DNA from: Cellulomonas terrae
GTDB lineage: Bacteria; Actinomycetota; Actinomycetes; Actinomycetales; Cellulomonadaceae
Direction: 5' to 3'
Length of the DNA: 64,000 bases
Assembly: GCF_007990265.1 (NCBI RefSeq)
Contig: NZ_BJWH01000008.1
Span: 62,001 to 126,000, forward strand
Of this stretch, positions 1 to 64,000 are shown in pieces (the first letter of the stretch is position 1; every line of letters starts with the position of its first letter). Under the pieces are notes generated by a model that saw nothing but the letters and a program-made list of their open reading frames with translations, was not told where the DNA came from and searched no databases. Position numbers and translations under genes: made by a program.

Positions 1-636
1 GCGCGCCGCCTCGTACAGCGACGGGTCGATCCCGCGCAGGGCGGCATAGAGGATGATCATGTAGTAGCCGGACCACTGCCAGGTCACGATGTTCACGAGG
101 CTGCCGAACACGGTGCCCGGGGCGAGGAAGTCCGGTGCCGTGGCACCGACGAGACCGAACAGGTCGGTGGCCGGACCGAACCGCGGGCTGTACAGGAAGC
201 CCCACATCAGCGCGCCGATCATCGCCGGCACCGCGTACGGCACGAAGATCATCAACCGGGAGAACCGCGACAGCCGGGTGGTCAGGGTGTCCAGGACGAG
301 CGCCGCGAGGAGCGCGACGCCCAGCTGGATCGGCACCATGACCACGACGAACAGGCAGACCCGGCCGAGGCCCTGGAGGAACAGCGGGTCGGTGAACGCC
401 CGCTGGTAGTTGGCCAGCCCGGTGAACGACTCGCCGGCGGCCAGCGTGCTGGTGCGCAGGCTCATCCAGAACGCGTACGCCAGCGGCGCCACGAGCAGGA
501 CGAGGAACACCACCGCGAACGGGGCCAGGAAGACCCATCCCCACCACTGCCGGTTCCGCTCGATGCGGCCGGGGCGTGGCTTCACCGGTGCGCGGACGGC
601 GCGGCGCTCGCCCGCCCTGGTCGTCGTCGTCACCAT
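1..636 (-). CDS. ABC sugar transporter permease, 3' part cut off by window edge
   Basis: This is an inner-membrane permease of a carbohydrate ABC importer (CUT1, MalF-like). The visible 212 codons start at ATG 636, have a basic N-terminus, then a hydrophobic helix around residues 32-54 and further membrane segments. The window ends inside the cytoplasmic EAA loop (...LYEAAR), the site that contacts the ATPase. The gene lies 66 nt downstream of the solute-binding protein gene on the same strand, so it belongs to the same operon. The second permease expected in this family should lie just outside the window. The sugar cannot be read from the sequence. Confidence 0.9.
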   Translation of the reverse strand, partial: MVTTTTRAGERRAVRAPVKPRPGRIERNRQWWGWVFLAPFAVVFLVLLVAPLAYAFWMSLRTSTLAAGESFTGLANYQRAFTDPLFLQGLGRVCLFVVVMVPIQLGVALLAALVLDTLTTRLSRFSRLMIFVPYAVPAMIGALMWGFLYSPRFGPATDLFGLVGATAPDFLAPGTVFGSLVNIVTWQWSGYYMIILYAALRGIDPSLYEAAR

Positions 637-664
637 GTCAGTCCGCCTCCTCGAGGACGTTGCC

Positions 665-691
665 CGGACCGGACGGCGCACGTCCGGTCCG
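665..691 (-). terminator. Intercistronic hairpin between binding protein and permease
   Basis: A perfect 11-bp inverted repeat (CGGACCGGACG / CGTCCGGTCCG) with a 5-nt loop fills most of the 66-nt gap between the binding-protein stop and the permease start. In ABC import operons such hairpins often act as partial terminators or 3' stabilisers that give more binding protein than permease. That role is inferred here. Confidence 0.6.
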
Positions 692-702
692 CGCGATCGG
701 TC

Positions 703-2064
703 TCACTCGACGACGGTGAAGCCCTGCGACTCCGCGTAGGAGGTGACGCTCTGCTGCATCGCCTCCATCGCACCCGCGGCGTCCGTGCTGCCCTCGACCA
801 GGGCGGTGAGCTGCTCGGTGCCCTGGTCGTAGACGTAGGTCAGGAACGGCGGCGTGGTGAAGCCTTCGTAGCCGGCGGCCGACTCGAGGAACACGTCCTT
901 GTTGATCTGCTGGCCGCCGAAGAACGGGTACTCCAGGTTCGCGAAGTCGTCCGACTCCAGGACAGGGCGCCACAGCGGGAACAGGGCGGCCTGCTCGATG
1001 CCGATCTGCCACGCCTCCTCGGTGCCGAAGATCTCCATGGCGACCCGGGCCGCGAGCTCAGGGTTGTCGGCTTGCTCGGACACCGCGAACGTGGAGCCGC
1101 CGATGTTCACCTGACGCGGCTCCTGGCCCTCCCACTGGGGGAGCGGCACGGCGCGCCAGACGGCGTCCGCGTCGGCGTCGGACAACCCTGCCAGGTAGCC
1201 CGGGCCCCACGCCGCGGCCACGTACGAGGCGTAGGTCCCGTCGACGAGACTCGCGTTGTAGTCGGCGGTGAAGGCCTCGTCGGTGGCGAGGAGGTCGCGG
1301 TCGACCAGGTCCTCCCAGAACGACAGCACCTCGACGGCCTCGGGGGTCGCCATGTCGATCCCGATCTCGGTGCTGCCCGAGTCGTACTCGAACGGGGCCC
1401 AGCCCCGCTGGGCCGCCATCGCCTGGAAGAACGCCCACCAGTTGGGCGGGAAGTTCGCGATGTACCCGTCGTACCCGGCGGTCTTGAGCTGCTCGGCGGC
1501 GGCGGCGAACTGCTCCCACGTGGTCGGCACCGCGACGCCGTACTCGTCGAAGATGTCCTGGCGCACCAGGAAGCCCATGGGCCCGCCGTCGACCGGGATC
1601 GCGTAGACGGCGTCGCCCTCGGTGACGTCCGACCACGCACCCTCGGTGTACTCGTCGGCGAGGTCGGCGGCACCCAGGGGTGCGAGGTCGACGAGCGCGT
1701 CGCGGATCGTGTACTGCCCGAGGAACTCCGCCTCGATCATCATGACGTCCGGTGCCCCGGAGCCCGCCTCGAGCGCGGTGCTGAACGCCTGGTAGGCGTC
1801 GCCGCCCTGGCCGGCGTTGGTCCAGCACACCTGGACGTCGTCGTTGTTCTCGTTGAACAGGTCGACCGCCTGTTCCATGGCCGGGTACCAGGCCCAGACG
1901 GTCACCACGGGGGCGTCCTCGACCTTGATGGTGTTGGTGCAGGATGCGGCCGAGCTGTTCCCGCCGTCGTCGTCACCGCCGGTGCACGCGGCGAGCACCA
2001 TGGCTGCTCCGAGTGTGAAGGCGACTCCGGCTGCACGCCGTCGGGACTTCTGCGTCGTCCGCAT
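703..2064 (-). CDS. Extracellular sugar-binding lipoprotein (family 1 solute-binding protein)
   Basis: Lipid-anchored substrate-binding protein of the ABC importer, 453 aa, normal for the family. The N-terminus is MRTTQKSRRRAAGVAF, followed by a hydrophobic stretch and lipobox LAAC, so the mature protein starts at Cys about residue 27, followed by an acidic GGDDDGG linker. The body has family 1 features such as PVVTVWAWYPAMEQAVDLFNE near the N-terminus and a WPF-type hinge region. Start ATG 2064 is preceded by GAGGA at the right distance; longer starts upstream would run through the operator. It is transcribed with the permease, and a LacI-type operator sits 34 nt upstream. Confidence 0.93.
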   Translation of the reverse strand: MRTTQKSRRRAAGVAFTLGAAMVLAACTGGDDDGGNSSAASCTNTIKVEDAPVVTVWAWYPAMEQAVDLFNENNDDVQVCWTNAGQGGDAYQAFSTALEAGSGAPDVMMIEAEFLGQYTIRDALVDLAPLGAADLADEYTEGAWSDVTEGDAVYAIPVDGGPMGFLVRQDIFDEYGVAVPTTWEQFAAAAEQLKTAGYDGYIANFPPNWWAFFQAMAAQRGWAPFEYDSGSTEIGIDMATPEAVEVLSFWEDLVDRDLLATDEAFTADYNASLVDGTYASYVAAAWGPGYLAGLSDADADAVWRAVPLPQWEGQEPRQVNIGGSTFAVSEQADNPELAARVAMEIFGTEEAWQIGIEQAALFPLWRPVLESDDFANLEYPFFGGQQINKDVFLESAAGYEGFTTPPFLTYVYDQGTEQLTALVEGSTDAAGAMEAMQQSVTSYAESQGFTVVE

Positions 2065-2097
2065 GCGAATCCTCCTCGATCCGGGTTGCCGCCGAGT

Positions 2098-2111
2098 CTT
2101 CATCGATGAAG
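2098..2111. promoter_or_regulatory. Palindromic operator, LacI-family type
   Basis: CTTCATCGATGAAG is a perfect 14-bp palindrome with a central CG, the usual geometry of LacI-family operators. It lies between the lacI-type gene and the binding-protein gene, close to where the transporter promoter must be. Assignment to the neighbouring regulator (2183-3220) is inference from position. Confidence 0.7.
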
Positions 2112-2182
2112 AGGCCCAGGTCAAGACATGGGCCGACATCGGTCCGGGCGTCGTCGTGCGGGGTGACCGCGGAGAAGGGTGA

Positions 2183-3220
2183 TCAGGCGCGCGCGCCCCG
2201 GGCCGCCAGCTCCTCGGCGCCGGTGGAGCCGCCTGGCACGAGCCGGAACTCCGGAGCGACCCGGCACGGGTCCCCCGCGACCCCCCGTTGGCGCTCGTCG
2301 ATCAGGCGTACGGCATCGCGAGGGATCTGGGCGCGTCCCGGGTCGATCGTCGTGAGGGTCGGGTTCGAGTAGCGGCCCTCGTCGATGGCATCGAACCCGA
2401 TGACGGCGACGTCGTCGGGGATTCGTCGGCCCCGGGCCTGGAGCTCGTGCATCGCCCCCAGCGCCAGCGAGTCGTTGAACGCGAAGACCGCGTCGAAGTC
2501 GACCCCGTCGTCGACGAGGCGACCGATCGTCCGGGCACCGGTCGCGTGGTCCCACGAGCGCTTGGTGGGGACCGCGAGGGCGGGGTCGACGGCGATGCCG
2601 GCCTCCTCGACCGCCGCCTGGTACCCGGCGAACCGCAGGGGCGCCGAGCCGACGTCCTGGTCCGGGTTCGGCCCCATCGCGACGATCCTGCGTCGTCCCT
2701 GCGCCAGGAGGTGCTCCGTCGCGGCCTTCGCCGCGGCGGTGTTCTGCATCGTGACGTGGTCCAGGTTGGGGTGGAAGATGCGCTCTCCGAGCAGGACGAT
2801 CGGGTAGGGGACGTCGAGCAGCGCCTCGTCGCCGGGCCCGAGGGCAAGAGGGCTGTAGATCAGGCCGTCGGTGAGGTCGCGCCGGGAGCCGGTGAGCACA
2901 TCGAGCTCCAGGTCCCTGCGACCACCGTGCTGCTCGATGATCACGGTGAGCCCGCGGGCCTCCGCGGCATGGATGACCTCGCTCGCGAGCTCGGCGAAGT
3001 AGGGCACCCGCAGCTCCGGCAGGGCGAGCGCGATGGTGCCTCGGCGGCCGGTGCGCAGGCTGCGGGCGGAGGTGTTCATCCGGTACCCCAGCTCGGCGAT
3101 GGCCTCGAGCACGCGGTCGCGGGTGGCGGGCCGGATGTACGGGTAGCCGTTGATCACGTTCGAGACCGTCTTCGCCGAGACGCCGGCGCGGCGCCCGACA
3201 TCCCGCATGGTGACTGCCAC
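2183..3220 (-). CDS. LacI-family transcriptional regulator
   Basis: Predicted sugar-responsive repressor of the adjacent ABC importer, 345 aa. The N-terminal helix-turn-helix (VTMRDVGRRAGVSAKTVS, then NGYPYIRPATRDRV) is typical LacI, and the hinge region is followed by a periplasmic-binding-protein-like effector domain with motifs ALALPELRVPYF, FDAVFAFNDSLALGAM and VAVIGFDAIDEG. The start is taken as GTG 3220 because AGGGGGGTC lies a few nt upstream; an ATG four codons later (3208) is possible. It is the upstream gene of the same-strand importer block, with a 118-nt gap holding the palindromic operator. Confidence 0.93.
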   Translation of the reverse strand: MAVTMRDVGRRAGVSAKTVSNVINGYPYIRPATRDRVLEAIAELGYRMNTSARSLRTGRRGTIALALPELRVPYFAELASEVIHAAEARGLTVIIEQHGGRRDLELDVLTGSRRDLTDGLIYSPLALGPGDEALLDVPYPIVLLGERIFHPNLDHVTMQNTAAAKAATEHLLAQGRRRIVAMGPNPDQDVGSAPLRFAGYQAAVEEAGIAVDPALAVPTKRSWDHATGARTIGRLVDDGVDFDAVFAFNDSLALGAMHELQARGRRIPDDVAVIGFDAIDEGRYSNPTLTTIDPGRAQIPRDAVRLIDERQRGVAGDPCRVAPEFRLVPGGSTGAEELAARGARA

Positions 3221-3441
3221 GGCTCGACCCCCCTTCGCGGGCAGGGTACCTGCACCCGATCGGTTCACCGAGCCTCACGTGATCCCTCCCGGACGAGGGC
3301 GGGGTGATGTTCACCGAGCTGAGGGTGGCCAGCCGTGGTGCGCACGGGCAGTGGGAGAGGTCGCCCGACCGCGACCTCACCGTCGCCGTGCGTCGAGCCT
3401 CGCCGCCCCGCGTGGCCCTCGGGGCCATGCGTGCGCGACAG

Positions 3442-4317
3442 TCAGCGTCGGCGGGCCGTCAGCGTGAACGTCGCCGGGAGGCGTTCGGGCCGGTCGCGCA
3501 GGCGGTACTCGTCGATGTCCTCGTCGAGGACCATCAGACCGGGCAGCGCGTCCCACGGGACGCTGTCGTGCTCGGTCAGCGACGTCAGCTCGAGGCCGGC
3601 GTCGAGCACCGCGGTGACGATCTCGCCGAGCCCGTGGTTCCACTCCATCGACCGCGGTTGCGCGACCTTGTCCGCTCCGCCATAGGTGTACTCGTCGCTC
3701 CAGACCAGCGGTTCGGCCTGCTCGAAGTAGGGGAGCTCGAGGGCGGGTGTGACGCCGGACGGGCCGGTGATCCACGGCTGCTGCTCGCGGTCGACGTGCT
3801 CGGCGCCGACCGTCATCGCGAGCGTCGAGAGCAGGACCGGGTGTCCGTCGCGGATGAACAGCCGGCCACCCGGACGCAGGAGGTCCGCGACCGTCTGCGC
3901 CCAGCGGCGGATGCTCGGCAGCCAGCAGATGGCGCCGATGCCGGTGTAGACGAGGTCGAAACGCCGGCCGTCGAGCGCGTCCGGTGCTGCGTAGACGTCG
4001 GACTGGACGTAGTCGATGGTCGCTCCGGCGCGGGTGGCCAGGCTGCGGGCCACGTCGAGGGAGGCGCCGGACAGGTCGACGCCGGTCATGCGCGCGCCCA
4101 GGCGGGCGAGGCTCAGGGTGTCGGTGCCGAGGTGGCACTGCAGGTGGACGCCGTCGAGGCCGGCGATGTCGCCGAGGCGGGGGCGGTCGAACTCGACGAC
4201 GGCCGACAGGCGGTGCGGGTCGGCGAGGAGCTCGTCGATGCCGTAGCCCTGGGCGTGGACCGCGGCGCGGCTGTCCCAGTTGGTGCGGTTGAGGTCCAGG
4301 TACTCGTCGGCGGGCAT
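3442..4317 (-). CDS. Class I SAM-dependent methyltransferase
   Basis: 291 aa. The SAM-binding core is visible: LQCHLGTDTLSLARLGARMTGVDLS resembles motif I plus the acidic residue after beta 2, and there is a motif near LLRPGGRLFIRDGHP. The substrate is unknown. Start ATG 4317 is supported by ACGGTA on the plus strand (TACCGT read on this strand) 7 nt upstream, suggesting a leaderless transcript; a GTG at 4350 is the alternative. It lies 74 nt downstream of the PurD-like gene on the same strand. It could be a tailoring gene of that island, but its own promoter-like box argues that it is separate. Confidence 0.8.
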   Translation of the reverse strand: MPADEYLDLNRTNWDSRAAVHAQGYGIDELLADPHRLSAVVEFDRPRLGDIAGLDGVHLQCHLGTDTLSLARLGARMTGVDLSGASLDVARSLATRAGATIDYVQSDVYAAPDALDGRRFDLVYTGIGAICWLPSIRRWAQTVADLLRPGGRLFIRDGHPVLLSTLAMTVGAEHVDREQQPWITGPSGVTPALELPYFEQAEPLVWSDEYTYGGADKVAQPRSMEWNHGLGEIVTAVLDAGLELTSLTEHDSVPWDALPGLMVLDEDIDEYRLRDRPERLPATFTLTARRR

Positions 4318-4390
4318 CTGCCGGACGGTAGCAGTGCGGTCGTCGCTCACCAGCGGCACGGACGCTCCGGCGGTCTCCGACGGCGTGGTG

Positions 4391-5704
4391 TCAGACCTGC
4401 GCCAGGTCGCGTGGCTCCCGCCGCCCGGCTGCGACGTCGGCGAGGTGGGCCTGCGAGCGCCAGCCGATGTCGGCACGGTGGTGCTCGCCGTCGAACCGGA
4501 TCGCGTCGACGGTCGCATAGGCGCGCTCTCGGGCCTCGGCGAAGGAACCGCCCACGCCGGTCACGATGAGGACGCGCCCCCCGCTCGTCACGAGCTGCCC
4601 GTCACGCACCGATGTCCCTGCGTGGAAGACGATCGAGTGCGCGTCGGGGTGCGTGGGGAGGGTGATCGCGTCACCGGCGCGGGGTGCACCGGGATAGCCG
4701 GAGGCAGCCATGACGACGCACAAGGCGGAGCCGTCGCGCCAACGGACGTCGAGCTGGTGCAGCGAACGCCCGTCGACGGCTCGCGTGATGGTGACGAGGT
4801 CCGTCTCCAGCAGGGGGAGGGTGACCTCCGCCTCCGGGTCGCCGAACCGGGCGTTGAACTCGATGACGTGAGGGCCGTCGGCCGTCCAGATGAGGTTGGC
4901 GGTGATGACGCCCCGGTAGTCGATGCCTCTGGCCCGCAGCGCGGCGAGCAGCGGGACGAAGATCCGTTCGATCGAGAGGTGCTCGGCTCCGTGCAGGGAC
5001 GGGACCGGCGCGTACGCGCCCATGCCGCCGGTGTTCGGGCCCGAGTCTCCGGCTCCGACGGGCTTGTGGTCCTGGGAGATCGGCATGGGAACGAACGCGT
5101 CACCGTCGGTGAAGACCATCAGCGAGAACTCCTCGCCGACGAGGAACTGCTCGACGAGCACGGTCGAGCCGGAGGTGCCGAACACGCCGGTGTCGAGCAT
5201 GGCCGTCACCGCCTGCTCGGCTTCGGCGCGGGTCCGGCACACGACGGCACCCTTGCCCTGGGCCAGACCGTCGGCCTTCACGACGAGCGGGAGCGCGTGG
5301 GTCGCGATGTGAGCCAGGGCGGCTGCGGAGTCCTGGAAGCGCACCGCGGTGGCGGTGGGGATCCCCGCCTCGATCATGAGGTCCTTCGCCCACGACTTGC
5401 TGGTCTCGAGGCGGGAGGCGTCCCGTCCGGCGCCGAGCACGGGCACGGCCCGGGTGCGGAGGGCGTCGGCGACGCCCGCGTCGAGGGCGACCTCGGGCCC
5501 CACGATCGCGCAGTCGACCTGCTCGTCCGTCGCCAGCCTCGTCAGGCCCTCGACGTCGGTGACGGCGACGTCGACCGTCCGGCACAGGCCGGCGATGCCA
5601 GGGTTGCCCGGTGCGGCGATCACCTCGACCGACGGGTCGTTGGTCAGGAGGTGATGGACGATCGCGTGCTCGCGTCCGCCGCTGCCGACTACCAAGACTC
5701 GCAC
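4391..5704 (-). CDS. PurD-type ATP-grasp ligase (paralogue A)
   Basis: ATP-dependent carboxylate-amine ligase of the phosphoribosylamine-glycine ligase (PurD) fold, 437 aa, usual PurD length. Diagnostic blocks are all present: VVGSGGREHA, AAPGNPG, IVGPE, ETSKSWAKDLM, VVKADGLAQGKG, SQDHKPVG, GPNTGGMGAY, EFNARFGDPEAE and the C-terminal EHHRADIG. It could be the housekeeping purD, but it sits at the end of an operon-like array with two other PurD paralogues, an HprK-like kinase and an oxoamine synthase, and no other purine gene is in the window. I therefore favour a role in the pathway of this island. GTG 5704 is the start that retains the whole Rossmann-like motif. The gap to the next upstream gene is 98 nt and contains a hairpin. 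Confidence 0.85.
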   Translation of the reverse strand: MRVLVVGSGGREHAIVHHLLTNDPSVEVIAAPGNPGIAGLCRTVDVAVTDVEGLTRLATDEQVDCAIVGPEVALDAGVADALRTRAVPVLGAGRDASRLETSKSWAKDLMIEAGIPTATAVRFQDSAAALAHIATHALPLVVKADGLAQGKGAVVCRTRAEAEQAVTAMLDTGVFGTSGSTVLVEQFLVGEEFSLMVFTDGDAFVPMPISQDHKPVGAGDSGPNTGGMGAYAPVPSLHGAEHLSIERIFVPLLAALRARGIDYRGVITANLIWTADGPHVIEFNARFGDPEAEVTLPLLETDLVTITRAVDGRSLHQLDVRWRDGSALCVVMAASGYPGAPRAGDAITLPTHPDAHSIVFHAGTSVRDGQLVTSGGRVLIVTGVGGSFAEARERAYATVDAIRFDGEHHRADIGWRSQAHLADVAAGRREPRDLAQV

Positions 5705-5753
5705 CGTGCTGCCCCTCGATCGTTCGTCGCCGCCGACGGGCGGCCGGGTGAAT

Positions 5754-5777
5754 CCCCGTGGAGGGTAGCCCACGGGG
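5754..5777 (-). terminator. Intercistronic hairpin in the ATP-grasp operon
   Basis: CCCCGTGG and CCACGGGG form a perfect 8-bp stem with an 8-nt loop in the 98-nt gap between the unrecognised gene (5803-7104) and PurD-like paralogue A. There is no T-run. It may be a partial terminator or processing site that sets the last gene apart from the tightly overlapping ones upstream. Confidence 0.4.
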
Positions 5778-5802
5778 AGGGTCGTTCGACGGCTCCGTCC
5801 CG

Positions 5803-7104
5803 TCAGGGGGCACCGCCGGCGATGGCGTCGAAGGCGTTTGCGCCCGGTCGGAGCGGGCAGGCCTCGTCCAGCAGCGTGAACATGACGACGGCGCCCAGCA
5901 GGTCGGCCGGGTTGTCTCCGCCGAGCACCGGTTCGACACCGTGCTGCTGCCGGCCGTAGCGCCGCCAGTCCTCGACGTCCCGGCGCCCCGGGCCTGCGGC
6001 GCCGGCCTCGGTCACGTAGCGGTGCTGCGCGGGGCACCAGCCGCGCGGGTGCTCGTCCGCGGCGTCGTGCCACTCGATCGCGCCGTCCGCGGCCGACGTC
6101 GCGACCGACGCGCGCTCCCTGACCGTCCGGAGGAACTCGGCGAACGACCGGTACCCGAACGGCCGGGCGCCGCGCCGGCTCTGGAAGCGCGCCGTGTGGG
6201 TGAGTCGACGGGTGCCTGCGGCGACGTCGGCGGCGCCGTGGCGTGCGGCGCCGGCGGTGGCGACGTCGTCGGGCTGGCCGAGCCAGCGCCTGGTGAGCAG
6301 GGTGCCCAAGCCGTAGAGGACGGCGATCTCGGCGTTCTCGACGAAGAATCGTGGAGCGACGAACAAGGCGTGGGACTCGTCCTGCCGGGGTGCATCCAGA
6401 GCCGACTGCCAGTCGTCGCGCTGCATGATCCGGGCTGGCAGCGCGACTCCGGTGCGCTCCCGAACTGCGGTCAGAAGGGTGCTCGTGGCGTCCCGGAGGG
6501 GTTCCGCCCGGTACCGCGCGACCTCCGCGGCGGGGAGCACCCGGTCAACCGAGAGCCTGAGGTGCGCCCAGGTGAGCCGCTGCAGCTCGTCGGCGTCCTG
6601 CGCGAGGTCGACGAGCTCCGGTCGTGAGGCGCGCAGTGCGTCACCGGCCCGTCGGAAGGGGTCGCTCAGGAGCTCGGCCAGTCCGACGACCACGCGCTGG
6701 ACCTCGACCGGATAGTCGTGCCCGGTGCGCGTCCCGCCGTCGAGGGATCCGTCGAGGTACCGGTCGGCGAGCCGCCACAGGGCGCTGTCCGGGTCCGCGA
6801 GGTCCGCAGGTCGCGTCCCGCTGCGCACTGCTCTGCCCGCGCCGACGACTCCGGGGAGTGCGATCGTCCCGGCGACGACGGCGCCGTGCAGCACCCGGGC
6901 GCTCGTGTACGCGCGAGCCAGTGCGGACATCGTGTCCGCGTCGTGCGGCGACCGCGGCAGGTCACGCACGACGTGCAGGGCACGCGTCGTCCATCCGAGC
7001 TCGTCGCTGCCGAGGGTCCCGCCGCCCGCCAGCAGAGCGGCGAGCGCGTCGGGGTGCCTGCGCAACGCCCCCAGGTCGGAGACGGGGGAGGTCGTCGGCG
7101 TCAT
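5803..7104 (-). CDS. Unrecognised protein in the ATP-grasp island
   Basis: A 433-aa protein that I do not recognise. It is mostly helical-looking, with no signal peptide or convincing membrane segment. Notable features are a motif ARIMQRDDWQ near the middle, LFVAPRFFVENAEIAVLYGLGTLL, a short run GRRDVEDWRRYGRQQHG and two Cys residues in the C-terminal quarter (RGWCPAQH and DEACPL). ATG 7104 overlaps the stop of the HprK-like gene by ATGA, so the two are translationally coupled and probably act in the same pathway. It may be a novel enzyme or a partner protein of the ligases. Confidence 0.75.
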   Translation of the reverse strand: MTPTTSPVSDLGALRRHPDALAALLAGGGTLGSDELGWTTRALHVVRDLPRSPHDADTMSALARAYTSARVLHGAVVAGTIALPGVVGAGRAVRSGTRPADLADPDSALWRLADRYLDGSLDGGTRTGHDYPVEVQRVVVGLAELLSDPFRRAGDALRASRPELVDLAQDADELQRLTWAHLRLSVDRVLPAAEVARYRAEPLRDATSTLLTAVRERTGVALPARIMQRDDWQSALDAPRQDESHALFVAPRFFVENAEIAVLYGLGTLLTRRWLGQPDDVATAGAARHGAADVAAGTRRLTHTARFQSRRGARPFGYRSFAEFLRTVRERASVATSAADGAIEWHDAADEHPRGWCPAQHRYVTEAGAAGPGRRDVEDWRRYGRQQHGVEPVLGGDNPADLLGAVVMFTLLDEACPLRPGANAFDAIAGGAP

Positions 7105-8300
7105 GGGACCGGGACTGGGGAGGCGAGCTCGAGGAGCAGGTCGAGTGCCCGGCGACCCCGCTCCCCTCGCAGGTCGCCGAAGCGCATCGTCGCGAGCGGT
7201 ACCTCGTGGACGAGGCGGTCGACGAGGTCGTCGGCGGCCCGCCGAAGGTCCATCTCGGACGCGGTCCGCCACCGGAGCCAGTCGGGGTAGTGGTCGTCAG
7301 ACGGGGTGAAGCACTGCGACCGCAGCACCGCGGCCGCTTCCTGTCGGGTGGCGGGACGCACCTCGGGTTCGTCGCAGCCGAGGTCGAGCCGTGGGAGCAC
7401 GACGCACGACAGCGCCGCGTGCGGGGCGACCCGGGCGCCGAGGCTGCCGGCGAGCTCCTCGGCCGTGAGCTCCAGCTTGTCGGGCATGGCAGCGAGCTCC
7501 CCGGGGGATCTCGTCCTCAGGAGCTCGTGCCGTGCGTCGGGGCCGAGCCGGGTCTGCGGTTCGTACCCCCAGCCGCCGCCGCGCTCCATCCATGTCCGGA
7601 GCTGCGGGAAGTGATACAGGGTTCCCATCCCGATCGCCGCCGTGGTGGGCCACGGGAGCGCCGTCCAGGCACCGTCCTGCGACCTGCCTACGTAGCTGCG
7701 GTCGTTCGACAGGTACTCGGCGCCCGCCTCGAGCAGGCTGATGACGGTCGTCGACTTGCCTGCGCCCTTCTCGCCGCAGAACACCAGCCCATGGCCGTCG
7801 ACGACGACAGCGCCCGTGTGGAACACCAGGTGGCCGTCGCGCTCCACGTTCTTCGTGAACATCTCCCGCAGGCACCGGATGGGCTCGGCCTTCGACTCGG
7901 GGTCGGCGGGGGAGCCCAACGTGACGCAGCGGTCACCCGGCCGCGCCAGGATGACGCTCGGCCGGTCGACGTGCGACCACGCGAGCCAGCCGTCTCCTAG
8001 GTCCACCTCATGGACGGGATAGCTCTGGTAGACGGTGGCGCGCCGGCCGGGCAGTGCGTCGAGCGCACGGCGCACCGACGCCGTGAAGCTCGGGTCCTCG
8101 TGGGAGACGAGCTGCGCGGGTTCGTCCTCGGGCGCCTCGTCGAAGCGGTACTGCGGCGCCGTGTACTGCTCGAGCCACGCGAGGTGCTGCGGCGTGTTCG
8201 CCGCGACGACGACCGTGTGGGGGCCGAACCCGGCACGGACGCGGTGGGCGGCGGCGCCGTCGACGACGCGGAGGACCTCGTGCAGCAGGCCGGTGCTCAC
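7101..8300 (-). CDS. HprK-like P-loop kinase
   Basis: 399 aa. A P-loop GEKGAGKST at residues 176-184 is preceded by VFHTGAVVVDGHGLVFCG, the pattern of the HPr-kinase-like proteins found in peptide natural-product clusters rather than of true HprK of sugar regulation. Some such homologues phosphorylate lasso peptides on a Ser side chain; others have no known substrate. The N-terminal ~150 residues form an extra domain. Start GTG 8300 overlaps the upstream ligase stop by GTGA. In this island Ser and Thr residues of the 18-aa peptide (16252-16308), or a small-molecule intermediate, are candidate substrates; this is inference. Confidence 0.82.
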   Translation of the reverse strand: MSTGLLHEVLRVVDGAAAHRVRAGFGPHTVVVAANTPQHLAWLEQYTAPQYRFDEAPEDEPAQLVSHEDPSFTASVRRALDALPGRRATVYQSYPVHEVDLGDGWLAWSHVDRPSVILARPGDRCVTLGSPADPESKAEPIRCLREMFTKNVERDGHLVFHTGAVVVDGHGLVFCGEKGAGKSTTVISLLEAGAEYLSNDRSYVGRSQDGAWTALPWPTTAAIGMGTLYHFPQLRTWMERGGGWGYEPQTRLGPDARHELLRTRSPGELAAMPDKLELTAEELAGSLGARVAPHAALSCVVLPRLDLGCDEPEVRPATRQEAAAVLRSQCFTPSDDHYPDWLRWRTASEMDLRRAADDLVDRLVHEVPLATMRFGDLRGERGRRALDLLLELASPVPVP

Positions 8301-9598
8301 GGTGACTCCTGTCGGCTCGTGGGGGCGGAGACGGCGAGGTCTGCGGTCGTCGTGCCGATGTCGTCCCGGAACGTGACCCCGCCGAGGGATGCGGCGACGA
8401 GCGCGGCGGTCGCGCGTGCTTGCGCTGCGGCGGTCTCGAGGTCCGGCGCGGTCGCGTTGCACGACACGACGCGTCCGCCGCTGGGCGTGAGCCCGTGGCC
8501 GGTCCGACGTGTCTCGTAGAAGAGGAGGTCCGCGTCGGACAGCAGGGCGCTGGGGAGCACGACGTCGTGGCGTGGTCCGCCGGGGTAGCCGTCGCGGGCC
8601 ACGGTGGTCGTGACCGAGGCCAGCGGGCTGGTGCGCAGGTCCGTCGTTCCCGCGAGTGAACCGTGCGCGGTGGCCAGGAGCAGGTCGACCAGCGTGACGT
8701 CCAGCAGCGGCAGCACCGTCTGTGTCTCGGGGTCCCCGAAGTGGCTGTTGACCTCCAGGAGCACCGGGCCGTCAGGCCCGACGACGACGTTCGTGGTCGC
8801 CGATCCGACGTACGGCCGTCCGAGCTCCGCCATCTCGAGAAGCATGCGTCCGAGGGCGCCGAAGACGATGTCGGCGACCCTGTCGTCGACCGGCGCGGGA
8901 GCGACCGCGCCCATGCCACGGGTCAGGGCGCTGCGACTGTCCCGGGCGACGCGGTTGTACTCGTGGATCACGGGCAGGAGCACCAGGCCGCCGCGGCCGT
9001 CGGTCAGCACGGAGAACGAGTACTCGGGCCCGGGCACGAACTCCTCGACCAGGACCGCGGCCGTCGCCACCTCGCGGGCGAGGATGTCCCGCAGGGCGGA
9101 CCGTGCCCCCTGTGCGTCGTCGACGATCCGGACGCCGGTGCCGAGCGGTGGGCCGTCGACCTTCACCACGGCCGGATAGGACCAGGATGCGCAGTCCGCC
9201 AGTGCGGCGAGCGCGCTCGGGAACGCGCGCCACGGCGGTGTCGGCACCTCGGCGGCCGTCATGACGTCCTTGCCGAACGTCTTGCTCTGCTCGAGCACGG
9301 CGGCCGCGCGGGTCGGTCCGACGCAGGGGACTCCGACGTGGAGAAGGGCATCCGCCAGGCCCTGGAAGAGCAGGGACTCGTCGAGGACGACGGCGAGCTC
9401 GATGCGCCGGTCGGCGGCCCAGTCGGTGAGCCGGCGAGGCGGTTCGACGGGTGCCGGCGCGGGGAGCGCGCCCGTCGAGTCCAGTGCGGGGTTGCTCGGC
9501 GCCGTCCAGACCTCGGAGCACCCCTCGGCGACGAGCCGCCGCACGAGCGCGTGCTTCCTGGCGCCGGTTCCGACCACGAGCACCCGAGGTCCGCTCAT
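8297..9598 (-). CDS. Diverged PurD-type ATP-grasp ligase (paralogue B)
   Basis: A 433-aa PurD-fold protein with altered signature positions compared with its two neighbours: GTGARKHA instead of GSGGREHA, SNPALDS instead of GNPG, VVKVDGPPLGTGV instead of VVKADGLAQGKGA, HEYNRV instead of QDHKPV, RGMGAVAPAP instead of TGGMGAY, and NSHFGDPE instead of NARFGDPE. The Mg/ATP-binding EVNSHFGDPETQ core remains, so it may still be catalytic but on different substrates, or it may be a regulatory pseudo-ligase. ATG 9598 overlaps the previous stop by ATGA. It sits between paralogue C and the HprK-like gene. Confidence 0.85.
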   Translation of the reverse strand: MSGPRVLVVGTGARKHALVRRLVAEGCSEVWTAPSNPALDSTGALPAPAPVEPPRRLTDWAADRRIELAVVLDESLLFQGLADALLHVGVPCVGPTRAAAVLEQSKTFGKDVMTAAEVPTPPWRAFPSALAALADCASWSYPAVVKVDGPPLGTGVRIVDDAQGARSALRDILAREVATAAVLVEEFVPGPEYSFSVLTDGRGGLVLLPVIHEYNRVARDSRSALTRGMGAVAPAPVDDRVADIVFGALGRMLLEMAELGRPYVGSATTNVVVGPDGPVLLEVNSHFGDPETQTVLPLLDVTLVDLLLATAHGSLAGTTDLRTSPLASVTTTVARDGYPGGPRHDVVLPSALLSDADLLFYETRRTGHGLTPSGGRVVSCNATAPDLETAAAQARATAALVAASLGGVTFRDDIGTTTADLAVSAPTSRQESP

Positions 9599-10869
9599 CG
9601 GGCCGGCTCCCACACCGACCGGCGCCCGATGTCGGTGCGGTGGTGCTCGCCGTCGAAGCGGATCGTCGCGACGCGGTCGTAGGCCGCGGTGGCGGCCTCC
9701 TCGAACGACGTCCCCGTCCCCGTGACGACCACGACGCGGCCTCCTGCCGTCACGAGGTCGTCACCCGCGCGCGCCGTCCGACCGAGGAACGCGAACGAAC
9801 CGCCGTCGGCCTCGACGCCGTCGTACCCGTGGATCGTGTCGCCGGTGCGCGTCCGGCCGGGGTACCCCTCGGCGGCCATCGCGACCGACAGCGCGGCGCG
9901 GTCGCTCCACACGACGGGGAGGGCGCCCAGGCGGCGCTGGTGGATCGCCTCGGCCACGTCGACCAGGTCGGCCTCCAGCAAGGGGAGCACGACCTCCGCC
10001 TCGGGGTCTCCGAAGCGGGCGTTGAACTCGAGGACCGACGGACCGTCGGCAGTGATCATCAGGTTGGCGCACACCACGCCGCGGTAGTCGATGTCTCGGG
10101 CAGCCAGGGCGGAGATCAGGCGGGTGCCGATGAGCCGGTCGAGCTCGGACTCGAGGTCAGGCCCCACCGCGCGCACGGGCGTGTATGCGCCCATGCCGCC
10201 GGTGTGCGGTCCGGTGTCACCGTCGCGCACCGGCTTGTGATCCTGCGTCGTCGGCATGACGGCCAGGTCGGACCCGTCGGTGAAGAACATGTAGCTGCAC
10301 TCGTAGCCGTCGAGGAACTGCTCCACGACGACCGTCGCACCGCTCTCGCCGAGCTCGCGGTGGTCGAGCATCGCCTCGATCGTCCGGTCCGCCTCGTCGA
10401 GCGTGCGGCAGACGACGGCACCCTTCCCCTGGGCGAGGCCGTCGGCCTTGACCACGACCGGTGCGCCGAGGGCACGGCAGTACGACTTGGCGAGCGTGCT
10501 GTCGGTGAAGGTCTCGTAGTCCCCGACGGGGATCCCGGCGTCGCGACACACGGACTTGGCCCAGCTCTTGCTCGACTCGAGCCGGGCGCCGGCAGTCCCC
10601 GGACCGACGGTCGGGATGCCGGCCTGGCGCAGGTGCTCGGCGACGCCTGAGGCGAGTGCGTCCTCGGGGCCGACGATGACGAGGTCGATGCCTGTCCGCG
10701 CCGCCCAGGTGGCGGTCTCGCCGGGCGCGGTGACCCCGATGCAGGTGGCGTGCTGGGTCATGCCCGGGTTGCCCGGGGCCGCGAAGAGCCGGCTGACGCG
10801 GGTGCTCCGTGACAGCGCCCAGACGATCGCGTGCTCGCGGGCGCCCGATCCGACGACGAGCACCTTCAC
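9595..10869 (-). CDS. PurD-type ATP-grasp ligase (paralogue C)
   Basis: A 424-aa ligase with intact PurD blocks: VVGSGAREHA, AAPGNPG, IVGPED, ESSKSWAKSV, VVKADGLAQGKGA, TTQDHKPVRDGD, GPHTGGMGAY, EFNARFGDPEAE and EHHRTDIGRRS. Its 3' end and that of paralogue A are nearly the same at DNA level (a stretch around 9624-9662 versus 4448-4500), pointing to duplication. GTG 10869 overlaps the stop of the oxoamine synthase gene by GTGA. The expected chemistry is acyl-phosphate formation followed by amide bond formation; the amine and acid partners are unknown. Confidence 0.86.
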   Translation of the reverse strand: MKVLVVGSGAREHAIVWALSRSTRVSRLFAAPGNPGMTQHATCIGVTAPGETATWAARTGIDLVIVGPEDALASGVAEHLRQAGIPTVGPGTAGARLESSKSWAKSVCRDAGIPVGDYETFTDSTLAKSYCRALGAPVVVKADGLAQGKGAVVCRTLDEADRTIEAMLDHRELGESGATVVVEQFLDGYECSYMFFTDGSDLAVMPTTQDHKPVRDGDTGPHTGGMGAYTPVRAVGPDLESELDRLIGTRLISALAARDIDYRGVVCANLMITADGPSVLEFNARFGDPEAEVVLPLLEADLVDVAEAIHQRRLGALPVVWSDRAALSVAMAAEGYPGRTRTGDTIHGYDGVEADGGSFAFLGRTARAGDDLVTAGGRVVVVTGTGTSFEEAATAAYDRVATIRFDGEHHRTDIGRRSVWEPAR

Positions 10870-12047
10870 GGCAGGGTCGCGCTCTGTCGGGCCGGCCCGT
10901 GCGCGGACCGGGGATGGTGCCGTCGCAACGACCGCGTGAGGGCTGCCAGGTCGTCGTCGTCGTGCTGCGCGGTGATGGCGAACCGCAGCACCGGGCGGCC
11001 GTCGGGCGCCGCACGTCCCGCGTATCGGGCGCCCAGGACGCCGTCCTCGACGAGGTCCTCCCAGTACCGGTCCGCGGAGCGGTCGTCGGGGGCCTGGACA
11101 GCGACGACGCCCGACGAGGACGGCACGACGAGGTCGCCGAGCTCCGCACGCACCCGCGCCGCGCCCGTCGTGACCCGAGCCGGGCGGCCGGGGTCCTGCC
11201 TCACGAGCCGCCAGGCGGCGAGTGCCGCGGCGGCGGCGGCGGGTGGTGGGCTCGCCGCGTTGCGGAACACGGGCGACGAGCTGCGCAGCCGCGAGACCAG
11301 CTCGGACGGTCCGAGCACGGCGCCTCCCAGCGACCCCAGCGCCTTGGAGAACGTCACCGTCCGTACCGCGACGTCGGCCCGCAGGAGCTCGGCCGTGCCG
11401 AGTCCTCCGCTCCCTAGGACGCCGAACGCATGGGCCTCGTCGACCATGAGCGGAACTCCGTGCCGACGGGCGACAGCGCCGATCCCGACGAGGTCCGCGA
11501 CGTCGCCGAGCACGGGGTAGACACCGCAGACGACGACGGCGGCGACGGGGCCGCGGGTGCGCAGCTGGGTGGCGAGGTCGTCCGGGTCGTCGTGCCGGAA
11601 CGTCGCGACCTGACCGCCGGACAGCTGGACTCCGTCGAAGACCGAGGCGTGGCAGTGTGCGTCGACGACGACGGTGTCCCCGTAGCTCGCCAGCGCACCG
11701 AGCACCCCCAGGTTCGCGGCGTACCCCGTCGTGAACAGGAGGGCCGAGGTCTCGAACGCCTCGGCGAGTTCCTGCTCGAGCGCCTCGTGAACCCCGAGGC
11801 TCCCGCAGGTCACCCGTGAGCCCGACACACCCGTGCCGTACGACAGCGTCGCAGCGACCGCCGCGTCGACCACGGACGGCTCGACGCTCATGCCGAGGTA
11901 GTTGCTCGACAGGAAGTTGCGCACACGCCTGCCGTCGAAGTCCGCCCAGGTGAGGTTGCCCTGGTCGAGCCGGGTCAGCTCGGGGCGGACTGGCGGGGAC
12001 GGCGGGGTGACGGTCGTCCGTGCGAGCGCACGGGCCTGCGTCAGCAT
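10866..12047 (-). CDS. Alpha-oxoamine synthase family PLP enzyme
   Basis: A fold-type I PLP enzyme of the AONS/ALAS/KBL family, 393 aa, which condenses an amino acid with an acyl thioester and loses CO2 to give an aminoketone. Visible motifs are FLSSNYLGM, GSRVTCGS, FTTGYAANLG, HCHASVFDG (PLP-stacking His about 133), VDEAHAFGVLG (Asp and His near 203-206) and TFSKALGSLGG with the Schiff-base Lys 235. No biotin or haem synthesis genes are nearby, so a specialised role is likely. It is the first gene of the minus-strand operon, whose next genes overlap by 4 nt. The acyl donor and amino acid are not known. Confidence 0.88.
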   Translation of the reverse strand: MLTQARALARTTVTPPSPPVRPELTRLDQGNLTWADFDGRRVRNFLSSNYLGMSVEPSVVDAAVAATLSYGTGVSGSRVTCGSLGVHEALEQELAEAFETSALLFTTGYAANLGVLGALASYGDTVVVDAHCHASVFDGVQLSGGQVATFRHDDPDDLATQLRTRGPVAAVVVCGVYPVLGDVADLVGIGAVARRHGVPLMVDEAHAFGVLGSGGLGTAELLRADVAVRTVTFSKALGSLGGAVLGPSELVSRLRSSSPVFRNAASPPPAAAAAALAAWRLVRQDPGRPARVTTGAARVRAELGDLVVPSSSGVVAVQAPDDRSADRYWEDLVEDGVLGARYAGRAAPDGRPVLRFAITAQHDDDDLAALTRSLRRHHPRSAHGPARQSATLP

Positions 12048-12137
12048 CGCAGCGCTCGGGGGGACGTCCGATGCATCAGGGGCTCGTGGTCATCGTGGAG
12101 GAGTTGCCCTACGTCGGCGGGTCTGGGTCGGCAGGTG

Positions 12138-12167
12138 ACGCTACACAACGCCACCATTCGCCCGCAA
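12138..12167 (-). promoter_or_regulatory. Candidate promoter of the minus-strand arm
   Basis: Read on the minus strand, TTGCGG (plus 12162-12167) and TAGCGT (plus 12138-12143) are separated by 18 bp. They lie about 90 nt upstream of the oxoamine synthase start. The TAGCGT hexamer is the same -10 form seen in front of several genes in this window. Confidence 0.45.
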
Positions 12168-12330
12168 TGTCTCCGTCGAGCGGATTCCACGGGCTCCTGG
12201 CGAGGGCTGATGTGACTCACGGACGACTCGTCGACCTTGCGCTGTCACGCTTCGTTCAGCCGCCTCAACTGCGCGGACGCGCGCGCGGAGGCTAGCAGAA
12301 ATAAGCGCAGTCATAACGACGACTCTGCAA

Positions 12331-12349
12331 AGTCTCATCAATTGAGACT
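12331..12349. promoter_or_regulatory. Dyad operator in the divergent control region
   Basis: AGTCTCA and TGAGACT form a perfect 7-bp dyad with a 5-bp spacer, preceded by a smaller GACT...AGTC dyad at 12321-12334. The site lies in an unusually AT-rich patch (about 12290-12350) in the 515-bp gene-free stretch between the two divergent arms. A TAGCGT box at 12379-12384 could be the -10 of the plus arm. No regulator gene is visible in the island, so the binding protein may be encoded elsewhere. I see no convincing gene in 12048-12562. Confidence 0.5.
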
Positions 12350-12562
12350 GGGCTGTGCGCGGGTGTCGAGGCGCGTGGTAGCGTCCCCGCCGCGCATTGA
12401 CGGCGAATGCACGCACGGTCCTTTCACCACGGCGTGCCTGCGTCGTACGCGCTGTGACGCGCAATCCAGCACGTGCCACGCCGGAAGGGTGCGACGTGCG
12501 TCGGCAGGTCGTCGGCGTGCCCGGTGTCGTGCTCGCGGAACTCTCAGGAACGGCGGTGACGG

Positions 12563-13555
12563 GTGCGGCAGGAGTCGGTCGGTGGTGGATCTCGCCCTGC
12601 GTTCTCGGGCCCGGAGCTCGGCGTGGACGTCCGGGGCCTGACGAGAACGTTCCGCCGACCGGGGCGGCCCGACCGGATCGCGCTCGACGCGGTCGAGCTC
12701 GCGGTCACCGTCGGGACGACGCACGGCCTCCTCGGTCCCAACGGTGCCGGCAAGACGACGCTGTGCAAGATCCTGTCGACCGTCCTCCTGCCGACCTCGG
12801 GAGAGGTACGAGTGCTCGGCCACGACGCTGCACGGGACCCGCGCGCCGTCCGGTCGCAGATCGGCATCGCGTTCGGCGGCGAGCGTGGGCTGTACGGGCG
12901 GTTGACCGTCGAGCAGAACCTCCGGTACTGGGCGGCACTCCTCGGGCTGGGCGGTCGGCAGGCGCGCTCGCGCGTCGCGCTGACGATGGAGCGCTTCGGG
13001 CTCCGCGATCGCGCACGCGACCGGGTCGAGACCCTCTCCCGAGGCTGGAAGCAGCGCGTCCACCTGGCGAGGGCCGTGCTCGGGGAGCCGCAGCTCCTGA
13101 TCCTCGACGAGCCGACCGCCGGACTCGACCCCGTCGCGGCGCGAGCCGTGCGACAGATCGTCTCCGACGAGCTGGCGGGGACCTGCACGGTGCTGCTGAC
13201 CACCCACGACCTGCGCGAGGCCGAGCTGCTGTGCTCCACGGTGACCGTCATGGGTGGGGGACGTGTGCTCGCCGCGGGAAACCCCGCCGAGCTGGCTCTC
13301 ACGGATCGACCCACGCACACGGTCGTGCTCGCCACTCCGGCTCCCGCGGTCGTCGAGCGGCTCTGCGCCTCGGTGCGAGCGACGGCCGTCGAGGTCTCGT
13401 CCGGGCGGACCGAGCTGCGGTTCACCTCGTCGACCGACCTGCAGCAGGGGATCGCGGTCCTCCTCTCCGACGGCGTCGTCGGCTTCACCGTGGGCGAGGG
13501 CTCGCTCGAGGACTACTACGTCGACCTCGTCGGATCCAGGGGTGTCGGCGAGTGA
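12563..13555 (+). CDS. ABC transporter ATP-binding protein (drug/peptide export type)
   Basis: A 330-aa ATPase of an ABC-2 type exporter. It shows Walker A LLGPNGAGKTT (about residues 57-66), a signature segment LSRGWKQRVHLARAV, Walker B LLILDEPTAGLDP, and an H-loop THDLREAE. The family normally acts with ABC-2 permeases, and two follow directly. Start GTG 12563 is taken as the first start in frame with a weak AGGAAC upstream; an internal start near the conserved VDVRGLTRTF cannot be excluded. The C-terminal ~80 residues form the extension common to DrrA-like ATPases. Confidence 0.92.
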   Translation: MRQESVGGGSRPAFSGPELGVDVRGLTRTFRRPGRPDRIALDAVELAVTVGTTHGLLGPNGAGKTTLCKILSTVLLPTSGEVRVLGHDAARDPRAVRSQIGIAFGGERGLYGRLTVEQNLRYWAALLGLGGRQARSRVALTMERFGLRDRARDRVETLSRGWKQRVHLARAVLGEPQLLILDEPTAGLDPVAARAVRQIVSDELAGTCTVLLTTHDLREAELLCSTVTVMGGGRVLAAGNPAELALTDRPTHTVVLATPAPAVVERLCASVRATAVEVSSGRTELRFTSSTDLQQGIAVLLSDGVVGFTVGEGSLEDYYVDLVGSRGVGE

Positions 13556-14328
13556 CCGCCCTGCGCGTCTATCTCGCGGCCGCACGGCTCGCGGCCGAAC
13601 AGCTCCGTCGGGAACCCGACGCCTGGATGGTCCTCGCCACCACTCCGCTGCAGAGCCTGGCCATCGTCACGATCCTGCAGCACACGGGCCGCGACGACCT
13701 GGTCGGCATCGCGATCGTCGGCCCGGGCCTGATGGCGCTGGTCCAGGTCGCCCTGTTCGACGCGGCGGAACAGCTCACCGTGGACCGGTCACGCGGGGTG
13801 CTGGAGCCGCTCGCCGCGACTCCCGCGCCACTCGTCGCGCTGGACCTCGGCCGGTCGACCGTCGTGCTTCTCGTCGCGCTCCTGGGAACCGTCGAGTCGC
13901 TGGCCGTCGTGCACCTCGCGACCGGCGGGCAGTCGAGCGTCCACCACCCCGCCGAGGCGTTCCTCGTCCTGGTCGCCACGGTGTGGGCGACCGCGGGCTT
14001 CGTGCTCCCGTGCACGGCCCTGCTCCTCATGACGCGGGCGACCCGCGCCCTCCAGAACGCGATCCCGTGGCCGCTTGCGCTCGTCAGCGGCGTGCTCGTC
14101 CCGGTGGCCCTCCTGCCCGTGTGGCTCCAGCCCGTCTCACCCTTCCTCTACCTCACGCACTCCGCGGAGCTGCTGCGCGCCACCACCCGACCCGAGCCGG
14201 TCAGCGACCTCTGGACCGGCCTCGCGGTGATCCTCGTCTCGGGTGCGGTCGCCCTCGTCGCCGGCGTCGTCTCCCGCGACCGGGTGTTCGCCCGGCTGCG
14301 GCGCACCGGGGGGTTGTCGCTGACATGA
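13552..14328 (+). CDS. ABC-2 type exporter permease 1
   Basis: A 258-aa inner-membrane protein with about six hydrophobic segments (for example LVGIAIVGPGLMALVQVALF, VVLLVALLGTVESLAVVHLA, LALVSGVLVPVALLPVWLQP, AVILVSGAVALVAGVV). GTG 13552 overlaps the ATPase stop by GTGA. The YLTHSAELLR segment near the C-terminus resembles the conserved region of ABC-2 permeases before the last helix. With the second permease it would form a heterodimeric channel for the product of the island. Confidence 0.88.
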   Translation: MTALRVYLAAARLAAEQLRREPDAWMVLATTPLQSLAIVTILQHTGRDDLVGIAIVGPGLMALVQVALFDAAEQLTVDRSRGVLEPLAATPAPLVALDLGRSTVVLLVALLGTVESLAVVHLATGGQSSVHHPAEAFLVLVATVWATAGFVLPCTALLLMTRATRALQNAIPWPLALVSGVLVPVALLPVWLQPVSPFLYLTHSAELLRATTRPEPVSDLWTGLAVILVSGAVALVAGVVSRDRVFARLRRTGGLSLT

Positions 14329-15128
14329 GGACCGCGACCTTGCTCTCGTCGACGCGCACGCTCCGGTGGAGCGCCCTCGCCGCACTCCAGGACTTCCGGG
14401 TGGTCTACACGATCCCCACCTGGACGCTCGGATGGCTGCTCCGGTGCATCTGCCAGGTCGCCGTGTTCGCCCTGCTCGGGCGGTACGTCGGGGCCGCCGA
14501 CCTGGAGGCGTTCCTGCTCGTCGGGACGGCGGTCCTCGTCGGTCTCGCGTCCGTGTCGATCGTGGTGCAGGCGGCGGCGTGGGAACGGCGGACGGGAACC
14601 CTTCCGCTCCTCGTCGCGAGCCCGGGGAGCCCGTTCGTCGTGTTCGTCGGACGCGGCACCGTCTGGCTGCTCGACGGTCTCCTCGTCAGCACGCTCGTGC
14701 TCTTGATCGTGCCGTCGCTGGTCGGGCAGGCGATCGACCCGCTGCGGGTGCTGTGCGCGGTGCCTCTGCTCGGGCTGACGTACCTCGGTGCCTTCTTCTT
14801 CGCGCAGACCGCTGCCGCGCTGACGCTCGACGCACCGGGAGCACGCAACCTCGTGAGCAACCTGAGTGCCGCCCTCGTCGCACTCCTCTGCGGGATCCAG
14901 GTGCCCCTCGAGGCGTGGCCGTCGTGGGTCGGGGCGATCGCCATGGTCCTGCCGGTGACCCACGGTGTCGTCGTGGTCCGCTCCGTCGTCGTCGACGGGT
15001 CGCTCGACGTCGGAGCGCTTCTCGCCCAGGTCGCGGTCACCGTCGCGTGGGCCGTCGTGGCAGCCGTCACGTTCGGACAGTTCCTGCGCCGGGCTCGACG
15101 GTCCGGCCGCATCGAGTTCGGGGAGTGA
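14325..15128 (+). CDS. ABC-2 type exporter permease 2
   Basis: A 267-aa membrane protein with about six hydrophobic segments, including CQVAVFALLGRYV, AFLLVGTAVLVGLASVSIVV and VAVTVAWAVVAAVTFGQFL. A PLEAWPSWVGAIAMVLPVTHGV segment matches the typical ABC-2 pattern before the last helix. ATG 14325 overlaps the first permease stop by ATGA. The operon arrangement (ATPase, permease, permease) indicates an export or self-protection role. Confidence 0.88.
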   Translation: MRTATLLSSTRTLRWSALAALQDFRVVYTIPTWTLGWLLRCICQVAVFALLGRYVGAADLEAFLLVGTAVLVGLASVSIVVQAAAWERRTGTLPLLVASPGSPFVVFVGRGTVWLLDGLLVSTLVLLIVPSLVGQAIDPLRVLCAVPLLGLTYLGAFFFAQTAAALTLDAPGARNLVSNLSAALVALLCGIQVPLEAWPSWVGAIAMVLPVTHGVVVVRSVVVDGSLDVGALLAQVAVTVAWAVVAAVTFGQFLRRARRSGRIEFGE

Positions 15129-15132
15129 GCAG

Positions 15133-16203
15133 ATGACGTCACCGGTGGTCGATCTCGCGGACCTCGCTGGGCTGCTCGGTGTGGACGAGCGGCAGGACGG
15201 GCTGGCGAGGCGCGTCCTGCGGGCCTCGCGGGTAGTGTCGCCAGGCTTTGCGGCGTACGTGCTGTCGGTGGTCGCACTGTCCGGGCCCGAGCTGAGCGCA
15301 GAGGGCGCCCGGGAGCTGCAGCGGATCGTCGACCGGGCGGACGCGCTGCGGGCGGTCGCCGATCTCGTGGCCGACCTCGAGCCTCAGGTCTGCAAGGGGT
15401 CGACCATCGCGGCCTGCTACCCCGACGGGACGCGTCGGCACGTCGGTGACGTCGACCTCTGCCTGCCTTCCGCGGCGGCCGTCTGGACCGCCGCGGTGCG
15501 CATCGCCGCGGAACGGCCCGTCGAGCGTGTGTCGGTCCAGACGATCGCCGACCAGGTCGCCATCTCGCTCTCCTGGAGCGCTCCGGACCCCCTGTACGAG
15601 GCCGACCTGCATGTCGACGTCTTCACCACGCCCTACTGGGGCGACGGTGCCGGCATGCCGGTCCGCACGTACGACCACACCCTCCCCCCGGCCGTGCAGA
15701 GCGTGATGCTGCTCCTCGAGGAGCGCTGCCAGCGTGCGTGGCAGGCGACCGACTTCGTGGACCTCGCCTACCTGGTGCGGTGCACGGACCAGCCCGAGCT
15801 GGTTCGGGCGGCGGCACCGCTCGGCCTGTCCCGGTGGCTCGGCGCGCTGCTCGACCAGGCTGTGGCGCACGACATCGACGGCGTCGTCCCGCTGGCGCCC
15901 GAGCTTGGTCGCCCGCACGACGGAGCAGTCCGGGCGGTGCGCGGTGCCGTGCACGTCGGGCTGCCGCTCGACGTCGGGCCGAGCTCCGGCGCGGTGGAGA
16001 TGATCGAGACCGACGACGTGACCCTGGTCCACGCCCCGTTCGGGGCGTTTCTCATGACCTCTGTCGCCGACGTCACCGAGGAGCAGGTCGACCGGGCAGA
16101 GGCGCTGCTCGACGACCCGACCTCCCGCGAGGCGCCCGACGTGCGCGTGACGAGGCTCTCGGCGCCCGTCGCACCACGGAGCGGGGCGCTCGCCGCTGGC
16201 TGA
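15133..16203 (+). CDS. Nucleotidyltransferase-family protein (NTP_transf_5-like)
   Basis: A 356-aa protein. The core CKGSTIAACYPDGTRRHVGDVDLCLP has the KG...YP...R..GD.DL pattern of the nucleotidyltransferase family that often accompanies PqqD, HprK-like and peptide-modifying genes. The two Asp of GDVDL would bind metal, with a third acid in DLHVDVF. The family's reaction in peptide clusters is poorly understood. ATG 15133 lies 4 nt after the permease stop with GGGAG upstream, so it is cotranscribed with the exporter. It is followed after 48 nt by the small peptide gene. Confidence 0.8.
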   Translation: MTSPVVDLADLAGLLGVDERQDGLARRVLRASRVVSPGFAAYVLSVVALSGPELSAEGARELQRIVDRADALRAVADLVADLEPQVCKGSTIAACYPDGTRRHVGDVDLCLPSAAAVWTAAVRIAAERPVERVSVQTIADQVAISLSWSAPDPLYEADLHVDVFTTPYWGDGAGMPVRTYDHTLPPAVQSVMLLLEERCQRAWQATDFVDLAYLVRCTDQPELVRAAAPLGLSRWLGALLDQAVAHDIDGVVPLAPELGRPHDGAVRAVRGAVHVGLPLDVGPSSGAVEMIETDDVTLVHAPFGAFLMTSVADVTEEQVDRAEALLDDPTSREAPDVRVTRLSAPVAPRSGALAAG

Positions 16204-16235
16204 CGGGCCGACCGGGCCCGTCTCGTCGACGACGG

Positions 16236-16248
16236 AAAGGAGGTGATC
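16236..16248 (+). promoter_or_regulatory. Perfect extended Shine-Dalgarno sequence
   Basis: AAAGGAGGTGATC is fully complementary to the 3' end of actinobacterial 16S rRNA (GATCACCTCCTTT). GGAGG ends 8 nt before GTG 16252. It is the strongest ribosome-binding site seen in the window and is the main evidence that the tiny ORF behind it is translated, probably at high level. Confidence 0.85.
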
Positions 16249-16251
16249 GCC

Positions 16252-16308
16252 GTGCTGATCTGTTTCGTGCCGAAGGTGCAGAAGTCGACCAAGAAGACGA
16301 AGAAGTAG
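16252..16308 (+). CDS. 18-residue lysine-rich peptide, candidate RiPP precursor or scaffold
   Basis: The predicted product is MLICFVPKVQKSTKKTKK: a hydrophobic N-terminal half with one Cys (residue 4) and a C-terminal half with seven Lys, one Ser and two Thr. It is too small for usual gene callers. GTG 16252 has ideal spacing to a perfect Shine-Dalgarno; an in-frame GTG at 16243 would overlap that site. The gene lies between the nucleotidyltransferase-like and GNAT-like genes on the same strand. Three amide-forming ligases and an HprK-like kinase in the same island make it a candidate substrate: a C-terminal carboxylate or lysine amines for the ligases, Ser 12/Thr 13/Thr 16 for the kinase. 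Alternatively it is a leader peptide that sets translation of the next gene. Confidence 0.7.
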   Translation: MLICFVPKVQKSTKKTKK

Positions 16309-16373
16309 GCGTGACCGTGCGCGCCCGGGGCCGGATGCGGTCCCGGGCGCGCCAGGCCGCCGAGGGGAGCCCC

Positions 16374-17162
16374 GTGTCCGATCACGCACTTGACGAGTAC
16401 CTGTTCGAGGCAGAACAGCGCGGAGCGCTGCACCAGGTCGACGGCCGCCGGGTCGTCCTGGACGTCACGAGAGACCCTGTCACCGACGAGCAGCTCACCT
16501 TCCTGTCCTACGCGGACGACGAGCTGTGGCTCGCTGACAGCGCACTCACCGGGTGGCTGTCGAACGTCCGCGCGGGCTCCGCCGTCGTGGTGCGGTCGAC
16601 ATCGGGGGAGGCGCCGAGCGGGCGCTGGCGGGTGCTCGTCCGGCACGTGTTGCTCGACGCGGTGGGGGATGCGTACGTCGGTCGCAGGTCGGTCGCACGG
16701 ATCCGTCGGGCGGACGGACGGGCGGACGACGAGTTCGTGGCGTGGTGCCTGGCCGAGGCGATCCGCGTCGGCTACGCCGCGCGGGCGGTCGTCGACGGGG
16801 GCATCGCCGCGCTCGTCGACGACGTGATGGAGGACCCGTCGCGCCGGTCCTGGGTCGCCGAGGCGCCGGACGGCGAGCGCATCGGCCAGCTCACGGTCCG
16901 CAGCTGCGACGACAACCTCTCGCTCGGGCTGATCGGGGCGCGGACGGAGCTCGTCGACACGTACGCCACCCAGGACGTCGGTGCGGTCATCGACGACCTC
17001 CTGACGGAGGCGCTGCCGTCGCTCGAGCTTCCCGTGGCCGCGACCGTGACCAGCCCGGCCCCCGAGCGGGAACGCGCCATCCTGGCGGGGCTCGCGTCGA
17101 AGGGATGGCGCACGGCCGCCGTCGACTGGGCGTCGCTCGACGACACCGCCGAGGTGGGGTGA
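16374..17162 (+). CDS. GNAT-fold-like protein downstream of the small peptide
   Basis: A 262-aa protein without a firm family. The second half (WVAEAPDGERIGQLTVRSC..., ELVDTYATQDVGAVIDDLL, VAATVTSPAPERERAILAGLASKGWRTAAVDWASL) has the order of beta-strand and helix blocks of a GNAT acetyltransferase, but the usual acetyl-CoA loop (Q/RxxGxG/A) is not obvious in TQDVGAV, so acyl transfer is uncertain. GTG 16374 has GAGGGGAGC just upstream; in-frame GTGs at 16311 and 16317 would start immediately after the peptide stop. It is the last gene of the plus-strand arm. Confidence 0.75.
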   Translation: MSDHALDEYLFEAEQRGALHQVDGRRVVLDVTRDPVTDEQLTFLSYADDELWLADSALTGWLSNVRAGSAVVVRSTSGEAPSGRWRVLVRHVLLDAVGDAYVGRRSVARIRRADGRADDEFVAWCLAEAIRVGYAARAVVDGGIAALVDDVMEDPSRRSWVAEAPDGERIGQLTVRSCDDNLSLGLIGARTELVDTYATQDVGAVIDDLLTEALPSLELPVAATVTSPAPERERAILAGLASKGWRTAAVDWASLDDTAEVG

Positions 17163-17231
17163 GACCGCGCTCGAGGCATGCGGGGCGGGGGCCACGCCGA
17201 CCGTCCTGGCCCGTGATCGGCGCTCGGGCAG

Positions 17232-17260
17232 CATAATGACCACGTAGCCGCGCGTGGTCA
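17232..17260 (+). promoter_or_regulatory. -10-like box with adjacent dyad
   Basis: CATAAT at 17232-17237 is followed by TGACCACG and CGTGGTCA, a perfect 8-bp dyad with an 8-nt spacer (17237-17260). The site lies in the 271-nt gap between the peptide island and the SNF2-type gene. It may be the promoter and operator of the latter, or the dyad may end the island transcript. Nothing else is seen in the gap. Confidence 0.4.
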
Positions 17261-17433
17261 GCCGGGCGACGCCCACGACGAGCCCCTTCCGGACCCTGAC
17301 CGCCACGGCCTCTGACCGGTCGCGTCTGATCGAGGCGTCCGTCTCCGTGGGCGCGGGCGGCCTGCGGGCGACGCCACGAGGGAGGCTGCGCGACGTGCCG
17401 TGATCGCGGTGCGGACTCGGCGAAGGAGGAGAT

Positions 17434-19584
17434 GTGGCACGACCAGGCCGCCGCGGGTCCGGTCGCGCGCGCACCGATCCTGGCGCCCAGCGCAACCGCA
17501 CGCCGCGGCCGACCGAGCAGGGGATCATCCCGGTGCTCGCGGAGGTTGCCGCTGAGGTCGACCGCGCGGTGCAGCGACCCCCGGTGCGCCCCGCGGTGCG
17601 CACGAAGTTCCAGGTCGTGGCGCTGCTGGTCCGCGAGGAGCGGGCGCGGGTCAAGGCCGATGTCGCCCTGGGGGAGTCGGGTCGCGCCAAGCAGCTGAAG
17701 AGGCTCGACGGGGTTGCGACGCAGCTGGCCAAGACCGCGGCCCGGGACACGTCTCTGCTCCAGCTGCTGGCCGAGGACGCGCGGGTGTCCGACGCGGCGC
17801 TCGCCTACAAGGCGAACCTGATGCGCGCGGGCGGGCTGGAGCCGCCGGAGCCGTCCGCGCCGCCCGTCGAGAAGGTCGCGCCGACGCAGGCCGCGCCGCC
17901 CCGGGTGGTTCCTCGTTCGGTCATCTCGCGCCAGCTGGCGAACCCGTTCCTGGCCCCGGACTTCGAGGCCGCTGCCGAGCGGACCGCGACGCGTGCCCGC
18001 CGGCTGGCCGGCTGGGAGCTGCTCGACCCGCTGTTCAACTCGTTCGAGCGCGCCGCCACGGGCTCGCCCGCCTGCATGACGCTGCCCCCGCCGCGTCCGG
18101 TGCCCGTGCCCGCGGGCCGCGAGCTGATGCCGCACCAGGCGCAGGTCGTCGCGGCGACGATCACGGGCCACCGCACGTTCCTGCTGGCCGACGAGCCGGG
18201 GCTCGGCAAGACCGCGCAGGCGCTGCTCGCCGCGCAGGCGGCCGATGCGTACCCGCTGCTGGTCGTCGTGCCCAACGTCGTGAAGACCAACTGGGCGCAC
18301 GAGGTCGGACTGTGGACGCCGTTCCGACGGTCCACCGTGGTGCACGGCGACGGCGACCGGATGGACGGGTTCGCGGACGTCGTGATCGTGAACTACGAGC
18401 TGCTCGACCGGCACGTCGGCTGGCTCGGCGACCACGGGTTCCGCGGCATGGTCGTCGACGAGGCGCACTTCATCAAGAACAAGACGTCCCAGCGGTCGCA
18501 GCACGTCCTCGCGCTCTCCGAACGGATACGTGCCCGCGTCGCCCGGCCGCTGCTGATGGCCCTCACCGGCACACCGCTCATCAACGACATCGAGGACTTC
18601 CGGGCGATCTGGCAGTTCCTCGGCTGGATCGACGACGAGAAGCCGCTCGGTCCGCTGATGGCTGCGCTGGAGGACACCGGCCTCACCCCGGCCGACCAGG
18701 GGTTCTACGCCGCCGCGCGCGCCAGCGTGATCGACATGGGCATCGTGCGTCGTCGCAAGGTCGACGTGGTCGCCGACATCCCTGCGCGCCGCGTCGCGGA
18801 CCTGCCGGTCGAGCTCGACGGCGCGGCCGGCCGCTCGATCCGCGTAGCCGAGGCCGCGCTCGCGGCCCGGCTGGTCGCGCGGTACCGGTCGGCCGTGGAC
18901 GTGCGTTCCGGTGGTGCCGGCGAGGACGACCTCGACCTGGACCTCGCCCGACGGGTCGCGGCGGCGGAGCTCAAGGACTCCAGCTCGAAGGCCGGCGGCG
19001 AGAACGTGTTCACGATGGTCCGCCGCATCGGTCAGGCCAAGGCGGGGCTGGCAGCCGACTACGCCGCGCAGCTGGCCCGCAACGTCGGCAAGGTCGTGTT
19101 CTTCGCGAAGCACGTCGACGTGATGGACCAGGCCGAGCAGACGTTCGCCGACCGCGGCATCCGGTACGCGTCGATCCGCGGCGAGCAGACACCCACCGCC
19201 CGCAAGAAGAACATCGCCGCGTTCGTCGACGACCCCGAGGTCGCGATCGTCGTCTGCTCCCTGACGGCGGCGGGTGTCGGGCTGAACCTCCAGGTCGCCT
19301 CCAACCTGGTGCTCGCCGAGCTGTCCTGGACCTACGCGGAGCAGACCCAGGCGATTGACCGCATCCACCGCATCGGCCAGGACCAGCCCGTCACCGCGTG
19401 GCGGGTCATCGCCGCGCAGACCATCGACTCCCGGATCGCCGAGCTCATCGACAGCAAGTCGGGCCTGGCCGCGCGGGCGCTGGACGGCGCGGGCGACGAC
19501 GAGGAGACGTCGTCGACGGACGTGCAGCTCGACGCCCTGGTGGGGCTGCTCACCGACGCGCTCGCCGCGGAGGGCGTGGACTGA
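17434..19584 (+). CDS. SNF2-family DNA-dependent ATPase
   Basis: A 716-aa SF2 translocase. An N-terminal ~200 residues of unknown fold is followed by a helicase core: DEPGLGKTAQALLA (motif I), VVDEAHFIKN (motif II), MALTGTPLIN (motif III), SLTAAGVGLNLQVA (motif V) and QAIDRIHRIGQD (motif VI). The compact core resembles SMARCAL1-like bacterial proteins that remodel DNA structures; no nuclease domain is visible. GTG 17434 has AAGGAGGA upstream. No methylase or DISARM-like partner is adjacent, so a defence role is not supported by context. Confidence 0.9.
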   Translation: MARPGRRGSGRARTDPGAQRNRTPRPTEQGIIPVLAEVAAEVDRAVQRPPVRPAVRTKFQVVALLVREERARVKADVALGESGRAKQLKRLDGVATQLAKTAARDTSLLQLLAEDARVSDAALAYKANLMRAGGLEPPEPSAPPVEKVAPTQAAPPRVVPRSVISRQLANPFLAPDFEAAAERTATRARRLAGWELLDPLFNSFERAATGSPACMTLPPPRPVPVPAGRELMPHQAQVVAATITGHRTFLLADEPGLGKTAQALLAAQAADAYPLLVVVPNVVKTNWAHEVGLWTPFRRSTVVHGDGDRMDGFADVVIVNYELLDRHVGWLGDHGFRGMVVDEAHFIKNKTSQRSQHVLALSERIRARVARPLLMALTGTPLINDIEDFRAIWQFLGWIDDEKPLGPLMAALEDTGLTPADQGFYAAARASVIDMGIVRRRKVDVVADIPARRVADLPVELDGAAGRSIRVAEAALAARLVARYRSAVDVRSGGAGEDDLDLDLARRVAAAELKDSSSKAGGENVFTMVRRIGQAKAGLAADYAAQLARNVGKVVFFAKHVDVMDQAEQTFADRGIRYASIRGEQTPTARKKNIAAFVDDPEVAIVVCSLTAAGVGLNLQVASNLVLAELSWTYAEQTQAIDRIHRIGQDQPVTAWRVIAAQTIDSRIAELIDSKSGLAARALDGAGDDEETSSTDVQLDALVGLLTDALAAEGVD

Positions 19585-19658
19585 GGGGCGTGAGCACGCT
19601 GCGGAGGACGCACCGAGTTCGGCCGTCACGCGCAGCCCCGAACCGCCAGAATGCGGGC

Positions 19659-20144
19659 ATGTCGCAGAGTCCCGAGCATGTCGCCGCGTTCCGGCTCTGG
19701 CCGCCCGTCGCCGTCGGAGCGCCCCTGCTGGTCGGCTGGTTCGCCACGATGGCCTGGGGCGATCCGGTCGAGCTCGGCGCCTGGCGGGTCCCGCTCGGCT
19801 GGGTGCTGGTGGCCGTGTTCGTCCTGTGGAACGGCTGGTCGTTGTGGCTGTTCCGCACGCACCGGACGGGGTTGCTGCCGGGGCAGGAGACGAGCGCGAT
19901 GATCGAGAAGGGCCCGTACCGGCTGTCCCGCAACCCGTTGTACGTCGGCCTGCTCGTGCTCTACGTCGGGCTCGCCCTGCTGGCACCGACGTTCTGGGGG
20001 CTCGTGCTCTTCCCTGTCGCCGTGCTGCTCGTCCTCTGGGGCGCGATCGTGCCCGAGGAGCGCTACCTGCACGACCGGTTCGGGGCGCCGTACGACGACT
20101 ACCGGCGGCGCGTGCCGCGCTGGCTCGGTGCGGTGCGCCGCTGA
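19659..20144 (+). CDS. Isoprenylcysteine carboxyl methyltransferase-like membrane protein
   Basis: A 161-aa integral membrane protein of the ICMT/PEMT-like family. There are four hydrophobic segments and the C-terminal SAM-binding signature: GPYRLSRNPLYVG followed by VPEERYLHDRFGAPYDDYRRRVPRWL. The bacterial substrates of this family are mostly unknown (a lipid or small isoprenoid). ATG 19659 follows CAGAAT by 6 nt, suggesting a leaderless mRNA. It ends 4 nt before the convergent HxlR-type gene. Confidence 0.85.
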   Translation: MSQSPEHVAAFRLWPPVAVGAPLLVGWFATMAWGDPVELGAWRVPLGWVLVAVFVLWNGWSLWLFRTHRTGLLPGQETSAMIEKGPYRLSRNPLYVGLLVLYVGLALLAPTFWGLVLFPVAVLLVLWGAIVPEERYLHDRFGAPYDDYRRRVPRWLGAVRR

Positions 20145-20148
20145 ACCG

Positions 20149-20790
20149 TCACGCGGCGAGGTGGAACGTGCTCGCGAAGCGGTCGAGGAGGTTCCCCGGT
20201 CCGTGCAGGACCTCGACGACGCCGGTCGCGATCGCGTGGTCCGGGGCGAGCTCGCCGGAGATGAGTCGGCGGATCTCGGCACCGGTGGCGAAGGCGAGGT
20301 CGACAGGGCCGTCGCCGCGGGTCACGTCGAGCGTGGGGCCGTCGACGCGGACGAGCAGGTCGGCGGGACCGAGCCGCGCCGCGTAGGCGGTCGGGGGCAG
20401 GTCCGCCGCGACGTGCGGTCGGAACGCGGTCCGCAGGGTCATCGTCATCGAGTCGGGGGTGATGATCTGCTCGTCGCGCGGGTCGCCCAGCGCCTTGAAG
20501 CCCCACGCGCCGAGCGCGAGCACGACGGGTTCGAGCTCGTGACCGTAGGGAGTCAGCTCGTAGATGATGATGCGCGAGCGGGGAACCCGACGGATGACGC
20601 CGGCCTCCTGCAGCTGCTTGAGCCGCGCCGCCAGGATGTTGCTCGGGATGCGGGGGAGGCCCGCGGCGAGCTCCCCGTAGCGGCGCGGGCCGACGAGCAG
20701 GTCACGGACGATCAGCAGGGCCCAGCGCTCGCCGACGAGCTCCAGGGCCTGCGTGACGCCGCAGTACTGCCCGTAGTCGCGTGCGGCCAC
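20149..20790 (-). CDS. HxlR-family regulator with C-terminal SCP2-like domain
   Basis: A 213-aa regulator. The N-terminal winged helix (YCGVTQALELVGERWALLIVRDLLVGPRRYGEL, then PRIPSNILAARLKQLQEAGVI) is the HxlR pattern, including the Cys often used for redox sensing. The C-terminal ~110 residues look like the sterol-carrier/SCP2-like domain attached to many actinobacterial HxlR proteins. GTG 20790 lies 5 nt after the VOC gene stop, so the pair forms one operon. A candidate operator lies upstream of that operon at 21268-21284. Confidence 0.88.
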   Translation of the reverse strand: MAARDYGQYCGVTQALELVGERWALLIVRDLLVGPRRYGELAAGLPRIPSNILAARLKQLQEAGVIRRVPRSRIIIYELTPYGHELEPVVLALGAWGFKALGDPRDEQIITPDSMTMTLRTAFRPHVAADLPPTAYAARLGPADLLVRVDGPTLDVTRGDGPVDLAFATGAEIRRLISGELAPDHAIATGVVEVLHGPGNLLDRFASTFHLAA

Positions 20791-20795
20791 CGGCC

Positions 20796-21227
20796 TCAGG
20801 CCTGGTTCGCGAGCGCGTCGGCGCTCGGGGCTGCGGCGGCCGGGTCGAACCAGCCGAACTCGAGGATGTTGCCGTCGGGGTCGTTGAGCTGGCGCTGGTA
20901 CATGAAGCCGTAGTCGGTGGCGGGGTGCGGTTCCGTGCCGCCCGCGGCGAGCCCGTCGGCGACGGTCGCGTCGACCGCGTCCCGGCTGTCGAGGAAGATC
21001 GCGGTCGACACCGACGGGTTCACGGCCGGGTCGCCGATCGGGAGGTCGGTGAAGGTCTGGAAGTACTCGCGCGTGAGGGCCATGACGTAGCTGTGGTCCG
21101 GCTCGACGACGAAGCAGGCGCCGTTGTGGTCCGACATGGCGGGGTTCGGGGTGAAGCCGACCGACGTGTAGAACGCCTTCGCGCGCTCGAGGTCGGTCAC
21201 GGGCAGGTTCACGAACATCGCGGTCAT
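20796..21227 (-). CDS. VOC-family (glyoxalase-like) protein
   Basis: A 143-aa vicinal-oxygen-chelate protein. The two beta-alpha-beta-beta-beta halves begin with MFVNLPVTDLERAKAFYTSVGF and end with YGFMYQRQLNDPDGNILEFGW, the usual C-terminal metal-site strand (E in ILEFGW). This subgroup (YaeR/glyoxalase-like) is often paired with HxlR-type regulators. Its substrate is unknown; bleomycin-type binding or dicarbonyl chemistry are possible. ATG 21227 has GAGAGGTG upstream. Confidence 0.87.
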   Translation of the reverse strand: MTAMFVNLPVTDLERAKAFYTSVGFTPNPAMSDHNGACFVVEPDHSYVMALTREYFQTFTDLPIGDPAVNPSVSTAIFLDSRDAVDATVADGLAAGGTEPHPATDYGFMYQRQLNDPDGNILEFGWFDPAAAAPSADALANQA

Positions 21228-21265
21228 CGGTGGCACCTCTCGTGGGCTGTGCTGCTGACGCACTC

Positions 21266-21294
21266 ACACTTGCAAAAAACAAGTACTGCGTCAA
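21266..21294 (-). promoter_or_regulatory. Promoter and dyad operator of the VOC-hxlR operon
   Basis: On the minus strand TTGACG (plus 21289-21294) is followed after 17 bp by AAGTGT (plus 21266-21271). The spacer carries ACTTG...CAAGT, a dyad with a 7-bp A-rich centre at 21268-21284, resembling HxlR/YodB-type sites. The -35 box overlaps the stop codon of the upstream sigma factor gene. Autoregulation by the HxlR protein is inferred. Confidence 0.6.
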
Positions 21295-22514
21295 CGGGAT
21301 CTCTCATCGAGCTCGTCACGACGGCGCGCCAGGAACGCGGCCTCGGCGGTGTTGCCGGAGAGCGTGATGGCCCGGTCGTAGGCCGCACGCGCCTCGTCCC
21401 GGCGGTCCAGCCGCCGCAGCAGCTCGGCACGGGTGGCGTGGAACGCGTGATATCCGTCGAGAGGAAGGTCGTCGACGGCGGCGAGCGCGACCTCCGGACC
21501 CTCGACCTCGGCCACGGCGACCGCCCGGTTGAGGGCCACGACCGGTGAGCGGTCGAGGCGGACGAGCTGGTCGTAGAGGGCGAGGACCTGCAACCAGTCG
21601 GTGTCGCGGGCGTCACGCGCGTCGGTGTGCACGGCGTTGATCGCGGCGAGGAGCTGATAGCGACCGGGCGCGACTCCGGATGCGAGGCGCTCACGGACGA
21701 GCCGGTGTCCCTCGTCGACGAGCCCGCGGTCCCAGGCGTCGCGGTCCTGCGACGCGAGCGGGACCAGCGTGCCGTCCGCGGCGACGCGCGCAGGGCGGCG
21801 GGCCTCCGTGAGGAGTATCAGGGCCAGCAGGCCGGCCACCTCGCCGTCCTCGGGGAGCAGCGTGCGGACCAGCCGGGTCAGGCGGATCGCCTCGGCGGTC
21901 AGGTGCGGGCGGATCGGGTCGGTGTCGGGGCCGGTGGCCAGGTATCCCTCGTTGAAGACGAGGAACAGGACGGCCAGCACACCGCTCGTCCGCGCGGGCA
22001 GGTCGTGGGCGGCCGGCACCCGGTAGGGGATGCGCGCGGCGGTGATCTTGGCCTTCGCGCGGGTGATCCGCTGGCCCATGGTGCTCTCCGGGACCAGGAA
22101 GCCGCGGGCGATCTCGGGCATGGTCAGCCCGCCGACCATCCGCAGCGTCAGGGCGACCCGGGCCTCCATCGCCAGGGCGGGGTGGCAGCAGGTGTAGATC
22201 AGCCGGAGCCGGTCGTCGTCGATGGCGCCGAGGGGCTCGGGGGGAGTGTCGTCGGACAGCACCTGAGCCTCCCGGTACAGGGAGTCCCGCCTGTTCTCCC
22301 GCCGGATCCGGTCGATCGCCTTGCGGTGGGCGGTCGTCGTCAGCCAGCCGCCCGGGTTGGGCGGCACACCGTCGACCGCCCACCGCTCGACGGCGGTCGC
22401 GAACGCCTCCGCGGCTGCCTCCTCGGCGAGGTCGAGGTCGCGGTAGCGCCGCGCGAGCGTGGCGACCACGCGGGCCCACTGCTCCTGGTAGGCCCGCGCG
22501 ACCGCTTCCGTCAC
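21291..22514 (-). CDS. ECF42-type RNA polymerase sigma factor
   Basis: A 407-aa sigma factor much longer than a classical ECF. Sigma2 is visible around YRDLDLAEEAAAEAFATAVERW with GGWLTTTAHRKAIDRIRRE, and sigma4 around MVGGLTMPEIARGFLVPESTMGQRITRAKAKI. A ~200-aa C-terminal extension with TPR-like repeats follows (LFNEGY, RAVAVAEVEGPEVALAAVDDL, DRRDEARAAYDRAI). This architecture and the adjacent DGPF protein define the ECF42 group, which lacks an anti-sigma factor. GTG 22514 overlaps the YCII gene stop by GTGA. Confidence 0.92.
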   Translation of the reverse strand: MTEAVARAYQEQWARVVATLARRYRDLDLAEEAAAEAFATAVERWAVDGVPPNPGGWLTTTAHRKAIDRIRRENRRDSLYREAQVLSDDTPPEPLGAIDDDRLRLIYTCCHPALAMEARVALTLRMVGGLTMPEIARGFLVPESTMGQRITRAKAKITAARIPYRVPAAHDLPARTSGVLAVLFLVFNEGYLATGPDTDPIRPHLTAEAIRLTRLVRTLLPEDGEVAGLLALILLTEARRPARVAADGTLVPLASQDRDAWDRGLVDEGHRLVRERLASGVAPGRYQLLAAINAVHTDARDARDTDWLQVLALYDQLVRLDRSPVVALNRAVAVAEVEGPEVALAAVDDLPLDGYHAFHATRAELLRRLDRRDEARAAYDRAITLSGNTAEAAFLARRRDELDERSR

Positions 22515-22837
22515 ACCAGGAACGGCCGCACCTCGACCCGGCGGTTGCACGCCTTCGACCCGTCCGTCATGAGCGCGAGCGCGACGTCGAGGTCGGGCGC
22601 GTCGATGATCCAGAAGCCCGCGATGTGCTCCTTCGACTCGACGAACGGACCGTCCGTGACGATCGGCTCCTCACCGCGGGCGTCGATCACCGTCGCCGAC
22701 TCGGGTGCGGCGAGGCCGGCCGCGAACACCCAGTGGCCGCCGCTGCGGAGCCGGTCGTTGAACGCGTCGATGGCGACCATCTCCTCGGGCGTCCCGGAGC
22801 TGGTCCTGTCGTCGATCACAGAGACGAAGTACTGCAT
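22511..22837 (-). CDS. YCII/DGPF-domain protein, partner of ECF42 sigma
   Basis: A 108-aa YCII-like protein with the diagnostic TDGPFVESKEHIAGFWIID segment. DGPF proteins are the usual genomic and regulatory targets of ECF42 factors. ATG 22837 has GGAAGG upstream. It lies 12 nt after the reductase gene and overlaps the sigma gene, giving the order reductase, DGPF, sigma. Confidence 0.93.
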   Translation of the reverse strand: MQYFVSVIDDRTSSGTPEEMVAIDAFNDRLRSGGHWVFAAGLAAPESATVIDARGEEPIVTDGPFVESKEHIAGFWIIDAPDLDVALALMTDGSKACNRRVEVRPFLV

Positions 22838-22849
22838 GTCACTACCTTC

Positions 22850-23449
22850 CTACGCGTACTGCGGGCGGCCGGAGGGCCGGTAGGTCTGCGCCAGGATGCC
22901 CGTCGGGAACCTGCGGGACTCCACGAGCTCGAGCGCGTGGTCGAGGCCCTGGTCCGGGAACAGTCGCGTGCCCGCGCCGACGATCACCGGGCAGACGACC
23001 AGGACGAGCTCGTCGACGAGCTCGCGCTCCAGCAGCCACCGGACCAGCTGCCCGCTGCCGTGCACCTGCAGCTCGCCGCCCGGCCTGGCCTTCAGCTCGC
23101 GGACCGCTGCCTCCAGGTCTCCCGCCAGCACCGTGGTCCCCGCCCACTGCGGGTCGGTGATCGTGGTCGAGGCGACGAACTTCGGGCGGGAGTTCAGCGC
23201 CCGGACGAACGGGTTGTCGTCGTCGTCCCGCACGCCCCAGTACCCGGCGAAGAGGTCGTAGGTCCGTCGGCCGAACAGGAACGCGTCGGCGCGCAGGTAG
23301 CACTCGCCGATGTAGGCGGTCGACTCCTCGTCGCCGAGCGGCAGAGCCCACCCGCCCCGGTCGAACCCGGGGTCGAGCGTCGGGTTGTTCCCCCCGTTCG
23401 CCTGCATGACGCCGTCGACGGTGATCTGGGTGTTGGTGATGAGCTTCAT
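22850..23449 (-). CDS. RibD C-terminal/dihydrofolate-reductase-like protein
   Basis: A 199-aa protein of the DHFR-like RibD-C group, NADPH-binding reductases that are rarely true DHFRs. Motifs are NTQITVDGVMQ at the N-terminus, FLFGRRTYDLFAGYW, FVASTTI and the C-terminal LQVHGSGQLVRWLLERELVDELVLVVCPVIVGAGTRLF. This family is a frequent member of ECF42 regulons. ATG 23449 is preceded by GAGGGCGA. It leads the reductase-DGPF-sigma operon. Confidence 0.88.
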   Translation of the reverse strand: MKLITNTQITVDGVMQANGGNNPTLDPGFDRGGWALPLGDEESTAYIGECYLRADAFLFGRRTYDLFAGYWGVRDDDDNPFVRALNSRPKFVASTTITDPQWAGTTVLAGDLEAAVRELKARPGGELQVHGSGQLVRWLLERELVDELVLVVCPVIVGAGTRLFPDQGLDHALELVESRRFPTGILAQTYRPSGRPQYA

Positions 23450-23493
23450 GGTCGTCGCCCTCTCCGAGGTCGGGGCGACCTCTCTCACCCGTG

Positions 23494-24609
23494 CTACGAA
23501 CGGGGTGTCCTCGATCCGACAGTCACGAACTCCCGCACCCGCTCCGCCATCGCCTCCGGGACCTCGGCGACCGTGAAGTGGCCGCCCTCGTCCAACCGCT
23601 CGAAGACACGGAGGTCGCGGTAGAACCGCCGCGCCACCGACTCGGGGTTGTCGTGCTCGTGCCGCTGGACGAACACGGCGGCGGGCACCTCGACCGGGGG
23701 GATCACCGCGTCCGCGCCGTCGACGTACGTGCGGAACGACGTCCCGATGCTCTGCGTCGCCCAGTACAGGGTCGCCTCGGTGAGGATGCGGTCGCGCGAG
23801 AGGCGTCGCTCGACCGCCGCCGGGTCGCCGGTCGGGGTGTCGCTCCACTCGACGAGCTTCTCGGTCAGCCACGCGAGCAGGCCGGCGGGCGAGTCGTTCA
23901 GCGCGGCCGCGAGCGTGTCCGGTCGGGTGCCCTGCACGTGCGCGTAGGCCCCCTGGTCGTACCAGCCGGCCGACATCCGGTCGTAGAACGCGCGCTCGGT
24001 CGGGTCGGTCGTCGCGTCCCGCTCGTCCTGGGACAGGAAGTGCGCGTGCGTGACGACGATCCCCGCGACCGCCTCCGGGTACGTCGCGGCGACGAGGTCG
24101 CTCACGTTCGCGGTCACGTCCTCGCCGTAGGTGAAGAAGCGCGTGTACCCGAGCACGTCCGTCATGAGCGCGTGCGCCAGCTCGGCGAGGCGTTGCTCCG
24201 TCGTGGGGCCGCCGAGCGGCGGCGAGAACGCGAACCCGGGCAGGCTCATCACGACGACGTGGACGTCCGGCAGCAGGTCGGCGAAGTCCAGCTGGAGGGC
24301 GAACGTGTGCGGCCAGCCGTGCATGACGAGCAGCGCCGGCGCGCCCGGGTCGGCCGAACGCCGATGGACGAGGTGCAGCGTCTCGCCGTCGACGTCGGCG
24401 AGGAGCTGCGGGTGCTCGTTCAGCCACGCCTCACGGGCACGCCAGTCGAACGTCTGCCACGACGCGACGAGGTCCCGCAGGTACGCCGACGTCATGCCCG
24501 ACGCCGGCCGACGAGGCGAGTCGTCGAGGAACCGCGTCCGTGCGAGTCGGTCGTGCAGGTCGTCGAGGACCGCCTGCGGGACGTCGACGAGGAACGGTCG
24601 GACGGTCAT
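23494..24609 (-). CDS. Epoxide hydrolase-like alpha/beta hydrolase
   Basis: A 371-aa protein of the microsomal-type epoxide hydrolase family. An N-terminal EHN-like domain (MTVRPFLVDVPQAVLDDLHDRLARTRF) is followed by HGWPHTF (oxyanion loop, normally HGWPGS). The nucleophile elbow is FTYGEDVTANVSDLVA, where Asp of GED takes the place of the usual GGDWG, and a catalytic His lies in EGGHFTVAE. The changed elbow suggests altered substrate choice. TACGGT on this strand ends 6 nt before ATG 24609, suggesting a leaderless mRNA. Confidence 0.87.
   Translation of the reverse strand: MTVRPFLVDVPQAVLDDLHDRLARTRFLDDSPRRPASGMTSAYLRDLVASWQTFDWRAREAWLNEHPQLLADVDGETLHLVHRRSADPGAPALLVMHGWPHTFALQLDFADLLPDVHVVVMSLPGFAFSPPLGGPTTEQRLAELAHALMTDVLGYTRFFTYGEDVTANVSDLVAATYPEAVAGIVVTHAHFLSQDERDATTDPTERAFYDRMSAGWYDQGAYAHVQGTRPDTLAAALNDSPAGLLAWLTEKLVEWSDTPTGDPAAVERRLSRDRILTEATLYWATQSIGTSFRTYVDGADAVIPPVEVPAAVFVQRHEHDNPESVARRFYRDLRVFERLDEGGHFTVAEVPEAMAERVREFVTVGSRTPRS
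23495..23521 (-). promoter_or_regulatory. Candidate ECF42-type promoter
   Basis: On the minus strand TGTCGG (plus 23516-23521) is followed after 17 bp by CGTA (plus 23495-23498), 46 nt upstream of the reductase start. ECF42 targets are reported to carry a TGTCGA-like -35; this site matches 5 of 6. It lies inside the 3' end of the epoxide hydrolase gene. The assignment is tentative. Confidence 0.4.
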
Positions 24610-24630
24610 GGGGCCACCGTAGGGAGCACG

Positions 24631-24668
24631 TCCGACATCCCGTGTCGGAGGTCGTCGGCACAATCGTC
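24631..24668. promoter_or_regulatory. Dyad with TGTCGGA half-sites in divergent region
   Basis: TCCGACA and TGTCGGA form a perfect 7-bp dyad with a 5-bp spacer (24631-24649) between the epoxide hydrolase and pentapeptide/DinB genes. On the plus strand TGTCGG is followed after 16 bp by CGTC (24665-24668), a possible ECF42-type promoter for the plus gene. It may instead be an ordinary repressor operator. Confidence 0.45.
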
Positions 24669-24699
24669 ACCACGAGCCCGCGTCGACGAGGAGACCTCC

Positions 24700-25455
24700 A
24701 TGGCAGCCTTTACTCGCTCCGACGACCTGCAGGGCGCGACGTTCGTCGGCGCGAACCTGCGGGGTGCGCGGTTCGTCGAGTCCGTCCTGTCGGCGGTCGT
24801 GATGCGCGGGGTCGACGTGGACGGTGCGGACATCGACGCCCCGTGGCTGCGCGACGGCGCCTTCCTGGTCAACGGCGTGGACGTCGTCGGGTTCGTGGAG
24901 GCCGAGCTCGACCGCCGGTTCCCCGGCCGCGCCCAGCGCTACGCGCCCGACCCGGACGGTCTGCGCGCGGCGTGGGCCGTCCTCCAGCGCACCTGGGACG
25001 CGACGCTCGACCGTGCGGCCGCGATGCCCGCCGGGACGGTCGACGTCTCGGTCGACGGGGAGTGGTCGTTCGCGCAGACCCTGCGGCACCTGGTCCTCGC
25101 CACGGACACCTGGCTGGGCAAGGCGATCCTGCAGCTCGACCAGCCGTTCCACCCGCTCGGTCAGGTGGACTCCGGGGCGGCGGCGGTGGGCGGGAGGGAC
25201 CTGTCGGTCTTCACGACGAGGACGCCCTCGTACCCCGAGGTCCTGGAGGCCCGGGCCGGTCGCGTGGCGATGGTCCGCGACCTCCTCGCGGACATCACGG
25301 CCGAGGAGCTCGACGCGCCCCGCGCGAACCCGCACGCCCCGCAGCACCCCGAGACGGTCCGCTCGTGCCTGCACGTGATCCTCGAGGAGGAGTGGGAGCA
25401 CCACCGCTTCGCCGTACGCGACCTCGACACGCTCGACGCCGCGGACGGCGCCTGA
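24700..25455 (+). CDS. Pentapeptide-repeat plus DinB-like domain protein
   Basis: A 251-aa fusion. Residues ~8-50 carry degenerate pentapeptide repeats (LQGATFVGANLRGARFVES...VDVDGADI). The remainder is a DinB-like four-helix bundle with candidate metal-binding His residues in FAQTLRHLVLATDTWL and EEEWEHHRFAVRDLD. DinB-fold proteins include thiol-dependent S-transferases (bacillithiol or mycothiol), but no catalytic role is certain here. ATG 24700 has GAGGAGA upstream. It is transcribed divergently from the epoxide hydrolase gene. Confidence 0.87.
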   Translation: MAAFTRSDDLQGATFVGANLRGARFVESVLSAVVMRGVDVDGADIDAPWLRDGAFLVNGVDVVGFVEAELDRRFPGRAQRYAPDPDGLRAAWAVLQRTWDATLDRAAAMPAGTVDVSVDGEWSFAQTLRHLVLATDTWLGKAILQLDQPFHPLGQVDSGAAAVGGRDLSVFTTRTPSYPEVLEARAGRVAMVRDLLADITAEELDAPRANPHAPQHPETVRSCLHVILEEEWEHHRFAVRDLDTLDAADGA

Positions 25456-25550
25456 GCTATCACCCGCTCCGCCCCGTATCTGCCTCTCCGACCCATGCCC
25501 TTCCCTGGAAACGCGCGTCGCCATGGCGCACTCCGACGAAGGGCACTCTC

Positions 25551-26237
25551 ATGGCACTCGGACAACAGCTCTCGCCCACGCAGACCCTCGTCACGTTCTG
25601 CCTGTGGGCTCGTCGCCACGGCTACTCGGTCGGGGAGATGCACGGGTTCTCGGCGGTCCACCCGGTCCACACGAACGGGTCGTGGCACTTCGACCAGGAG
25701 GGCGGCTTCGGCAAGGCCGCCGACATCAACAAGAACGGCCCCAACGAGCGTGGAGAGCTCATCGAGGCGCTGAACCGCGCGCAGGAGCTGGGGCTCGGCG
25801 TGATCTTCGCTCGCGACGGTGCCGCAGGGGTCAGCGCGACCCACCGGAACCACCTGCACGTCGACGTCGGCCCGTTCGCGCACCTCGGTGCCGGGCAGTT
25901 CCGGCCGCGTGGGGGCGGCGACAAGGTGACCGAGGCGCTCCAGCGGGCGGTGCGCGTACAGGCGGACCAGGTGTGGGGTGCGGACACCGACCAGCGCCTC
26001 GAGGCCGTGAAGGCAGCGAGCACCATGTTGGGCGTCGGGTTCCCGCACGGCGTCGCGTTCACCCAGCGGGCCGTGGGTGTCCCTGACGACGGCGTGTGGG
26101 GCCGGGAGTCCCGGCGCGCGCACGACACCGCCACGGCCGCGATCCAGCGGGCGCTCGGCAGGCCGGCCACCGGGATCTGGGACGCGGCGCTGGTCTCGGC
26201 GTACACCCACGCCCGGGACCTGCGCAGCCGTGCCTGA
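25551..26237 (+). CDS. M15-like peptidase with peptidoglycan-binding-like C-terminus, no signal peptide
   Basis: A 228-aa protein. Metal-site motifs resemble D-Ala-D-Ala carboxypeptidase/M15 enzymes: HTNGSWHFDQEGGFGKAADINKN (His and Asp ligands) and THRNHLHVDVGPF (HxH). The C-terminal ~90 residues have two repeats of the pattern AVGVPDDGVWGRES and ALGRPATGIWDAAL, similar to PG_binding_1. There is no signal peptide or membrane segment, as in phage endolysins. No other phage gene is nearby. ATG 25551 has GAAGGG upstream. Confidence 0.75.
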   Translation: MALGQQLSPTQTLVTFCLWARRHGYSVGEMHGFSAVHPVHTNGSWHFDQEGGFGKAADINKNGPNERGELIEALNRAQELGLGVIFARDGAAGVSATHRNHLHVDVGPFAHLGAGQFRPRGGGDKVTEALQRAVRVQADQVWGADTDQRLEAVKAASTMLGVGFPHGVAFTQRAVGVPDDGVWGRESRRAHDTATAAIQRALGRPATGIWDAALVSAYTHARDLRSRA

Positions 26238-26627
26238 TCAGGTCGGGAGCAGGCCGCCGTCGAACGTCGTGGCATCACCCTCGAACGGTCGCAACGTGTC
26301 CGGGGCGGGGAACGGCAGCTCGTAGCTGGCGGTCACGACGTCGACGGCGCCGAAGTCGTCGACCTTCACGACGACGCGCTCGGGCGTCACCTCGACGATG
26401 CGCACGCGCTCGCGGGTGCCGTCCGGCAGGTCGAGCTGGTACAGGTCGGCGAGCCAGTGCAGGCCACGCTCCTCCAGCGCTTCCTCCGCGGCGAGCCAGT
26501 CGACCGTGCCGGTCAGGGCGCGACCGAGCGCGTCGTGGGCGACGAACCCGTCGCCCTCGGGGCGGATCCACCCGAGGCGCTCGCGGTCGCCGGGGCGACG
26601 GTGCTCGATCCAGGTCTCCGGGGGCAT
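26238..26627 (-). CDS. Conserved hypothetical protein
   Basis: A 129-aa acidic protein that I do not recognise. It starts MPPETWIEHRRPGDRERLGWI and is predicted to be mostly beta, with VVVKVDDFGAVDVVTASYELPFPAP near the C-terminus. There is no signal peptide. Its stop abuts the convergent M15-like gene with no gap. ATG 26627 follows a TACGAT box (plus 26634-26639) by 6 nt, indicating a leaderless mRNA. Confidence 0.8.
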   Translation of the reverse strand: MPPETWIEHRRPGDRERLGWIRPEGDGFVAHDALGRALTGTVDWLAAEEALEERGLHWLADLYQLDLPDGTRERVRIVEVTPERVVVKVDDFGAVDVVTASYELPFPAPDTLRPFEGDATTFDGGLLPT

Positions 26628-26690
26628 CGGCCGATCGTAGCGACCGGCCTCTGCCTCAACCCATCGCAGTCGAGTGCCGATGACCGGGAC

Positions 26691-27419
26691 GTGCAGGCCC
26701 TCCTCGTCTTCGACCTCTTCCCGCCGAGGGCGCATCCCGACGTCGTCCGCACGGCGCTTCTCTGGTCCACGACGGCCTTTGTCCTCATCTGCCTGTGGTC
26801 CGTCTGGAGACGGGAGCAGGCGATCCGCAAGGTGACGAGGGAGTTCCCGGTGGACCGGGGCGAGGTGCGTCGCGCCGCTCGGGCACTCACGCTCCTCGGT
26901 CGGCCGCGGGCGGTCATCCCTGCCGACGCCTATGCCCGGACCCACCGTGTGGTCGTCGCGCCGCTCGGCGACGGCCGGCCGGGCGAGTCGTTCTGGGGTC
27001 CGGGGGAGAACCGTGCCCCCGGGGACCTGAGTCCCGACGGCTCCCGCCTGGACGTCGGCATGGTGCTCGCCGAGCGCACGCACCTGCTGGTGGTCTGTCT
27101 CGGCCGCGTCGGTACGCGGCTCGGCGACGTCGAGGTGCATCCCGCGGCGGAGCGGGTCCGGGTCGCCCGCGAGAGCCTGGTCCCGCCGCAGGCGCCGATC
27201 GGGCCGGTGTCCCGGGTCGACTCGGCCATGGGCGTCGGCTGGCGCACCACGTGCACGTCCGGCGGTGCCTCCACCCTGACCGACACGCACGTCGACCGCG
27301 ACGGCTGGGCGTTCGTCGTCGGGGTGGTGTCGTACTCGTGGCACGAGCGCGCCGTGGGGGCGCTCGACGCGATCCTGTCGACCTGGGAGTGGATCGAGGA
27401 CGGTCAGCCCGTCGCCTGA
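26691..27419 (+). CDS. Membrane-anchored hypothetical protein
   Basis: A 242-aa protein with one N-terminal transmembrane helix (TALLWSTTAFVLICLWSVW, residues ~18-36) and a soluble domain behind it. I do not recognise the family. The domain contains WGPGENRAPGDLSP and ends with SYSWHERAVGALDAILSTWEW. GTG 26691 is chosen as the start that keeps the membrane segment near the N-terminus. The 3' end overlaps the convergent methyltransferase gene by 16 nt. Confidence 0.72.
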   Translation: MQALLVFDLFPPRAHPDVVRTALLWSTTAFVLICLWSVWRREQAIRKVTREFPVDRGEVRRAARALTLLGRPRAVIPADAYARTHRVVVAPLGDGRPGESFWGPGENRAPGDLSPDGSRLDVGMVLAERTHLLVVCLGRVGTRLGDVEVHPAAERVRVARESLVPPQAPIGPVSRVDSAMGVGWRTTCTSGGASTLTDTHVDRDGWAFVVGVVSYSWHERAVGALDAILSTWEWIEDGQPVA

Positions 27420-28186
27420 GCGTCGAGCGTGGCCACCCACAGCTCCTCGGCTGGCCACCGGCGCGCCCAGTCGGCGGAGACGATCTCGTAGAACGCGTGA
27501 TCGTCGCTCTCGGGCGGGGCGTACAGCTCGTGCAGGGCGTCGACGACGAACCCGGCCCGGCGCAGCAGCCGGACCCAGTCACCGTGGGACGGGTGGAACT
27601 CGACACCTCCACCGGGCCACTGCACCTTGTAGGCCTCGCGTTGCCCGCGCAGCAGCTGTTCTTCTGCGACACCCTCCTCCGCCGGCACGCACAGGGCCGA
27701 CAGGTGGCTGTTGGTGAGGAACACCAGCCGTCCGCCGGGGCGCAGGAGGCGTGCGGCCTCGGGCAGCCAGCGCTCGGGGTCGCACCAGGCGGCGGCGCCG
27801 TGCTCACTGACGACGAGGTCCGCGCACCCGTCGGCGAGGGGGACGTGCTCCGCGTCGCCCTGGACCAGCGGGAAGGCCGGACCGTGCTGCCGCTGCAGCC
27901 GATGGGCGGTCGCGAGTTGCTCGCCCGAGAGGTCCACAGCGACCGGGCGGGCGCCGGCGCGCGCGAGCCAGGCGGAGAAGTACGCGGTCCCGCTGGCCAG
28001 CTCGACCACGTCGAGCCCGCGCACGTCGCCGAGGACGCCGAGCTCGCGCTCGGGCACCGCGAACAGGCCCCACACCGGCTCCGGCCTGGCCCACAGCTGC
28101 TCGGCTGCCGCGTCGGTGAAGCGTTCGTTCATGACGGCCCAGAGCGCTCGGTTCAGCGCGGTCTCGTCGGCTCGGCCGTCGGGCAT
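27404..28186 (-). CDS. Class I SAM-dependent methyltransferase
   Basis: A 260-aa Methyltransf_11-like enzyme. SAM-binding motifs are VVELASGTAYFSAWLARAGARPVAVDLS (motif I and the following acid), FPLVQGDAEHVPLADGCADLVVSEHG and LRPGGRLVFLTNS. The substrate is unknown; the family is common in actinobacteria. ATG 28186 follows a TAGAGT box (plus 28193-28198) by 6 nt, so the mRNA is probably leaderless. Confidence 0.88.
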   Translation of the reverse strand: MPDGRADETALNRALWAVMNERFTDAAAEQLWARPEPVWGLFAVPERELGVLGDVRGLDVVELASGTAYFSAWLARAGARPVAVDLSGEQLATAHRLQRQHGPAFPLVQGDAEHVPLADGCADLVVSEHGAAAWCDPERWLPEAARLLRPGGRLVFLTNSHLSALCVPAEEGVAEEQLLRGQREAYKVQWPGGGVEFHPSHGDWVRLLRRAGFVVDALHELYAPPESDDHAFYEIVSADWARRWPAEELWVATLDAQATG

Positions 28187-28342
28187 CTGCCGACTCTAGG
28201 CCGTGCGGGCGGTCCGCCCGGCCGACTGCCCGGCGGCTGACGGATCAACGGGTGTCCCGCGCTGTCCGATCTCTCCCGGTCTTCCACCACGTCGTACGCA
28301 ACGTCACAGGTGAAGTGCCTAAAACAGCTTCGTCGACGCGGA

Positions 28343-28358
28343 ATCGTATCGATACGAT
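28343..28358. promoter_or_regulatory. 16-bp perfect palindrome upstream of MATE exporter
   Basis: ATCGTATCGATACGAT is fully palindromic and lies about 75 nt upstream of the MATE gene in the 247-nt divergent gap, next to an AT-rich tract (CCTAAAACAG). Its size and symmetry suit a TetR- or LacI-type repressor. The TetR gene at 29856-30467 is the nearest candidate, but it has its own upstream dyad of different sequence. Apart from this site the gap shows nothing. Confidence 0.6.
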
Positions 28359-28433
28359 CGAGGCACGACGCGACCCGGGCACCACCGACCACCGCGGACG
28401 TCCCCACCCGCTGTCCAGTCCCAAGGTCTCGCT

Positions 28434-29864
28434 GTGTCCAAGGTCCTCACCGCCGGTCGTCCCTGGCGTGTCATCGTCCTGTTCGCCGTCCCGCTGCTCG
28501 TCGGCAACATCGTCCAGCAGCTCTACCACGCAGCCGACGCGGTCGTCGTCGGCCGCGTCCTCGGCGTGGACTCGCTCGCCGCCGTGGGCGCCACGGGTGC
28601 GCTCCTGTTCCTCCTGCTCGGCTTCGCGTGGGGCATGACGAACGGCTTCGCGATCCCGACGGCGCAGGCGTTCGGCGCCGGTGACCACGCCGCGGTCCGC
28701 CGGTCCGTCGCGGCAGGCACCGTCCTGTCCGCGGCGACGAGCGCGGTGCTCACGGTGGCGGCGCCGCTGCTGGCGGGTCCGGCGCTGCGGCTCCTCAAGA
28801 CGCCCGAGGAGCTGCTGCCCGAGGCGACGACGTTCGCGGTCATCAGCTTCCTGGGCGCCAGCACGATGATGTTCTTCAACTTCCTCTCGGCGGTCATCCG
28901 CGCGATCGGCGACTCCCGCACGCCGCTGGTCTTCCTCACGATCAGCTGCGTCCTGAACATCGTCCTCGTCGTCGTCACGGTCGGCGGCCTCGGCCTGGGC
29001 GTCGCGGGAGCGGCGTGGTCGACGGTCCTCTCGCAGGGCGTCTCGGTGGCGCTGTGCCTCGAGTTCGTGCGGCGCCGGGTTCCGGTCCTGCACGTGCACC
29101 GCGACGACTGGCGGATCAGCGGTGTCGAGCTGCGTCGGCACCTGCGGCTCGGCCTGCCGATGGGGTTCCAGGCCTCGATCATCGCGATCGGCACGCTCGC
29201 CGTGCAGGTGCGCCTCAACGAGCTGGGCTCCGACGCGGTCGCCGCGTACACGACCGCCGTCCGCGTCGACGGCCTCGCGGTCGCCCTGCTGGCGTCGCTG
29301 GGCCTCGCGGTGTCGATGTTCGTCGCGCAGAACCTGGGCGGCGGGCGGCCGGACCGCATCCGGCAGGGGGTCGTGCAGGCGATGTGGCTCTCGGTCGGGG
29401 GCGCGCTGGTTCTGGGCGTCGTGCTCGTCGCCGGCGGGGCCGCGATCGTCGGGCTGTTCGTCGGCGCGGGGGAGGAGCGCGTCGTCGACATGGCCGCCCA
29501 CTACCTGCTGGTCAACGGGGTCCTGTACGTCGTGCTGGGCGTGCTGTTCGTCCTGCGCGGCGCGCTGCAGGGACTGGGGCAGACCGTGGTCCCGACGCTG
29601 ACCGGCGTGATCGAGCTGATCTGCCGGGTCGGCGCCGCGAGCGTCCTCGGCGCGGCCTACGGGTACGACGGCGTCGTGTGGGGGAACCCGCTGGCCTGGA
29701 TCGGGGCGGTCGTCCTGCTGGTGCCCGCCTACGCGGTGGCGTCGCGACGCCTCGCGGAGCAGCCGGTGGCCGGGGTCGTGGCGCCGCGCCGGGTGACGCG
29801 GGTGCGGCGTCGCGGCCTCGCGCCCCGCAAGCCGACCGCCCGCCCGCGGGTGCCGTCAGCCTGA
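28434..29864 (+). CDS. MATE-family multidrug exporter
   Basis: A 476-aa membrane antiporter with the twelve hydrophobic segments of the MATE family in two halves. The N-terminal half starts RPWRVIVLFAVPLLVGNIVQQLYHAADAVVVGRVLG, the usual MATE opening, and the second half starts HLRLGLPMGFQASIIAIGTLAVQ. It probably exports cationic compounds using an ion gradient. GTG 28434 is the first in-frame start before the conserved region. The Arg/Pro-rich tail overlaps the convergent tetR gene by 9 nt. Confidence 0.93.
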   Translation: MSKVLTAGRPWRVIVLFAVPLLVGNIVQQLYHAADAVVVGRVLGVDSLAAVGATGALLFLLLGFAWGMTNGFAIPTAQAFGAGDHAAVRRSVAAGTVLSAATSAVLTVAAPLLAGPALRLLKTPEELLPEATTFAVISFLGASTMMFFNFLSAVIRAIGDSRTPLVFLTISCVLNIVLVVVTVGGLGLGVAGAAWSTVLSQGVSVALCLEFVRRRVPVLHVHRDDWRISGVELRRHLRLGLPMGFQASIIAIGTLAVQVRLNELGSDAVAAYTTAVRVDGLAVALLASLGLAVSMFVAQNLGGGRPDRIRQGVVQAMWLSVGGALVLGVVLVAGGAAIVGLFVGAGEERVVDMAAHYLLVNGVLYVVLGVLFVLRGALQGLGQTVVPTLTGVIELICRVGAASVLGAAYGYDGVVWGNPLAWIGAVVLLVPAYAVASRRLAEQPVAGVVAPRRVTRVRRRGLAPRKPTARPRVPSA

Positions 29865-30467
29865 CGGCGGGCCGGTGACCAGGGGCAGGATGACGGAGTC
29901 GACCATCTGCACCACGAAGTCGTCGTCGACAGGCAGGCCGAGGACCATCTTGCGGTAGGAGATCATCGCGGGCGGGACGGCCGCGGCCATGTCGAGGTCG
30001 AGGTCCGCGCGCAGCTCGCCGCGGGCCCGGGCCCGCTCGAGGAGCCCTCGCATGAGGCTGACGCGGGAGCGGACGAACTGCTCGTGGAACGCCGCCGCGA
30101 CCTCCGGGTTCTCGCGGACCGCGGACATCACGCCGGACATCAGCTCGGCGTCGTCCGAGCGCAGGCGGCCGAACCGGACGGCGAGGAGGTCCGAGCGCAG
30201 GGTGCCCGTGTCGGGGATGTCGTCGGCGGTCATGGGGACGCCCCCTGCGCAGACGATGGCGTCGACGGTCAGCTGCACCTTCGACGGCCAGCGGCGGTAG
30301 ACCGTGGCCTTGCCGGCGCCGGCGCGGTCGGCGACCGCGTCCATCGTCGTGCCGTCGTACCCGCGCTCGGCGAGGAGCTCGCGGGCTGCCTGGAGGATCG
30401 CGTCGTCCTTGGACTCGTCGCGCCGACGGCCGGGCCGACGGGCCGTCGCCACCGCTGGATCGTCCAT
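29856..30467 (-). CDS. TetR/AcrR-family regulator
   Basis: A 203-aa repressor. The N-terminal HTH is ILQAARELLAERGYDGTTMDAVADRAGAGKATVYRRWPSK, the classical TetR form; the C-terminal domain resembles TetR_C_11. It is divergent from the MFS exporter gene, so it probably controls that gene and itself through the dyad at 30507-30524. ATG 30467 follows a TAGAGT box (plus 30474-30479) by 6 nt, giving a leaderless mRNA. Confidence 0.93.
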   Translation of the reverse strand: MDDPAVATARRPGRRRDESKDDAILQAARELLAERGYDGTTMDAVADRAGAGKATVYRRWPSKVQLTVDAIVCAGGVPMTADDIPDTGTLRSDLLAVRFGRLRSDDAELMSGVMSAVRENPEVAAAFHEQFVRSRVSLMRGLLERARARGELRADLDLDMAAAVPPAMISYRKMVLGLPVDDDFVVQMVDSVILPLVTGPPSG

Positions 30468-30506
30468 CCGCCCACTCTATCCAGGAAAACCGATACCGGG
30501 GGGTTC

Positions 30507-30530
30507 CGGAACTACTGAGTTCCGTATTAG
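30507..30530. promoter_or_regulatory. TetR operator and -10 box for MFS exporter
   Basis: CGGAACT and AGTTCCG form a perfect 7-bp dyad with a 4-bp spacer (30507-30524), directly abutting TATTAG (30525-30530), a candidate -10 for the MFS gene. A repressor bound here would block the promoter. The site is in the 101-bp gap between tetR and the exporter gene. Confidence 0.65.
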
Positions 30531-30568
30531 GGTCGTCCCACCGACCACGACGTCCCAGGAGCACCCTC

Positions 30569-32062
30569 ATGTCCACCCCCACGCAGGCCCCGCCGGAGAG
30601 CCGGCACCGCTGGCTCGTGCTGGCCACGGTCGCCCTCGCCCAGCTCATGGTCGTGCTCGACGCGACCATCGTGAACATCGCCCTGCCCTCCGCCCAGGCG
30701 GAGCTCGGCTTCAGCGACAACGACCGCCAGTGGGTCGTCACCGCCTACGCGCTCGCCTTCGGCAGCCTGCTGCTGCTCGGCGGACGTCTGGCTGACATGT
30801 TCGGCCGCCGCCGCATGTTCCTCATCGGGCTCGTCGGCTTCGCCGCGGCCTCCGCGCTCGGCGGTGCCGCGCAGACGTTCGAGCTGCTCGTCGGCGCCCG
30901 CGCTCTGCAGGGCGTGTTCGCCGCGGTCCTCGCCCCGGCCGCCCTCTCCGTGCTGACCACGACCTTCACCATCCCGAAGGAGCGCGCCCGCGCGTTCGGG
31001 GTCTTCGGCGCGATCGCCGGCATGGGGGGCGCCATCGGCCTGCTCCTCGGCGGGTACCTCACCGAGAACTTCGACTGGCGCTGGAACCTGTACGTGAACG
31101 TCGTCATCGCCGTGATCGCGTTCGCCGCGGGAACGGTGCTCCTGTCCCGGACCGAGGCCCGGCACGACACCCGCATCGACGTACCCGGCGTCCTGCTCGC
31201 CTCGACGGGTCTCTTCCTGCTCGTGTTCGGCTTCTCGCAGGCCGAGCCCCAGGGCTGGGACGCGCCGGTCGTGTGGGGCTCGCTCGCCGTCAGCGTCGTG
31301 CTGCTCGTCGGCTTCGTCCTGCGGCAGCGCACCGCGGAGCACCCGCTGCTCCCGCTCTCGATCGTCCAGGACCGCGACCGTGGCGCCGGGTTCCTCGCGA
31401 TCCTCGTCGCCGGGTCCGGCATGTTCGGCGTCTTCCTGTTCCTCACCTACTACCTGCAGCTGACCCTCGGGTACGGCCCGATGCAGACCGGCACGGCGTT
31501 CCTGCCGATGGTGCTCTTCATCGTCATCACCGCACAGGTCCAGACGAACCTCCTGGTCCCACGGTTCGGGCCGAAGATCGTCGTGCCGCTGGGCATGACC
31601 GTCGGCGCGGGCGCGATGCTCTGGTTCACCACCCTGGACGTCGACAGCGGCTACGGCTCCGTGCTGGTCGGGCTGATCGGCATGGGCATCGCGATGGGCT
31701 CGATCATGCCGGCGTCGTTCCAGATCGCCACGCTCGGCGTCGCACCGCGACAGGCCGGTGCCGCGTCCGCGATGGTCTCCACCAGCCAGCAGGTCGGCGG
31801 CGCGATCGGCACCGCGGTCCTCAACACCCTCGCCGCGACGGCAGCGACCGCGTACGTCGCGGACCGCGCGCCGGCGACCCCCGAGGTGATCGCTGCCGGA
31901 GCGCTGCACAGCTTCTCCGTCGCCTACACCTGGTCCGCGGGGATCTTCCTGCTCGGCGCCGTCCTGACCGCGTCCCTGTTCCGCACGCGCCGGGACCGCG
32001 ACGCCCGGGCTGCCGACGTGGCGCCGGCGACGTCCGACGAGGCCGCCGTGCTCGTGCACTGA
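30569..32062 (+). CDS. MFS drug:H+ antiporter, 14-TM (EmrB/QacA type)
   Basis: A 497-aa exporter of the DHA2 family. Diagnostic blocks are LDATIVNIALPSAQ in helix 1, GGRLADMFGRRRMFLIG (motif A between helices 2 and 3) and GFLAILVAGSGMFGVFLFLTYYLQ; about 14 hydrophobic segments are visible. The product pumps amphipathic drugs or antibiotics. ATG 30569 follows CCAGGAGC. The divergent TetR regulator and the dyad in the promoter indicate inducible expression. Confidence 0.94.
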   Translation: MSTPTQAPPESRHRWLVLATVALAQLMVVLDATIVNIALPSAQAELGFSDNDRQWVVTAYALAFGSLLLLGGRLADMFGRRRMFLIGLVGFAAASALGGAAQTFELLVGARALQGVFAAVLAPAALSVLTTTFTIPKERARAFGVFGAIAGMGGAIGLLLGGYLTENFDWRWNLYVNVVIAVIAFAAGTVLLSRTEARHDTRIDVPGVLLASTGLFLLVFGFSQAEPQGWDAPVVWGSLAVSVVLLVGFVLRQRTAEHPLLPLSIVQDRDRGAGFLAILVAGSGMFGVFLFLTYYLQLTLGYGPMQTGTAFLPMVLFIVITAQVQTNLLVPRFGPKIVVPLGMTVGAGAMLWFTTLDVDSGYGSVLVGLIGMGIAMGSIMPASFQIATLGVAPRQAGAASAMVSTSQQVGGAIGTAVLNTLAATAATAYVADRAPATPEVIAAGALHSFSVAYTWSAGIFLLGAVLTASLFRTRRDRDARAADVAPATSDEAAVLVH

Positions 32063-32132
32063 CCGTGCGGGTGGGCGGCGCGCGGCAGCGGGCGTCGCCC
32101 ACCTCGTACGATCCGAGCAGGAGAGAGGTGAT

Positions 32133-32801
32133 GTGGTGACGGCCGAACCGGTGCCCGGGGAGCGGCTCCCGCTCAGCCGCGAGCGCGTGCTGCGCACGGC
32201 TGTCGCGATCGCCGACGAGCACGGCATCGAGGCGGTCACCATGCGCCGGGTGGGCGACGAGCTCGGCGCTGAGGCGATGTCGCTGTACCACCACGTCGCG
32301 AACAAGAACGACCTGCTCGACGGAGTCGTGGACCTGGTGGCGGGCGAGATCAACGAGGTCGTGGACGCGCTGGACGCGACGGGCCCCTGGCAGCCGGTGG
32401 TGCGGGCGCGGATCCTGGCGGCGCGGCAGGTGCTGCTCCGGCACCGCTGGGCGCCGCGGCTGCTGGCGACCCGGGCGTCGCTCAGCCCGCAGGTGGTCCG
32501 CTACCACGACCGGCTCGTCGGGCAGCTGCACGACGGCGGGTTCTCGTTCGACCTCGCGCACCATGCCCTGCACGCCCTCGGCAGCCGTGCGCTCGGGTTC
32601 TCCCAGGAGCTGTTCGACCCGGGCGACGGGGGGTCCGCGGGGGCGCTGCCGCCGGAGCTGCCGTCGCTGGTCGCGATGCTGACGGAGGTCGCGCACGACG
32701 ACCCGGGCTCGACGCTGGGCTGGTGCGACGACCAGACAGAGTTCGAGTTCGGGCTGGACCTGCTGCTCGACGGGCTGGAACGTCGGCGGACAGGGTCTTG
32801 A
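32133..32801 (+). CDS. TetR-family regulator (TetR_C_1 type)
   Basis: A 222-aa regulator. The HTH region is PLSRERVLRTAVAIADEHGIEAVTMRRVGDELGAEAMSLYHHVANKNDLLDG, the sequence style of the TetR class D group with a C-terminal TetR_C domain. GTG 32133 (or GTG 32136) follows GGAGAGAGGTGAT. It is 70 nt downstream of the MFS gene and 48 nt upstream of the oxidoreductase gene on the same strand. The double operator at 32807-32841 makes the oxidoreductase its likely target. Confidence 0.92.
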   Translation: MVTAEPVPGERLPLSRERVLRTAVAIADEHGIEAVTMRRVGDELGAEAMSLYHHVANKNDLLDGVVDLVAGEINEVVDALDATGPWQPVVRARILAARQVLLRHRWAPRLLATRASLSPQVVRYHDRLVGQLHDGGFSFDLAHHALHALGSRALGFSQELFDPGDGGSAGALPPELPSLVAMLTEVAHDDPGSTLGWCDDQTEFEFGLDLLLDGLERRRTGS

Positions 32802-32841
32802 CCCGCCTTACGTTGTAAGTCACTCTGGCTTACAACGTAAG
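32798..32841 (+). promoter_or_regulatory. Promoter with paired TetR operators before the oxidoreductase
   Basis: TTGACC (32798-32803) is followed 17 bp later by CACTCT (32821-32826). CTTACGTTGTAAG (32807-32819) fills the spacer and CTTACAACGTAAG (32829-32841) lies just downstream. The two 13-bp arms are exact inverted copies with a 9-bp gap, and each arm is itself a 5-bp dyad. The right arm runs into the ribosome-binding site AAGGAGA. This is a textbook geometry for tight repression. Confidence 0.75.
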
Positions 32842-32849
32842 GAGACGTC

Positions 32850-33824
32850 ATGAAGGCGATCGTCCAGACCAGGTACGGCTCACCCGACACCTGCACGCTG
32901 CAGGACGTCGACGACCCCGAGCCGGCGCCCGGCGAGGTCAAGGTGCGCATCCGTGCCGCGTCGCTGAACGCCCGCGACTGGCACCTCATGCGCGGCGACC
33001 CGTACCTCGCCCGGCTCGCCCCGGGCTTCGGGCTGCGTGCCCCGGCGCTGCGCATCCGCGGGTCCGACTTCGCGGGCGTCGTCGAGGCCGTCGGCCGGGA
33101 CGTGACCAGCCTCCGCACCGGGGACGAGGTCTACGGGCTGCGCGACGGCGCGCTCGCCGAGTACGTGTGCGCGCCGGAGCGGCTGGTCGCCCGCAAGCCG
33201 GCGAACCTCACCTTCGAGCAGGCCGCGGCCATGCCGATGGCGGCGATGACGGCGCTCCAGGGGCTGCAGGGTCGCGTGCGGCCAGGTCAGCGCGTCCTCG
33301 TCAACGGGGCGTCGGGGGGTGTCGGGACGTTCGCGGTGCAGCTCGCGCACGCGTGGGGCGCCGAGGTCACCGGCGTGTGCAGCACCCGCAACGTCGAGCT
33401 CGTCCGGTCCCTCGGCGCCGACCACGTCGTCGACTACACCCGCGACGACGCACTGGCCGCCGGCGAGCGCTACGACGTGCTGTTCGACCTCGTCGCGAAC
33501 CGCTCCCTGCGGGACCTGCGCCGCGCCCTGACGCCGACCGGGACGCTGGTCCTGTCCGGCGGCGGTGTGTTCGAGGGCGGCTCGGTGCTCGGCCCGATCG
33601 GCCTGCTGCTCCGCAGCACGCTGGTGGCACCGTTCGTCGGGCAGCAGATCGTCTCGCTCTCGACGTCACCGGGTGCCGAGCACCTCGACGTCCTGCGCGG
33701 GCTGGCCGAGGACGGCACGATCACGCCGGCGATCGACCGCACCTACCCGCTGCCCGCCGCCCCGGACGCGCTGCGGTACCTGGAGACCGAGCACGCCCGG
33801 GCGAAGGTCGTCGTCACGATCTAG
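32850..33824 (+). CDS. NAD(P)-dependent quinone reductase/zinc-free MDR oxidoreductase
   Basis: A 324-aa protein of the medium-chain dehydrogenase/reductase superfamily, quinone oxidoreductase type. The catalytic GroES-like half contains SLNARDWHLMRG and GSDFAGVVEAVG; the Rossmann half has VLVNGASGGVGTFAVQLAHAWGAEVTGV. The zinc-binding Cys and His of alcohol dehydrogenases are missing. ATG 32850 follows AAGGAGA. Expression appears to be controlled by the upstream TetR. Confidence 0.92.
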   Translation: MKAIVQTRYGSPDTCTLQDVDDPEPAPGEVKVRIRAASLNARDWHLMRGDPYLARLAPGFGLRAPALRIRGSDFAGVVEAVGRDVTSLRTGDEVYGLRDGALAEYVCAPERLVARKPANLTFEQAAAMPMAAMTALQGLQGRVRPGQRVLVNGASGGVGTFAVQLAHAWGAEVTGVCSTRNVELVRSLGADHVVDYTRDDALAAGERYDVLFDLVANRSLRDLRRALTPTGTLVLSGGGVFEGGSVLGPIGLLLRSTLVAPFVGQQIVSLSTSPGAEHLDVLRGLAEDGTITPAIDRTYPLPAAPDALRYLETEHARAKVVVTI

Positions 33825-33970
33825 AGCAGACCGCCCCGACCGGGCGCGCGTCCTGGCAGCCCGGAAAGTCGCGAAGGCCCGGAATGTGCACCTCACCCGG
33901 TCGGGCGGCAGGGAGGTGTCACCCTGGCGCTCGGCTACCGGTGGCCCTCCGCGATCCCTATCGTGAGTAC

Positions 33971-35281
33971 GTGAATCCCCTGAGCCGACGAGTGCGCGAC
34001 GCCCGCGAGAAGGCCGGACTGAGCCAGGGCGAGCTCGCGCGGCAGGCTGGCGTCCACCCCACCTACATCTCGCACGTCGAGAACGACCGGCGCGCGCTGG
34101 GTGAGGACGCGCTCGCCCGGGTGGCCCAGGTGCTCGGTGTCTCCGTGGCCTACCTGCTCGACGGCGAGCAGGCCCCGGACTACCGGTCCGCGGAGAGCGC
34201 CCTCGTCGAGGCGCGCCGGCTGTCCCGCATGGGCGAGGCGCGCGCCGCCGCCGACGTCCTGGCACAGGTGGACGTCTCGGCGCTGGACGTCGACGCCGCC
34301 GCGCGTGTCGGCCTCGCGCACGCCGAGGCCCTCGACCTCGCCGGGGACCTCGAGGGATCGGTCGATGCCCTGGAGCGCCTCTGCGTGCGGCTGATGGACG
34401 CCCACCGGTACCGGCAGGCCGCGTACGCCGCGATGCGCATCGTCATGGCCCTGACCGAGATCGCCGACCTCCACCGCGCCGTCTCGCGCGGTGAGGCCCT
34501 GCTCGCCCAGCTCCCGGCCTCGGTCGCGGGCAGCGACGAGGTGGTCCGGCTCGAGTCGACGATCATCTGGGCCTACATCGCCCGCGGGGACGCGACGTAT
34601 GCGCGCTACCGCGGCCGGCAGCTGCTCGCGCACACCCGCCAGCACGGGTCGGCCCGCGCCGTGTCGTCCGTGCACTGGAACCTGGCGTTCGTCGACGACG
34701 CGCTGGGTGACCCCGACGCGGCGCTCGCTCAGCTCGAGTCCGCGATCGCGCTCGCGGGCAGCGACGAGATCGACCGCGACCTGCCACGACTGCGCCTCGA
34801 CCGGGCGTTCCTGCTCGTCTCCGTGGAGCCGCCGCGTGCCGCGGAGGCGCTCGCGGACCTCGACGCCGCCCAGACCGCGCTCGAGGTCGGCGAGTCACAG
34901 ATCGAGCTCGCCCGCGCCGACTCCGTGCGGTCGCGCGCCTGGCTCCTGCTCGACGACGCGGCGATGGCCCAGCAGTACGCGACCCGGGCCGTCGAGCTGT
35001 TGCGCGAGGGCGTCCGTCGCGACTCGGCGTCCGCGCACGAGGCGCTCGGCGACGCGATGCTCGCCCAGCGCGCGCGGCCCGAGGCCGTCAAGGAGTACCG
35101 GTCGGCGGCCGAGCTGCTCGACATGATCTCGTCCGGACGGTCCGCCGCGGTGCTCTGGCGCCGCATCGGCGACCGGCTCCGGGTGGCCGGCGACGAGGAC
35201 GAACGGGTGGTCGAGGCGTACGGCCGCGCGCTCGCCGCCGCTGGCATCCGGGGGGTCCTGCCCCCGCCGCCGAGGGTGTGA
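33971..35281 (+). CDS. XRE-TPR transcriptional regulator, RRNPP-like architecture
   Basis: 436 aa. Residues ~6-61 form an XRE helix-turn-helix (VRDAREKAGLSQGELARQAGVHPTYISHVEN). The remaining ~370 residues are helical with TPR-like repeats (for example ALDLAGDLEGSVDALERLC, ALGDPDAALAQLESAIAL, AYGRALAAAGI). HTH plus C-terminal TPR domain is the architecture of Rap/Rgg/NprR/PlcR/PrgX-type peptide receptors. GTG 33971 lies 6 nt after TATCGT, so the mRNA may be leaderless. It is followed on the same strand by two tiny exported peptides, which are the natural candidates for its ligands or targets. Confidence 0.88.
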   Translation: MNPLSRRVRDAREKAGLSQGELARQAGVHPTYISHVENDRRALGEDALARVAQVLGVSVAYLLDGEQAPDYRSAESALVEARRLSRMGEARAAADVLAQVDVSALDVDAAARVGLAHAEALDLAGDLEGSVDALERLCVRLMDAHRYRQAAYAAMRIVMALTEIADLHRAVSRGEALLAQLPASVAGSDEVVRLESTIIWAYIARGDATYARYRGRQLLAHTRQHGSARAVSSVHWNLAFVDDALGDPDAALAQLESAIALAGSDEIDRDLPRLRLDRAFLLVSVEPPRAAEALADLDAAQTALEVGESQIELARADSVRSRAWLLLDDAAMAQQYATRAVELLREGVRRDSASAHEALGDAMLAQRARPEAVKEYRSAAELLDMISSGRSAAVLWRRIGDRLRVAGDEDERVVEAYGRALAAAGIRGVLPPPPRV

Positions 35282-35357
35282 ACACCGCATAACGGTGATG
35301 TCTACCCCCTGGTGTCCTGCGTCATTGCGCCCTAGACACGGGGTAGGGACCATTCCA

Positions 35358-35382
35358 GGTGTACCGGAGAGTCCGGTGCACC
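35358..35382 (+). promoter_or_regulatory. Inverted repeat upstream of peptide 1
   Basis: GGTGTACCGGA and TCCGGTGCACC form an 11-bp dyad with a 3-nt centre and a single T-G wobble, ending 18 nt before ATG 35401. A second dyad, CTACCCC (35302-35308) with GGGGTAG (35340-35346), lies upstream. Either could be the binding site of the XRE-TPR regulator or an RNA hairpin in the peptide leader. I see no confident promoter boxes. Confidence 0.5.
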
Positions 35383-35400
35383 CTCGGAAAGGTCTCCCTC

Positions 35401-35523
35401 ATGAAGAAGCTCAGCGTCGTCGTCGTCCTCGTCCTCACCGTCTTCGCCGGTGCCACCAGCGCGTCGGCAGCCTCCGGCTCGACCCAGCAGGTCGCCGCGC
35501 CGTGCTGCAAGCACGTGATCTGA
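35401..35523 (+). CDS. Small exported peptide 1 with PCCK motif
   Basis: 40 aa. The N-terminus MKKLS is followed by a hydrophobic core (VVVVLVLTVFAGA) and an AXA-type site TSASA, giving a Sec signal peptide. The expected mature peptide is about ASGSTQQVAAPCCKHVI, with Pro34-Cys35-Cys36-Lys37. It is not a lipobox because Pro precedes the Cys. GGAAAGG lies 9 nt upstream of ATG 35401. It starts 119 nt after the XRE-TPR gene and 92 nt before a second peptide of the same length and motif. It may be a secreted signal, a pro-peptide or a redox-active peptide. Confidence 0.75.
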   Translation: MKKLSVVVVLVLTVFAGATSASAASGSTQQVAAPCCKHVI

Positions 35524-35615
35524 CACCACCGACGAGACGCGTCGCCGCACCCGCCCCCTGCGGTCCCGCGGCGGCGCGAGGCCCCGGCCAGATTGATCAG
35601 CTGGAAGGTTCCACC

Positions 35616-35738
35616 ATGAAGAAGCAGAGCATCGCCCTCGTCATCGCCCTCGCCGCCCTCTCAGGTGTCGGGGCAGTCGTCGCACCTGTGACCGACGCCC
35701 AGGCGTTCATCACCCCGTGCTGCAAGACCGGCACCTGA
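35616..35738 (+). CDS. Small exported peptide 2 with PCCK motif
   Basis: 40 aa, the same length as peptide 1. MKKQS, a hydrophobic core (IALVIALAALSGVGAVV) and cleavage site TDAQA indicate secretion; the expected mature part is FITPCCKTGT. Pro34-Cys35-Cys36-Lys37 fall at the same residue numbers as in peptide 1, while the rest of the mature sequence differs. GGAAGG lies 8 nt upstream of ATG 35616. The shared motif and length point to duplication and divergence, as seen for peptide pheromones or toxin pairs. Confidence 0.75.
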   Translation: MKKQSIALVIALAALSGVGAVVAPVTDAQAFITPCCKTGT

Positions 35739-35797
35739 GGATCGGAGCAGAAGCGTCCCGCACCCCCCGCGTGCGTCGACGCCCACCACGTCCCGCC

Positions 35798-35831
35798 GGC
35801 CGGTGAGCACCCTCCGGGGAGCTCACCGGCC
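35798..35831 (+). terminator. Hairpin downstream of the twin peptides
   Basis: GGCCGGTGAGC and GCTCACCGGCC form a perfect 11-bp stem with a 12-nt loop, 59 nt after peptide 2. No T-run follows, as is common for actinobacterial terminators. It probably ends the regulator-peptide transcript. Confidence 0.65.
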
Positions 35832-36078
35832 CGCCGGGGCACCCGTCCGACGTGGTCCCGCAGACATCCCCCCGCAGGTCGTGGCCCCTGGGCAGGGCGA
35901 CGGGCGGACCCCGCGCCCGGCTCGTCCAGGATCAGCCCGGATCCAGGTGATTCTCAGGTTCGAGGATTCACCCGGAAGGACGGCCTGGACGTTTGACCAG
36001 CACCGCACTCGTGCCGCACACTCGTCCTGATGGTGCGCATCGCCTGCCCCCTGCGCGGTGCGCACCGTCTTCACGTCC

Positions 36079-36114
36079 GAGAGCGGGACGGGTCCGCTGA
36101 CCCGTCCCGCTCTC
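36079..36114. terminator. Strong 15-bp hairpin before the giant helicase-like gene
   Basis: GAGAGCGGGACGGGT and ACCCGTCCCGCTCTC are exact inverted copies with a 6-nt loop. It lies at the end of a 448-nt gene-free stretch (35739-36186) that also holds the hairpin at 35798 and an imperfect repeat near 35946-35974. I see no other gene in the stretch; a 75-codon frame at 35803-36030 has no coding features. The hairpin insulates the next gene from read-through. Confidence 0.75.
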
Positions 36115-36186
36115 CGTGTCTCCGGGTGTGCCCGTCACGGCGCGCCATGCCCGTGATCACGCGGCAGCGCGGTTAGCGTTCCCAGC

Positions 36187-39100
36187 GTGACCATCCCCGT
36201 GCGCACCTCCGGCCCGGGACCCGACCAGGCTCCCGAGACCGGCGCAGACCCCGCCGACCGACCGATGCTCGTCGAGCCCCCGAGCCCTGCCGAGCTCCTC
36301 GAAGGGTCCGTCGCGACCTGGCGCGCCGCGCTCGTCGAAGCGGCCGGCGGGTCGACGCTCGTCGACGTCGAGCTGCTCGGTGACGCCGCCCTCGACCTGT
36401 CGGCCGCGCACCCGTCGGGGATCTCCCAGCTGTACGCGGGCCGCGAGACCCGCCTGTCCAACCTCGTCCGCGAGGGGGCGGCCCTGTCGACCGCGCGACG
36501 TCGCGCCCGTGCCGTCAGCGCGCGCGCCGCCGTGTACGCCCAGCGGTACGGCATCGCGCCGACGTCCCTGGCCATCGGGGTCGCCACCTGGACCGAGCGC
36601 ACCACCCCCGACATCGCCAGCGACGACGTCGCCGCGCTCGCGTCGGTGACCCGGCAGCGGACCCCGGACGGCGAGCAGCAGACCGACGCTGCGCCGCGGG
36701 TCGTCCGTGCTCCCGTCCTCCTGCGCCCCGTCACCCTGCACGCCCGTGGCTCCGGGGAGAGCGACTACGAGCTCGCGCTCGAGCCGTCCCTCGAGGTCAA
36801 CCCCGTGCTCGCCCGCGCGCTGCGGACGCGTGGTGCGCTCCTCGACCCCGGCGCGGTCGCGCGCGGCACGTTCACGTCCAACGGGTTCGACCCGCGCGCT
36901 GCGCTGCACCGGCTCGCCTCGCTCGGCGAGGCCGTCCTCGACGACTTCTCGATGAGCGAGCGCGTCGTCGTCGGCACCTTCGTGCACCCCGGCCAGATCC
37001 TCGTCGACGACCTCGACAACCTGTCCGGCACCCTCGAGCGCCACGAGGTCGTCTCCGCGCTCGCGGGCGTCGAGGAGTCCCGCACCCGGCTGCGACGCGT
37101 GCTGCCCGCACCGGTGCGCGGTGACCGCGATCCTGGCCACGAGCGTGGTGTCGGCGACCTCGACCCCGCCCAGCAGCACGTCCTGGACGTCGTCGCGACC
37201 GGGACGCACCTCTTCGTCGACGCGCCCGCCGGCGCCGACGTCACCGGCACGCTCGCCGCGCTCGTCGCCGACGCCGCCGCCACCGGCCGCACCGTGCTGT
37301 ACGTCCCGGGACACCGCCGGGCAGCCGCGGCGCTCGCGGACCGGCTCACCGCCCTGGGCCTCGGCGACCTGCTGCTCGACGTGGCCCCCGAGGCAGGGTG
37401 GCGGTCGGCGATCTCGCGTCGCCTGCTCGGTGCGATGACGCTCGAGGCCCCCTCGGTCGACGCGAACGGTGTCGTCGCGCTGCGCAGCGAGCTCGTCAGC
37501 TCCCGCGAGCGCCTGCGCGCCTATGTCGACGCCCTGCACGCGGAACGCACCCCCTGGGGAGTGTCGGCGTACGACGCCCTGCAGCAGCTGGCCCGGCTGA
37601 CCTCGGCCCGACCGACCCCGAAGACGACGGTGCGGCTGTCGCCCGACGTGGCGCGCGTGCTCGACGCCCCGCGGCGCACCGAGCTCGCCGACGCACTCGT
37701 GCAGGCAGGGGAGCTGGGTGCGTTCCGGGTCCGCCCCACCGACACCCCCTGGTACGGCGCGGACCTGCGCACGCGGGCCGACGCCGAGAACGCGGTCCGC
37801 CGGCTCGAGCGCGTGCTCGACTCCACCCTGCCGGCGCTCGTCGCGCGGACCGCCCAGGTGGCCGCCGAGACCGGGCTGACGCAGGCGACGACCGTCACCT
37901 CCTGGGTCGAGCAGCTCACCATGCTCGACGGCGTCCGCGCGGCCCTCGACGTGTTCCAGCCGATCGTCTTCGAGCGCACCGCCGCCGACCTCGTGGCAGC
38001 CACCGCCACCAAGGAGTGGCGTGCGGAGCAGGGCATCGAGATGGGCTACTGGCTGCGCCGACGGCTGCGCAAGCAGTCGAAGGACATGGTCCGTCCCGGC
38101 CGGCCCGTCGCGGACCTGCACGTCCGGCTGATCGAGGTGCAGGCGCAGCGCGAGATCTGGCAGGCGCACTGCCCGTCCGGCGGGTGGCCGCGGCTGCCCG
38201 ACGGTCTCGAGCACATCGAGGAGGAGTTCGCCGCCGTGCGCGCCGACCTCGACGCGCTCGATGAGGTCCTCGCGACCACCCCGGGCGGCGGCGGCCTGTC
38301 GAGCCTGCCGTTCGCGGCGCTGACGGAGCGGCTGACCCGGCTGCGGTCCGACACCGCCGCGCTCGTCGACCTCCCCGAGCGCACGGGGCTCCTGCACCGC
38401 CTCCGGTCCGCGGGGCTGGGCGCGCTCGTCGACGACCTTGCCACCCGCCGGATCGACCCCGCCCTCGCTCCCGCCGAGCTCGACCTGGCCTGGTGGAGCA
38501 CCGTCATCGAGCAGATCCTCGGCGAGGACCCGGCGCTCGCCGGCTACGACGGCGCTGCGCTCGGAGCGCTGTCCGCGCGCTACGCGACGCTCGACCGCGC
38601 GCACGTGAAGAGCCTGTCCGGCCCTGTCCTGGGGGCGGTCGTCGGGCACGTCTCGCACACCCTGCGCCAGCACCGCGAGCAGGCCGAGGCGCTGTTCGCG
38701 GACCTCGTCGAGGAGCGGCTCACGTCGCTGCGGGACACCGTCGTGCGGCACCCCGAGGTCGCCCGGCGCTTGCGGCCCGTCATCGCCGCCAGCCCGATGC
38801 TGGTCCCGCAGGTCCTCCCGCCCACCCGCACCGTGGACCTCGTCGTGATCGACTCCGCCGCGCACCTGCCCGTCGAGGTCGCGCTCGCCGCCGTCGCCCG
38901 CGGCCGCCAGGTCGTCGTCGTCGGCGACGCCCGCTGCGCGTCCGGCAGCGCGGTCCGCGAGCTCGCCGCCGTCCTGCCGTCCGTCGCGCTGCGCGCCGAC
39001 TCCTCCCGTCGCGACCCGTACCTCACCGCGTTCCTCGCCGCCCACGGCTATGCCGGCGTCCTGCGCCCGACGCCGCTGCCGCAGCACCGGCCGCTGGTCA

Positions 39101-40770
39101 GCCTCGACGTCGTCGACGGCACCGGGATGCCCGACCAGGCGACCGGGTCCGTCGACTCGACGCGCGAGGAGGTCGAGCACGTCGTCGAGCTCGTCCTCAC
39201 CCACGCGCTCCTGCGTCCCGAGGAGTCGCTCGCCGTCATCACCGCGACCCCGACGCACGCCGAGGCCGTCCGGGAGGCGGTCCTGTCCGAGGTCCGCGGC
39301 AACCCCGCCCTCGCCGCGTTCTTCGACTCCGGCCGCGTCGACCCGTTCGTCGTCACCGACCTGCCGAACGTCGCCGGCCTGCGCCGCGAGGCGATCATCC
39401 TGTCGCTCGGCCTCGGCCGGACCCCGCACCGTCGCGTCCTGCACACCTTCGGGCCCATCACCGGACCCGGCGGCGACGCGCTGCTGCTCGACGCCCTCGG
39501 CTCCACCCGCCACCGGCTCACCGTCGTCTCCTGCTTCGGGGCCGACGACCTCGACCCCGAGCGGCTGCGCGGCCCCGGCCCGCGGCTCCTCGCGGACCTG
39601 CTCGCGTTCGCGGCGCGCCGCGGTGCCGGGCAGGACGTCGCCGACCTCGTGACCCCGCCCGAGCCGACCGACCCGCTCCTGCGAACGCTCGCCGCCGCGA
39701 CCGCCGCCGCCGACCAGGCCCTCGCCGCGGCGACCGAGCCCGACCGCCTCCTGCTCGACCTCGCCGAGCGCCTCTGGAAGCACGGCCTGCTCGTCGAGGC
39801 CGACCACGGCATCCCCGGCGGCGACCGGATCCCGCTCGTCGTCGGACACCCGGACCTGCCCGGTGAGATGCTCGTCGCCGTCCTCACCGACGACCAGGAG
39901 TACACCGCCGAGCCGAGCGTCCGCGTCCGCGACCGCCTCACCGCCGACCGCCTCGAGCGTGTCGGGTGGAGCGTCATCCGCGTCTGGTCCGCCGCCGCGT
40001 TCATGGACCCGCAGGCCGAGGTCGACCGCATCCGCCGCGCCGTGCACGCCCGCGTGCCCGCGCCCGCCGCACCGCGGACCGCGCCGCTGCAGCTCGGCCT
40101 GATCGACGAGGCCGACGACACCGAGGACCTGCCGACGCCCACCTCCGCCCGGCGCGCGGCCGCACGCGCGGCAGCCCACCCCGACGGCCCCCGCCCCGCC
40201 ACCGGGGTGTGGTCGACGATCGAGGTCATCGACGCGGTCAACGCCCAGAAGGCCGCCGCTGGTGCTGCTCCGGCTCCCGATGCCGTGGCCGGTACCGACG
40301 CCGCCGCGGTCTCCGCCTCGTCCGGCGCCGCCGATGCATCGACCGTCTCCGGCGATGCCACCGACGCTGCCGCTGGTGGTGAGTCTGCTGGTGCCGGTGA
40401 CTCGGTCGCCGCTGGTGAGGCTGCCGCCGCCAGTGACCCCGGCTCTGCGGGTGACTCCCGCGCTGCGGGTGCTTCCGGGCCTGGCGGTGCTTCCGCGGCT
40501 GAGGGCGACGACCCGCGCCCGCCCAGCCGCGCGCTCCAGCTCGCGCTCGCCGTGCCCACGCGGCAGCGCCCCGACGTCCGCCGCGGCCTGCCGATCGGCG
40601 CCTACAGCGACGACCAGCTCGACGAGCTGGTCGCGTGGCTCCAGTCCGACGAGCAGGAGCGGACCCGCGAGCAGCTCGCCGCCGCGCTGCGGGACGAGCT
40701 GGGCATCACGCGCCGGTCCTACCGGATCGACACCGCGGTCCGCAGCGCCATCACCCGCGGGATGCGCTGA
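36187..40770 (+). CDS. Giant SF1-helicase-like protein with degenerate ATPase motifs and nuclease-like C-terminus
   Basis: 1527 aa. The overall layout matches large actinobacterial AAA/SF1 helicases with a C-terminal MTES_1575/Vsr-like domain. At the Walker A position (~343-355) the sequence is FVDAPAGADVTGT instead of GPPGTGKT, and at Walker B (~884-895) DLVVIDSAAHL replaces a DEA-type motif, so ATP hydrolysis is doubtful. Residues ~1188-1285 (LLLDLAERLWKHGLLVEADHG...DRLTADRLERVGWSVIRVWS) resemble the nuclease-like fold. A low-complexity Ala/Gly/Ser/Asp linker lies at ~1356-1441, then a conserved C-terminal helical domain. GTG 36187 follows TAGCGT by 7 nt, so the mRNA is probably leaderless. 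Confidence 0.85.
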   Translation: MTIPVRTSGPGPDQAPETGADPADRPMLVEPPSPAELLEGSVATWRAALVEAAGGSTLVDVELLGDAALDLSAAHPSGISQLYAGRETRLSNLVREGAALSTARRRARAVSARAAVYAQRYGIAPTSLAIGVATWTERTTPDIASDDVAALASVTRQRTPDGEQQTDAAPRVVRAPVLLRPVTLHARGSGESDYELALEPSLEVNPVLARALRTRGALLDPGAVARGTFTSNGFDPRAALHRLASLGEAVLDDFSMSERVVVGTFVHPGQILVDDLDNLSGTLERHEVVSALAGVEESRTRLRRVLPAPVRGDRDPGHERGVGDLDPAQQHVLDVVATGTHLFVDAPAGADVTGTLAALVADAAATGRTVLYVPGHRRAAAALADRLTALGLGDLLLDVAPEAGWRSAISRRLLGAMTLEAPSVDANGVVALRSELVSSRERLRAYVDALHAERTPWGVSAYDALQQLARLTSARPTPKTTVRLSPDVARVLDAPRRTELADALVQAGELGAFRVRPTDTPWYGADLRTRADAENAVRRLERVLDSTLPALVARTAQVAAETGLTQATTVTSWVEQLTMLDGVRAALDVFQPIVFERTAADLVAATATKEWRAEQGIEMGYWLRRRLRKQSKDMVRPGRPVADLHVRLIEVQAQREIWQAHCPSGGWPRLPDGLEHIEEEFAAVRADLDALDEVLATTPGGGGLSSLPFAALTERLTRLRSDTAALVDLPERTGLLHRLRSAGLGALVDDLATRRIDPALAPAELDLAWWSTVIEQILGEDPALAGYDGAALGALSARYATLDRAHVKSLSGPVLGAVVGHVSHTLRQHREQAEALFADLVEERLTSLRDTVVRHPEVARRLRPVIAASPMLVPQVLPPTRTVDLVVIDSAAHLPVEVALAAVARGRQVVVVGDARCASGSAVRELAAVLPSVALRADSSRRDPYLTAFLAAHGYAGVLRPTPLPQHRPLVSLDVVDGTGMPDQATGSVDSTREEVEHVVELVLTHALLRPEESLAVITATPTHAEAVREAVLSEVRGNPALAAFFDSGRVDPFVVTDLPNVAGLRREAIILSLGLGRTPHRRVLHTFGPITGPGGDALLLDALGSTRHRLTVVSCFGADDLDPERLRGPGPRLLADLLAFAARRGAGQDVADLVTPPEPTDPLLRTLAAATAAADQALAAATEPDRLLLDLAERLWKHGLLVEADHGIPGGDRIPLVVGHPDLPGEMLVAVLTDDQEYTAEPSVRVRDRLTADRLERVGWSVIRVWSAAAFMDPQAEVDRIRRAVHARVPAPAAPRTAPLQLGLIDEADDTEDLPTPTSARRAAARAAAHPDGPRPATGVWSTIEVIDAVNAQKAAAGAAPAPDAVAGTDAAAVSASSGAADASTVSGDATDAAAGGESAGAGDSVAAGEAAAASDPGSAGDSRAAGASGPGGASAAEGDDPRPPSRALQLALAVPTRQRPDVRRGLPIGAYSDDQLDELVAWLQSDEQERTREQLAAALRDELGITRRSYRIDTAVRSAITRGMR

Positions 40771-40831
40771 GCGGCTCCGGTCACACCGAGCCTGTTCCGC
40801 GACCGCTGACCTCGGGTGGGATCATCGGACG

Positions 40832-41176
40832 GTGACCTCGTCCGAGCCGCCCCAGCCTGCGCCGGCCCGTCGGTCCCGGCGCGCGGTCCGGCACGCGGGG
40901 ACGGTCGGCGGCGACGACGCGAACCTCGTCTCGACACACCCGGCGCTCGGGACCGACACGCCTCGGCCCGAGGCGGGCGCCGGCGACACCCGCGCGACGG
41001 AGGCTTCGCGTGACGCCCCTGGCCGGCCGGGCGACCCCCGGCCGGGGACCGGGCAGCCCGCGCGCGAGCCGGTGGTCGCGACGCGCAGTGCCGACGACTC
41101 CGACGTCGGGTGGGGCGACCGCGAGGGCGGTTCCAACGACGACCGGCTGCACCAGGACAAGCCGCCGCACTGGTAG
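40832..41176 (+). CDS. Small disordered protein ending in DRLHQDKPPHW
   Basis: A 114-aa hydrophilic protein, Pro/Ala/Asp/Arg-rich and likely disordered. The conserved-looking end is VGWGDREGGSNDDRLHQDKPPHW; similar short proteins with an RPPHW-type end occur in many actinobacteria, mostly without a known role. GTG 40832 follows GATCAT by 6 nt. It lies 61 nt after the helicase-like gene on the same strand, so the two may be linked. Confidence 0.7.
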   Translation: MTSSEPPQPAPARRSRRAVRHAGTVGGDDANLVSTHPALGTDTPRPEAGAGDTRATEASRDAPGRPGDPRPGTGQPAREPVVATRSADDSDVGWGDREGGSNDDRLHQDKPPHW

Positions 41177-41254
41177 CCGTCCCGGGCCGATGTCAGACCC
41201 GTGCGAGACGATCGCCGGGCTGCCGACCACCGCACCACCCGAAGGAGACGCTCC

Positions 41255-41836
41255 ATGGCCGAGGTCCTGCTCTTCCACCATGCCCAGGGACTCACATCCG
41301 GTGTCCGTGACTTCGCGGACACGCTCCGGGCCGCCGGTCACACCGTGCACGTGCCGGACCTGTTCGACGGGCACACGTTCGAGGACATCGAGTCGGGTCT
41401 CGCGTACGCCGGCGAGGTCGGCTTCCCGACCGTGCTCGGGCGGGGGCAGGCCACGGTCGACACCCTGCCCGAGGGGCTCGTGTACGCCGGCTTCTCGCTC
41501 GGCGTCCTGCCGGCGCAGATGCTCGCCCAGACGCGCCCCGGTGCGAAGGGTGCGCTGTTCTTCCACTCGTGCGTGCCGACCTCGGAGTTCGACAGCCCGT
41601 GGCCGAAGGGCGTGCCCGTGCAGATCCACGGCATGGACGCCGACCCGTTCTTCGCCGGAGAGGGCGACATCGACGCCGCCCGTGCGCTGGTGAAGGAGGC
41701 CCCCGAGGACGCGGAGCTCTTCGTCTACCCGGGCGAGGAGCACCTGTTCGCCGACAGCAGCCTGTCGTCGTACGACCCCGAGGCAGCGCAGCTCCTGACG
41801 GAACGCACGCTCGCGTTCCTCTCCGCGATCCGGTAG
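41255..41836 (+). CDS. Dienelactone hydrolase-family protein
   Basis: A 193-aa alpha/beta hydrolase. It starts MAEVLLFHHAQGLTSGVRDFADTLRAAGHTVHVPDLFDG, the DLH opening. The nucleophile elbow is AGFSLG with Ser 81, where classical dienelactone hydrolase has a Cys. The expected Asp is in GMDADPFF and the His in PGEEHLF. The substrate is unknown. ATG 41255 is preceded by AAGGAGA. Confidence 0.88.
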   Translation: MAEVLLFHHAQGLTSGVRDFADTLRAAGHTVHVPDLFDGHTFEDIESGLAYAGEVGFPTVLGRGQATVDTLPEGLVYAGFSLGVLPAQMLAQTRPGAKGALFFHSCVPTSEFDSPWPKGVPVQIHGMDADPFFAGEGDIDAARALVKEAPEDAELFVYPGEEHLFADSSLSSYDPEAAQLLTERTLAFLSAIR

Positions 41837-41968
41837 CGGCGCCACCCGGCCGGTCCGCCCGGTCGGTCCCACCCGGACGCCACCGCCCGCCGGATGGGCG
41901 GGACCAAGCCATGGGTGCCGTGGCGGTCCTGCTGCACGTCACCGATGGCTTGTTCGTCGTGCGGGGCG

Positions 41969-42553
41969 TCAGCTGGGTCGCGGGGCGGCCGGGCCCGGGG
42001 GGATCGACGGCGGCAGGTCGGGGTCTGTCGGCGGCTGTCCGGTGCCGGCCCCGGAGACGGTGCCGGTCGCTCCGCCCGTCCCGGCGTCGTTGACGATCGC
42101 CGGGCTGAGGCGGTTGGCCAGCAGGTCGCGGATCTCCTGCAGCAGCAGGATGTCCTCGCTCGGGGCAGCGGGTTCCTCCTCCTCGCCCTTCTTGCGGCGC
42201 GCGGCCAGGGCGTTCAACGGCAGCACGATGAAGAAGTAGACGGCCGCGGCGGTGAACAGGAAGAGGATCAGCGCCTGCAGGATCACGCCGAACGAGAAGA
42301 GGGCGTCGTTGACCTCGAACGACAGTACCTCGCTCATGTCCGGCTGACCGAAGATCGCCGCGATGAGCGGTCCGATGAGTCCCTCGACGATCGACGCCAC
42401 GACCGCGCCGAACGCCGCACCGATGACCACGCCGACGGCGAGCTCGATCGCGTTCCCGCGGGAGATGAAGTCCTTGAACCCCTGGAGCACCTTCGCGGTG
42501 CCCTTCACGCCTTGTCGTGCGCCGTTGATCCCGGAGCTGAGTCGGTCGGTCAC
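41969..42553 (-). CDS. mscL: Large-conductance mechanosensitive channel MscL
   Basis: A 194-aa membrane channel that opens on osmotic downshock. The N-terminal amphipathic helix and TM1 are FKDFISRGNAIELAVGVVIGAAFGAVV, almost invariant in MscL, and TM2 is VILQALILFLFTAAAVYFFIVLPLNAL. The C-terminal tail is longer than in E. coli (136 aa), with a Pro/Gly-rich end. GTG 42553 has GAGGGGG upstream. It lies in the conserved block seen in mycobacteria near Rv0985c. Confidence 0.96.
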   Translation of the reverse strand: MTDRLSSGINGARQGVKGTAKVLQGFKDFISRGNAIELAVGVVIGAAFGAVVASIVEGLIGPLIAAIFGQPDMSEVLSFEVNDALFSFGVILQALILFLFTAAAVYFFIVLPLNALAARRKKGEEEEPAAPSEDILLLQEIRDLLANRLSPAIVNDAGTGGATGTVSGAGTGQPPTDPDLPPSIPPGPAAPRPS

Positions 42554-42616
42554 GTTGCCCCCTCGGGGTGGATGTGGGTAGCCGGCGACCCCCGGACAGG
42601 GTCTCCGGACGGTCGA

Positions 42617-43300
42617 TCATGGCACGACGACCGCCGAGAGCAACGAGGATGCGGCGGCGCCGGCGAGCGCAGGCGCTTCGTCCGGGGACACGGCGAGCAG
42701 CACCGGGACGGAGTCGTCACCGGAGCCGCCGAGGGCCAGCGCGCTCTGCTCGGGCGAGGCCCGACGGGCCACCGGCAGGACGAGTGCCCTCGTCGCGACC
42801 ACCCCACCGGGCCCGCCCTCCGGGGTGGCGGCCAGCACGTCGACCCGCATCCCGGGCGAGAGCAGATCGGCGACGGCCGGGTCGGCGAACCGGACGGTCG
42901 CGACCACGGTGCCGGGCGGTCCACGCACGTCGTCGTCGACGAGCAGACCCGGCAGCACGGGCGTCCCCACCGCGAGCGGGACGGCCGTGGACGCGTCGGC
43001 GACCTCGTCGAGGTCCGTCAGTGCCCCGTCGGGGACGGCCGCGACGGGGAACCGGACCAGCCGCACGTCTGCGCCGGTCAGCGGGGTTCCCGCGGCGAGT
43101 GCGCGCGCCGCGACCAGCACGGGGCTGGTCGGTGGGTCGGCCGGGCGCAGTGCCTGCACCGTGCCCGCGGCGGCGAGCCCGAGGAACACCGCGGCGACGG
43201 CGAACCGGGTGCGCCACAGGGTGGCGCGCAGGGCCAGGGTGAACGGTCGTCGGCGGTGAGGGAGGGGCGGCGGCCGACCGGCGAGCAGGTGCGGGTGCAT
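42617..43300 (-). CDS. SAF-domain (CpaB/RcpC-like) membrane-anchored protein
   Basis: 227 aa. A basic N-terminus is followed by one membrane helix (FAVAAVFLGLAAAGTVQAL), then a SAF domain starting VLVAARALAAGTPLTGADVRLVRFPVAAVPDGALTD and a second beta-rich half. Such proteins are pilus-assembly or cell-envelope factors; no tad/pilus genes are nearby, so its role is unknown. ATG 43300 is the only good start before the helix. It is in line with mscL on the same strand. Confidence 0.85.
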   Translation of the reverse strand: MHPHLLAGRPPPLPHRRRPFTLALRATLWRTRFAVAAVFLGLAAAGTVQALRPADPPTSPVLVAARALAAGTPLTGADVRLVRFPVAAVPDGALTDLDEVADASTAVPLAVGTPVLPGLLVDDDVRGPPGTVVATVRFADPAVADLLSPGMRVDVLAATPEGGPGGVVATRALVLPVARRASPEQSALALGGSGDDSVPVLLAVSPDEAPALAGAAASSLLSAVVVP

Positions 43301-43521
43301 GACGACCGACGCTAGGCGCGTCGGCCCGGGAAGCCCGGCCGGACCTGACGGGACGTGGACAAGCCCTTACTGGGCCGGGCTGAGGGCGGCTCGGCACCCC
43401 CCGAGCCTCACGTCCTCCGCGACGTCCGCACTCCGACAGGGCGGGACCCGCCCGAGTGTCGCGGGACGAGATCGGCGCCCCCACCCGCAGGTGACGGCGC
43501 CGAGGGCTCAGAGGGCGGGGG

Positions 43522-43848
43522 TCAGGACGAGGCCGCGGGCTTCGCTGCCGGGGCCGGGGAGGACGACGTCGACGACGACGTGCTGGAGCTCGACGAGGTC
43601 GAGGTCGAGGTCGACGCAGGAGTCGCGGCGGCCGTCGACGCGGCGGGGCTCAGGGCGGTCGACTTCGCTCCGGCGCGGGCGTTGTTGCGGTAGAAGCCCG
43701 AGCCCTTGAACACGACGCCGACGGAGGAGAAGACCTTGCGCAGGCGGCCCTCGCACTCGGGGCAGACGCTCAGCGAGTCGTCGCTGAACGACTGCACGAT
43801 CTCGAAGGCGTGACCGCATGCCGTGCAGGCGTAGGCGTAGGTGGGCAC
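43522..43848 (-). CDS. ruc: FmdB-type zinc-ribbon chaperone, Ruc/Rv0991c homologue
   Basis: 108 aa. The N-terminal zinc ribbon has Cys 8, 11, 29 and 32 (CTAC...CPEC), followed by the conserved SSVGVVFKGSGFYRNN. The rest is a low-complexity Ser/Thr/Ala/Pro tail. Domain layout and neighbours match M. tuberculosis Rv0991c (Ruc), a redox-switched chaperone whose Cys oxidation activates holding of unfolded proteins; its gene is HrcA-controlled. GTG 43848 has GGGAG upstream. A CIRCE-like element lies between promoter and start, supporting heat-shock control. Confidence 0.86.
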   Translation of the reverse strand: MPTYAYACTACGHAFEIVQSFSDDSLSVCPECEGRLRKVFSSVGVVFKGSGFYRNNARAGAKSTALSPAASTAAATPASTSTSTSSSSSTSSSTSSSPAPAAKPAASS

Positions 43849-43874
43849 TGGGGGTCTCCCGGGGTCGGAAAGGT

Positions 43875-43906
43875 CTGGCACTCGCGTGGTCCGAGTGCCA
43901 ATCGTA
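43875..43906 (-). promoter_or_regulatory. CIRCE-like element (HrcA operator) with -10 box
   Basis: Read on the minus strand the element is TTGGCACTC-N9-GAGTGCCAG (plus 43875-43901). The consensus CIRCE is TTAGCACTC-N9-GAGTGCTAA, so 15 of 18 arm positions agree and the 9-nt spacer is exact. TACGAT (plus 43901-43906) is a suitable -10, placing the element at the transcription start as in groES/groEL promoters. The target is the chaperone gene at 43522-43848. Confidence 0.8.
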
Positions 43907-43991
43907 ACGGTTCGGCCGCGCCGAGCATTCCGCGCGTCCGCGCCGGGCGCTTCGACAGCCGGAGGCGGGGCGGCAAAGTACCCTCCGAAGC

Positions 43992-46559
43992 GTGTCTCGT
44001 CGTCGCCTCGTCCGTCTCGCCCTGACCACCGTCGCCGCGGTGGTCGTCGTCGCCCTCGTCGCGGTGATGGTCACGGCGGTGATCGTCGTGCGCCGGCCGT
44101 TGCCGGAGGTCTCGGGGGAGCAGCAGCTGCCGGGGCTCGACGCCGAGGTGACGGTCACGCGCGACGACCGGGGCGTCCCGACGATCACGGCGACGACGGC
44201 GCAGGACCTGTTCCGGGCGCAGGGGTACGTGGCCGCGCAGGACCGCTTCTTCGAGATGGACTACCGCCGGCACGTGACGTCGGGGCGGCTGTCGGAGCTC
44301 GTCGGCGAGAACCCCGACGCGCTCGCCGCGGACAAGGTGATCCGCACGTTCGGCTGGCGTCGGGTGGCCGAGCAGGAGTGGGGTCTGCTGGAGCAGAGCA
44401 CGCGCGACGCCCTCCAGGCCTACGCGGACGGCGTCAACGCCTACCTCGACGGCCGGGACCCGGGCGCGATCGCGGTCGAGTACTCGGTCCTCGGCGTGCG
44501 GCTGAACGTCAGCGCGCCGGCGGCGTGGGACCCGATCGACTCGCTCGCGTGGCTGAAGGCGATGGCGTGGGACCTGCGCGGCAACTACGACGCGGAGCTC
44601 GAGCGTGCCGCGTCGTTCTCGACGATCGGCGACGTCGCGCGCGTCGACGAGCTGTTCCCGGCCTACCCGCAGGACCTGAACCTGCCCATCCTCACGGCGG
44701 CGGACCTGCCCGCGACGGCCGCGCAGCAGGCGTCCGCGTCGACGACGCCGCTCGACCTCGACAGCGCCGACCTCCAGGCGGCGATGACGTCGGCCGCTGC
44801 CGCGCTGGACGCCGTGCCGCACCTCATGGGCGACGGCGAGGGCGTGGGCTCCAACTCGTGGGTGGTCTCCGGCGCGCTCACCGAGTCGGGCAAGCCGCTG
44901 CTGGCCAACGACCCGCACCTGGGCATCTCCGCGCCGGGCATCTGGGAGCAGATCGGGCTGCGCTGCGACGAGGTCTCCGCGCAGTGCCCGTACGACGTCA
45001 CGGGCTTCGCGTTCGCGGGCATGCCCGGCGTCGTCATCGGCCACAACGCCTCGCTCGCGTGGGGGCTGACGAACCTCGGCGCCGACGTGACGGACTTCTT
45101 CCTCGAGCGCGTCGACGAGGACACCACCCGCCGCGACGGCGCCGAGTCGCCGATCACGGAGCGCGTCGAGGTGATCCACGTCAACGGGGGTGACGACGTC
45201 GAGCTGACGGTCCGGGAGTCGGTGCACGGCCCGCTGGTGTCCGAGGTCCTGGACCTCGAGGGCGTCGGCACCGCACCGGTCCCGGAGGACGCGCCCGGTC
45301 GCCGGTTCGAGGTCGCCCTCGGCTGGACCGCCCTGCAGCCGGGCCGGACCATGGACGCGGTGCTGGCGATGAACGTCGCCGAGGACGCCGCGGACATCCA
45401 GGCGGCCGCCGCGCTGTTCGACGTGCCGTCGCAGAACATCGTCTTCGCGACGACGGACGGCCACATCGGCTACCAGGCGCCGGGTCGCATCCCGGTCCGC
45501 GCGAACGTCGCCGGTGGTCCGGTCCCGTCGGACGGCACCTGGCCGCGGCCGGGCTGGGACAGCAGGTACGAGTGGCAGGGCTTCGTCGACGCGGCCGCCA
45601 TGCCGCGTGCGCTGGACCCCGTCGAGGGTTTCATCGTCACCGCCAACCAGGCCGTCACCCCGGCCGGCGTGGGCCCGTTCCTCACCGACGACTGGGACTA
45701 CGGCTACCGCGCGCAGCGGATCCGGGAGCTCCTCACGGACGCCGTGTCGGACGGCAAGGTCGGCGTCGCGGACATGGGCCGGATCCAGGTCGACAAGCAC
45801 AGCCCGTACGCGGACGTGCTGGTCCCCGTGCTGCTGTCGCTCGACATCGACGACTCGTTCTACGACGACGGTCAGGAGCTGCTGCGGACCTGGGACCGCG
45901 TGCAGTCGGTGGACTCGGCGGCGGCGGCGTACTTCGCGGCGGTCTGGGCGGACATCCTGGCGTCCGCCTTCGCGGACGACCTCCCCGACGGGTACGGGCC
46001 CTCGGGCGGCTCGCGGTGGCTCGAGGTGGTCCGCCGGCTGGTCGACGAGCCCGCGTCGCCCTGGTGGGACGACAAGTCGACGCCCGGTGTGGTGGAGGGC
46101 CGCGACGAGGTGCTGACCCGCGCGATGGTCGCCGCCCGTCGCGAGCTGACCGCGGCGCTGGGCCGCGAGGCGACGGACTGGCGCTGGGGTCAGCTGCACC
46201 CCGCCGCACCCGAGCACCCCGTGCTCGGCGGGACGTCGCTGCCCGGCGTGGTCCGGAACCTCGTCAACCCCGACCCGGTGGCCGTCGGCGGGGGGTCCTC
46301 GATCGTGGACGCCACCGCCTGGAACGCCAGCTCCGGCTCGTTCGCCGTGACCGCGGCTCCCTCGATGCGCATGGTCGTCGACCTGGGCGACCTCGACGCG
46401 TCGACGTGGGTGACGCTGACCGGCGCGTCAGGCCACCCGGCGAGCGTGCACTACGCCGACCAGCTCGGTCCGTGGTCGCGCGGCGAGACGTTCCCGTGGC
46501 CGTTCACGCAGGCCGCGACCGAGGCGGACGCCCGCGACCGGCTCACCTTCACGCCGTGA
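43992..46559 (+). CDS. Penicillin-acylase family Ntn-hydrolase, membrane anchored
   Basis: 855 aa. An N-terminal membrane helix (residues ~8-33) is followed by the alpha-chain and then the self-cleavage site GVGSNSWVVSG; Ser 287 would become the nucleophile after cleavage. PLLANDPHLG and the NxxLAWGLTN segment are family typical. Activities range from penicillin and cephalosporin acylases to AHL lactone acylases, so quorum quenching or amide recycling are possible. GTG 43992 follows TACCCT by 7 nt. It is inserted in an otherwise conserved gene order and overlaps the next gene by 11 nt. Confidence 0.92.
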   Translation: MSRRRLVRLALTTVAAVVVVALVAVMVTAVIVVRRPLPEVSGEQQLPGLDAEVTVTRDDRGVPTITATTAQDLFRAQGYVAAQDRFFEMDYRRHVTSGRLSELVGENPDALAADKVIRTFGWRRVAEQEWGLLEQSTRDALQAYADGVNAYLDGRDPGAIAVEYSVLGVRLNVSAPAAWDPIDSLAWLKAMAWDLRGNYDAELERAASFSTIGDVARVDELFPAYPQDLNLPILTAADLPATAAQQASASTTPLDLDSADLQAAMTSAAAALDAVPHLMGDGEGVGSNSWVVSGALTESGKPLLANDPHLGISAPGIWEQIGLRCDEVSAQCPYDVTGFAFAGMPGVVIGHNASLAWGLTNLGADVTDFFLERVDEDTTRRDGAESPITERVEVIHVNGGDDVELTVRESVHGPLVSEVLDLEGVGTAPVPEDAPGRRFEVALGWTALQPGRTMDAVLAMNVAEDAADIQAAAALFDVPSQNIVFATTDGHIGYQAPGRIPVRANVAGGPVPSDGTWPRPGWDSRYEWQGFVDAAAMPRALDPVEGFIVTANQAVTPAGVGPFLTDDWDYGYRAQRIRELLTDAVSDGKVGVADMGRIQVDKHSPYADVLVPVLLSLDIDDSFYDDGQELLRTWDRVQSVDSAAAAYFAAVWADILASAFADDLPDGYGPSGGSRWLEVVRRLVDEPASPWWDDKSTPGVVEGRDEVLTRAMVAARRELTAALGREATDWRWGQLHPAAPEHPVLGGTSLPGVVRNLVNPDPVAVGGGSSIVDATAWNASSGSFAVTAAPSMRMVVDLGDLDASTWVTLTGASGHPASVHYADQLGPWSRGETFPWPFTQAATEADARDRLTFTP

Positions 46560-47187
46560 TGAGGTGCCACTCCAGCGGCGTGGCGACCGCGTCGACCAGG
46601 CGGTCGTGGCGTTCGCGGGGCAGCGGGCGCCGCGCCGCGTCGTAGAGCTCCTCGGGGAACACCAGCGCGACGACGGGGGCCCCCGGCCGCAGGTGCTCGA
46701 GCGCCCGGTCGTACCAGCCGCCGCCCTGACCGAGTCGTGCACCCGTGGTGTCGACGGCCAGCGCGGGGGCGATCACGACGTCGGCGTCGGCGAGCGCCGC
46801 CGCGCCGAGCGTGGGACCACCGGGCTCCGGCGGGCGGCCCGGGGCGCGCTCGCGCAGGTCGTCGGGGCCGGCGTACTCGGCCCACTCGCGCTGCAGCCCG
46901 CTGCCCAGCACCGGCAGGAGGAGGCGGACGCCGCGCGCCGCGAGGGCCTCGAGCAGCGGACCGGTGCCGGGCTCGGTGACGCGGGACGCGTACACGGAGG
47001 CGCAGGTGGCGTCGGCGACCGCGGGGATGGTGAGCACGACGTCGGCGAGTGCGTGGGCGGCCGCCTCGCGCTGCCGGACCGAGCGGATCTTGCGCGCGTC
47101 GCGGATGGCCACCCGGAGCCGTTCCTTGACGTCCTCGACCTCGTCCCCCTCGGACACGCGCGGATACGGCTGGGCGACGCTGCTCAT
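46549..47187 (-). CDS. 5-formyltetrahydrofolate cyclo-ligase
   Basis: A 212-aa enzyme that converts 5-formyl-THF to methenyl-THF with ATP. Motifs are KERLRVAIRDARKIRSV at the N-terminus, VIAPALAVDTTGARLGQGGGWYDRAL (the family signature) and the C-terminal EWHLITA. ATG 47187 is the likely start. It is divergent from galU, exactly as Rv0992c is from Rv0993, which supports orthology. The convergent 3' end overlaps the penicillin-acylase-like gene. Confidence 0.93.
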   Translation of the reverse strand: MSSVAQPYPRVSEGDEVEDVKERLRVAIRDARKIRSVRQREAAAHALADVVLTIPAVADATCASVYASRVTEPGTGPLLEALAARGVRLLLPVLGSGLQREWAEYAGPDDLRERAPGRPPEPGGPTLGAAALADADVVIAPALAVDTTGARLGQGGGWYDRALEHLRPGAPVVALVFPEELYDAARRPLPRERHDRLVDAVATPLEWHLITA

Positions 47188-47308
47188 GAGAACAGTGTCG
47201 CCCACCCGACGACAGCCCGACGACCGACCGAGGGATGAGTTGTGACCTCGTCCACGTGGTGACGGACACCACAGCGCAACCTCCGGAACCGCGGTTATGG
47301 TCCCTGTC

Positions 47309-48223
47309 ATGACGATCCACAAGGCAGTCATCCCCGCCGCAGGACTGGGTACCAGGTTCCTGCCCGCCACGAAGTCGACGCCCAAGGAGATGCTCCCGGT
47401 CGTCGACAAGCCGGCCATCCAGTACGTCGTGGAGGAGGCCGTGAAGGCCGGCCTCGACGACGTGCTGCTGATCACCGGCCGGTCCAAGCGCACGCTCGCC
47501 GACCACTTCGACGCCGTGCCGGAGCTCGAGGCCGCCCTGGAGGCCAAGGGCGACCTGGAGCGGTTGGCCAAGGTCCGCGAGTCCACCGACCTCGGTCACG
47601 TCCACTTCGTCCGCCAGGGCCAGCCGAAGGGCCTGGGCCACGCCGTGCTCCAGGCGAAGCACCACGTCGGGCAGGAGCCGTTCGCGGTCCTGCTCGGTGA
47701 CGACCTGATCGACGAGCGCGACGAGCTGCTCAGCACGATGCTCGCCCTGCAGGAACGGACCGGCGGCTCGGTCATCGCCCTGCTGGAGGTCCCGCCCGCG
47801 CAGATCTCGATGTACGGCTGCGCGGCGGTCGAGGAGCTCGACGGTGCGGCCGACCCCGACCAGGTCCGCATCACCGCGCTCGTCGAGAAGCCCCCGGCGG
47901 ACGAGGCCCCCAGCAACCTCGCCATCATCGGTCGCTACGTGCTGCACCCCGCGGTGTTCGAGGTGCTGGAGAACACGGCGCCCGGTCGCGGCGGCGAGAT
48001 CCAGCTGACCGACGCGCTCGCGACCCTCGCCGGCCTGCCGGCGTCCGAGGGCGGCGGCGTGTACGGGGTGGTGTTCCGTGGTCGTCGCTACGACACCGGG
48101 GACCGGCTGGACTACCTCAAGGCCGTCGTCCAGATCGCGGTGGACCGTCCCGACCTGGGGCCCGACTTCCGTGCCTGGTTGGGCGACTTCGCGGGGACTC
48201 TCGGTAAGCCGCTGTCCGACTGA
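47309..48223 (+). CDS. galU: UTP-glucose-1-phosphate uridylyltransferase
   Basis: A 304-aa GalU that makes UDP-glucose. The N-terminal signature AVIPAAGLGTRFLPATKSTPKEMLPVVDKPAIQYVVEEAV is essentially invariant, with Lys residues for phosphate binding. ATG 47309 lies 7 nt after TATGGT, so a leaderless mRNA is likely; an in-frame ATG at 47297 would lie inside that box. It starts the run galU, moeA, rimJ and a membrane gene. Confidence 0.96.
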   Translation: MTIHKAVIPAAGLGTRFLPATKSTPKEMLPVVDKPAIQYVVEEAVKAGLDDVLLITGRSKRTLADHFDAVPELEAALEAKGDLERLAKVRESTDLGHVHFVRQGQPKGLGHAVLQAKHHVGQEPFAVLLGDDLIDERDELLSTMLALQERTGGSVIALLEVPPAQISMYGCAAVEELDGAADPDQVRITALVEKPPADEAPSNLAIIGRYVLHPAVFEVLENTAPGRGGEIQLTDALATLAGLPASEGGGVYGVVFRGRRYDTGDRLDYLKAVVQIAVDRPDLGPDFRAWLGDFAGTLGKPLSD

Positions 48224-48249
48224 CCTGCTTTTCCGGGCACAATGCCCGG

Positions 48250-49485
48250 ATGAGATCGGTCCAGGATCACCTCGCGGCCGTGCTGGCCTCCGTCGGACCG
48301 GTCGCACCGCTCGACGTCGTGCTCCGTGACGCCGTCGGCTGCATCCTCGCCGCCGACGTCACGGCCACGCACGACCTGCCGGCGTTCGCGCTCGCGGCGC
48401 GCGACGGGTACGCCGTCGCCGCGTACGAGACCGCGGGCGCCGGCTACGCGAGCGCCCAGTCGCTGCCCGTCGCGCACGACGTCCGGCCGGGCGCCGGTCC
48501 GCTGCGGCTGGTGCCCGGCACCGCGGTGCGGGTCGCGTCCGGTGGGGCGCTCCCGATCGGGGCCGACGCCGTCGTCCCCCTGGAGGAGACCGACCGCGGC
48601 ACGGCACGCGTCGCCATGCAGCGACCCGCCGTGCCCGGCCAGCACGTACGACCCGCCGCGTCCGACGTCCGCGCGGGCGACGTCGTGCTCGAGGCGGGGA
48701 CCCGCCTGGGCGCCCGGCAGCTGGCCCTCGTCGCCTCGATGGGCCGGGGGCGGCTGCGGGTCCACCCGACGCCCCGCGTGGTGCTGCTCTCGGTCGGCGA
48801 CGAGCTCGTCGAGCCCGGCACGCACGCCGACCGGTCGGGGCACGGGGTCTTCGAGACCGACGGGCACGCCCTCGAGGCCGCCGTCCGGGACGCCGGTGCC
48901 GCGGCGGTCCGGGTCGGCATCCTCGGGGACGACCGGGCGGTCCTGCGGGAGGCCATCGAGGACCAGCTGGTCCGCGCCGACCTGCTCGTCATCACCGGCG
49001 GCCTGTCCGAGCTGACCGACGACACGGTCAAGGACGTGCTGGCCACGATGGGCAGCGTGCGGCTGGACCAGGTCGCGATGACGCCCGGCCAGCGGCACGG
49101 GTTCGGCACCGTGGCGGACGACCTGGCCAGCGACAAGTCCGTCCCGATCTTCGCGCTCCAGGGGCACCCCGTCGCCGCGCAGGTCTCGTTCGAGGTGTTC
49201 GTCCGTCCGGCGCTGCGTGCGATGGCCGGGCACGCCGAGGTGTTCCGACCATCGGTCGCGGCCGAGGCCGTCGAGGGTTGGGTCTCCCCACCGGGGCTGC
49301 GGCAGTTCGTGCCCGCGACCGTGCTCGGGTCCCCGGAGGAGGGCTACCGGGTGACCCCGATCGGTGACCCGTCGGCGCCGACGGTCAGCGCGCTCGCCCA
49401 CGCCAACGCGCTCGCGGTGGTGGGTGAGCAGGACCTGACCGTGCACCCCGGACAGGTGATCCACTGCCTGGTCCTGGAGGGCTGA
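48250..49485 (+). CDS. moeA: Molybdopterin molybdotransferase MoeA/Glp
   Basis: A 411-aa enzyme that inserts molybdate into molybdopterin-AMP. The N-terminal VQDHLAAVL, LPAFALAARDGYAV (MoeA domain I), the MoCF domain TPRVVLLSVGDELVEPGT and ITGGLSELTDDTVKDVL are present. The actinobacterial Glp branch pairs with GlpR and gephyrin-like proteins in cell division, so a role beyond cofactor synthesis is possible. ATG 48250 follows CACAAT by 7 nt (leaderless type). It overlaps rimJ by TGATG. Confidence 0.94.
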   Translation: MRSVQDHLAAVLASVGPVAPLDVVLRDAVGCILAADVTATHDLPAFALAARDGYAVAAYETAGAGYASAQSLPVAHDVRPGAGPLRLVPGTAVRVASGGALPIGADAVVPLEETDRGTARVAMQRPAVPGQHVRPAASDVRAGDVVLEAGTRLGARQLALVASMGRGRLRVHPTPRVVLLSVGDELVEPGTHADRSGHGVFETDGHALEAAVRDAGAAAVRVGILGDDRAVLREAIEDQLVRADLLVITGGLSELTDDTVKDVLATMGSVRLDQVAMTPGQRHGFGTVADDLASDKSVPIFALQGHPVAAQVSFEVFVRPALRAMAGHAEVFRPSVAAEAVEGWVSPPGLRQFVPATVLGSPEEGYRVTPIGDPSAPTVSALAHANALAVVGEQDLTVHPGQVIHCLVLEG

Positions 49486-50084
49486 TGGTGACGGGATGGC
49501 CCGCCGTGCTCGTCGAGGGTGACGTGCGCCTGCGTCCGTTGCGCCGCCGCGACCAGGACACGTGGATGGCGCTGCGCGCGCAGAACGCCGCGTGGCTCGA
49601 GCCGTGGGACGCCACGAGCCCCGTGCCCGTGACGGGTCCGCGGCCGTCGTTCGGCACCTTCGTGCGGACCCTGTCCGCGCAGGCCCGCGCCGGGGTCACG
49701 CTGCCCTTCGCGGTCGACCACGCCGACCGCCTCGTCGGTCAGCTGACGGTCTCGTCGATCACGTACGGCTCCCTGCGGTCCGCGGCCATCGGGTACTGGG
49801 TGTCCGAGCACGTCGCCGGGCTCGGCATCACCCCGACCGCCGTCGCGCTGGCCACCGACCACTGCTTCGAGACGCTCGGCCTGCACCGCGTCGAGATCAA
49901 CATCCGCCCCGAGAACGGCCCGTCGCTGCGCGTCGTCGAGAAGCTGGGGTTCCGCGACGAGGGCGTGCGCGAGAAGTACCTGCACATCCAGGACAAGTGG
50001 TGCGACCACCGCACGTTCGCCCTGACCGTCGAGGACGTCCCCGACGGGCTCCTGCGGCGCTGGCGGTCGCGCACTGTCGGGTGA
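49485..50084 (+). CDS. rimJ: GNAT N-acetyltransferase, RimJ/RimL type
   Basis: A 199-aa GNAT enzyme that acetylates the N-terminus of a protein such as ribosomal S5. Core motifs are LRPLRRRDQDTW, AAIGYWVSEHVAGLGITPTAVALATDHCFETLGLHRVEINIRPENGPSLRVVEKLGFRDEG; the acetyl-CoA loop is HVAGLGITPT. The exact substrate is not provable from sequence. ATG 49485 shares bases with the moeA stop. Confidence 0.9.
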   Translation: MVTGWPAVLVEGDVRLRPLRRRDQDTWMALRAQNAAWLEPWDATSPVPVTGPRPSFGTFVRTLSAQARAGVTLPFAVDHADRLVGQLTVSSITYGSLRSAAIGYWVSEHVAGLGITPTAVALATDHCFETLGLHRVEINIRPENGPSLRVVEKLGFRDEGVREKYLHIQDKWCDHRTFALTVEDVPDGLLRRWRSRTVG

Positions 50085-50147
50085 CGCACAGGCCGACACG
50101 CCGTGGTGGTCCCCGGACGGCGCCGCCCTGACGCCTACCGTCGTGAC

Positions 50148-51260
50148 GTGAACGATCTCGCAGGACCGGTCGCGCTCGCGCTGGTCGGCCTGTGGGTGGC
50201 GTACCTGGTGCCGCACAAGCTGCGGTACCGGCAGCAGCTGCTGGAGTCCCGGGCGGACGACCGGTTCTCCGAGGCGCTGCGGGTGGTCGCGGTGAGCGAC
50301 CGGCGCAGCCGCCAGGAGGCCGTCTCCGGGCCGACAGTGAGCAGCACAGCGGGGTTGCTGACCCCGGGCAAGGGGCTCCCGGTGGCCACCGGGAGCGTGA
50401 CAGGAGGCACCACCGTGGACCGACCGCACGGCACGCAGGACAGGATCACCGCCGACGCGGCCCGCCGCGCCGCGCAGGCACGTGCTGCCCGGGCGGCCTC
50501 GGTCGCGCGTCGTGGCGCCGCCGCGCGCCGTCGTGCGCTCCTGGCCGGGTTCCTCGTCGTCGCGAGCGTCGTCGCCTGGGCCGCGGTCGGTCTCAGCCCG
50601 CTCGTCACCTGGGTCGCGGGCGTCGTGCCCACGGTCCTGCTCGGCTCGGTCCTCGTGCTCGGCCGGCGCGCCGTCCTCGCGGGCCGTGAGGCCGACGAGG
50701 CCTGGGAGCAGAGGATCGCCGCGGAGCGTCGCGTGGCGTCCGGGCCGCGCACCGGTGCGATGCGTGCCGTCGCGACGGCGTCGGCGTCGGCGACGAGGCC
50801 CGACCCGGTCGTGGCCCCGACGGCTTCCGCGCCCCCGGCGGAGGCGCCCATGGCGTTCGTCACCGGCCGCGCCGTGCACCCGTCCGACGCCAGCACCGAG
50901 GTGTTCGCGCGGATCGTCGCGGACACGGGGGAGTCCGACGGCCCCGCCCGGCACGCGTCGACCGGGCAGGTCCCGGTGGTCCGCCGCTCCGCCGGCGAAC
51001 GCGCCCCGGAGACGGCGGGCGACGAGGACGAGGCCTGGTCGCCGGTCCCCGTCCCGCGCCCGACGTACACGATGAAGGCCTCCGCCCCGCGGCGCGAGCC
51101 GGCCCCGCTGGAGAACCTCGAGGGGTCGACCGCCGCCCGTACCGCCGACGTCGACGCACCCGCCGACGCCGAGCGGGCGCCGCTCGAGGCGCCTGTGGAG
51201 ACCACCGGCAGCATCGACCTCAACGCCGTCCTGGCCAAGCGCCGCGTCGCCGGGGAGTGA
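50148..51260 (+). CDS. Conserved actinobacterial membrane protein (Rv0996-like position)
   Basis: A 370-aa protein. An N-terminal helix (LAGPVALALVGLWVAYLVPHKL) and two more hydrophobic helices around residues 135-180 (LLAGFLVVASVVAWAAVGL, LVTWVAGVVPTVLLGSVLVLG) frame a basic loop. The C-terminal half is Pro/Ala-rich and acidic, likely cytoplasmic and disordered. The position after rimJ matches Rv0996 of M. tuberculosis; its role is unknown. GTG 50148 follows TACCGT by 6 nt. Confidence 0.85.
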   Translation: MNDLAGPVALALVGLWVAYLVPHKLRYRQQLLESRADDRFSEALRVVAVSDRRSRQEAVSGPTVSSTAGLLTPGKGLPVATGSVTGGTTVDRPHGTQDRITADAARRAAQARAARAASVARRGAAARRRALLAGFLVVASVVAWAAVGLSPLVTWVAGVVPTVLLGSVLVLGRRAVLAGREADEAWEQRIAAERRVASGPRTGAMRAVATASASATRPDPVVAPTASAPPAEAPMAFVTGRAVHPSDASTEVFARIVADTGESDGPARHASTGQVPVVRRSAGERAPETAGDEDEAWSPVPVPRPTYTMKASAPRREPAPLENLEGSTAARTADVDAPADAERAPLEAPVETTGSIDLNAVLAKRRVAGE

Positions 51261-51314
51261 CCCGCCGGATTTCGCGATCCACCGGGGCCTGGTGTTAGTC
51301 TTTAGGCCGCTCGC

Positions 51315-51389
<75 letters not shown>

Positions 51390-51394
51390 GCAGC

Positions 51395-51429
51395 ACGAAG
51401 GCGGCCCCCCTCCGGGAGGCCGCCTTCGT
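51395..51429 (+). terminator. Terminator of tRNA-Ala
   Basis: A 12-bp stem ACGAAGGCGGCC/GGCCGCCTTCGT with an 11-nt loop begins 8 nt after the tRNA. It is symmetric and may also serve the convergent SRPBCC gene at 51453. Confidence 0.8.
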
Positions 51430-51452
51430 CGTTCCGGAGAAGGCTCTGCAGG

Positions 51453-51959
51453 TCAGGCGAACAGGGCCCGGTAGTGGTCCGACTGCGCCGGGTGGTAGTC
51501 GCCGAAGTCGAGTGCTGCGACGTCGGCGCCGGTCTCCGCGGCGACGAGGCGGTCGAGGTAGTACTCCCAGCCTGGCCCGACGCCCGTCGCCACCTCCGCG
51601 TCCGGGACGGACTGGCTGAACGTCAGCGTGGTGGTGCCGTCCGCCTCGGTCAGCTCGAGCACGAAGTGCCAGACGTTCTCCTCGCCGACCACCTGCGAGG
51701 TGAGCGTGATGCGGCGGGGTGGGACGCACTCGTGGATCGTGAAGGTCTCGGGCTTGGTGTCGTCGCCCTCGGCGTTCATGCGGAAGAGGACCGAACCCGA
51801 GGTCGGGTCGCCGGTCCAGGTGCCGATCCAGCGTTCGAGCCGGTCGGACTCGGTGACCGCGGCCCACACGGACTCGATCGGCGCGCGGAACGTGCGGTCG
51901 AGCACGATGCTGTCGTGGCCGTCGCGGGTCTCTCGGCGGCCGGTGGGGCTGGGGGTCAT
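51453..51959 (-). CDS. SRPBCC (AHSA1-like) domain protein
   Basis: A 168-aa START-like protein. LDRTFRAPIESVWAAVTESDRLERWIGTW and the C-terminal GWEYYLDRLVAAE helix are typical AHSA1 features. The family binds hydrophobic ligands or co-chaperones. Gene pairs of ArsR plus SRPBCC are common; ATG 51959 overlaps the arsR stop by ATGA. Confidence 0.9.
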   Translation of the reverse strand: MTPSPTGRRETRDGHDSIVLDRTFRAPIESVWAAVTESDRLERWIGTWTGDPTSGSVLFRMNAEGDDTKPETFTIHECVPPRRITLTSQVVGEENVWHFVLELTEADGTTTLTFSQSVPDAEVATGVGPGWEYYLDRLVAAETGADVAALDFGDYHPAQSDHYRALFA

Positions 51960-52315
51960 GCTGTCTCCTCCTCGGGGTCGGTCGGCAGGGCTTCTCGATG
52001 GTCGCGGACGGTGCGGCGGACCTCGAGGTCGAGGCCGTCGAGGACCGAGTCGTCGAACCGGGGGCGCGGGCTCAGGTCGCGGAGCAGGCCTCGGACCGGT
52101 TCCAGCCCGTCGGCCAGCAGCGCGTAGTGACGTTCCCGTCCGTGCGCCTCGGCGCTGACCAGGCCGGCGTCCACGAGGACGCGCAGGTGCTTGCTGACGG
52201 CGGGTCGGCTGATCGGGTGCATGGCGGCGAGGTCGACCACGCGCGCCGGGCTCCGCGCGAGGGTGCGCAGCAGGTCTCGTCGCACCGGGTCGGCGAGCGC
52301 GGGGAACGGGTCCAT
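51956..52315 (-). CDS. ArsR-family transcriptional regulator
   Basis: A 119-aa winged-helix repressor: MDPFPALADPVRRDLLRTLARSPARVVDLAAMHPISRPAVSKHLRVLVDAGLV is the full ArsR HTH. No Cys metal-sensing motif is present, so it is of the non-metal class that pairs with SRPBCC proteins. ATG 52315 lies 5 nt from a strong dyad (52321-52344), which argues for autoregulation and a very short leader. Confidence 0.93.
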   Translation of the reverse strand: MDPFPALADPVRRDLLRTLARSPARVVDLAAMHPISRPAVSKHLRVLVDAGLVSAEAHGRERHYALLADGLEPVRGLLRDLSPRPRFDDSVLDGLDLEVRRTVRDHREALPTDPEEETA

Positions 52316-52320
52316 GGACT

Positions 52321-52344
52321 ATTGGTAACTAATCGGTTACCAAT
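52321..52344. promoter_or_regulatory. ArsR operator dyad
   Basis: ATTGGTAAC and GTTACCAAT form a perfect 9-bp dyad with a 6-bp centre, AT-rich against a GC-rich background, immediately upstream of arsR. Read on the minus strand it contains TTGGTAAC-type boxes typical of non-metal ArsR targets. Its position implies repression of the arsR-SRPBCC operon. Confidence 0.8.
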
Positions 52345-52354
52345 CTGTCAAGAG

Positions 52355-52386
52355 GAGGGCGGCCTCCCGTCCGGAAGGCCGCCCTC
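52355..52386 (-). terminator. Terminator after the GlsB/YeaQ gene
   Basis: GAGGGCGGCCT and AGGCCGCCCTC form a perfect 11-bp stem with a 10-nt loop, 21 nt after the stop of the minus-strand gene at 52408. It separates that transcript from the arsR promoter. Confidence 0.8.
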
Positions 52387-52407
52387 GTCGTGCTGGGTGC
52401 GTGGCGC

Positions 52408-52683
52408 TCAGAGGATGCTGCGGCGACGGCCGCGGCTCCCCGAGACGGCGGCGACACCGATGGCGGCGAGCACGACCTGGAACAGCAGCTCGACCCAGTC
52501 GACGCCCGCGGTGTCCTGCACGCCGACCAGGCTGGCCAGGTAGGTACCGAGCAGGGCCGCGACGATGCCGATGAGGATGGTCACGAGAAGGGAGATGCGC
52601 TGACGGCCGCGCACGAGCAGACGGCCGAGGATGCCGATCACGGCGCCGATGATGATGGCGGAGATGATGCCTTCGGGTGTCAT
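52408..52683 (-). CDS. GlsB/YeaQ/YmgE-family small membrane protein
   Basis: 91 aa with three hydrophobic segments (IISAIIIGAVIGILGRLL, ISLLVTILIGIVAALLGTYLA, VELLFQVVLAAIGVAAV). The Gly-rich helices and GRLLVRGRQ turn match the transglycosylase-associated (GlsB/YeaQ) family, usually stress induced. ATG 52683 has AAGGAG upstream. Confidence 0.9.
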   Translation of the reverse strand: MTPEGIISAIIIGAVIGILGRLLVRGRQRISLLVTILIGIVAALLGTYLASLVGVQDTAGVDWVELLFQVVLAAIGVAAVSGSRGRRRSIL

Positions 52684-52785
52684 GTGTGGAACTCCTTGAC
52701 TTCGAGGGGTTCGTCCGGGTACGACGGATGAATCTAGGGGGGATCCGACGGATCCGCGCGCCGAGCGCGGTGACAGAATGTCGCC

Positions 52786-53787
52786 GTGCCCTCCGCCATG
52801 CCCGCCGACGACGCGGGGCGCAGGCTCTGGGCACGGGCCCTGCACTGGGTCGACCCGCTCGTCGTGATGATCCTGTCCGCGCTCCTGCTGGGGCTGCTGC
52901 TGCCCGCGCGCGGGGTGGTCGCCGACGTCCTCGACGTGGCCCGCACGGCCGCGATCGTGCTCCTGTTCTTCCTGTACGGCGCCCGCATGGCCACCGGCGA
53001 GGTGTGGGCGGGGCTGCGCAGCTGGCGGCTGCAGGGGTCGATGCTCGCGGCGACCTACGTGGCGTTCCCGGTCCTCGGTCTGCTGGTCCAGCTCCTGCCG
53101 GACGCGGTGATCTCGTCCGAGCTCAAGACGGGCGTGCTGTACCTGTCGCTGCTGCCGTCCACCGTGCAGGCGTCCGTCGTGTTCACGTCCGTCGCGCGCG
53201 GCAACGTCGCCGGGGCGATCACGGGTGCCACGATCTCGAACGTCGTCGGCATCGTGCTGACGCCGCTGCTCGTCGGCGTGCTCATGGTCCGGACCTCCGG
53301 ACAGGCCGGCGGGAACCTCACCGGGATCCTCCTGCTGCTGCTCCTGCCGTTCGCCGCGGGGCAGCTGGTGCAGCGCTGGCTGGGGCCCTGGTTGCGGGCG
53401 CGGCCGCACCTCACGCGGGTGACCGACCGGAGCGTGATCGTCCTCGTCGCCTACACGTCGGTGAGCCAGGCGACGGTGTCCGGGGCGTGGTCGCACGTCA
53501 CCTGGGTCGCCCTCGTCATCCTCGTCGTGGTGTGCGCGGCCATGCTCGCCACGATGCTGCTGCTCACCTGGGACGGCGGACGTCGGCTCGGGCTGGCCCG
53601 CGGCGACCGGATCGCGCTGCTGATGTGCGGGTCGAAGAAGAGCCTCGCGACGGGCCTGCCGATGGCGGCGGTCCTGTTCGCCCCAGCGCTCGCCGCGAGC
53701 GTGGCGCTGCCCGTGATCGTCTTCCACCAGCTGCAGCTGGCCACGTGCGCGGTGCTCGCGCGCAGGCTCGCGGCGCAGGTCGAGTAG
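52786..53787 (+). CDS. Bile acid:sodium symporter-family (BASS/SBF-like) transporter
   Basis: A 333-aa membrane protein with about ten hydrophobic helices. LLFFLYGARMATGEVWAGL and the later LYLSLLPSTVQASVVFTSVARGNVAGA are signature segments of the SBF_like/YocS group, including the crossover region. Substrates in bacteria are organic anions such as pantoate or keto acids. GTG 52786 follows CAGAAT by 6 nt (leaderless type). Confidence 0.92.
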   Translation: MPSAMPADDAGRRLWARALHWVDPLVVMILSALLLGLLLPARGVVADVLDVARTAAIVLLFFLYGARMATGEVWAGLRSWRLQGSMLAATYVAFPVLGLLVQLLPDAVISSELKTGVLYLSLLPSTVQASVVFTSVARGNVAGAITGATISNVVGIVLTPLLVGVLMVRTSGQAGGNLTGILLLLLLPFAAGQLVQRWLGPWLRARPHLTRVTDRSVIVLVAYTSVSQATVSGAWSHVTWVALVILVVVCAAMLATMLLLTWDGGRRLGLARGDRIALLMCGSKKSLATGLPMAAVLFAPALAASVALPVIVFHQLQLATCAVLARRLAAQVE

Positions 53788-53832
53788 CGTTCAGCCGGAA
53801 CGATTCGACCCGCTCTCCTCCGAGGACCCCCC

Positions 53833-55308
53833 GTGCCCGACGCCATCGCCGTCATCCCGCAGCCCTCCGTGCTCGAGCAGACCGGCGACGCGCCGTTCGT
53901 GCTGACGGAGGCGACCACCGTCGTCGTCGACGGCCGACCGGACCTGATCGGCATCGCGGTGCTCGCGGCGGACCTCCTCGGCCGGGTCGGGGGCAGGGCC
54001 GTCGAGGTGCGGTACGCCGAGAGCAGCCCCGGCGCCGCGACCGGTGTGGTCCGGCTCCGGCTGGTCGAGTCGCTGCCGCCCGGCGACGAGGCGTACCGCG
54101 TGACCTCCCGCGCCGGTCGCATCGACCTCGAGGCCCGCACCCCCGCGGGGCTCGTGCGCGCGATCGTGACTCTGCGCCAGCTCGTCGTCGCCGCACCCGG
54201 AGGGGTCCTGCAGGTTCCCGCCGTGCGCATCGAGGACGCGCCGCGGTACCAGTGGCGCGGGCTGTCGGTCGACGTGGCCCGGCACTTCCTGCCGGTGCGC
54301 GACCTCAAGGTCGTCATCGGCCTCATGTCGCACTACAAGCTCAACGTCCTGCACCTGCACCTGACGGACGACCAGGGCTGGCGCCTGCACGTGCGGTCGC
54401 GGCCGCTGCTGACCCGGCTGTCCAGCAGCACCTCGGTCGACGGGGACCCCGGCGGCTTCTACACGGCCGAGGACTACGCGGACCTCGTCGCGTACGGGGC
54501 GGTCCGCGGTGTGCGCGTCGTCCCGGAGATCGACGTCCCCGGGCACGTCAACGCGGCCACGCACGCCTACGGGGAGCTGAACCCGAGCGGTGAGCCGACC
54601 GACAGCTACACGGGGATCGAGGTCGGCTTCAGCCGGCTGCACGCGGACCTGCCTGCGACCGGCCCGTTCCTCACGGACGTGTTCTCCGACGTCGCGGCGA
54701 TGACCCCCGGTGAGTACGTGCACATCGGTGGCGACGAGGTGCTGACGATGGAGGCCGACGAGTACGCCACGCTCGTCGCCGCCGCGTCCGCCGCGGTGCG
54801 CGCCGCCGGCAAGAAGGTCGTCGGCTGGCAGGAGATCGCCCACACCCCGTTGGAGCCGGGCACGGTCGTGCAGTACTGGGACACCCGCGTCGACCCGGCT
54901 CCGTTCGTCGCCGCCGCCCAGGCCGGAGCCCTGCTGCTCATGTCCCCGGGGTCGAAGGCGTACCTCGACATGAAGTACGACGCGAGCACCGAGCTCGGCC
55001 TGGAGTGGGCCGGTCACATCGAGCTGCGCGACGCCTACGACTGGGAGCCGTCGACCCTCATCGAGGGCGTGCCGGCGGAGTCCGTGATCGGCGTCGAGGC
55101 GGCCGTCTGGACCGAGACGCTGCGCGACCTGCCGGCGCTCACGCAGATGCTGCTGCCGCGGCTGGCCGCGATCGCCGAGGTCGCCTGGTCCGCACCCGAG
55201 CGCCGCGACTGGGACGACTTCCGCGACCGCGTCGCCCGCCAGGCACCGTTCTGGGACCGCCTCGGGCTGTCCTGGTACGCGAGCCCGCAGGTGGACTGGG
55301 CTCGCTGA
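53833..55308 (+). CDS. Beta-N-acetylhexosaminidase, GH20
   Basis: A 491-aa glycosidase that releases terminal GlcNAc or GalNAc from chitin fragments or peptidoglycan. An N-terminal GH20b domain is followed by the catalytic barrel: RGLSVDVARHFLPVRDLKVVIGLMSHYKLNVLHLHLTDDQGWR and YVHIGGDEV with the catalytic pair Asp 301-Glu 302. No signal peptide is seen, so it acts in the cytoplasm on imported sugars, or it is exported by an unknown path. GTG 53833 is the start before the conserved domain. It is 45 nt after the transporter gene. Confidence 0.94.
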   Translation: MPDAIAVIPQPSVLEQTGDAPFVLTEATTVVVDGRPDLIGIAVLAADLLGRVGGRAVEVRYAESSPGAATGVVRLRLVESLPPGDEAYRVTSRAGRIDLEARTPAGLVRAIVTLRQLVVAAPGGVLQVPAVRIEDAPRYQWRGLSVDVARHFLPVRDLKVVIGLMSHYKLNVLHLHLTDDQGWRLHVRSRPLLTRLSSSTSVDGDPGGFYTAEDYADLVAYGAVRGVRVVPEIDVPGHVNAATHAYGELNPSGEPTDSYTGIEVGFSRLHADLPATGPFLTDVFSDVAAMTPGEYVHIGGDEVLTMEADEYATLVAAASAAVRAAGKKVVGWQEIAHTPLEPGTVVQYWDTRVDPAPFVAAAQAGALLLMSPGSKAYLDMKYDASTELGLEWAGHIELRDAYDWEPSTLIEGVPAESVIGVEAAVWTETLRDLPALTQMLLPRLAAIAEVAWSAPERRDWDDFRDRVARQAPFWDRLGLSWYASPQVDWAR

Positions 55309-55320
55309 GGCGTCAGGGCG

Positions 55321-57297
55321 TCAGACCCACGTCTGCAGCCACATGTGCGAGTGCCAGAAGTCGTAGGGCACGATCCACGCGGACCAGAGCGGGTAGAAGA
55401 ACGCGCTGACGGCCACGATCAGCGCGACCAGCACCCCGGAGCCGATGATCGCCCACCGGCGTTCGCGTGGGTCGAGGTCCTTCGGTCCGACCACCAGGCC
55501 GATGACGTAGACCAGCGTGAGCACCACCCAGGGCGCGAACACGATCGAGTAGAACGTGAAGATCGTGCGGTGCTCGTAGGCGAACCACGGCAACCAGCCG
55601 GCTACCAGGCCGGACAGCACCGCCCCCGCGCGCCAGTCGCGGTACCGGAACAGCCAGACGAGCGCGACGATGATCGCCGCCGCCGCGCACCACCACAGGA
55701 CCGGGTTCCCGAGCGCGACGATCGCCTGCGAGCAGCTGCTCGCCCCGCACGCGTCCTGCGCCGCCTCACCGGTCAGCCCGGACACCTCGGTGGGGTAGAA
55801 GAACGACGTCGGACGCCACTGCACGATCCACCCGAGCGGGTGGGACGAGTACGAGTGCGGTGTCTCCAGCCCGTTGTGGAACCCCCACATGTCCTGGTGG
55901 TACTTCCAGAACGAGCGCAGCGCCGGCGGGAGCCACAGGACGCCCTGGTCCGGGTTCTGCTCCGCCCAGAGCCGACCGTAGGACTGCCGGTGCGTGAACC
56001 AGGACCACCACGAGCCGACGTAGACGACGAGCGCGATCCCGACCATCGCGACACCCGCGACGACACCGTCCTTGAGGATCCCCGCGCGCCACCAGTGCCG
56101 CACCCCGATGCTCCGGCGGGCGGTGAGGTCCCACGCCACGCTGAGCAGCCCGAACACCGCGAGGAAGTACAGGGCGGACCACTTGGTGCCCAGCGCCAGA
56201 CCGAGCAGCACGGCAGCCGCGAGCCGCCACCAGCGGACGCCCAGGCGTGGCCCGTCCCGGAGCTCCTCGCCCGCGTCCAGCCGTCGCGCGGTCCGCTCGG
56301 CCAGCCGCCGCCGTGCCTGGTCGCGGTCCAGCAGGAGCGCGCCGAACGCCGCGAGGACGAAGAACATGAGGAACGGGTCCAGGAGGCTGATCCGCGACAT
56401 GACGATCGCCTCGCCGTCGACCGCGAACAGCAGGCCCGCCAGCGTGCCGAGCGCCGTGGACGCGAACAGCCGCCGGCCGATGCGCGCGATCATCAGGACC
56501 GCCAGGATCCCGCAGACGGCCGCCGCGATGCGCCACGCGGCCGAGCTGCCGACACCGCCCCCGAGCTGGATCCCGAGGGCGATCAGCCACTTGCCCACCT
56601 GCGGGTGCACCACGTACGAGCCGACGTCGGTCAGGCTGCTGGTGTCACCCGCCTCGAACGCCGGGTTCGGGTCCTCGCCCCACGTCGCCTCGAAGCCGTT
56701 GACCAGCAGCGAGTACGCGTCCTTGACGTAGTACGTCTCGTCGAACACGAGCGTGTGGGGGCGGCCCAGGTCCCAGAGCCGCAGCACCGCGGCCAGCGCC
56801 GTGACGGCGAGCGGCCAGAGCCATCCCGTGAGCCGTTCGCGCGGCGTCGAGCCGAGCCGGAGCGTGTCGTCGCCCAGCAGCCGCCGCAGCAGCCGGCCGC
56901 GGGTGGACTCCTCGGGGCCCTCGAGCTCGCGCGGCTCGTCGTCGCGGTCGAGGACCGCCACGGCCACCGGAGCGCCGACCGGAGCGGTCGCGCCGGCTCC
57001 CACCGCTGCCCCTGCGCCCACGGCACCGACCGTCGTCTCGGACCCTGCGCTCCGGTCGGCCGTGTCCGTCGCGTCGACGGCCTCCGCCGGCGTGGGCTCG
57101 TCGACCCCGACCTCGACGCTCGTGTCGTCGGAGCCAGCCTGTCCGGTGCCGCCGACGGCAGCGGGCCCGTCCACGCTCTCGGCGACGACGGTCGCGCCCT
57201 CGACCGTCGTCGGGGCCTCGTCGGGAGCCGGGGAGGGGGCGGGGACCTCCTGACCTTCGGTCAGGGTCGAGGCGTCGTCGTCTCCGGTGGGCGGCAC
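55321..57297 (-). CDS. pmt: Protein O-mannosyltransferase (GT39), long N-terminal tail
   Basis: A 658-aa polytopic membrane enzyme that transfers mannose from polyprenyl-phosphate to secreted proteins, as in Rv1002c. The first extracytoplasmic loop has DLGRPHTLVFDETYYVKDAYSL with the DE catalytic motif; further motifs are ISLLDPFLMFFVLAAFGALLLDRDQAR and SYSSHPLGW. Residues 1-~125 are an acidic, Ala/Thr/Val-rich disordered tail not usual in the family. GTG 57297 is the start; 66 nt separate it from divergent rsmI, another conserved neighbour. Confidence 0.93.
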   Translation of the reverse strand: MPPTGDDDASTLTEGQEVPAPSPAPDEAPTTVEGATVVAESVDGPAAVGGTGQAGSDDTSVEVGVDEPTPAEAVDATDTADRSAGSETTVGAVGAGAAVGAGATAPVGAPVAVAVLDRDDEPRELEGPEESTRGRLLRRLLGDDTLRLGSTPRERLTGWLWPLAVTALAAVLRLWDLGRPHTLVFDETYYVKDAYSLLVNGFEATWGEDPNPAFEAGDTSSLTDVGSYVVHPQVGKWLIALGIQLGGGVGSSAAWRIAAAVCGILAVLMIARIGRRLFASTALGTLAGLLFAVDGEAIVMSRISLLDPFLMFFVLAAFGALLLDRDQARRRLAERTARRLDAGEELRDGPRLGVRWWRLAAAVLLGLALGTKWSALYFLAVFGLLSVAWDLTARRSIGVRHWWRAGILKDGVVAGVAMVGIALVVYVGSWWSWFTHRQSYGRLWAEQNPDQGVLWLPPALRSFWKYHQDMWGFHNGLETPHSYSSHPLGWIVQWRPTSFFYPTEVSGLTGEAAQDACGASSCSQAIVALGNPVLWWCAAAAIIVALVWLFRYRDWRAGAVLSGLVAGWLPWFAYEHRTIFTFYSIVFAPWVVLTLVYVIGLVVGPKDLDPRERRWAIIGSGVLVALIVAVSAFFYPLWSAWIVPYDFWHSHMWLQTWV

Positions 57298-57363
57298 GCG
57301 GTCATCGTAGGGGCGGTGCCTGTGCTGCGGGAGGGGGTTCCGGGAGGTGGCAGGCTGACCGGT

Positions 57364-58230
57364 GTGACCCCTTCGAGCCCCACCGGCCGACCCTCAGGCC
57401 GTCTCGTGCTGGCCGCGACACCGATCGGGAACACCGAGGACGCCTCGGCGCACCTGCGTCGGCTGCTCGCGGAGGCCGACGTCGTCGCTGCGGAGGACAC
57501 CCGTCGGCTGCGGGCGCTCGCGGCCCGGCTGGGGGTCGAGATCGGTGGTCGGGTGCTCAGCTTCCACGAGCACAACGAGGTCGAGCGGTCGGCGGAGGTG
57601 CTCGCGGTCGTCGCCGGTGGGGGCACGGTGGTCGTCGTGACGGACGCGGGGATGCCCGCGGTGTCGGACCCCGGGTTCCGCGTGGTGGGCGCCGCGGTCG
57701 CAGCGGGACTGCCGGTGACGGCCGCCCCCGGGCCGAGCGCTGTGCTCACCGCGCTCGCCCTGTCCGGGCTGCCGACCGACCGGTTCTGCTTCGAGGGGTT
57801 CCCACCGCGCAAGCCCGGCGAGCGGGCCCGGGCGTTCGAGCTCCTGGCCGACGAGCGCCGGACGATGGTGTTCTTCGAGGCACCGCACCGGCTCGACGAC
57901 ACCCTGGCGGCGATGGCCGTCGCGTTCGGCGCGGACCGGCCCGCCGCCGTCTGCCGCGAGCTGACCAAGACGTACGAGGAGATCGTCCGCGGACCCCTGG
58001 CGGACCTCGTGGCGTGGGCGTCCGCGGACCAGGTGCGCGGGGAGATCGTCGTGGTGGTCGGCGGGGCGGTCAACGCGGTGGAGCTGTCGACCGCGGACCT
58101 GGTCGCGGAGGTCCTGTCCCGCACGGACGCCGGCGACCGCCTGAAGGACGCGGTCGCCGAGGTGGCCGCAGCGGCAGGCGTCCCGAAGCGCGACCTGTAC
58201 GCGGCGGCCCTGGCAGCCAAACCCCGCTGA
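57364..58230 (+). CDS. rsmI: 16S rRNA (cytidine1402-2'-O)-methyltransferase
   Basis: A 288-aa RsmI that 2'-O-methylates C1402 of 16S rRNA. The tetrapyrrole-methylase fold is clear: LVLAATPIGNTEDASAHLRRLLAEADVVAAEDTRR, VVTDAGMPAVSDPG, FFEAPHRLDDTL and CRELTKTYEEIVRG. GTG 57364 precedes the conserved region directly. The order pmt-rsmI matches mycobacteria. Confidence 0.96.
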   Translation: MTPSSPTGRPSGRLVLAATPIGNTEDASAHLRRLLAEADVVAAEDTRRLRALAARLGVEIGGRVLSFHEHNEVERSAEVLAVVAGGGTVVVVTDAGMPAVSDPGFRVVGAAVAAGLPVTAAPGPSAVLTALALSGLPTDRFCFEGFPPRKPGERARAFELLADERRTMVFFEAPHRLDDTLAAMAVAFGADRPAAVCRELTKTYEEIVRGPLADLVAWASADQVRGEIVVVVGGAVNAVELSTADLVAEVLSRTDAGDRLKDAVAEVAAAAGVPKRDLYAAALAAKPR

Positions 58231-58255
58231 CCCCCTTGCTCGGCGTCGGCCGACG

Positions 58256-58307
58256 ACCAAGCCCTGAGTGACGCGTCGACGACCGAGTGCGTCACCCAGG
58301 GCTTGGT
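58256..58307. terminator. Bidirectional 19-bp hairpin between rsmI and cydB
   Basis: ACCAAGCCCTGaGTGACGC and GCGTCACcCAGGGCTTGGT pair over 19 positions with one mismatch and a 14-nt loop. It lies between two convergent genes and can end transcription from both sides. The rest of 58308-58416 shows nothing. Confidence 0.8.
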
Positions 58308-58416
58308 GCCCCGGTGGGCACCGTCCGCGGACAGGGCGGGGCCGACGGCAGGTCATCCCGTCGAACCCGACCTGGGCGCCGTTCCGACAGCCGTCGCGGT
58401 CTCCATGTCGGGGTCG

Positions 58417-59340
58417 TCAGTAGAAGACGGCGTCGCGCGGGCCGACCGGGTGGCGGAACGTCCACCGGACCCACGCCTGGGCCGCGAGCAGCACCGGGAC
58501 GCAGGCGAGCAGCACGAGCTCGAGGGTCGGTGCCGGCGACGGCACCGGCGCGAGGGCGAGCGCGGCGGCGACGACCGGGAGCACGCCGCCCACGACCACC
58601 GCGCCGAGCGCCCGGTGCAGCCGACCGGCCGCCAGCGCCGGACGCGCCACGAGCGCGGACCCGGAGCCGGCCAGCACCACGAGCGGCGGCAGGACGGCGG
58701 TCATCGGACCGTCGGCGGGGACGAGGACGACGTACGCGATCGCCGACGCCGCGAGCAGACCCGCCGACCACGGCAGGGACCGGGCGGCCAGCCGGGTGGC
58801 GCGCTCGCGCAGGACGCCCGAGGTCCGGACCGCGACGAAGGTGGTGCCGAGCACGCGCGTGACGGCGACCGCGGAGAGCGCCGTGAGGACCGGCACGACG
58901 ACGCGCGCGGTCGGCGACGGCTGCGGCGGGAGCCACACGAGCGCGGTCCCGAGCAGGGCTCCTGCGGACAGCGGCAGTGCGACCGAGGCAACGACGATCA
59001 CGCGTTCCCACGACGCCCGCCAGCGGACGCCCGGGCGTCGGCTGCGCAGCCACACGCCGGCGTCGCGGAGCACCCAGGTGACGAGCAGCGCGATCACCAG
59101 CGGGTAGGCGACGCCGAGGAGGTCGCGCTCGAGGTCGTGGAAGCCCGCGAGCAGCACGCCCGCGGCGGCGACGAGCCAGACCTCGCCCGCCAGCAGGAAC
59201 GGTCCGAGGGCGGTGAGGACGGTCCGGCGCTCGCCGGGGGTCCGGCCGACCTGGCGGAGAGTCGCGCCGAGGCCCTGGTTCATGCCGTCGAGGACGGCCC
59301 AGCCCGCGAGCGCGCCGACGAGCAGCAGGCTCCAGATCAT
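58417..59340 (-). CDS. cydB: Cytochrome bd ubiquinol/menaquinol oxidase subunit II
   Basis: A 307-aa membrane subunit with about eight helices, beginning MIWSLLLVGALAGWAVLDGMNQGLGATL. The usual FDLGVG-like segment is replaced by VLDGMNQGLG, as in several actinobacteria. It supports the haem-bearing subunit I. ATG 59340 overlaps the cydA stop by ATGA. No cydDC genes follow in the window. Confidence 0.9.
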   Translation of the reverse strand: MIWSLLLVGALAGWAVLDGMNQGLGATLRQVGRTPGERRTVLTALGPFLLAGEVWLVAAAGVLLAGFHDLERDLLGVAYPLVIALLVTWVLRDAGVWLRSRRPGVRWRASWERVIVVASVALPLSAGALLGTALVWLPPQPSPTARVVVPVLTALSAVAVTRVLGTTFVAVRTSGVLRERATRLAARSLPWSAGLLAASAIAYVVLVPADGPMTAVLPPLVVLAGSGSALVARPALAAGRLHRALGAVVVGGVLPVVAAALALAPVPSPAPTLELVLLACVPVLLAAQAWVRWTFRHPVGPRDAVFY

Positions 59341-60536
59341 CGGGGTGCCTCCGCGAAGGTGAGGGGCTCGTCGGCCTCGCGGGCGTGGAGCGCGGGCGCG
59401 CCGAGCGTCGGGGACCCGGGTCCGAGGCGGGCCAGCCGGGCGAGCAGTACCCAGTCGACGACGGCCAGGGTCGCGATGAGCCCGACGAGCACGGCGAGCG
59501 AGACGAGCACGGTCGTGGCGCTGTGCGTGGAGGTGGCGTCGGAGGTCCGCAGCACCCCGACGACGACCCACGGCTGCCGGCCGATCTCGCGGGCGAGCCA
59601 GCCGAAGATCGCCAGCACGAACGGGAGGGGCAGCACGGCGGTGAGGAAGGCGTAGACGGCGTTACGGAACGGCAGCCGGAACAGCGCGCCGCGGATCATG
59701 AGCGCCAGCATCGGGAACGCGCCGAGGAACAGCACGAAGCCGCCCAGGACCATGAGGCCGAGCGCGGTGCCGACCACGGGGGACTGCCCGGCCGCGGCGT
59801 CGTCGGCGAGGTAGGAGAACTGCGAGAACCCGAACCCGACCGCGAGCAGCGCCCCCACCGACCCCACCACCACGCCGGTGCGCAGCGAGCGCTGGAACAG
59901 CTCGTCGTAGCCGGTCTGGCGGCGCAGGTGCCAGGCGCTGATCCCGATGACGACGAACGCACCGGCCAGCAGGCACGCACCGATGACGTGACCGAGCGAC
60001 AGGACCGAGGCGGGGTTGAGCACGAGCGCCGCGGGGTCGGTGACGTGGGCGACGCCGTCGCGCAGCTCGTAGCCGACCGGGTTGCGCAGGAACCCGTTGG
60101 CGACCATGACGGCGAACGCCGACGCGTACCCCGTGAGCACGACGAGCCAGAAGACCGCGGTGTGCACCCACCGGTCCAGCTGGTGCCAGCCGAACACCCA
60201 CAGCCCGAGCAGCGTCGACTCGAGGAAGAACGCGACCATCGTCTCGACGGCGAGCGGGGCGCCGAACACCTCGCCGGCGACGTCGAGCAGCCCCGGGAAG
60301 TGCAGCCCGAACTGGAGCTCCAGCAGGATCCCGGCGACGATCCCGAGCGCGTAGTTGACGAGGTACAGCTGGCCCCAGAACCGGGTGGCGTACTGGTGGA
60401 CGTCGAGGCGGGTGACCGCCCAGCGGGTCTGGAAGATCGCGACCACGGGTCCGAGGCCCAGGGTCACGAGGACGAACAGGAAGTGGAAGCCCGCGAGCAG
60501 GGCGAACTGCGTGCGGGCGGCGTCGACGGCGCTCAC
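59337..60536 (-). CDS. cydA: Cytochrome bd oxidase subunit I, short Q-loop type
   Basis: A 399-aa haem-binding subunit of a quinol oxidase that reduces O2 under low oxygen or stress. Conserved parts are ARTQFALLAGFHFLFVLVTLGLG (haem b595 His), FFLESTLLGLWVFGWHQL (Glu ligands), ANGFLRNPVGYEL and REIGRQPWVVVGVLRT (GRQPW motif). At ~400 aa it lacks the long Q-loop of E. coli, and the sequence is typical of the CIO/short-loop group. GTG 60536 follows TAGCGT (plus 60544-60549) by 7 nt, indicating a leaderless mRNA. Confidence 0.94.
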   Translation of the reverse strand: MSAVDAARTQFALLAGFHFLFVLVTLGLGPVVAIFQTRWAVTRLDVHQYATRFWGQLYLVNYALGIVAGILLELQFGLHFPGLLDVAGEVFGAPLAVETMVAFFLESTLLGLWVFGWHQLDRWVHTAVFWLVVLTGYASAFAVMVANGFLRNPVGYELRDGVAHVTDPAALVLNPASVLSLGHVIGACLLAGAFVVIGISAWHLRRQTGYDELFQRSLRTGVVVGSVGALLAVGFGFSQFSYLADDAAAGQSPVVGTALGLMVLGGFVLFLGAFPMLALMIRGALFRLPFRNAVYAFLTAVLPLPFVLAIFGWLAREIGRQPWVVVGVLRTSDATSTHSATTVLVSLAVLVGLIATLAVVDWVLLARLARLGPGSPTLGAPALHAREADEPLTFAEAPR

Positions 60537-60684
60537 GAGAGGGACGCTAGAGCCGGGAGACGGCCGCGGACCCGGCTCCCGGGGGAAGATCGGGGACGGT
60601 TCCGGGTGGTCCCCGAGGTGGACCGGCGCACCGGTCAGGGTGGTCCCGGAGTGCGGGGCGCGGGTGCTCGTGATCGGCTGGGGC

Positions 60685-61782
60685 ATGGCTCTGCGGAGGG
60701 TGACCGGGTGCGCGCTCGTCGTCGCCCTCGGGGCGCTCGCGGGCTGCACCGCACAGGACAGCCCGGAGACCGCACCGGCCGCGGCATCCCAGCCTCCGTC
60801 GGTGGAGGTGACCGACGTCGACGACGTCGTCGGCGACCTCGACGTGCCGTGGGGGCTCGCGTTCCTGCCGGACGGCGACGCCGTGGTCACGCTGCGCAAC
60901 GAGGCGGCGCTGGTGGTCGTCGGTCCCGACGGCTCGGCGACGGACGTGACCGGGCCGGGCGCCGACGAGCTCACCGACCTCGTCGTGCCCGGTGGCGAGG
61001 GTGGCCTGCTGGGCGTGACGGTCCTGGGCGCGGACGGCACCACCGTGGACCTGGCCCTGTACGCGACCGCGGCCGACGACAACCGGGTCCTGCGCGGCAC
61101 GCTCGACGGGTCGGTCCTGGGGGACCTGCGACCGATCCTCACGGGCATCGAGAAGGCCGGGAACCACAACGGTGGCCGGCTCGCGGTCGGGCCGGACGGC
61201 TTCCTGTACGTCACCACCGGCGACGCGGGCGACCCGCCGTCGGCGCAGGACCCGGACAGCCTCAACGGCAAGATCCTGCGCATCACCCCCGACGGTGAGC
61301 CCGCGCCGGGCAACCCCGACGACGGCTCACCGGTGTGGAGCCTGGGGCACCGCAACGTGCAGGGGCTGGGCTGGGCGCCCGACGGCCGGATGTTCGCCTC
61401 GGAGTTCGGCCAGAACACGTGGGACGAGCTCAACGTGATCGAGCCCGGCGCCAACTACGGGTGGCCGGAGGTCGAGGGGATCGGCGACGGGTTCGTGTCG
61501 CCGGTGGCGCAGTGGCCCACCACGGACGCGTCGCCGAGCGGTCTGGCCGTCACCGACGAGGGCGTCTACCTCGCCGGGCTGCGCGGCGAGCGGCTGTGGC
61601 GGGTGCCGCTGACCGACGACGGCGTCGGCACCCCGGGGGCGCTGCTGGAGGGGGAGCGCGGGCGGCTGCGCGCGGTCGAGCCGGCGCCCGACGGGTCGCT
61701 GTGGGTCGTCACAGGGAACACCGACGGCCGCGGCGACGTCCGCGACGGCGACGACCGGATCCTGCGGCTGGTCGTCGACTGA
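60685..61782 (+). CDS. PQQ-type sugar dehydrogenase-like lipoprotein
   Basis: 365 aa with lipobox LAGC (Cys about 20), so it is lipid-anchored outside the membrane. The beta-propeller motifs are LDVPWGLAFLPDGD, GGEGGLLGVTV, NHNGGRLAVGPDGFLYVTTGDAG, SLNGKILRITPDG and GHRNVQGLGW, matching the GSDH family that oxidises aldoses with PQQ and Ca. The His and Arg needed at the active site are kept in GNHNGG and GHRN. No PQQ synthesis gene is nearby, so the cofactor may be scavenged. Confidence 0.92.
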   Translation: MALRRVTGCALVVALGALAGCTAQDSPETAPAAASQPPSVEVTDVDDVVGDLDVPWGLAFLPDGDAVVTLRNEAALVVVGPDGSATDVTGPGADELTDLVVPGGEGGLLGVTVLGADGTTVDLALYATAADDNRVLRGTLDGSVLGDLRPILTGIEKAGNHNGGRLAVGPDGFLYVTTGDAGDPPSAQDPDSLNGKILRITPDGEPAPGNPDDGSPVWSLGHRNVQGLGWAPDGRMFASEFGQNTWDELNVIEPGANYGWPEVEGIGDGFVSPVAQWPTTDASPSGLAVTDEGVYLAGLRGERLWRVPLTDDGVGTPGALLEGERGRLRAVEPAPDGSLWVVTGNTDGRGDVRDGDDRILRLVVD

Positions 61783-61813
61783 GCGCGCGCGCACGCTCAC
61801 CTAGGATCGGCGC

Positions 61814-63607
61814 ATGTCTCGCATCCTCTCGGCCGTCGCGTGGCCCTACGCGAACGGCCCCCGCCACATCGGTCACGTCGCCGGCTTCGGTGTCCCGTCG
61901 GACATCTTCAGCCGCTACAACCGGATGGCGGGCAACGAGGTGCTCATGGTCTCCGGCACCGACGAGCACGGGACGCCGATCCTGGTGCTGGCCGACCAGG
62001 AGGGCCTGGGCCCGCAGGAGCTGGCCGACAAGTACAACCGCGTGGTCGTCGAGGACCTGGTGAACCTGGGTCTGAGCTACGACCTGTTCACGCGGACGAC
62101 GACGCGCAACCACTACGCGGTCGTGCAGGAGATGTTCCGCACGGTGCACAAGAACGGCTACATGATCGAGCAGTCGTCCTTGGGGGCCATCTCGCCGAGC
62201 ACGGGCCGCACGCTGCCCGACCGGTACGTGGAGGGCACCTGCCCGATCTGCGGGTACGACGGGGCGCGCGGCGACCAGTGCGACAACTGCGGCAACCAGC
62301 TGGACGCGATCGACCTCATCAACCCGCGCAGCCGGATCAACGGCGAGACGCCGAAGTTCGTCGAGTCGAACCACTTCTTCCTCGACCTGCCCGCGCTCGC
62401 CGGCGCCCTGGAGGCGTGGCTCAGGACGCGCACGGACTGGCGCCCGAACGTCCTGAACTTCTCGCTCAACCTCATCGACGACCTGCGCCCCCGGGCCATG
62501 TCCCGGGACATCGACTGGGGCATCCCGATCCCGCTGGAGGGCTGGGCGGACAACCCGAACAAGCGCCTCTACGTGTGGTTCGACGCGGTCATCGGGTACC
62601 TGTCGGCGTCGATCGAGTGGGCGCGCCGCAAGGGCGACCCGGACGCCTGGCGTCCCTTCTGGAACGACCCCGAGGCCCTGAGCTACTACTTCATGGGCAA
62701 GGACAACATCACGTTCCACTCGCAGATCTGGCCGGCCGAGCTGCTGGCCTACGACGGTCGCGGGGCGAAGGGTGGCTCGCCCGGGCAGTTCGGCGCGCTG
62801 AACCTGCCCACCGAGGTGGTCTCCAGCGAGTTCCTGACGATGGAGGGCAAGCAGTTCAGCTCGTCGCGCGGCGTCGTCATCTACGTGCGCGACGTCCTGT
62901 CCCGCTACCAGCCGGACGCGCTGCGGTACTTCCTGTCGGTGGCCGGGCCGGAGAACCAGGACTCCGACTTCACGTGGGCGGACTTCAAGACGCGGACCAA
63001 CTCCGAGCTCGTCGCGGGCTGGGGCAACCTGGTCAACCGCACGGCGAGCCTGATCCACAAGAACTTCGGCGAGATCCCGGCGCCCGGTGAGCTGCAGCCG
63101 GTCGACCAGGGTCTGCTCGCGGCCACGTCGGCGGGCTTCGACAAGGTCGGCGGTCTGATCGGCACCCACCGCAACCGTGCCGCGGTCAGCGAGGCGATGC
63201 GCGTGGTCCAGGAGGCCAACCGGTACATCTCCGAGACAGAGCCGTGGAAGCTCACGCAGGACCGGGACCGTCTCGGCACGGTGCTGCACACGGCCGCGCA
63301 GGCGGTCAGCGACGCCAACACGCTGCTGGCGCCGTTCCTGCCGCACTCCGCCCAGAAGGTGCACGAGACGTTCGGCCGCACGGGCACGTTCTCGCCGCTG
63401 CCGCGGATCGACGAGGTCACCGACCTCGACGACGACTCGCGCCACTACCCGGTGATCACCGGCGACTACGAGCTCGGACGGACCGTCGCGCCGTGGGGGT
63501 CGAGCCCGGTCGTGCCCGGGACGCCCGTCGGCAAGCCCGTGCCCGTCTTCACCAAGCTCGACGACTCGATCGTCGAGGAGGAGCTCGAGCGGCTGCGTCA
63601 GGCCTGA
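61814..63607 (+). CDS. metG: Methionyl-tRNA synthetase
   Basis: A 597-aa class I synthetase. HIGH is HIGH in [10 protein letters not shown], the zinc knuckle is [18 protein letters not shown], the Met pocket is DIDWGIPIP with [12 protein letters not shown], and KMSKS is replaced by KQFSSSRG as in other actinobacteria. No C-terminal tRNA-binding domain is present, giving the short form. ATG 61814 follows TAGGAT by 6 nt, so a leaderless mRNA is likely. It overlaps tatD by TGATG. Confidence 0.97.
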
Positions 63608-64000
63608 TGGCGCGGACGCGGACGACCGGGTGGCCCGAACCGCCCGAGCCCCTGCCCCTCGCGGTCGTCGACAACCACACGCACCTGGAGTCGGTGGTCA
63701 CCTGGGAGGGGTCCCCGTCCCTGGCTGCGCACCTGGAGCGCGCGTCGTCGGTGGGGGTGCCGCGCATGGTGCAGGTGGGCTGCGACGTGGAGGCGATCGC
63801 CTGGACCGACGACGCGGTGCGCACCCACCCGCAGCTCCTCGGGGCCGTCGCCGTCCACCCGAACGAGGCCGTCCGGCACGCGGGGGTCGTCGAGGCCGCA
63901 CCCGACGGCCTCGAGCCCGAGCCGCCGTACGAGGTCCCGCTGGCGGACGCGATCGACCTCGTGGAGCGCACCGCCCGGGCCAACCCCCGCATCCGCGCCA
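63607..64000 (+). CDS. tatD: TatD-family metal-dependent hydrolase, 3' end outside window
   Basis: Only the first ~131 codons are present. After an N-terminal extension the metal-binding motif is VVDNHTHLES (DxHxH), and MVQVGCDVEAIAWTDDAV and GAVAVHPNEA follow the TatD order (TIGCDL..., VGVHPH...). The family are 3'-5' DNA exonucleases. ATG 63607 shares bases with the metG stop; metG-tatD is a conserved pair. Confidence 0.92.
   Translation, partial: MARTRTTGWPEPPEPLPLAVVDNHTHLESVVTWEGSPSLAAHLERASSVGVPRMVQVGCDVEAIAWTDDAVRTHPQLLGAVAVHPNEAVRHAGVVEAAPDGLEPEPPYEVPLADAIDLVERTARANPRIRA

What the first reader, a model, noticed from the sequence alone, without database searches (positions are those of the whole stretch)
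4391..17162. Undescribed-looking biosynthetic island: tiny basic peptide, three PurD-type ATP-grasp ligases, HprK-like kinase, alpha-oxoamine synthase and ABC-2 exporter
Seen: two divergent, tightly coupled gene arms that share a control region with a dyad. Minus arm: oxoamine synthase, PurD-like C, PurD-like B (diverged), HprK-like, unknown, PurD-like A, mostly with 4-nt overlaps. Plus arm: ATPase, two permeases, nucleotidyltransferase-like, 18-aa peptide, GNAT-like protein. Known: ATP-grasp enzymes make amide bonds through acyl-phosphates; HprK-like and NTP_transf_5-like proteins recur in RiPP clusters; oxoamine synthases make aminoketones. Inference: the peptide is a scaffold or precursor that is extended or decorated, phosphorylated, possibly ketone-capped, then exported. 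I know of no characterised RiPP class using PurD-type ligases with an oxoamine synthase.
Basis: partly seen in the sequence, partly recalled or inferred. Interest (0 to 1): 0.92.

Follow-up and report, generated by a model that had tools for sequence, protein, structure and literature searches.

The report
Tiny-peptide gene cluster with swapped enzymes
A bacterial gene cluster pairs an 18-residue basic peptide and its exporter with three repurposed purine-pathway ligases and a ketone-forming enzyme; related bacteria keep a similar tiny peptide and exporter but swap in quite different enzymes, which points to an undescribed peptide-based way of making natural products.

Summary
The island at 4391-17162 is real: alpha-oxoamine synthase (AOS), three PurD-type ATP-grasp paralogues (a fourth, canonical-looking PurD lies on another contig), HprK-like kinase, unknown protein, ABC-2 exporter, NTP_transf_5-like nucleotidyltransferase, the 18-aa peptide MLICFVPKVQKSTKKTKK and a tandem-GNAT-fold protein. 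The claimed dyad is not above chance. Closely similar peptides sit beside quite different enzyme arms (YcaO-TfuA; AHCY/cupin/aminotransferase; AdoMet-synthetase-like; MetRS-like; HisZ-like). Two same-genus relatives have yet other arms, one of phosphonate type. The peptide is thus the constant part; PurD and AOS homologues were found in none of 30 related stretches, HprK-like genes in two. Best reading: an undescribed RiPP-like system in which a ribosomal mini-peptide is carrier or precursor and exchangeable, primary-metabolism-derived enzymes supply the chemistry. Peptide modification, product and chemistry are not shown; the M16 peptidase of most relatives is missing here, and direct similarity of this peptide to the others is weak. 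Ten searches of open-licence papers found no description.

The parts
16252..16308 (+). 18-aa basic peptide MLICFVPKVQKSTKKTKK, proposed carrier/precursor; GTG start, Shine-Dalgarno GGAAAGGAGG
   Evidence: sequence; only SD mini-ORF of 14-26 aa in 64 kb; counterpart MQIQFRPKVVKRDTKRK just upstream of GNAT and NTase in same-genus G160
15133..16203 (+). NTP_transf_5-like nucleotidyltransferase, hallmark of the family; motif KGS(88)...GDVDL(105)
   Evidence: (PF14907, 23.7 bits, below cut-off 31.2)
16374..17162 (+). tandem-GNAT-fold protein, conserved partner in the family
   Evidence: hhalign probability 99, E 4.8e-18 to 16 family members; AF2 model pLDDT 87; VipF, Eis2, MAB_4324 folds, TM about 0.4-0.6
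12563..13555 (+). ABC transporter ATPase (start 12563 or 12623)
   Evidence: 49% to L048; Walker A, LILDEP; not scanned against Pfam in this frame
13552..14328 (+). ABC-2-type permease A
   Evidence: (34% to an annotated permease of L048); not scanned against Pfam in this frame
14325..15128 (+). ABC-2 permease B
   Evidence: PF01061 1.5e-7; 37% to L048
10866..12047 (-). alpha-oxoamine synthase (SPT/BioF-like, PLP lysine motif SKALG)
9595..10869 (-). PurD-type ATP-grasp ligase C
8297..9598 (-). diverged PurD-type ATP-grasp protein B; GLAAGKG loop altered to GPPLGTG
7101..8300 (-). HprK-like kinase (Walker A GEKGAGKS, SNDR)
   Evidence: weak relatives in G169 and L073
5803..7104 (-). protein of unknown family
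   Evidence: no significant match; single-sequence AF2 model useless (pLDDT 40)
4391..5704 (-). PurD-type ATP-grasp ligase A (52.6% identical to C)
3442..4317 (-). class I methyltransferase, co-directional, 73 nt after PurD-A; possible last gene of the arm
   Evidence: membership uncertain
12048..12562 (.). divergent intergenic control region; no significant dyad

Best explanation
The island is a specialised-metabolite cluster of an apparently undescribed RiPP-like type. A constant chassis (tiny basic ribosomal peptide, NTP_transf_5-like nucleotidyltransferase, tandem-GNAT protein, ABC-2 exporter; in most relatives also an M16 peptidase) is combined with an exchangeable enzyme arm. Shown: conservation of the chassis and of a short basic ORF, and the variety of arms. 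Inferred: the peptide is the carrier or precursor on which the arm works. In this genome PurD-A and PurD-C (motifs for ATP and metal binding kept; motif roles recalled) would activate a carboxylate as acyl-phosphate and form amide bonds on amines of the peptide or of an aminoketone made by the oxoamine synthase; PurD-B would be an altered-specificity or helper subunit; the HprK-like kinase would phosphorylate a Ser/Thr of the tail (KSTKKTKK), and the nucleotidyltransferase would act on that or another site, by analogy with the kinase and nucleotidyltransferase pair of pseudomycoidin; the exporter would secrete the product. A protease, if needed, must come from elsewhere.
For: Exporter module found in 21 of 23 loci gene-called; tblastn finds GNAT in 19 and M16 peptidase in 19 of these 21. 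A strict scan of those 23 loci (467,740 bases) for ORFs of 14-26 aa with a GGAGG/AAGGAG site and at least 2 Lys in the last 12 residues gave 17 hits in 15 loci, all of them the module peptide; 4 more loci by looser search, then G160, G169, L087 and L088: 23 of 25 (21 distinct peptides). Codon changes in six peptide pairs: 14 synonymous, 11 not, against 26% synonymous expected (p 0.0016). Window GNAT homologous to the family. Closely similar RNH-type peptides accompany different arms: YcaO-TfuA (L065), AdoMet-synthetase-like (L058), MetRS-like and HAD/kinase-like (L071), AHCY/cupin/AT-III running in one direction with the chassis (L048, L060, L072), HisZ-like/adenylate-forming (L087, L088). HprK-like genes also lie near the peptide in G169 and, weakly matched (30% over 83 aa, 4e-5), just upstream of it in L073. 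Peptide genes on the strand opposite the operon (L048, L060, L072) and in three identical tandem copies (L068) argue for a product gene and against an attenuator. Kinase/NTase precedent in lasso peptides: PMC8498205, passages.
Against: No modification of the peptide is shown. The window peptide is only weakly similar to the others: shuffles at least as good 351 of 2000 against L071, 497 against L048, 1936 against L059; the best of seven comparisons, G160, is 33 of 2000 uncorrected. No M16 peptidase in the island; one elsewhere in the genome. No PurD or AOS homologue in any of 30 related stretches at E<=1e-3. L061 has the module but no peptide was found. The window NTase and HprK-like protein fall below the curated cut-offs. 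Shared origin of all three PurDs is not supported by the tree (only A with C). The 25 loci are not independent: L087 and L088, L065 and L069 are close pairs.
Confidence: 0.55

Rival explanations
1. The tiny ORF is a regulatory leader peptide (translational attenuator, Lys/Arg-rich like some antibiotic-arrest peptides), and the exporter, GNAT and nucleotidyltransferase form a self-resistance operon beside a small-molecule pathway.
For: Peptides have K/R-x-K/R stretches and strong Shine-Dalgarno sites and often lie just upstream of the operon; GNAT and nucleotidyltransferase folds are common in resistance (recalled).
Against: In L048, L060 and L072 the ORF is on the strand opposite the operon; L068 has three identical tandem copies; in the window it lies after the NTase. 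One arm found with the RNH-type peptide is YcaO-TfuA, recalled as a peptide-modifying pair.
Confidence: 0.15
2. Classical RiPP: the N-terminal part of the peptide (LICF here, SVAF in L057, QIQF in G160, RNHxxxL in Streptomyces) is the core that is modified and released, and the basic C-terminal part is a follower recognised by the NTase and GNAT proteins, as in bottromycin (recalled).
For: The most widely shared motif is in the middle ([LM]RP in 20 of 23 peptides, FRPK in G160); N-termini differ between groups. M16 peptidase in 19 of 21 module loci could cut.
Against: Within the RNH group the N-terminus is almost invariant although arms differ, unlike a diversifying core. No peptidase in the window island.
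Confidence: 0.2
3. The PurD-AOS arm makes an ordinary small molecule (amide of an aminoketone) without using the peptide; the peptide is a separate bacteriocin or signal handled by the chassis.
For: The two arms are divergent; PurD-A and C score as good PurD; arms differ freely between loci.
Against: In L048-type loci the arm genes run in one direction with M16, GNAT, NTase and exporter, and four loci keep that linkage (L066 without M16); in L058 the called arm genes follow the NTase with several 4-nt overlaps.
Confidence: 0.1

Closest known systems
Lasso peptides paeninodin and pseudomycoidin (HPr-kinase homologue K, nucleotidyltransferase N)
   Same: HprK-like kinase and nucleotidyltransferase beside a ribosomal peptide and exporter (PMC8498205, passages)
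   Different: No lasso cyclase match in Pfam scans of the island; peptide is 18 aa with no recognisable leader; only 2 of the related loci showed an HprK-like gene
Pearlins / 3-thiaglutamate on the carrier peptide TglA
   Same: A ribosomal peptide serves as carrier for small-molecule assembly (PMC9303977 and PMC9016710, starts of abstracts in search listings)
   Different: TglA is 50 residues and extended from aminoacyl-tRNA; no PEARL-type Pfam match here, the ligases are PurD-type ATP-grasps
PQQ biosynthesis (PqqA about 23 aa, M16 peptidase PqqF) - recalled
   Same: Very short precursor and an M16 peptidase in most relatives (the L071 M16 hits PqqF at 2.2e-14, below cut-off)
   Different: No radical SAM or other PQQ-type enzyme matched in the island; window island lacks M16; peptide is Lys-rich without Glu-Tyr
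Graspetides (ATP-grasp ligases acting on peptides)
   Same: ATP-grasp ligases in a peptide cluster
   Different: Graspetide ligases form lactam and lactone linkages in the peptide (PMC8939145, start of abstract in listing); these are GARS/PurD-type, and the window peptide has no Asp or Glu to cross-link
PurD (GAR synthetase)
   Same: Full-length GARS_N/A/C architecture; A and C exceed the purD cut-off
   Different: Three copies apart from the genome's fourth; shared substitutions such as G266N in all three, QDHKR to QDHKP in A and C; B has GTG in place of GKG

Membership tests
RiPP (general) | short ribosomal precursor gene conserved with the cluster | tested here: met
   23 of 25 module-bearing loci outside the window
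RiPP (general) | peptide is post-translationally modified by cluster enzymes | not testable with these tools
   needs mass spectrometry; RiPP-type enzymes (YcaO-TfuA in L065, radical SAM in L063) occur in relatives
RiPP (general) | leader/core architecture with cleavage | tested here: inconclusive
   peptide 16-23 aa, almost wholly conserved in the RNH group; M16 in 19 of 21 loci, none in the window island
PurD / de novo purine synthesis | passes purD equivalog cut-off | tested here: inconclusive
   A 455 and C 452 bits above 288, B 247 below
PurD / de novo purine synthesis | is the genome's purD or lies with purine genes | tested here: not met
   another GARS_A gene on contig C5 groups with PurD of relatives; no purine gene among the island genes and flanking genes scanned
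Alpha-oxoamine synthase | sequence family and PLP lysine motif (motif recalled) | tested here: met
   SPT/BioF best hits, below equivalog cut-offs (283 of 500, 262 of 426 bits); SKALG, DEAH, HAS
Lasso peptide with kinase/NTase tailoring | lasso cyclase (asparagine-synthetase-like) and B protein | tested here: not met
   no such Pfam match in the island genes or flanks scanned
Lasso peptide with kinase/NTase tailoring | HprK-family kinase | tested here: inconclusive
   TIGR04355 at 6.2e-11 but 42 bits against cut-off 200; Walker A present
Pearlin | PEARL (lantibiotic-dehydratase-like) enzyme | tested here: not met
   no lantibiotic-dehydratase Pfam match among the island proteins scanned
Graspetide | graspetide-type ATP-grasp and Asp/Glu-containing core | tested here: not met
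   ATP-grasps are GARS type; window peptide has no acidic residue

The most novel reading that the evidence does not exclude
A new kind of biosynthetic platform: a constant ribosomal mini-peptide acts as a universal carrier on which interchangeable arms of repurposed primary-metabolism enzymes (PurD ligases and oxoamine synthase here; PEP mutase/homocitrate-synthase/aconitase-like, MetK-, AHCY-, MetRS- and HisZ-like elsewhere) assemble chemically unrelated small molecules; the PurD trio would be the first amide ligases of that type known, to my knowledge, to work on a peptide carrier.
Probability: 0.3. Interest if true: 0.92.

Novelty: new variant of a known kind. Interest (0 to 1): 0.74.

Why it matters
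Genome mining for RiPPs commonly looks for a conserved leader and a variable core beside a signature enzyme. Here the peptide seems to be the constant part and the enzymes vary, so such clusters could escape those rules: the tiny ORF is not listed in the gene tables of the three plasmid records examined (L048, L087, L088; those tables are incomplete by the tool's own note), and none of the peptides tried matches an NCBIfam (3 tried) or Pfam model (4 tried). If the peptide is a carrier, the family offers a natural plug-in system for enzymes taken from purine, methionine, phosphonate or nucleotide metabolism, and makes it directly testable whether PurD-type ligases can work on a ribosomal peptide.

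Tried and rejected
Rejected or leading nowhere: (1) PurD-B as bait: its hits elsewhere score like canonical PurD; of three plasmid purD neighbourhoods opened, L050 and L051 have purH and other purine genes and L052 purB and a SAICAR-synthetase gene nearby. (2) HprK-like as bait: 4 of 396 and 3 of 396 genomes incl. own; the relatives examined lie in other cassettes without chassis homologues. (3) Unknown protein: no relatives in plasmids or in 30 related stretches, no Pfam match above cut-off, single-sequence AF2 model at pLDDT 40. (4) Dyad: not above chance. (5) Viral-contig scan with HprK: none. (6) Shared origin of the three PurDs: the tree groups A with C (100/99) but not B, whose branch is too long to place. 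(7) Ten searches in the library of open-licence PubMed Central papers: no description found among the listings; subscription papers are not in that library. RiPPER paper PMC6511847 (passages and section 17): no mention of M16, pitrilysin or nucleotidyltransferase in its main text; its supplements were not read, so an overlap of its peptide networks with the L065 type is not excluded. (8) translated wrong frames and were replaced; four plus-strand entries were likewise wrong or overlong frames (ABC, permease, NTase, GNAT), and only NTase and GNAT were scanned again in the right frame, by Pfam only.
Full report
WHAT IS THERE. The finding's gene list is correct. Minus arm, in transcription order: alpha-oxoamine synthase, PurD-C, PurD-B, HprK-like, unknown, PurD-A; four successive 4-nt overlaps, then a 98-nt gap before PurD-A. 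A methyltransferase gene (4317-3442) follows 73 nt after PurD-A and may belong. Plus arm: ABC ATPase, two permeases, nucleotidyltransferase, 18-aa peptide, GNAT-like protein. Beyond are a LacI-type regulator and a solute-binding protein on the left and an SNF2 helicase on the right, so the island is about 13-14 kb. The dyad claimed in the control region is no better than chance (32 of 60 Markov simulations reach it).

THE LIGASES. The genome holds four GARS_A matches: three in the island and one on contig C5. The C5 protein groups with PurD of relatives; PurD-A and PurD-C group with each other (100/99) outside them, and PurD-B sits on a very long branch (30 canonical rows from the family, own C5 included, and 3 plasmid PurDs). 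Of 127 positions at least 95% conserved in those 33 canonical rows, A changes 24, C 28 and B 50. A and C keep VVKADGLAQGKG and EFNARFGDPE; B has VVKVDGPPLGTG and EVNSHFGDPE. All three share G266N, and A and C share R210P in QDHKR. That these changes mark a new substrate is inference. Multi-PurD genomes look rare: of 394 genomes of the class only the own genome (4) and G249 (2) had more than one match, at most four candidates per genome being scored; of 200 of the family only own (4) and G080 (2).

FINDING THE FAMILY. Baiting with the HprK-like protein gave only distant kinases in other cassettes. The nucleotidyltransferase was informative: a Streptomyces plasmid (L048) carries homologues of NTase, ATPase (49%), both permeases and the GNAT-like protein, with an unlisted mini-ORF MRNHKVGLRPRLDKVKVGR. 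Two loci of genome G381 followed, then 20 loci from the scan of the collection of 84,980 species genomes (the 20 records are named Streptomyces, Kitasatospora, Streptantibioticus, Saccharothrix, Nocardia or Streptomonospora). In one search I gene-called 23 loci (the 20, L048, L049, L057) and 30 kb of the window with a simple caller of my own: 21 of 23 have the ATPase/permease module (L049 and L077 do not; L074 ends before permease B). tblastn finds M16 peptidase in 19 and the GNAT protein in 19 of these 21. In 200 family genomes the NTase profile rings in 3: own, G160 and G169, both of the same genus. Two further plasmids, L087 and L088, came from a G160 NTase search. That makes 25 module-bearing loci outside the window; L087/L088 and L065/L069 are close pairs.

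THE PEPTIDE IS CONSERVED. A strict rule (ATG/GTG, GGAGG or AAGGAG 4-10 nt upstream, 14-26 aa, at least 2 Lys in the last 12 residues) over 467,740 bases of those 23 loci gave 17 ORFs in 15 loci, every one the module peptide; without the Lys rule there were 57 ORFs. Looser, eye-guided searches added L060, L066, L070 and L073. L061 and L074 (5.2-kb contig) gave none, nor did L049 and L077, which lack the module. G160, G169, L087 and L088 also have one (looser rules again): 23 of 25. Of the 23 peptides 21 are distinct, 15 contain RNH, 20 contain [LM]RP and 17 end in Lys or Arg. L068 has three identical tandem copies; in L048, L060 and L072 the ORF is on the strand opposite the operon. In six peptide pairs 14 of 25 changed codons are synonymous, against 26% expected (p 0.0016). 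The same-genus G160 peptide MQIQFRPKVVKRDTKRK resembles the window's MLICFVPKVQKSTKKTKK (33 of 2000 shuffles score as high) and L066's MPLITMRPRLVKVKPKSNR (31 of 2000); each is the best of seven comparisons and uncorrected. Direct similarity of the window peptide to the other six peptides tested is not significant (208 to 1936 of 2000). So its membership rests on position, on the homologous chassis and on the G160 bridge.

THE ARMS CHANGE. Pfam scans of selected neighbouring genes (not all neighbours were scanned) and record annotation show: AHCY + cupin + class III aminotransferase + 729-aa protein (L048, L060, L066, L072; same direction as the chassis); YcaO + TfuA (L065; homologues in L069); xylose-isomerase-like, cyclase, Gfo/Idh/MocA, glycosyltransferase and AdoMet-synthetase-like (L058); class III aminotransferase, HAD/kinase-like and MetRS-like (L071; homologues in L075); a radical SAM pair, less closely linked (L063); NDK-like, adenylate-forming and HisZ-like (L087, L088); NDK-like, phosphoesterases, PP-loop (L057); PEP-binding-domain and PLP enzymes (G160); HprK-like, PEP mutase with EDKTGLKQNS, luciferase-HMGL fusion, split aconitase-like pair (G169). 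That EDKxxxxxNS marks PEP mutase and that such enzymes form phosphonate pathways is recalled knowledge. In 30 related stretches (the 24 loci plus G160, G169, L087, L088) tblastn at E<=1e-3 found no homologue of the window's PurDs, AOS or unknown protein; HprK-like matches are in G169 (28%, 1e-9) and weakly in L073 (30% over 83 aa, 4e-5), there in the called gene just upstream of the peptide. Thus a much conserved peptide is combined with unrelated enzymes. In a diversifying RiPP one expects the reverse.

HOW IT MAY WORK. Shown: conserved mini-ORF, chassis, swapped arms. Inferred: the peptide is carrier or precursor; PurD-A/C form amides; AOS makes an aminoketone; HprK-like phosphorylates the tail; NTase adds to it. 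Precedent for a kinase and nucleotidyltransferase acting on a ribosomal peptide: pseudomycoidin and paeninodin (PMC8498205, passages read). Precedent for a peptide carrier: TglA (search listings only). The GNAT-like protein is modelled as a tandem GNAT (pLDDT 87; best matches VipF, Eis2, MAB_4324, TM about 0.4-0.6). The unknown protein stays unknown.

NOVELTY. Ten full-text searches of open-licence PubMed Central papers found no description; none of the peptides tried matched an NCBIfam or Pfam model. Subscription literature and supplements were not searched.

Noticed in passing
L085:10080-17159 and L086:2703-8667 (G169): Same-genus cluster with the peptide chassis next to PEP mutase (EDKTGLKQNS), a luciferase-HMGL fusion, split aconitase-like genes and a methyltransferase: a phosphonate-type pathway possibly coupled to a ribosomal mini-peptide.
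   Followed up: partly
L065:2999-7166 and L069:2967-7185: YcaO-TfuA pair divergent from the chassis with peptide MVRNHKVGLRPRLDKVNVRAGK: a possible thioamidated version.
   Followed up: partly
L068:7475, 7605, 7735: Three identical tandem copies of the peptide gene MIRNGISALRPTLDKVKSGK, 130 nt apart.
   Followed up: no
L073:3564-4724: A 386-aa called gene just upstream of the peptide (4935) holds a weak match to the window's HprK-like kinase.
   Followed up: no
L071:18542-20113; L087:15718-17040: Aminoacyl-tRNA-synthetase-like genes (MetRS-like; HisZ-like) beside the chassis, hinting at amino acid activation for the peptide.
   Followed up: no
L057:8410-9444, L059:16246-17235, L071:13601-14416, L087:8029-8982: NDK-like or related proteins recur beside the chassis in several loci (26-35% identity between some of them).
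   Followed up: partly
L040:9594-14962, L041:9591-14976, L042:9441-12801: Streptomyces plasmid cassettes: HprK-like protein with phosphotransferase and NAD-binding/lactate-dehydrogenase-type genes, in L040 and L041 also radical SAM and methyltransferase genes; no Lys-rich mini-ORF by the strict scan.
   Followed up: partly
L083:379-15378 (G160): Two PEP-binding-domain (PEP-utilizers_C) paralogues, PALP and Cys/Met-type PLP enzymes and a class V aminotransferase around the chassis, on two divergent arms as in the window.
   Followed up: partly
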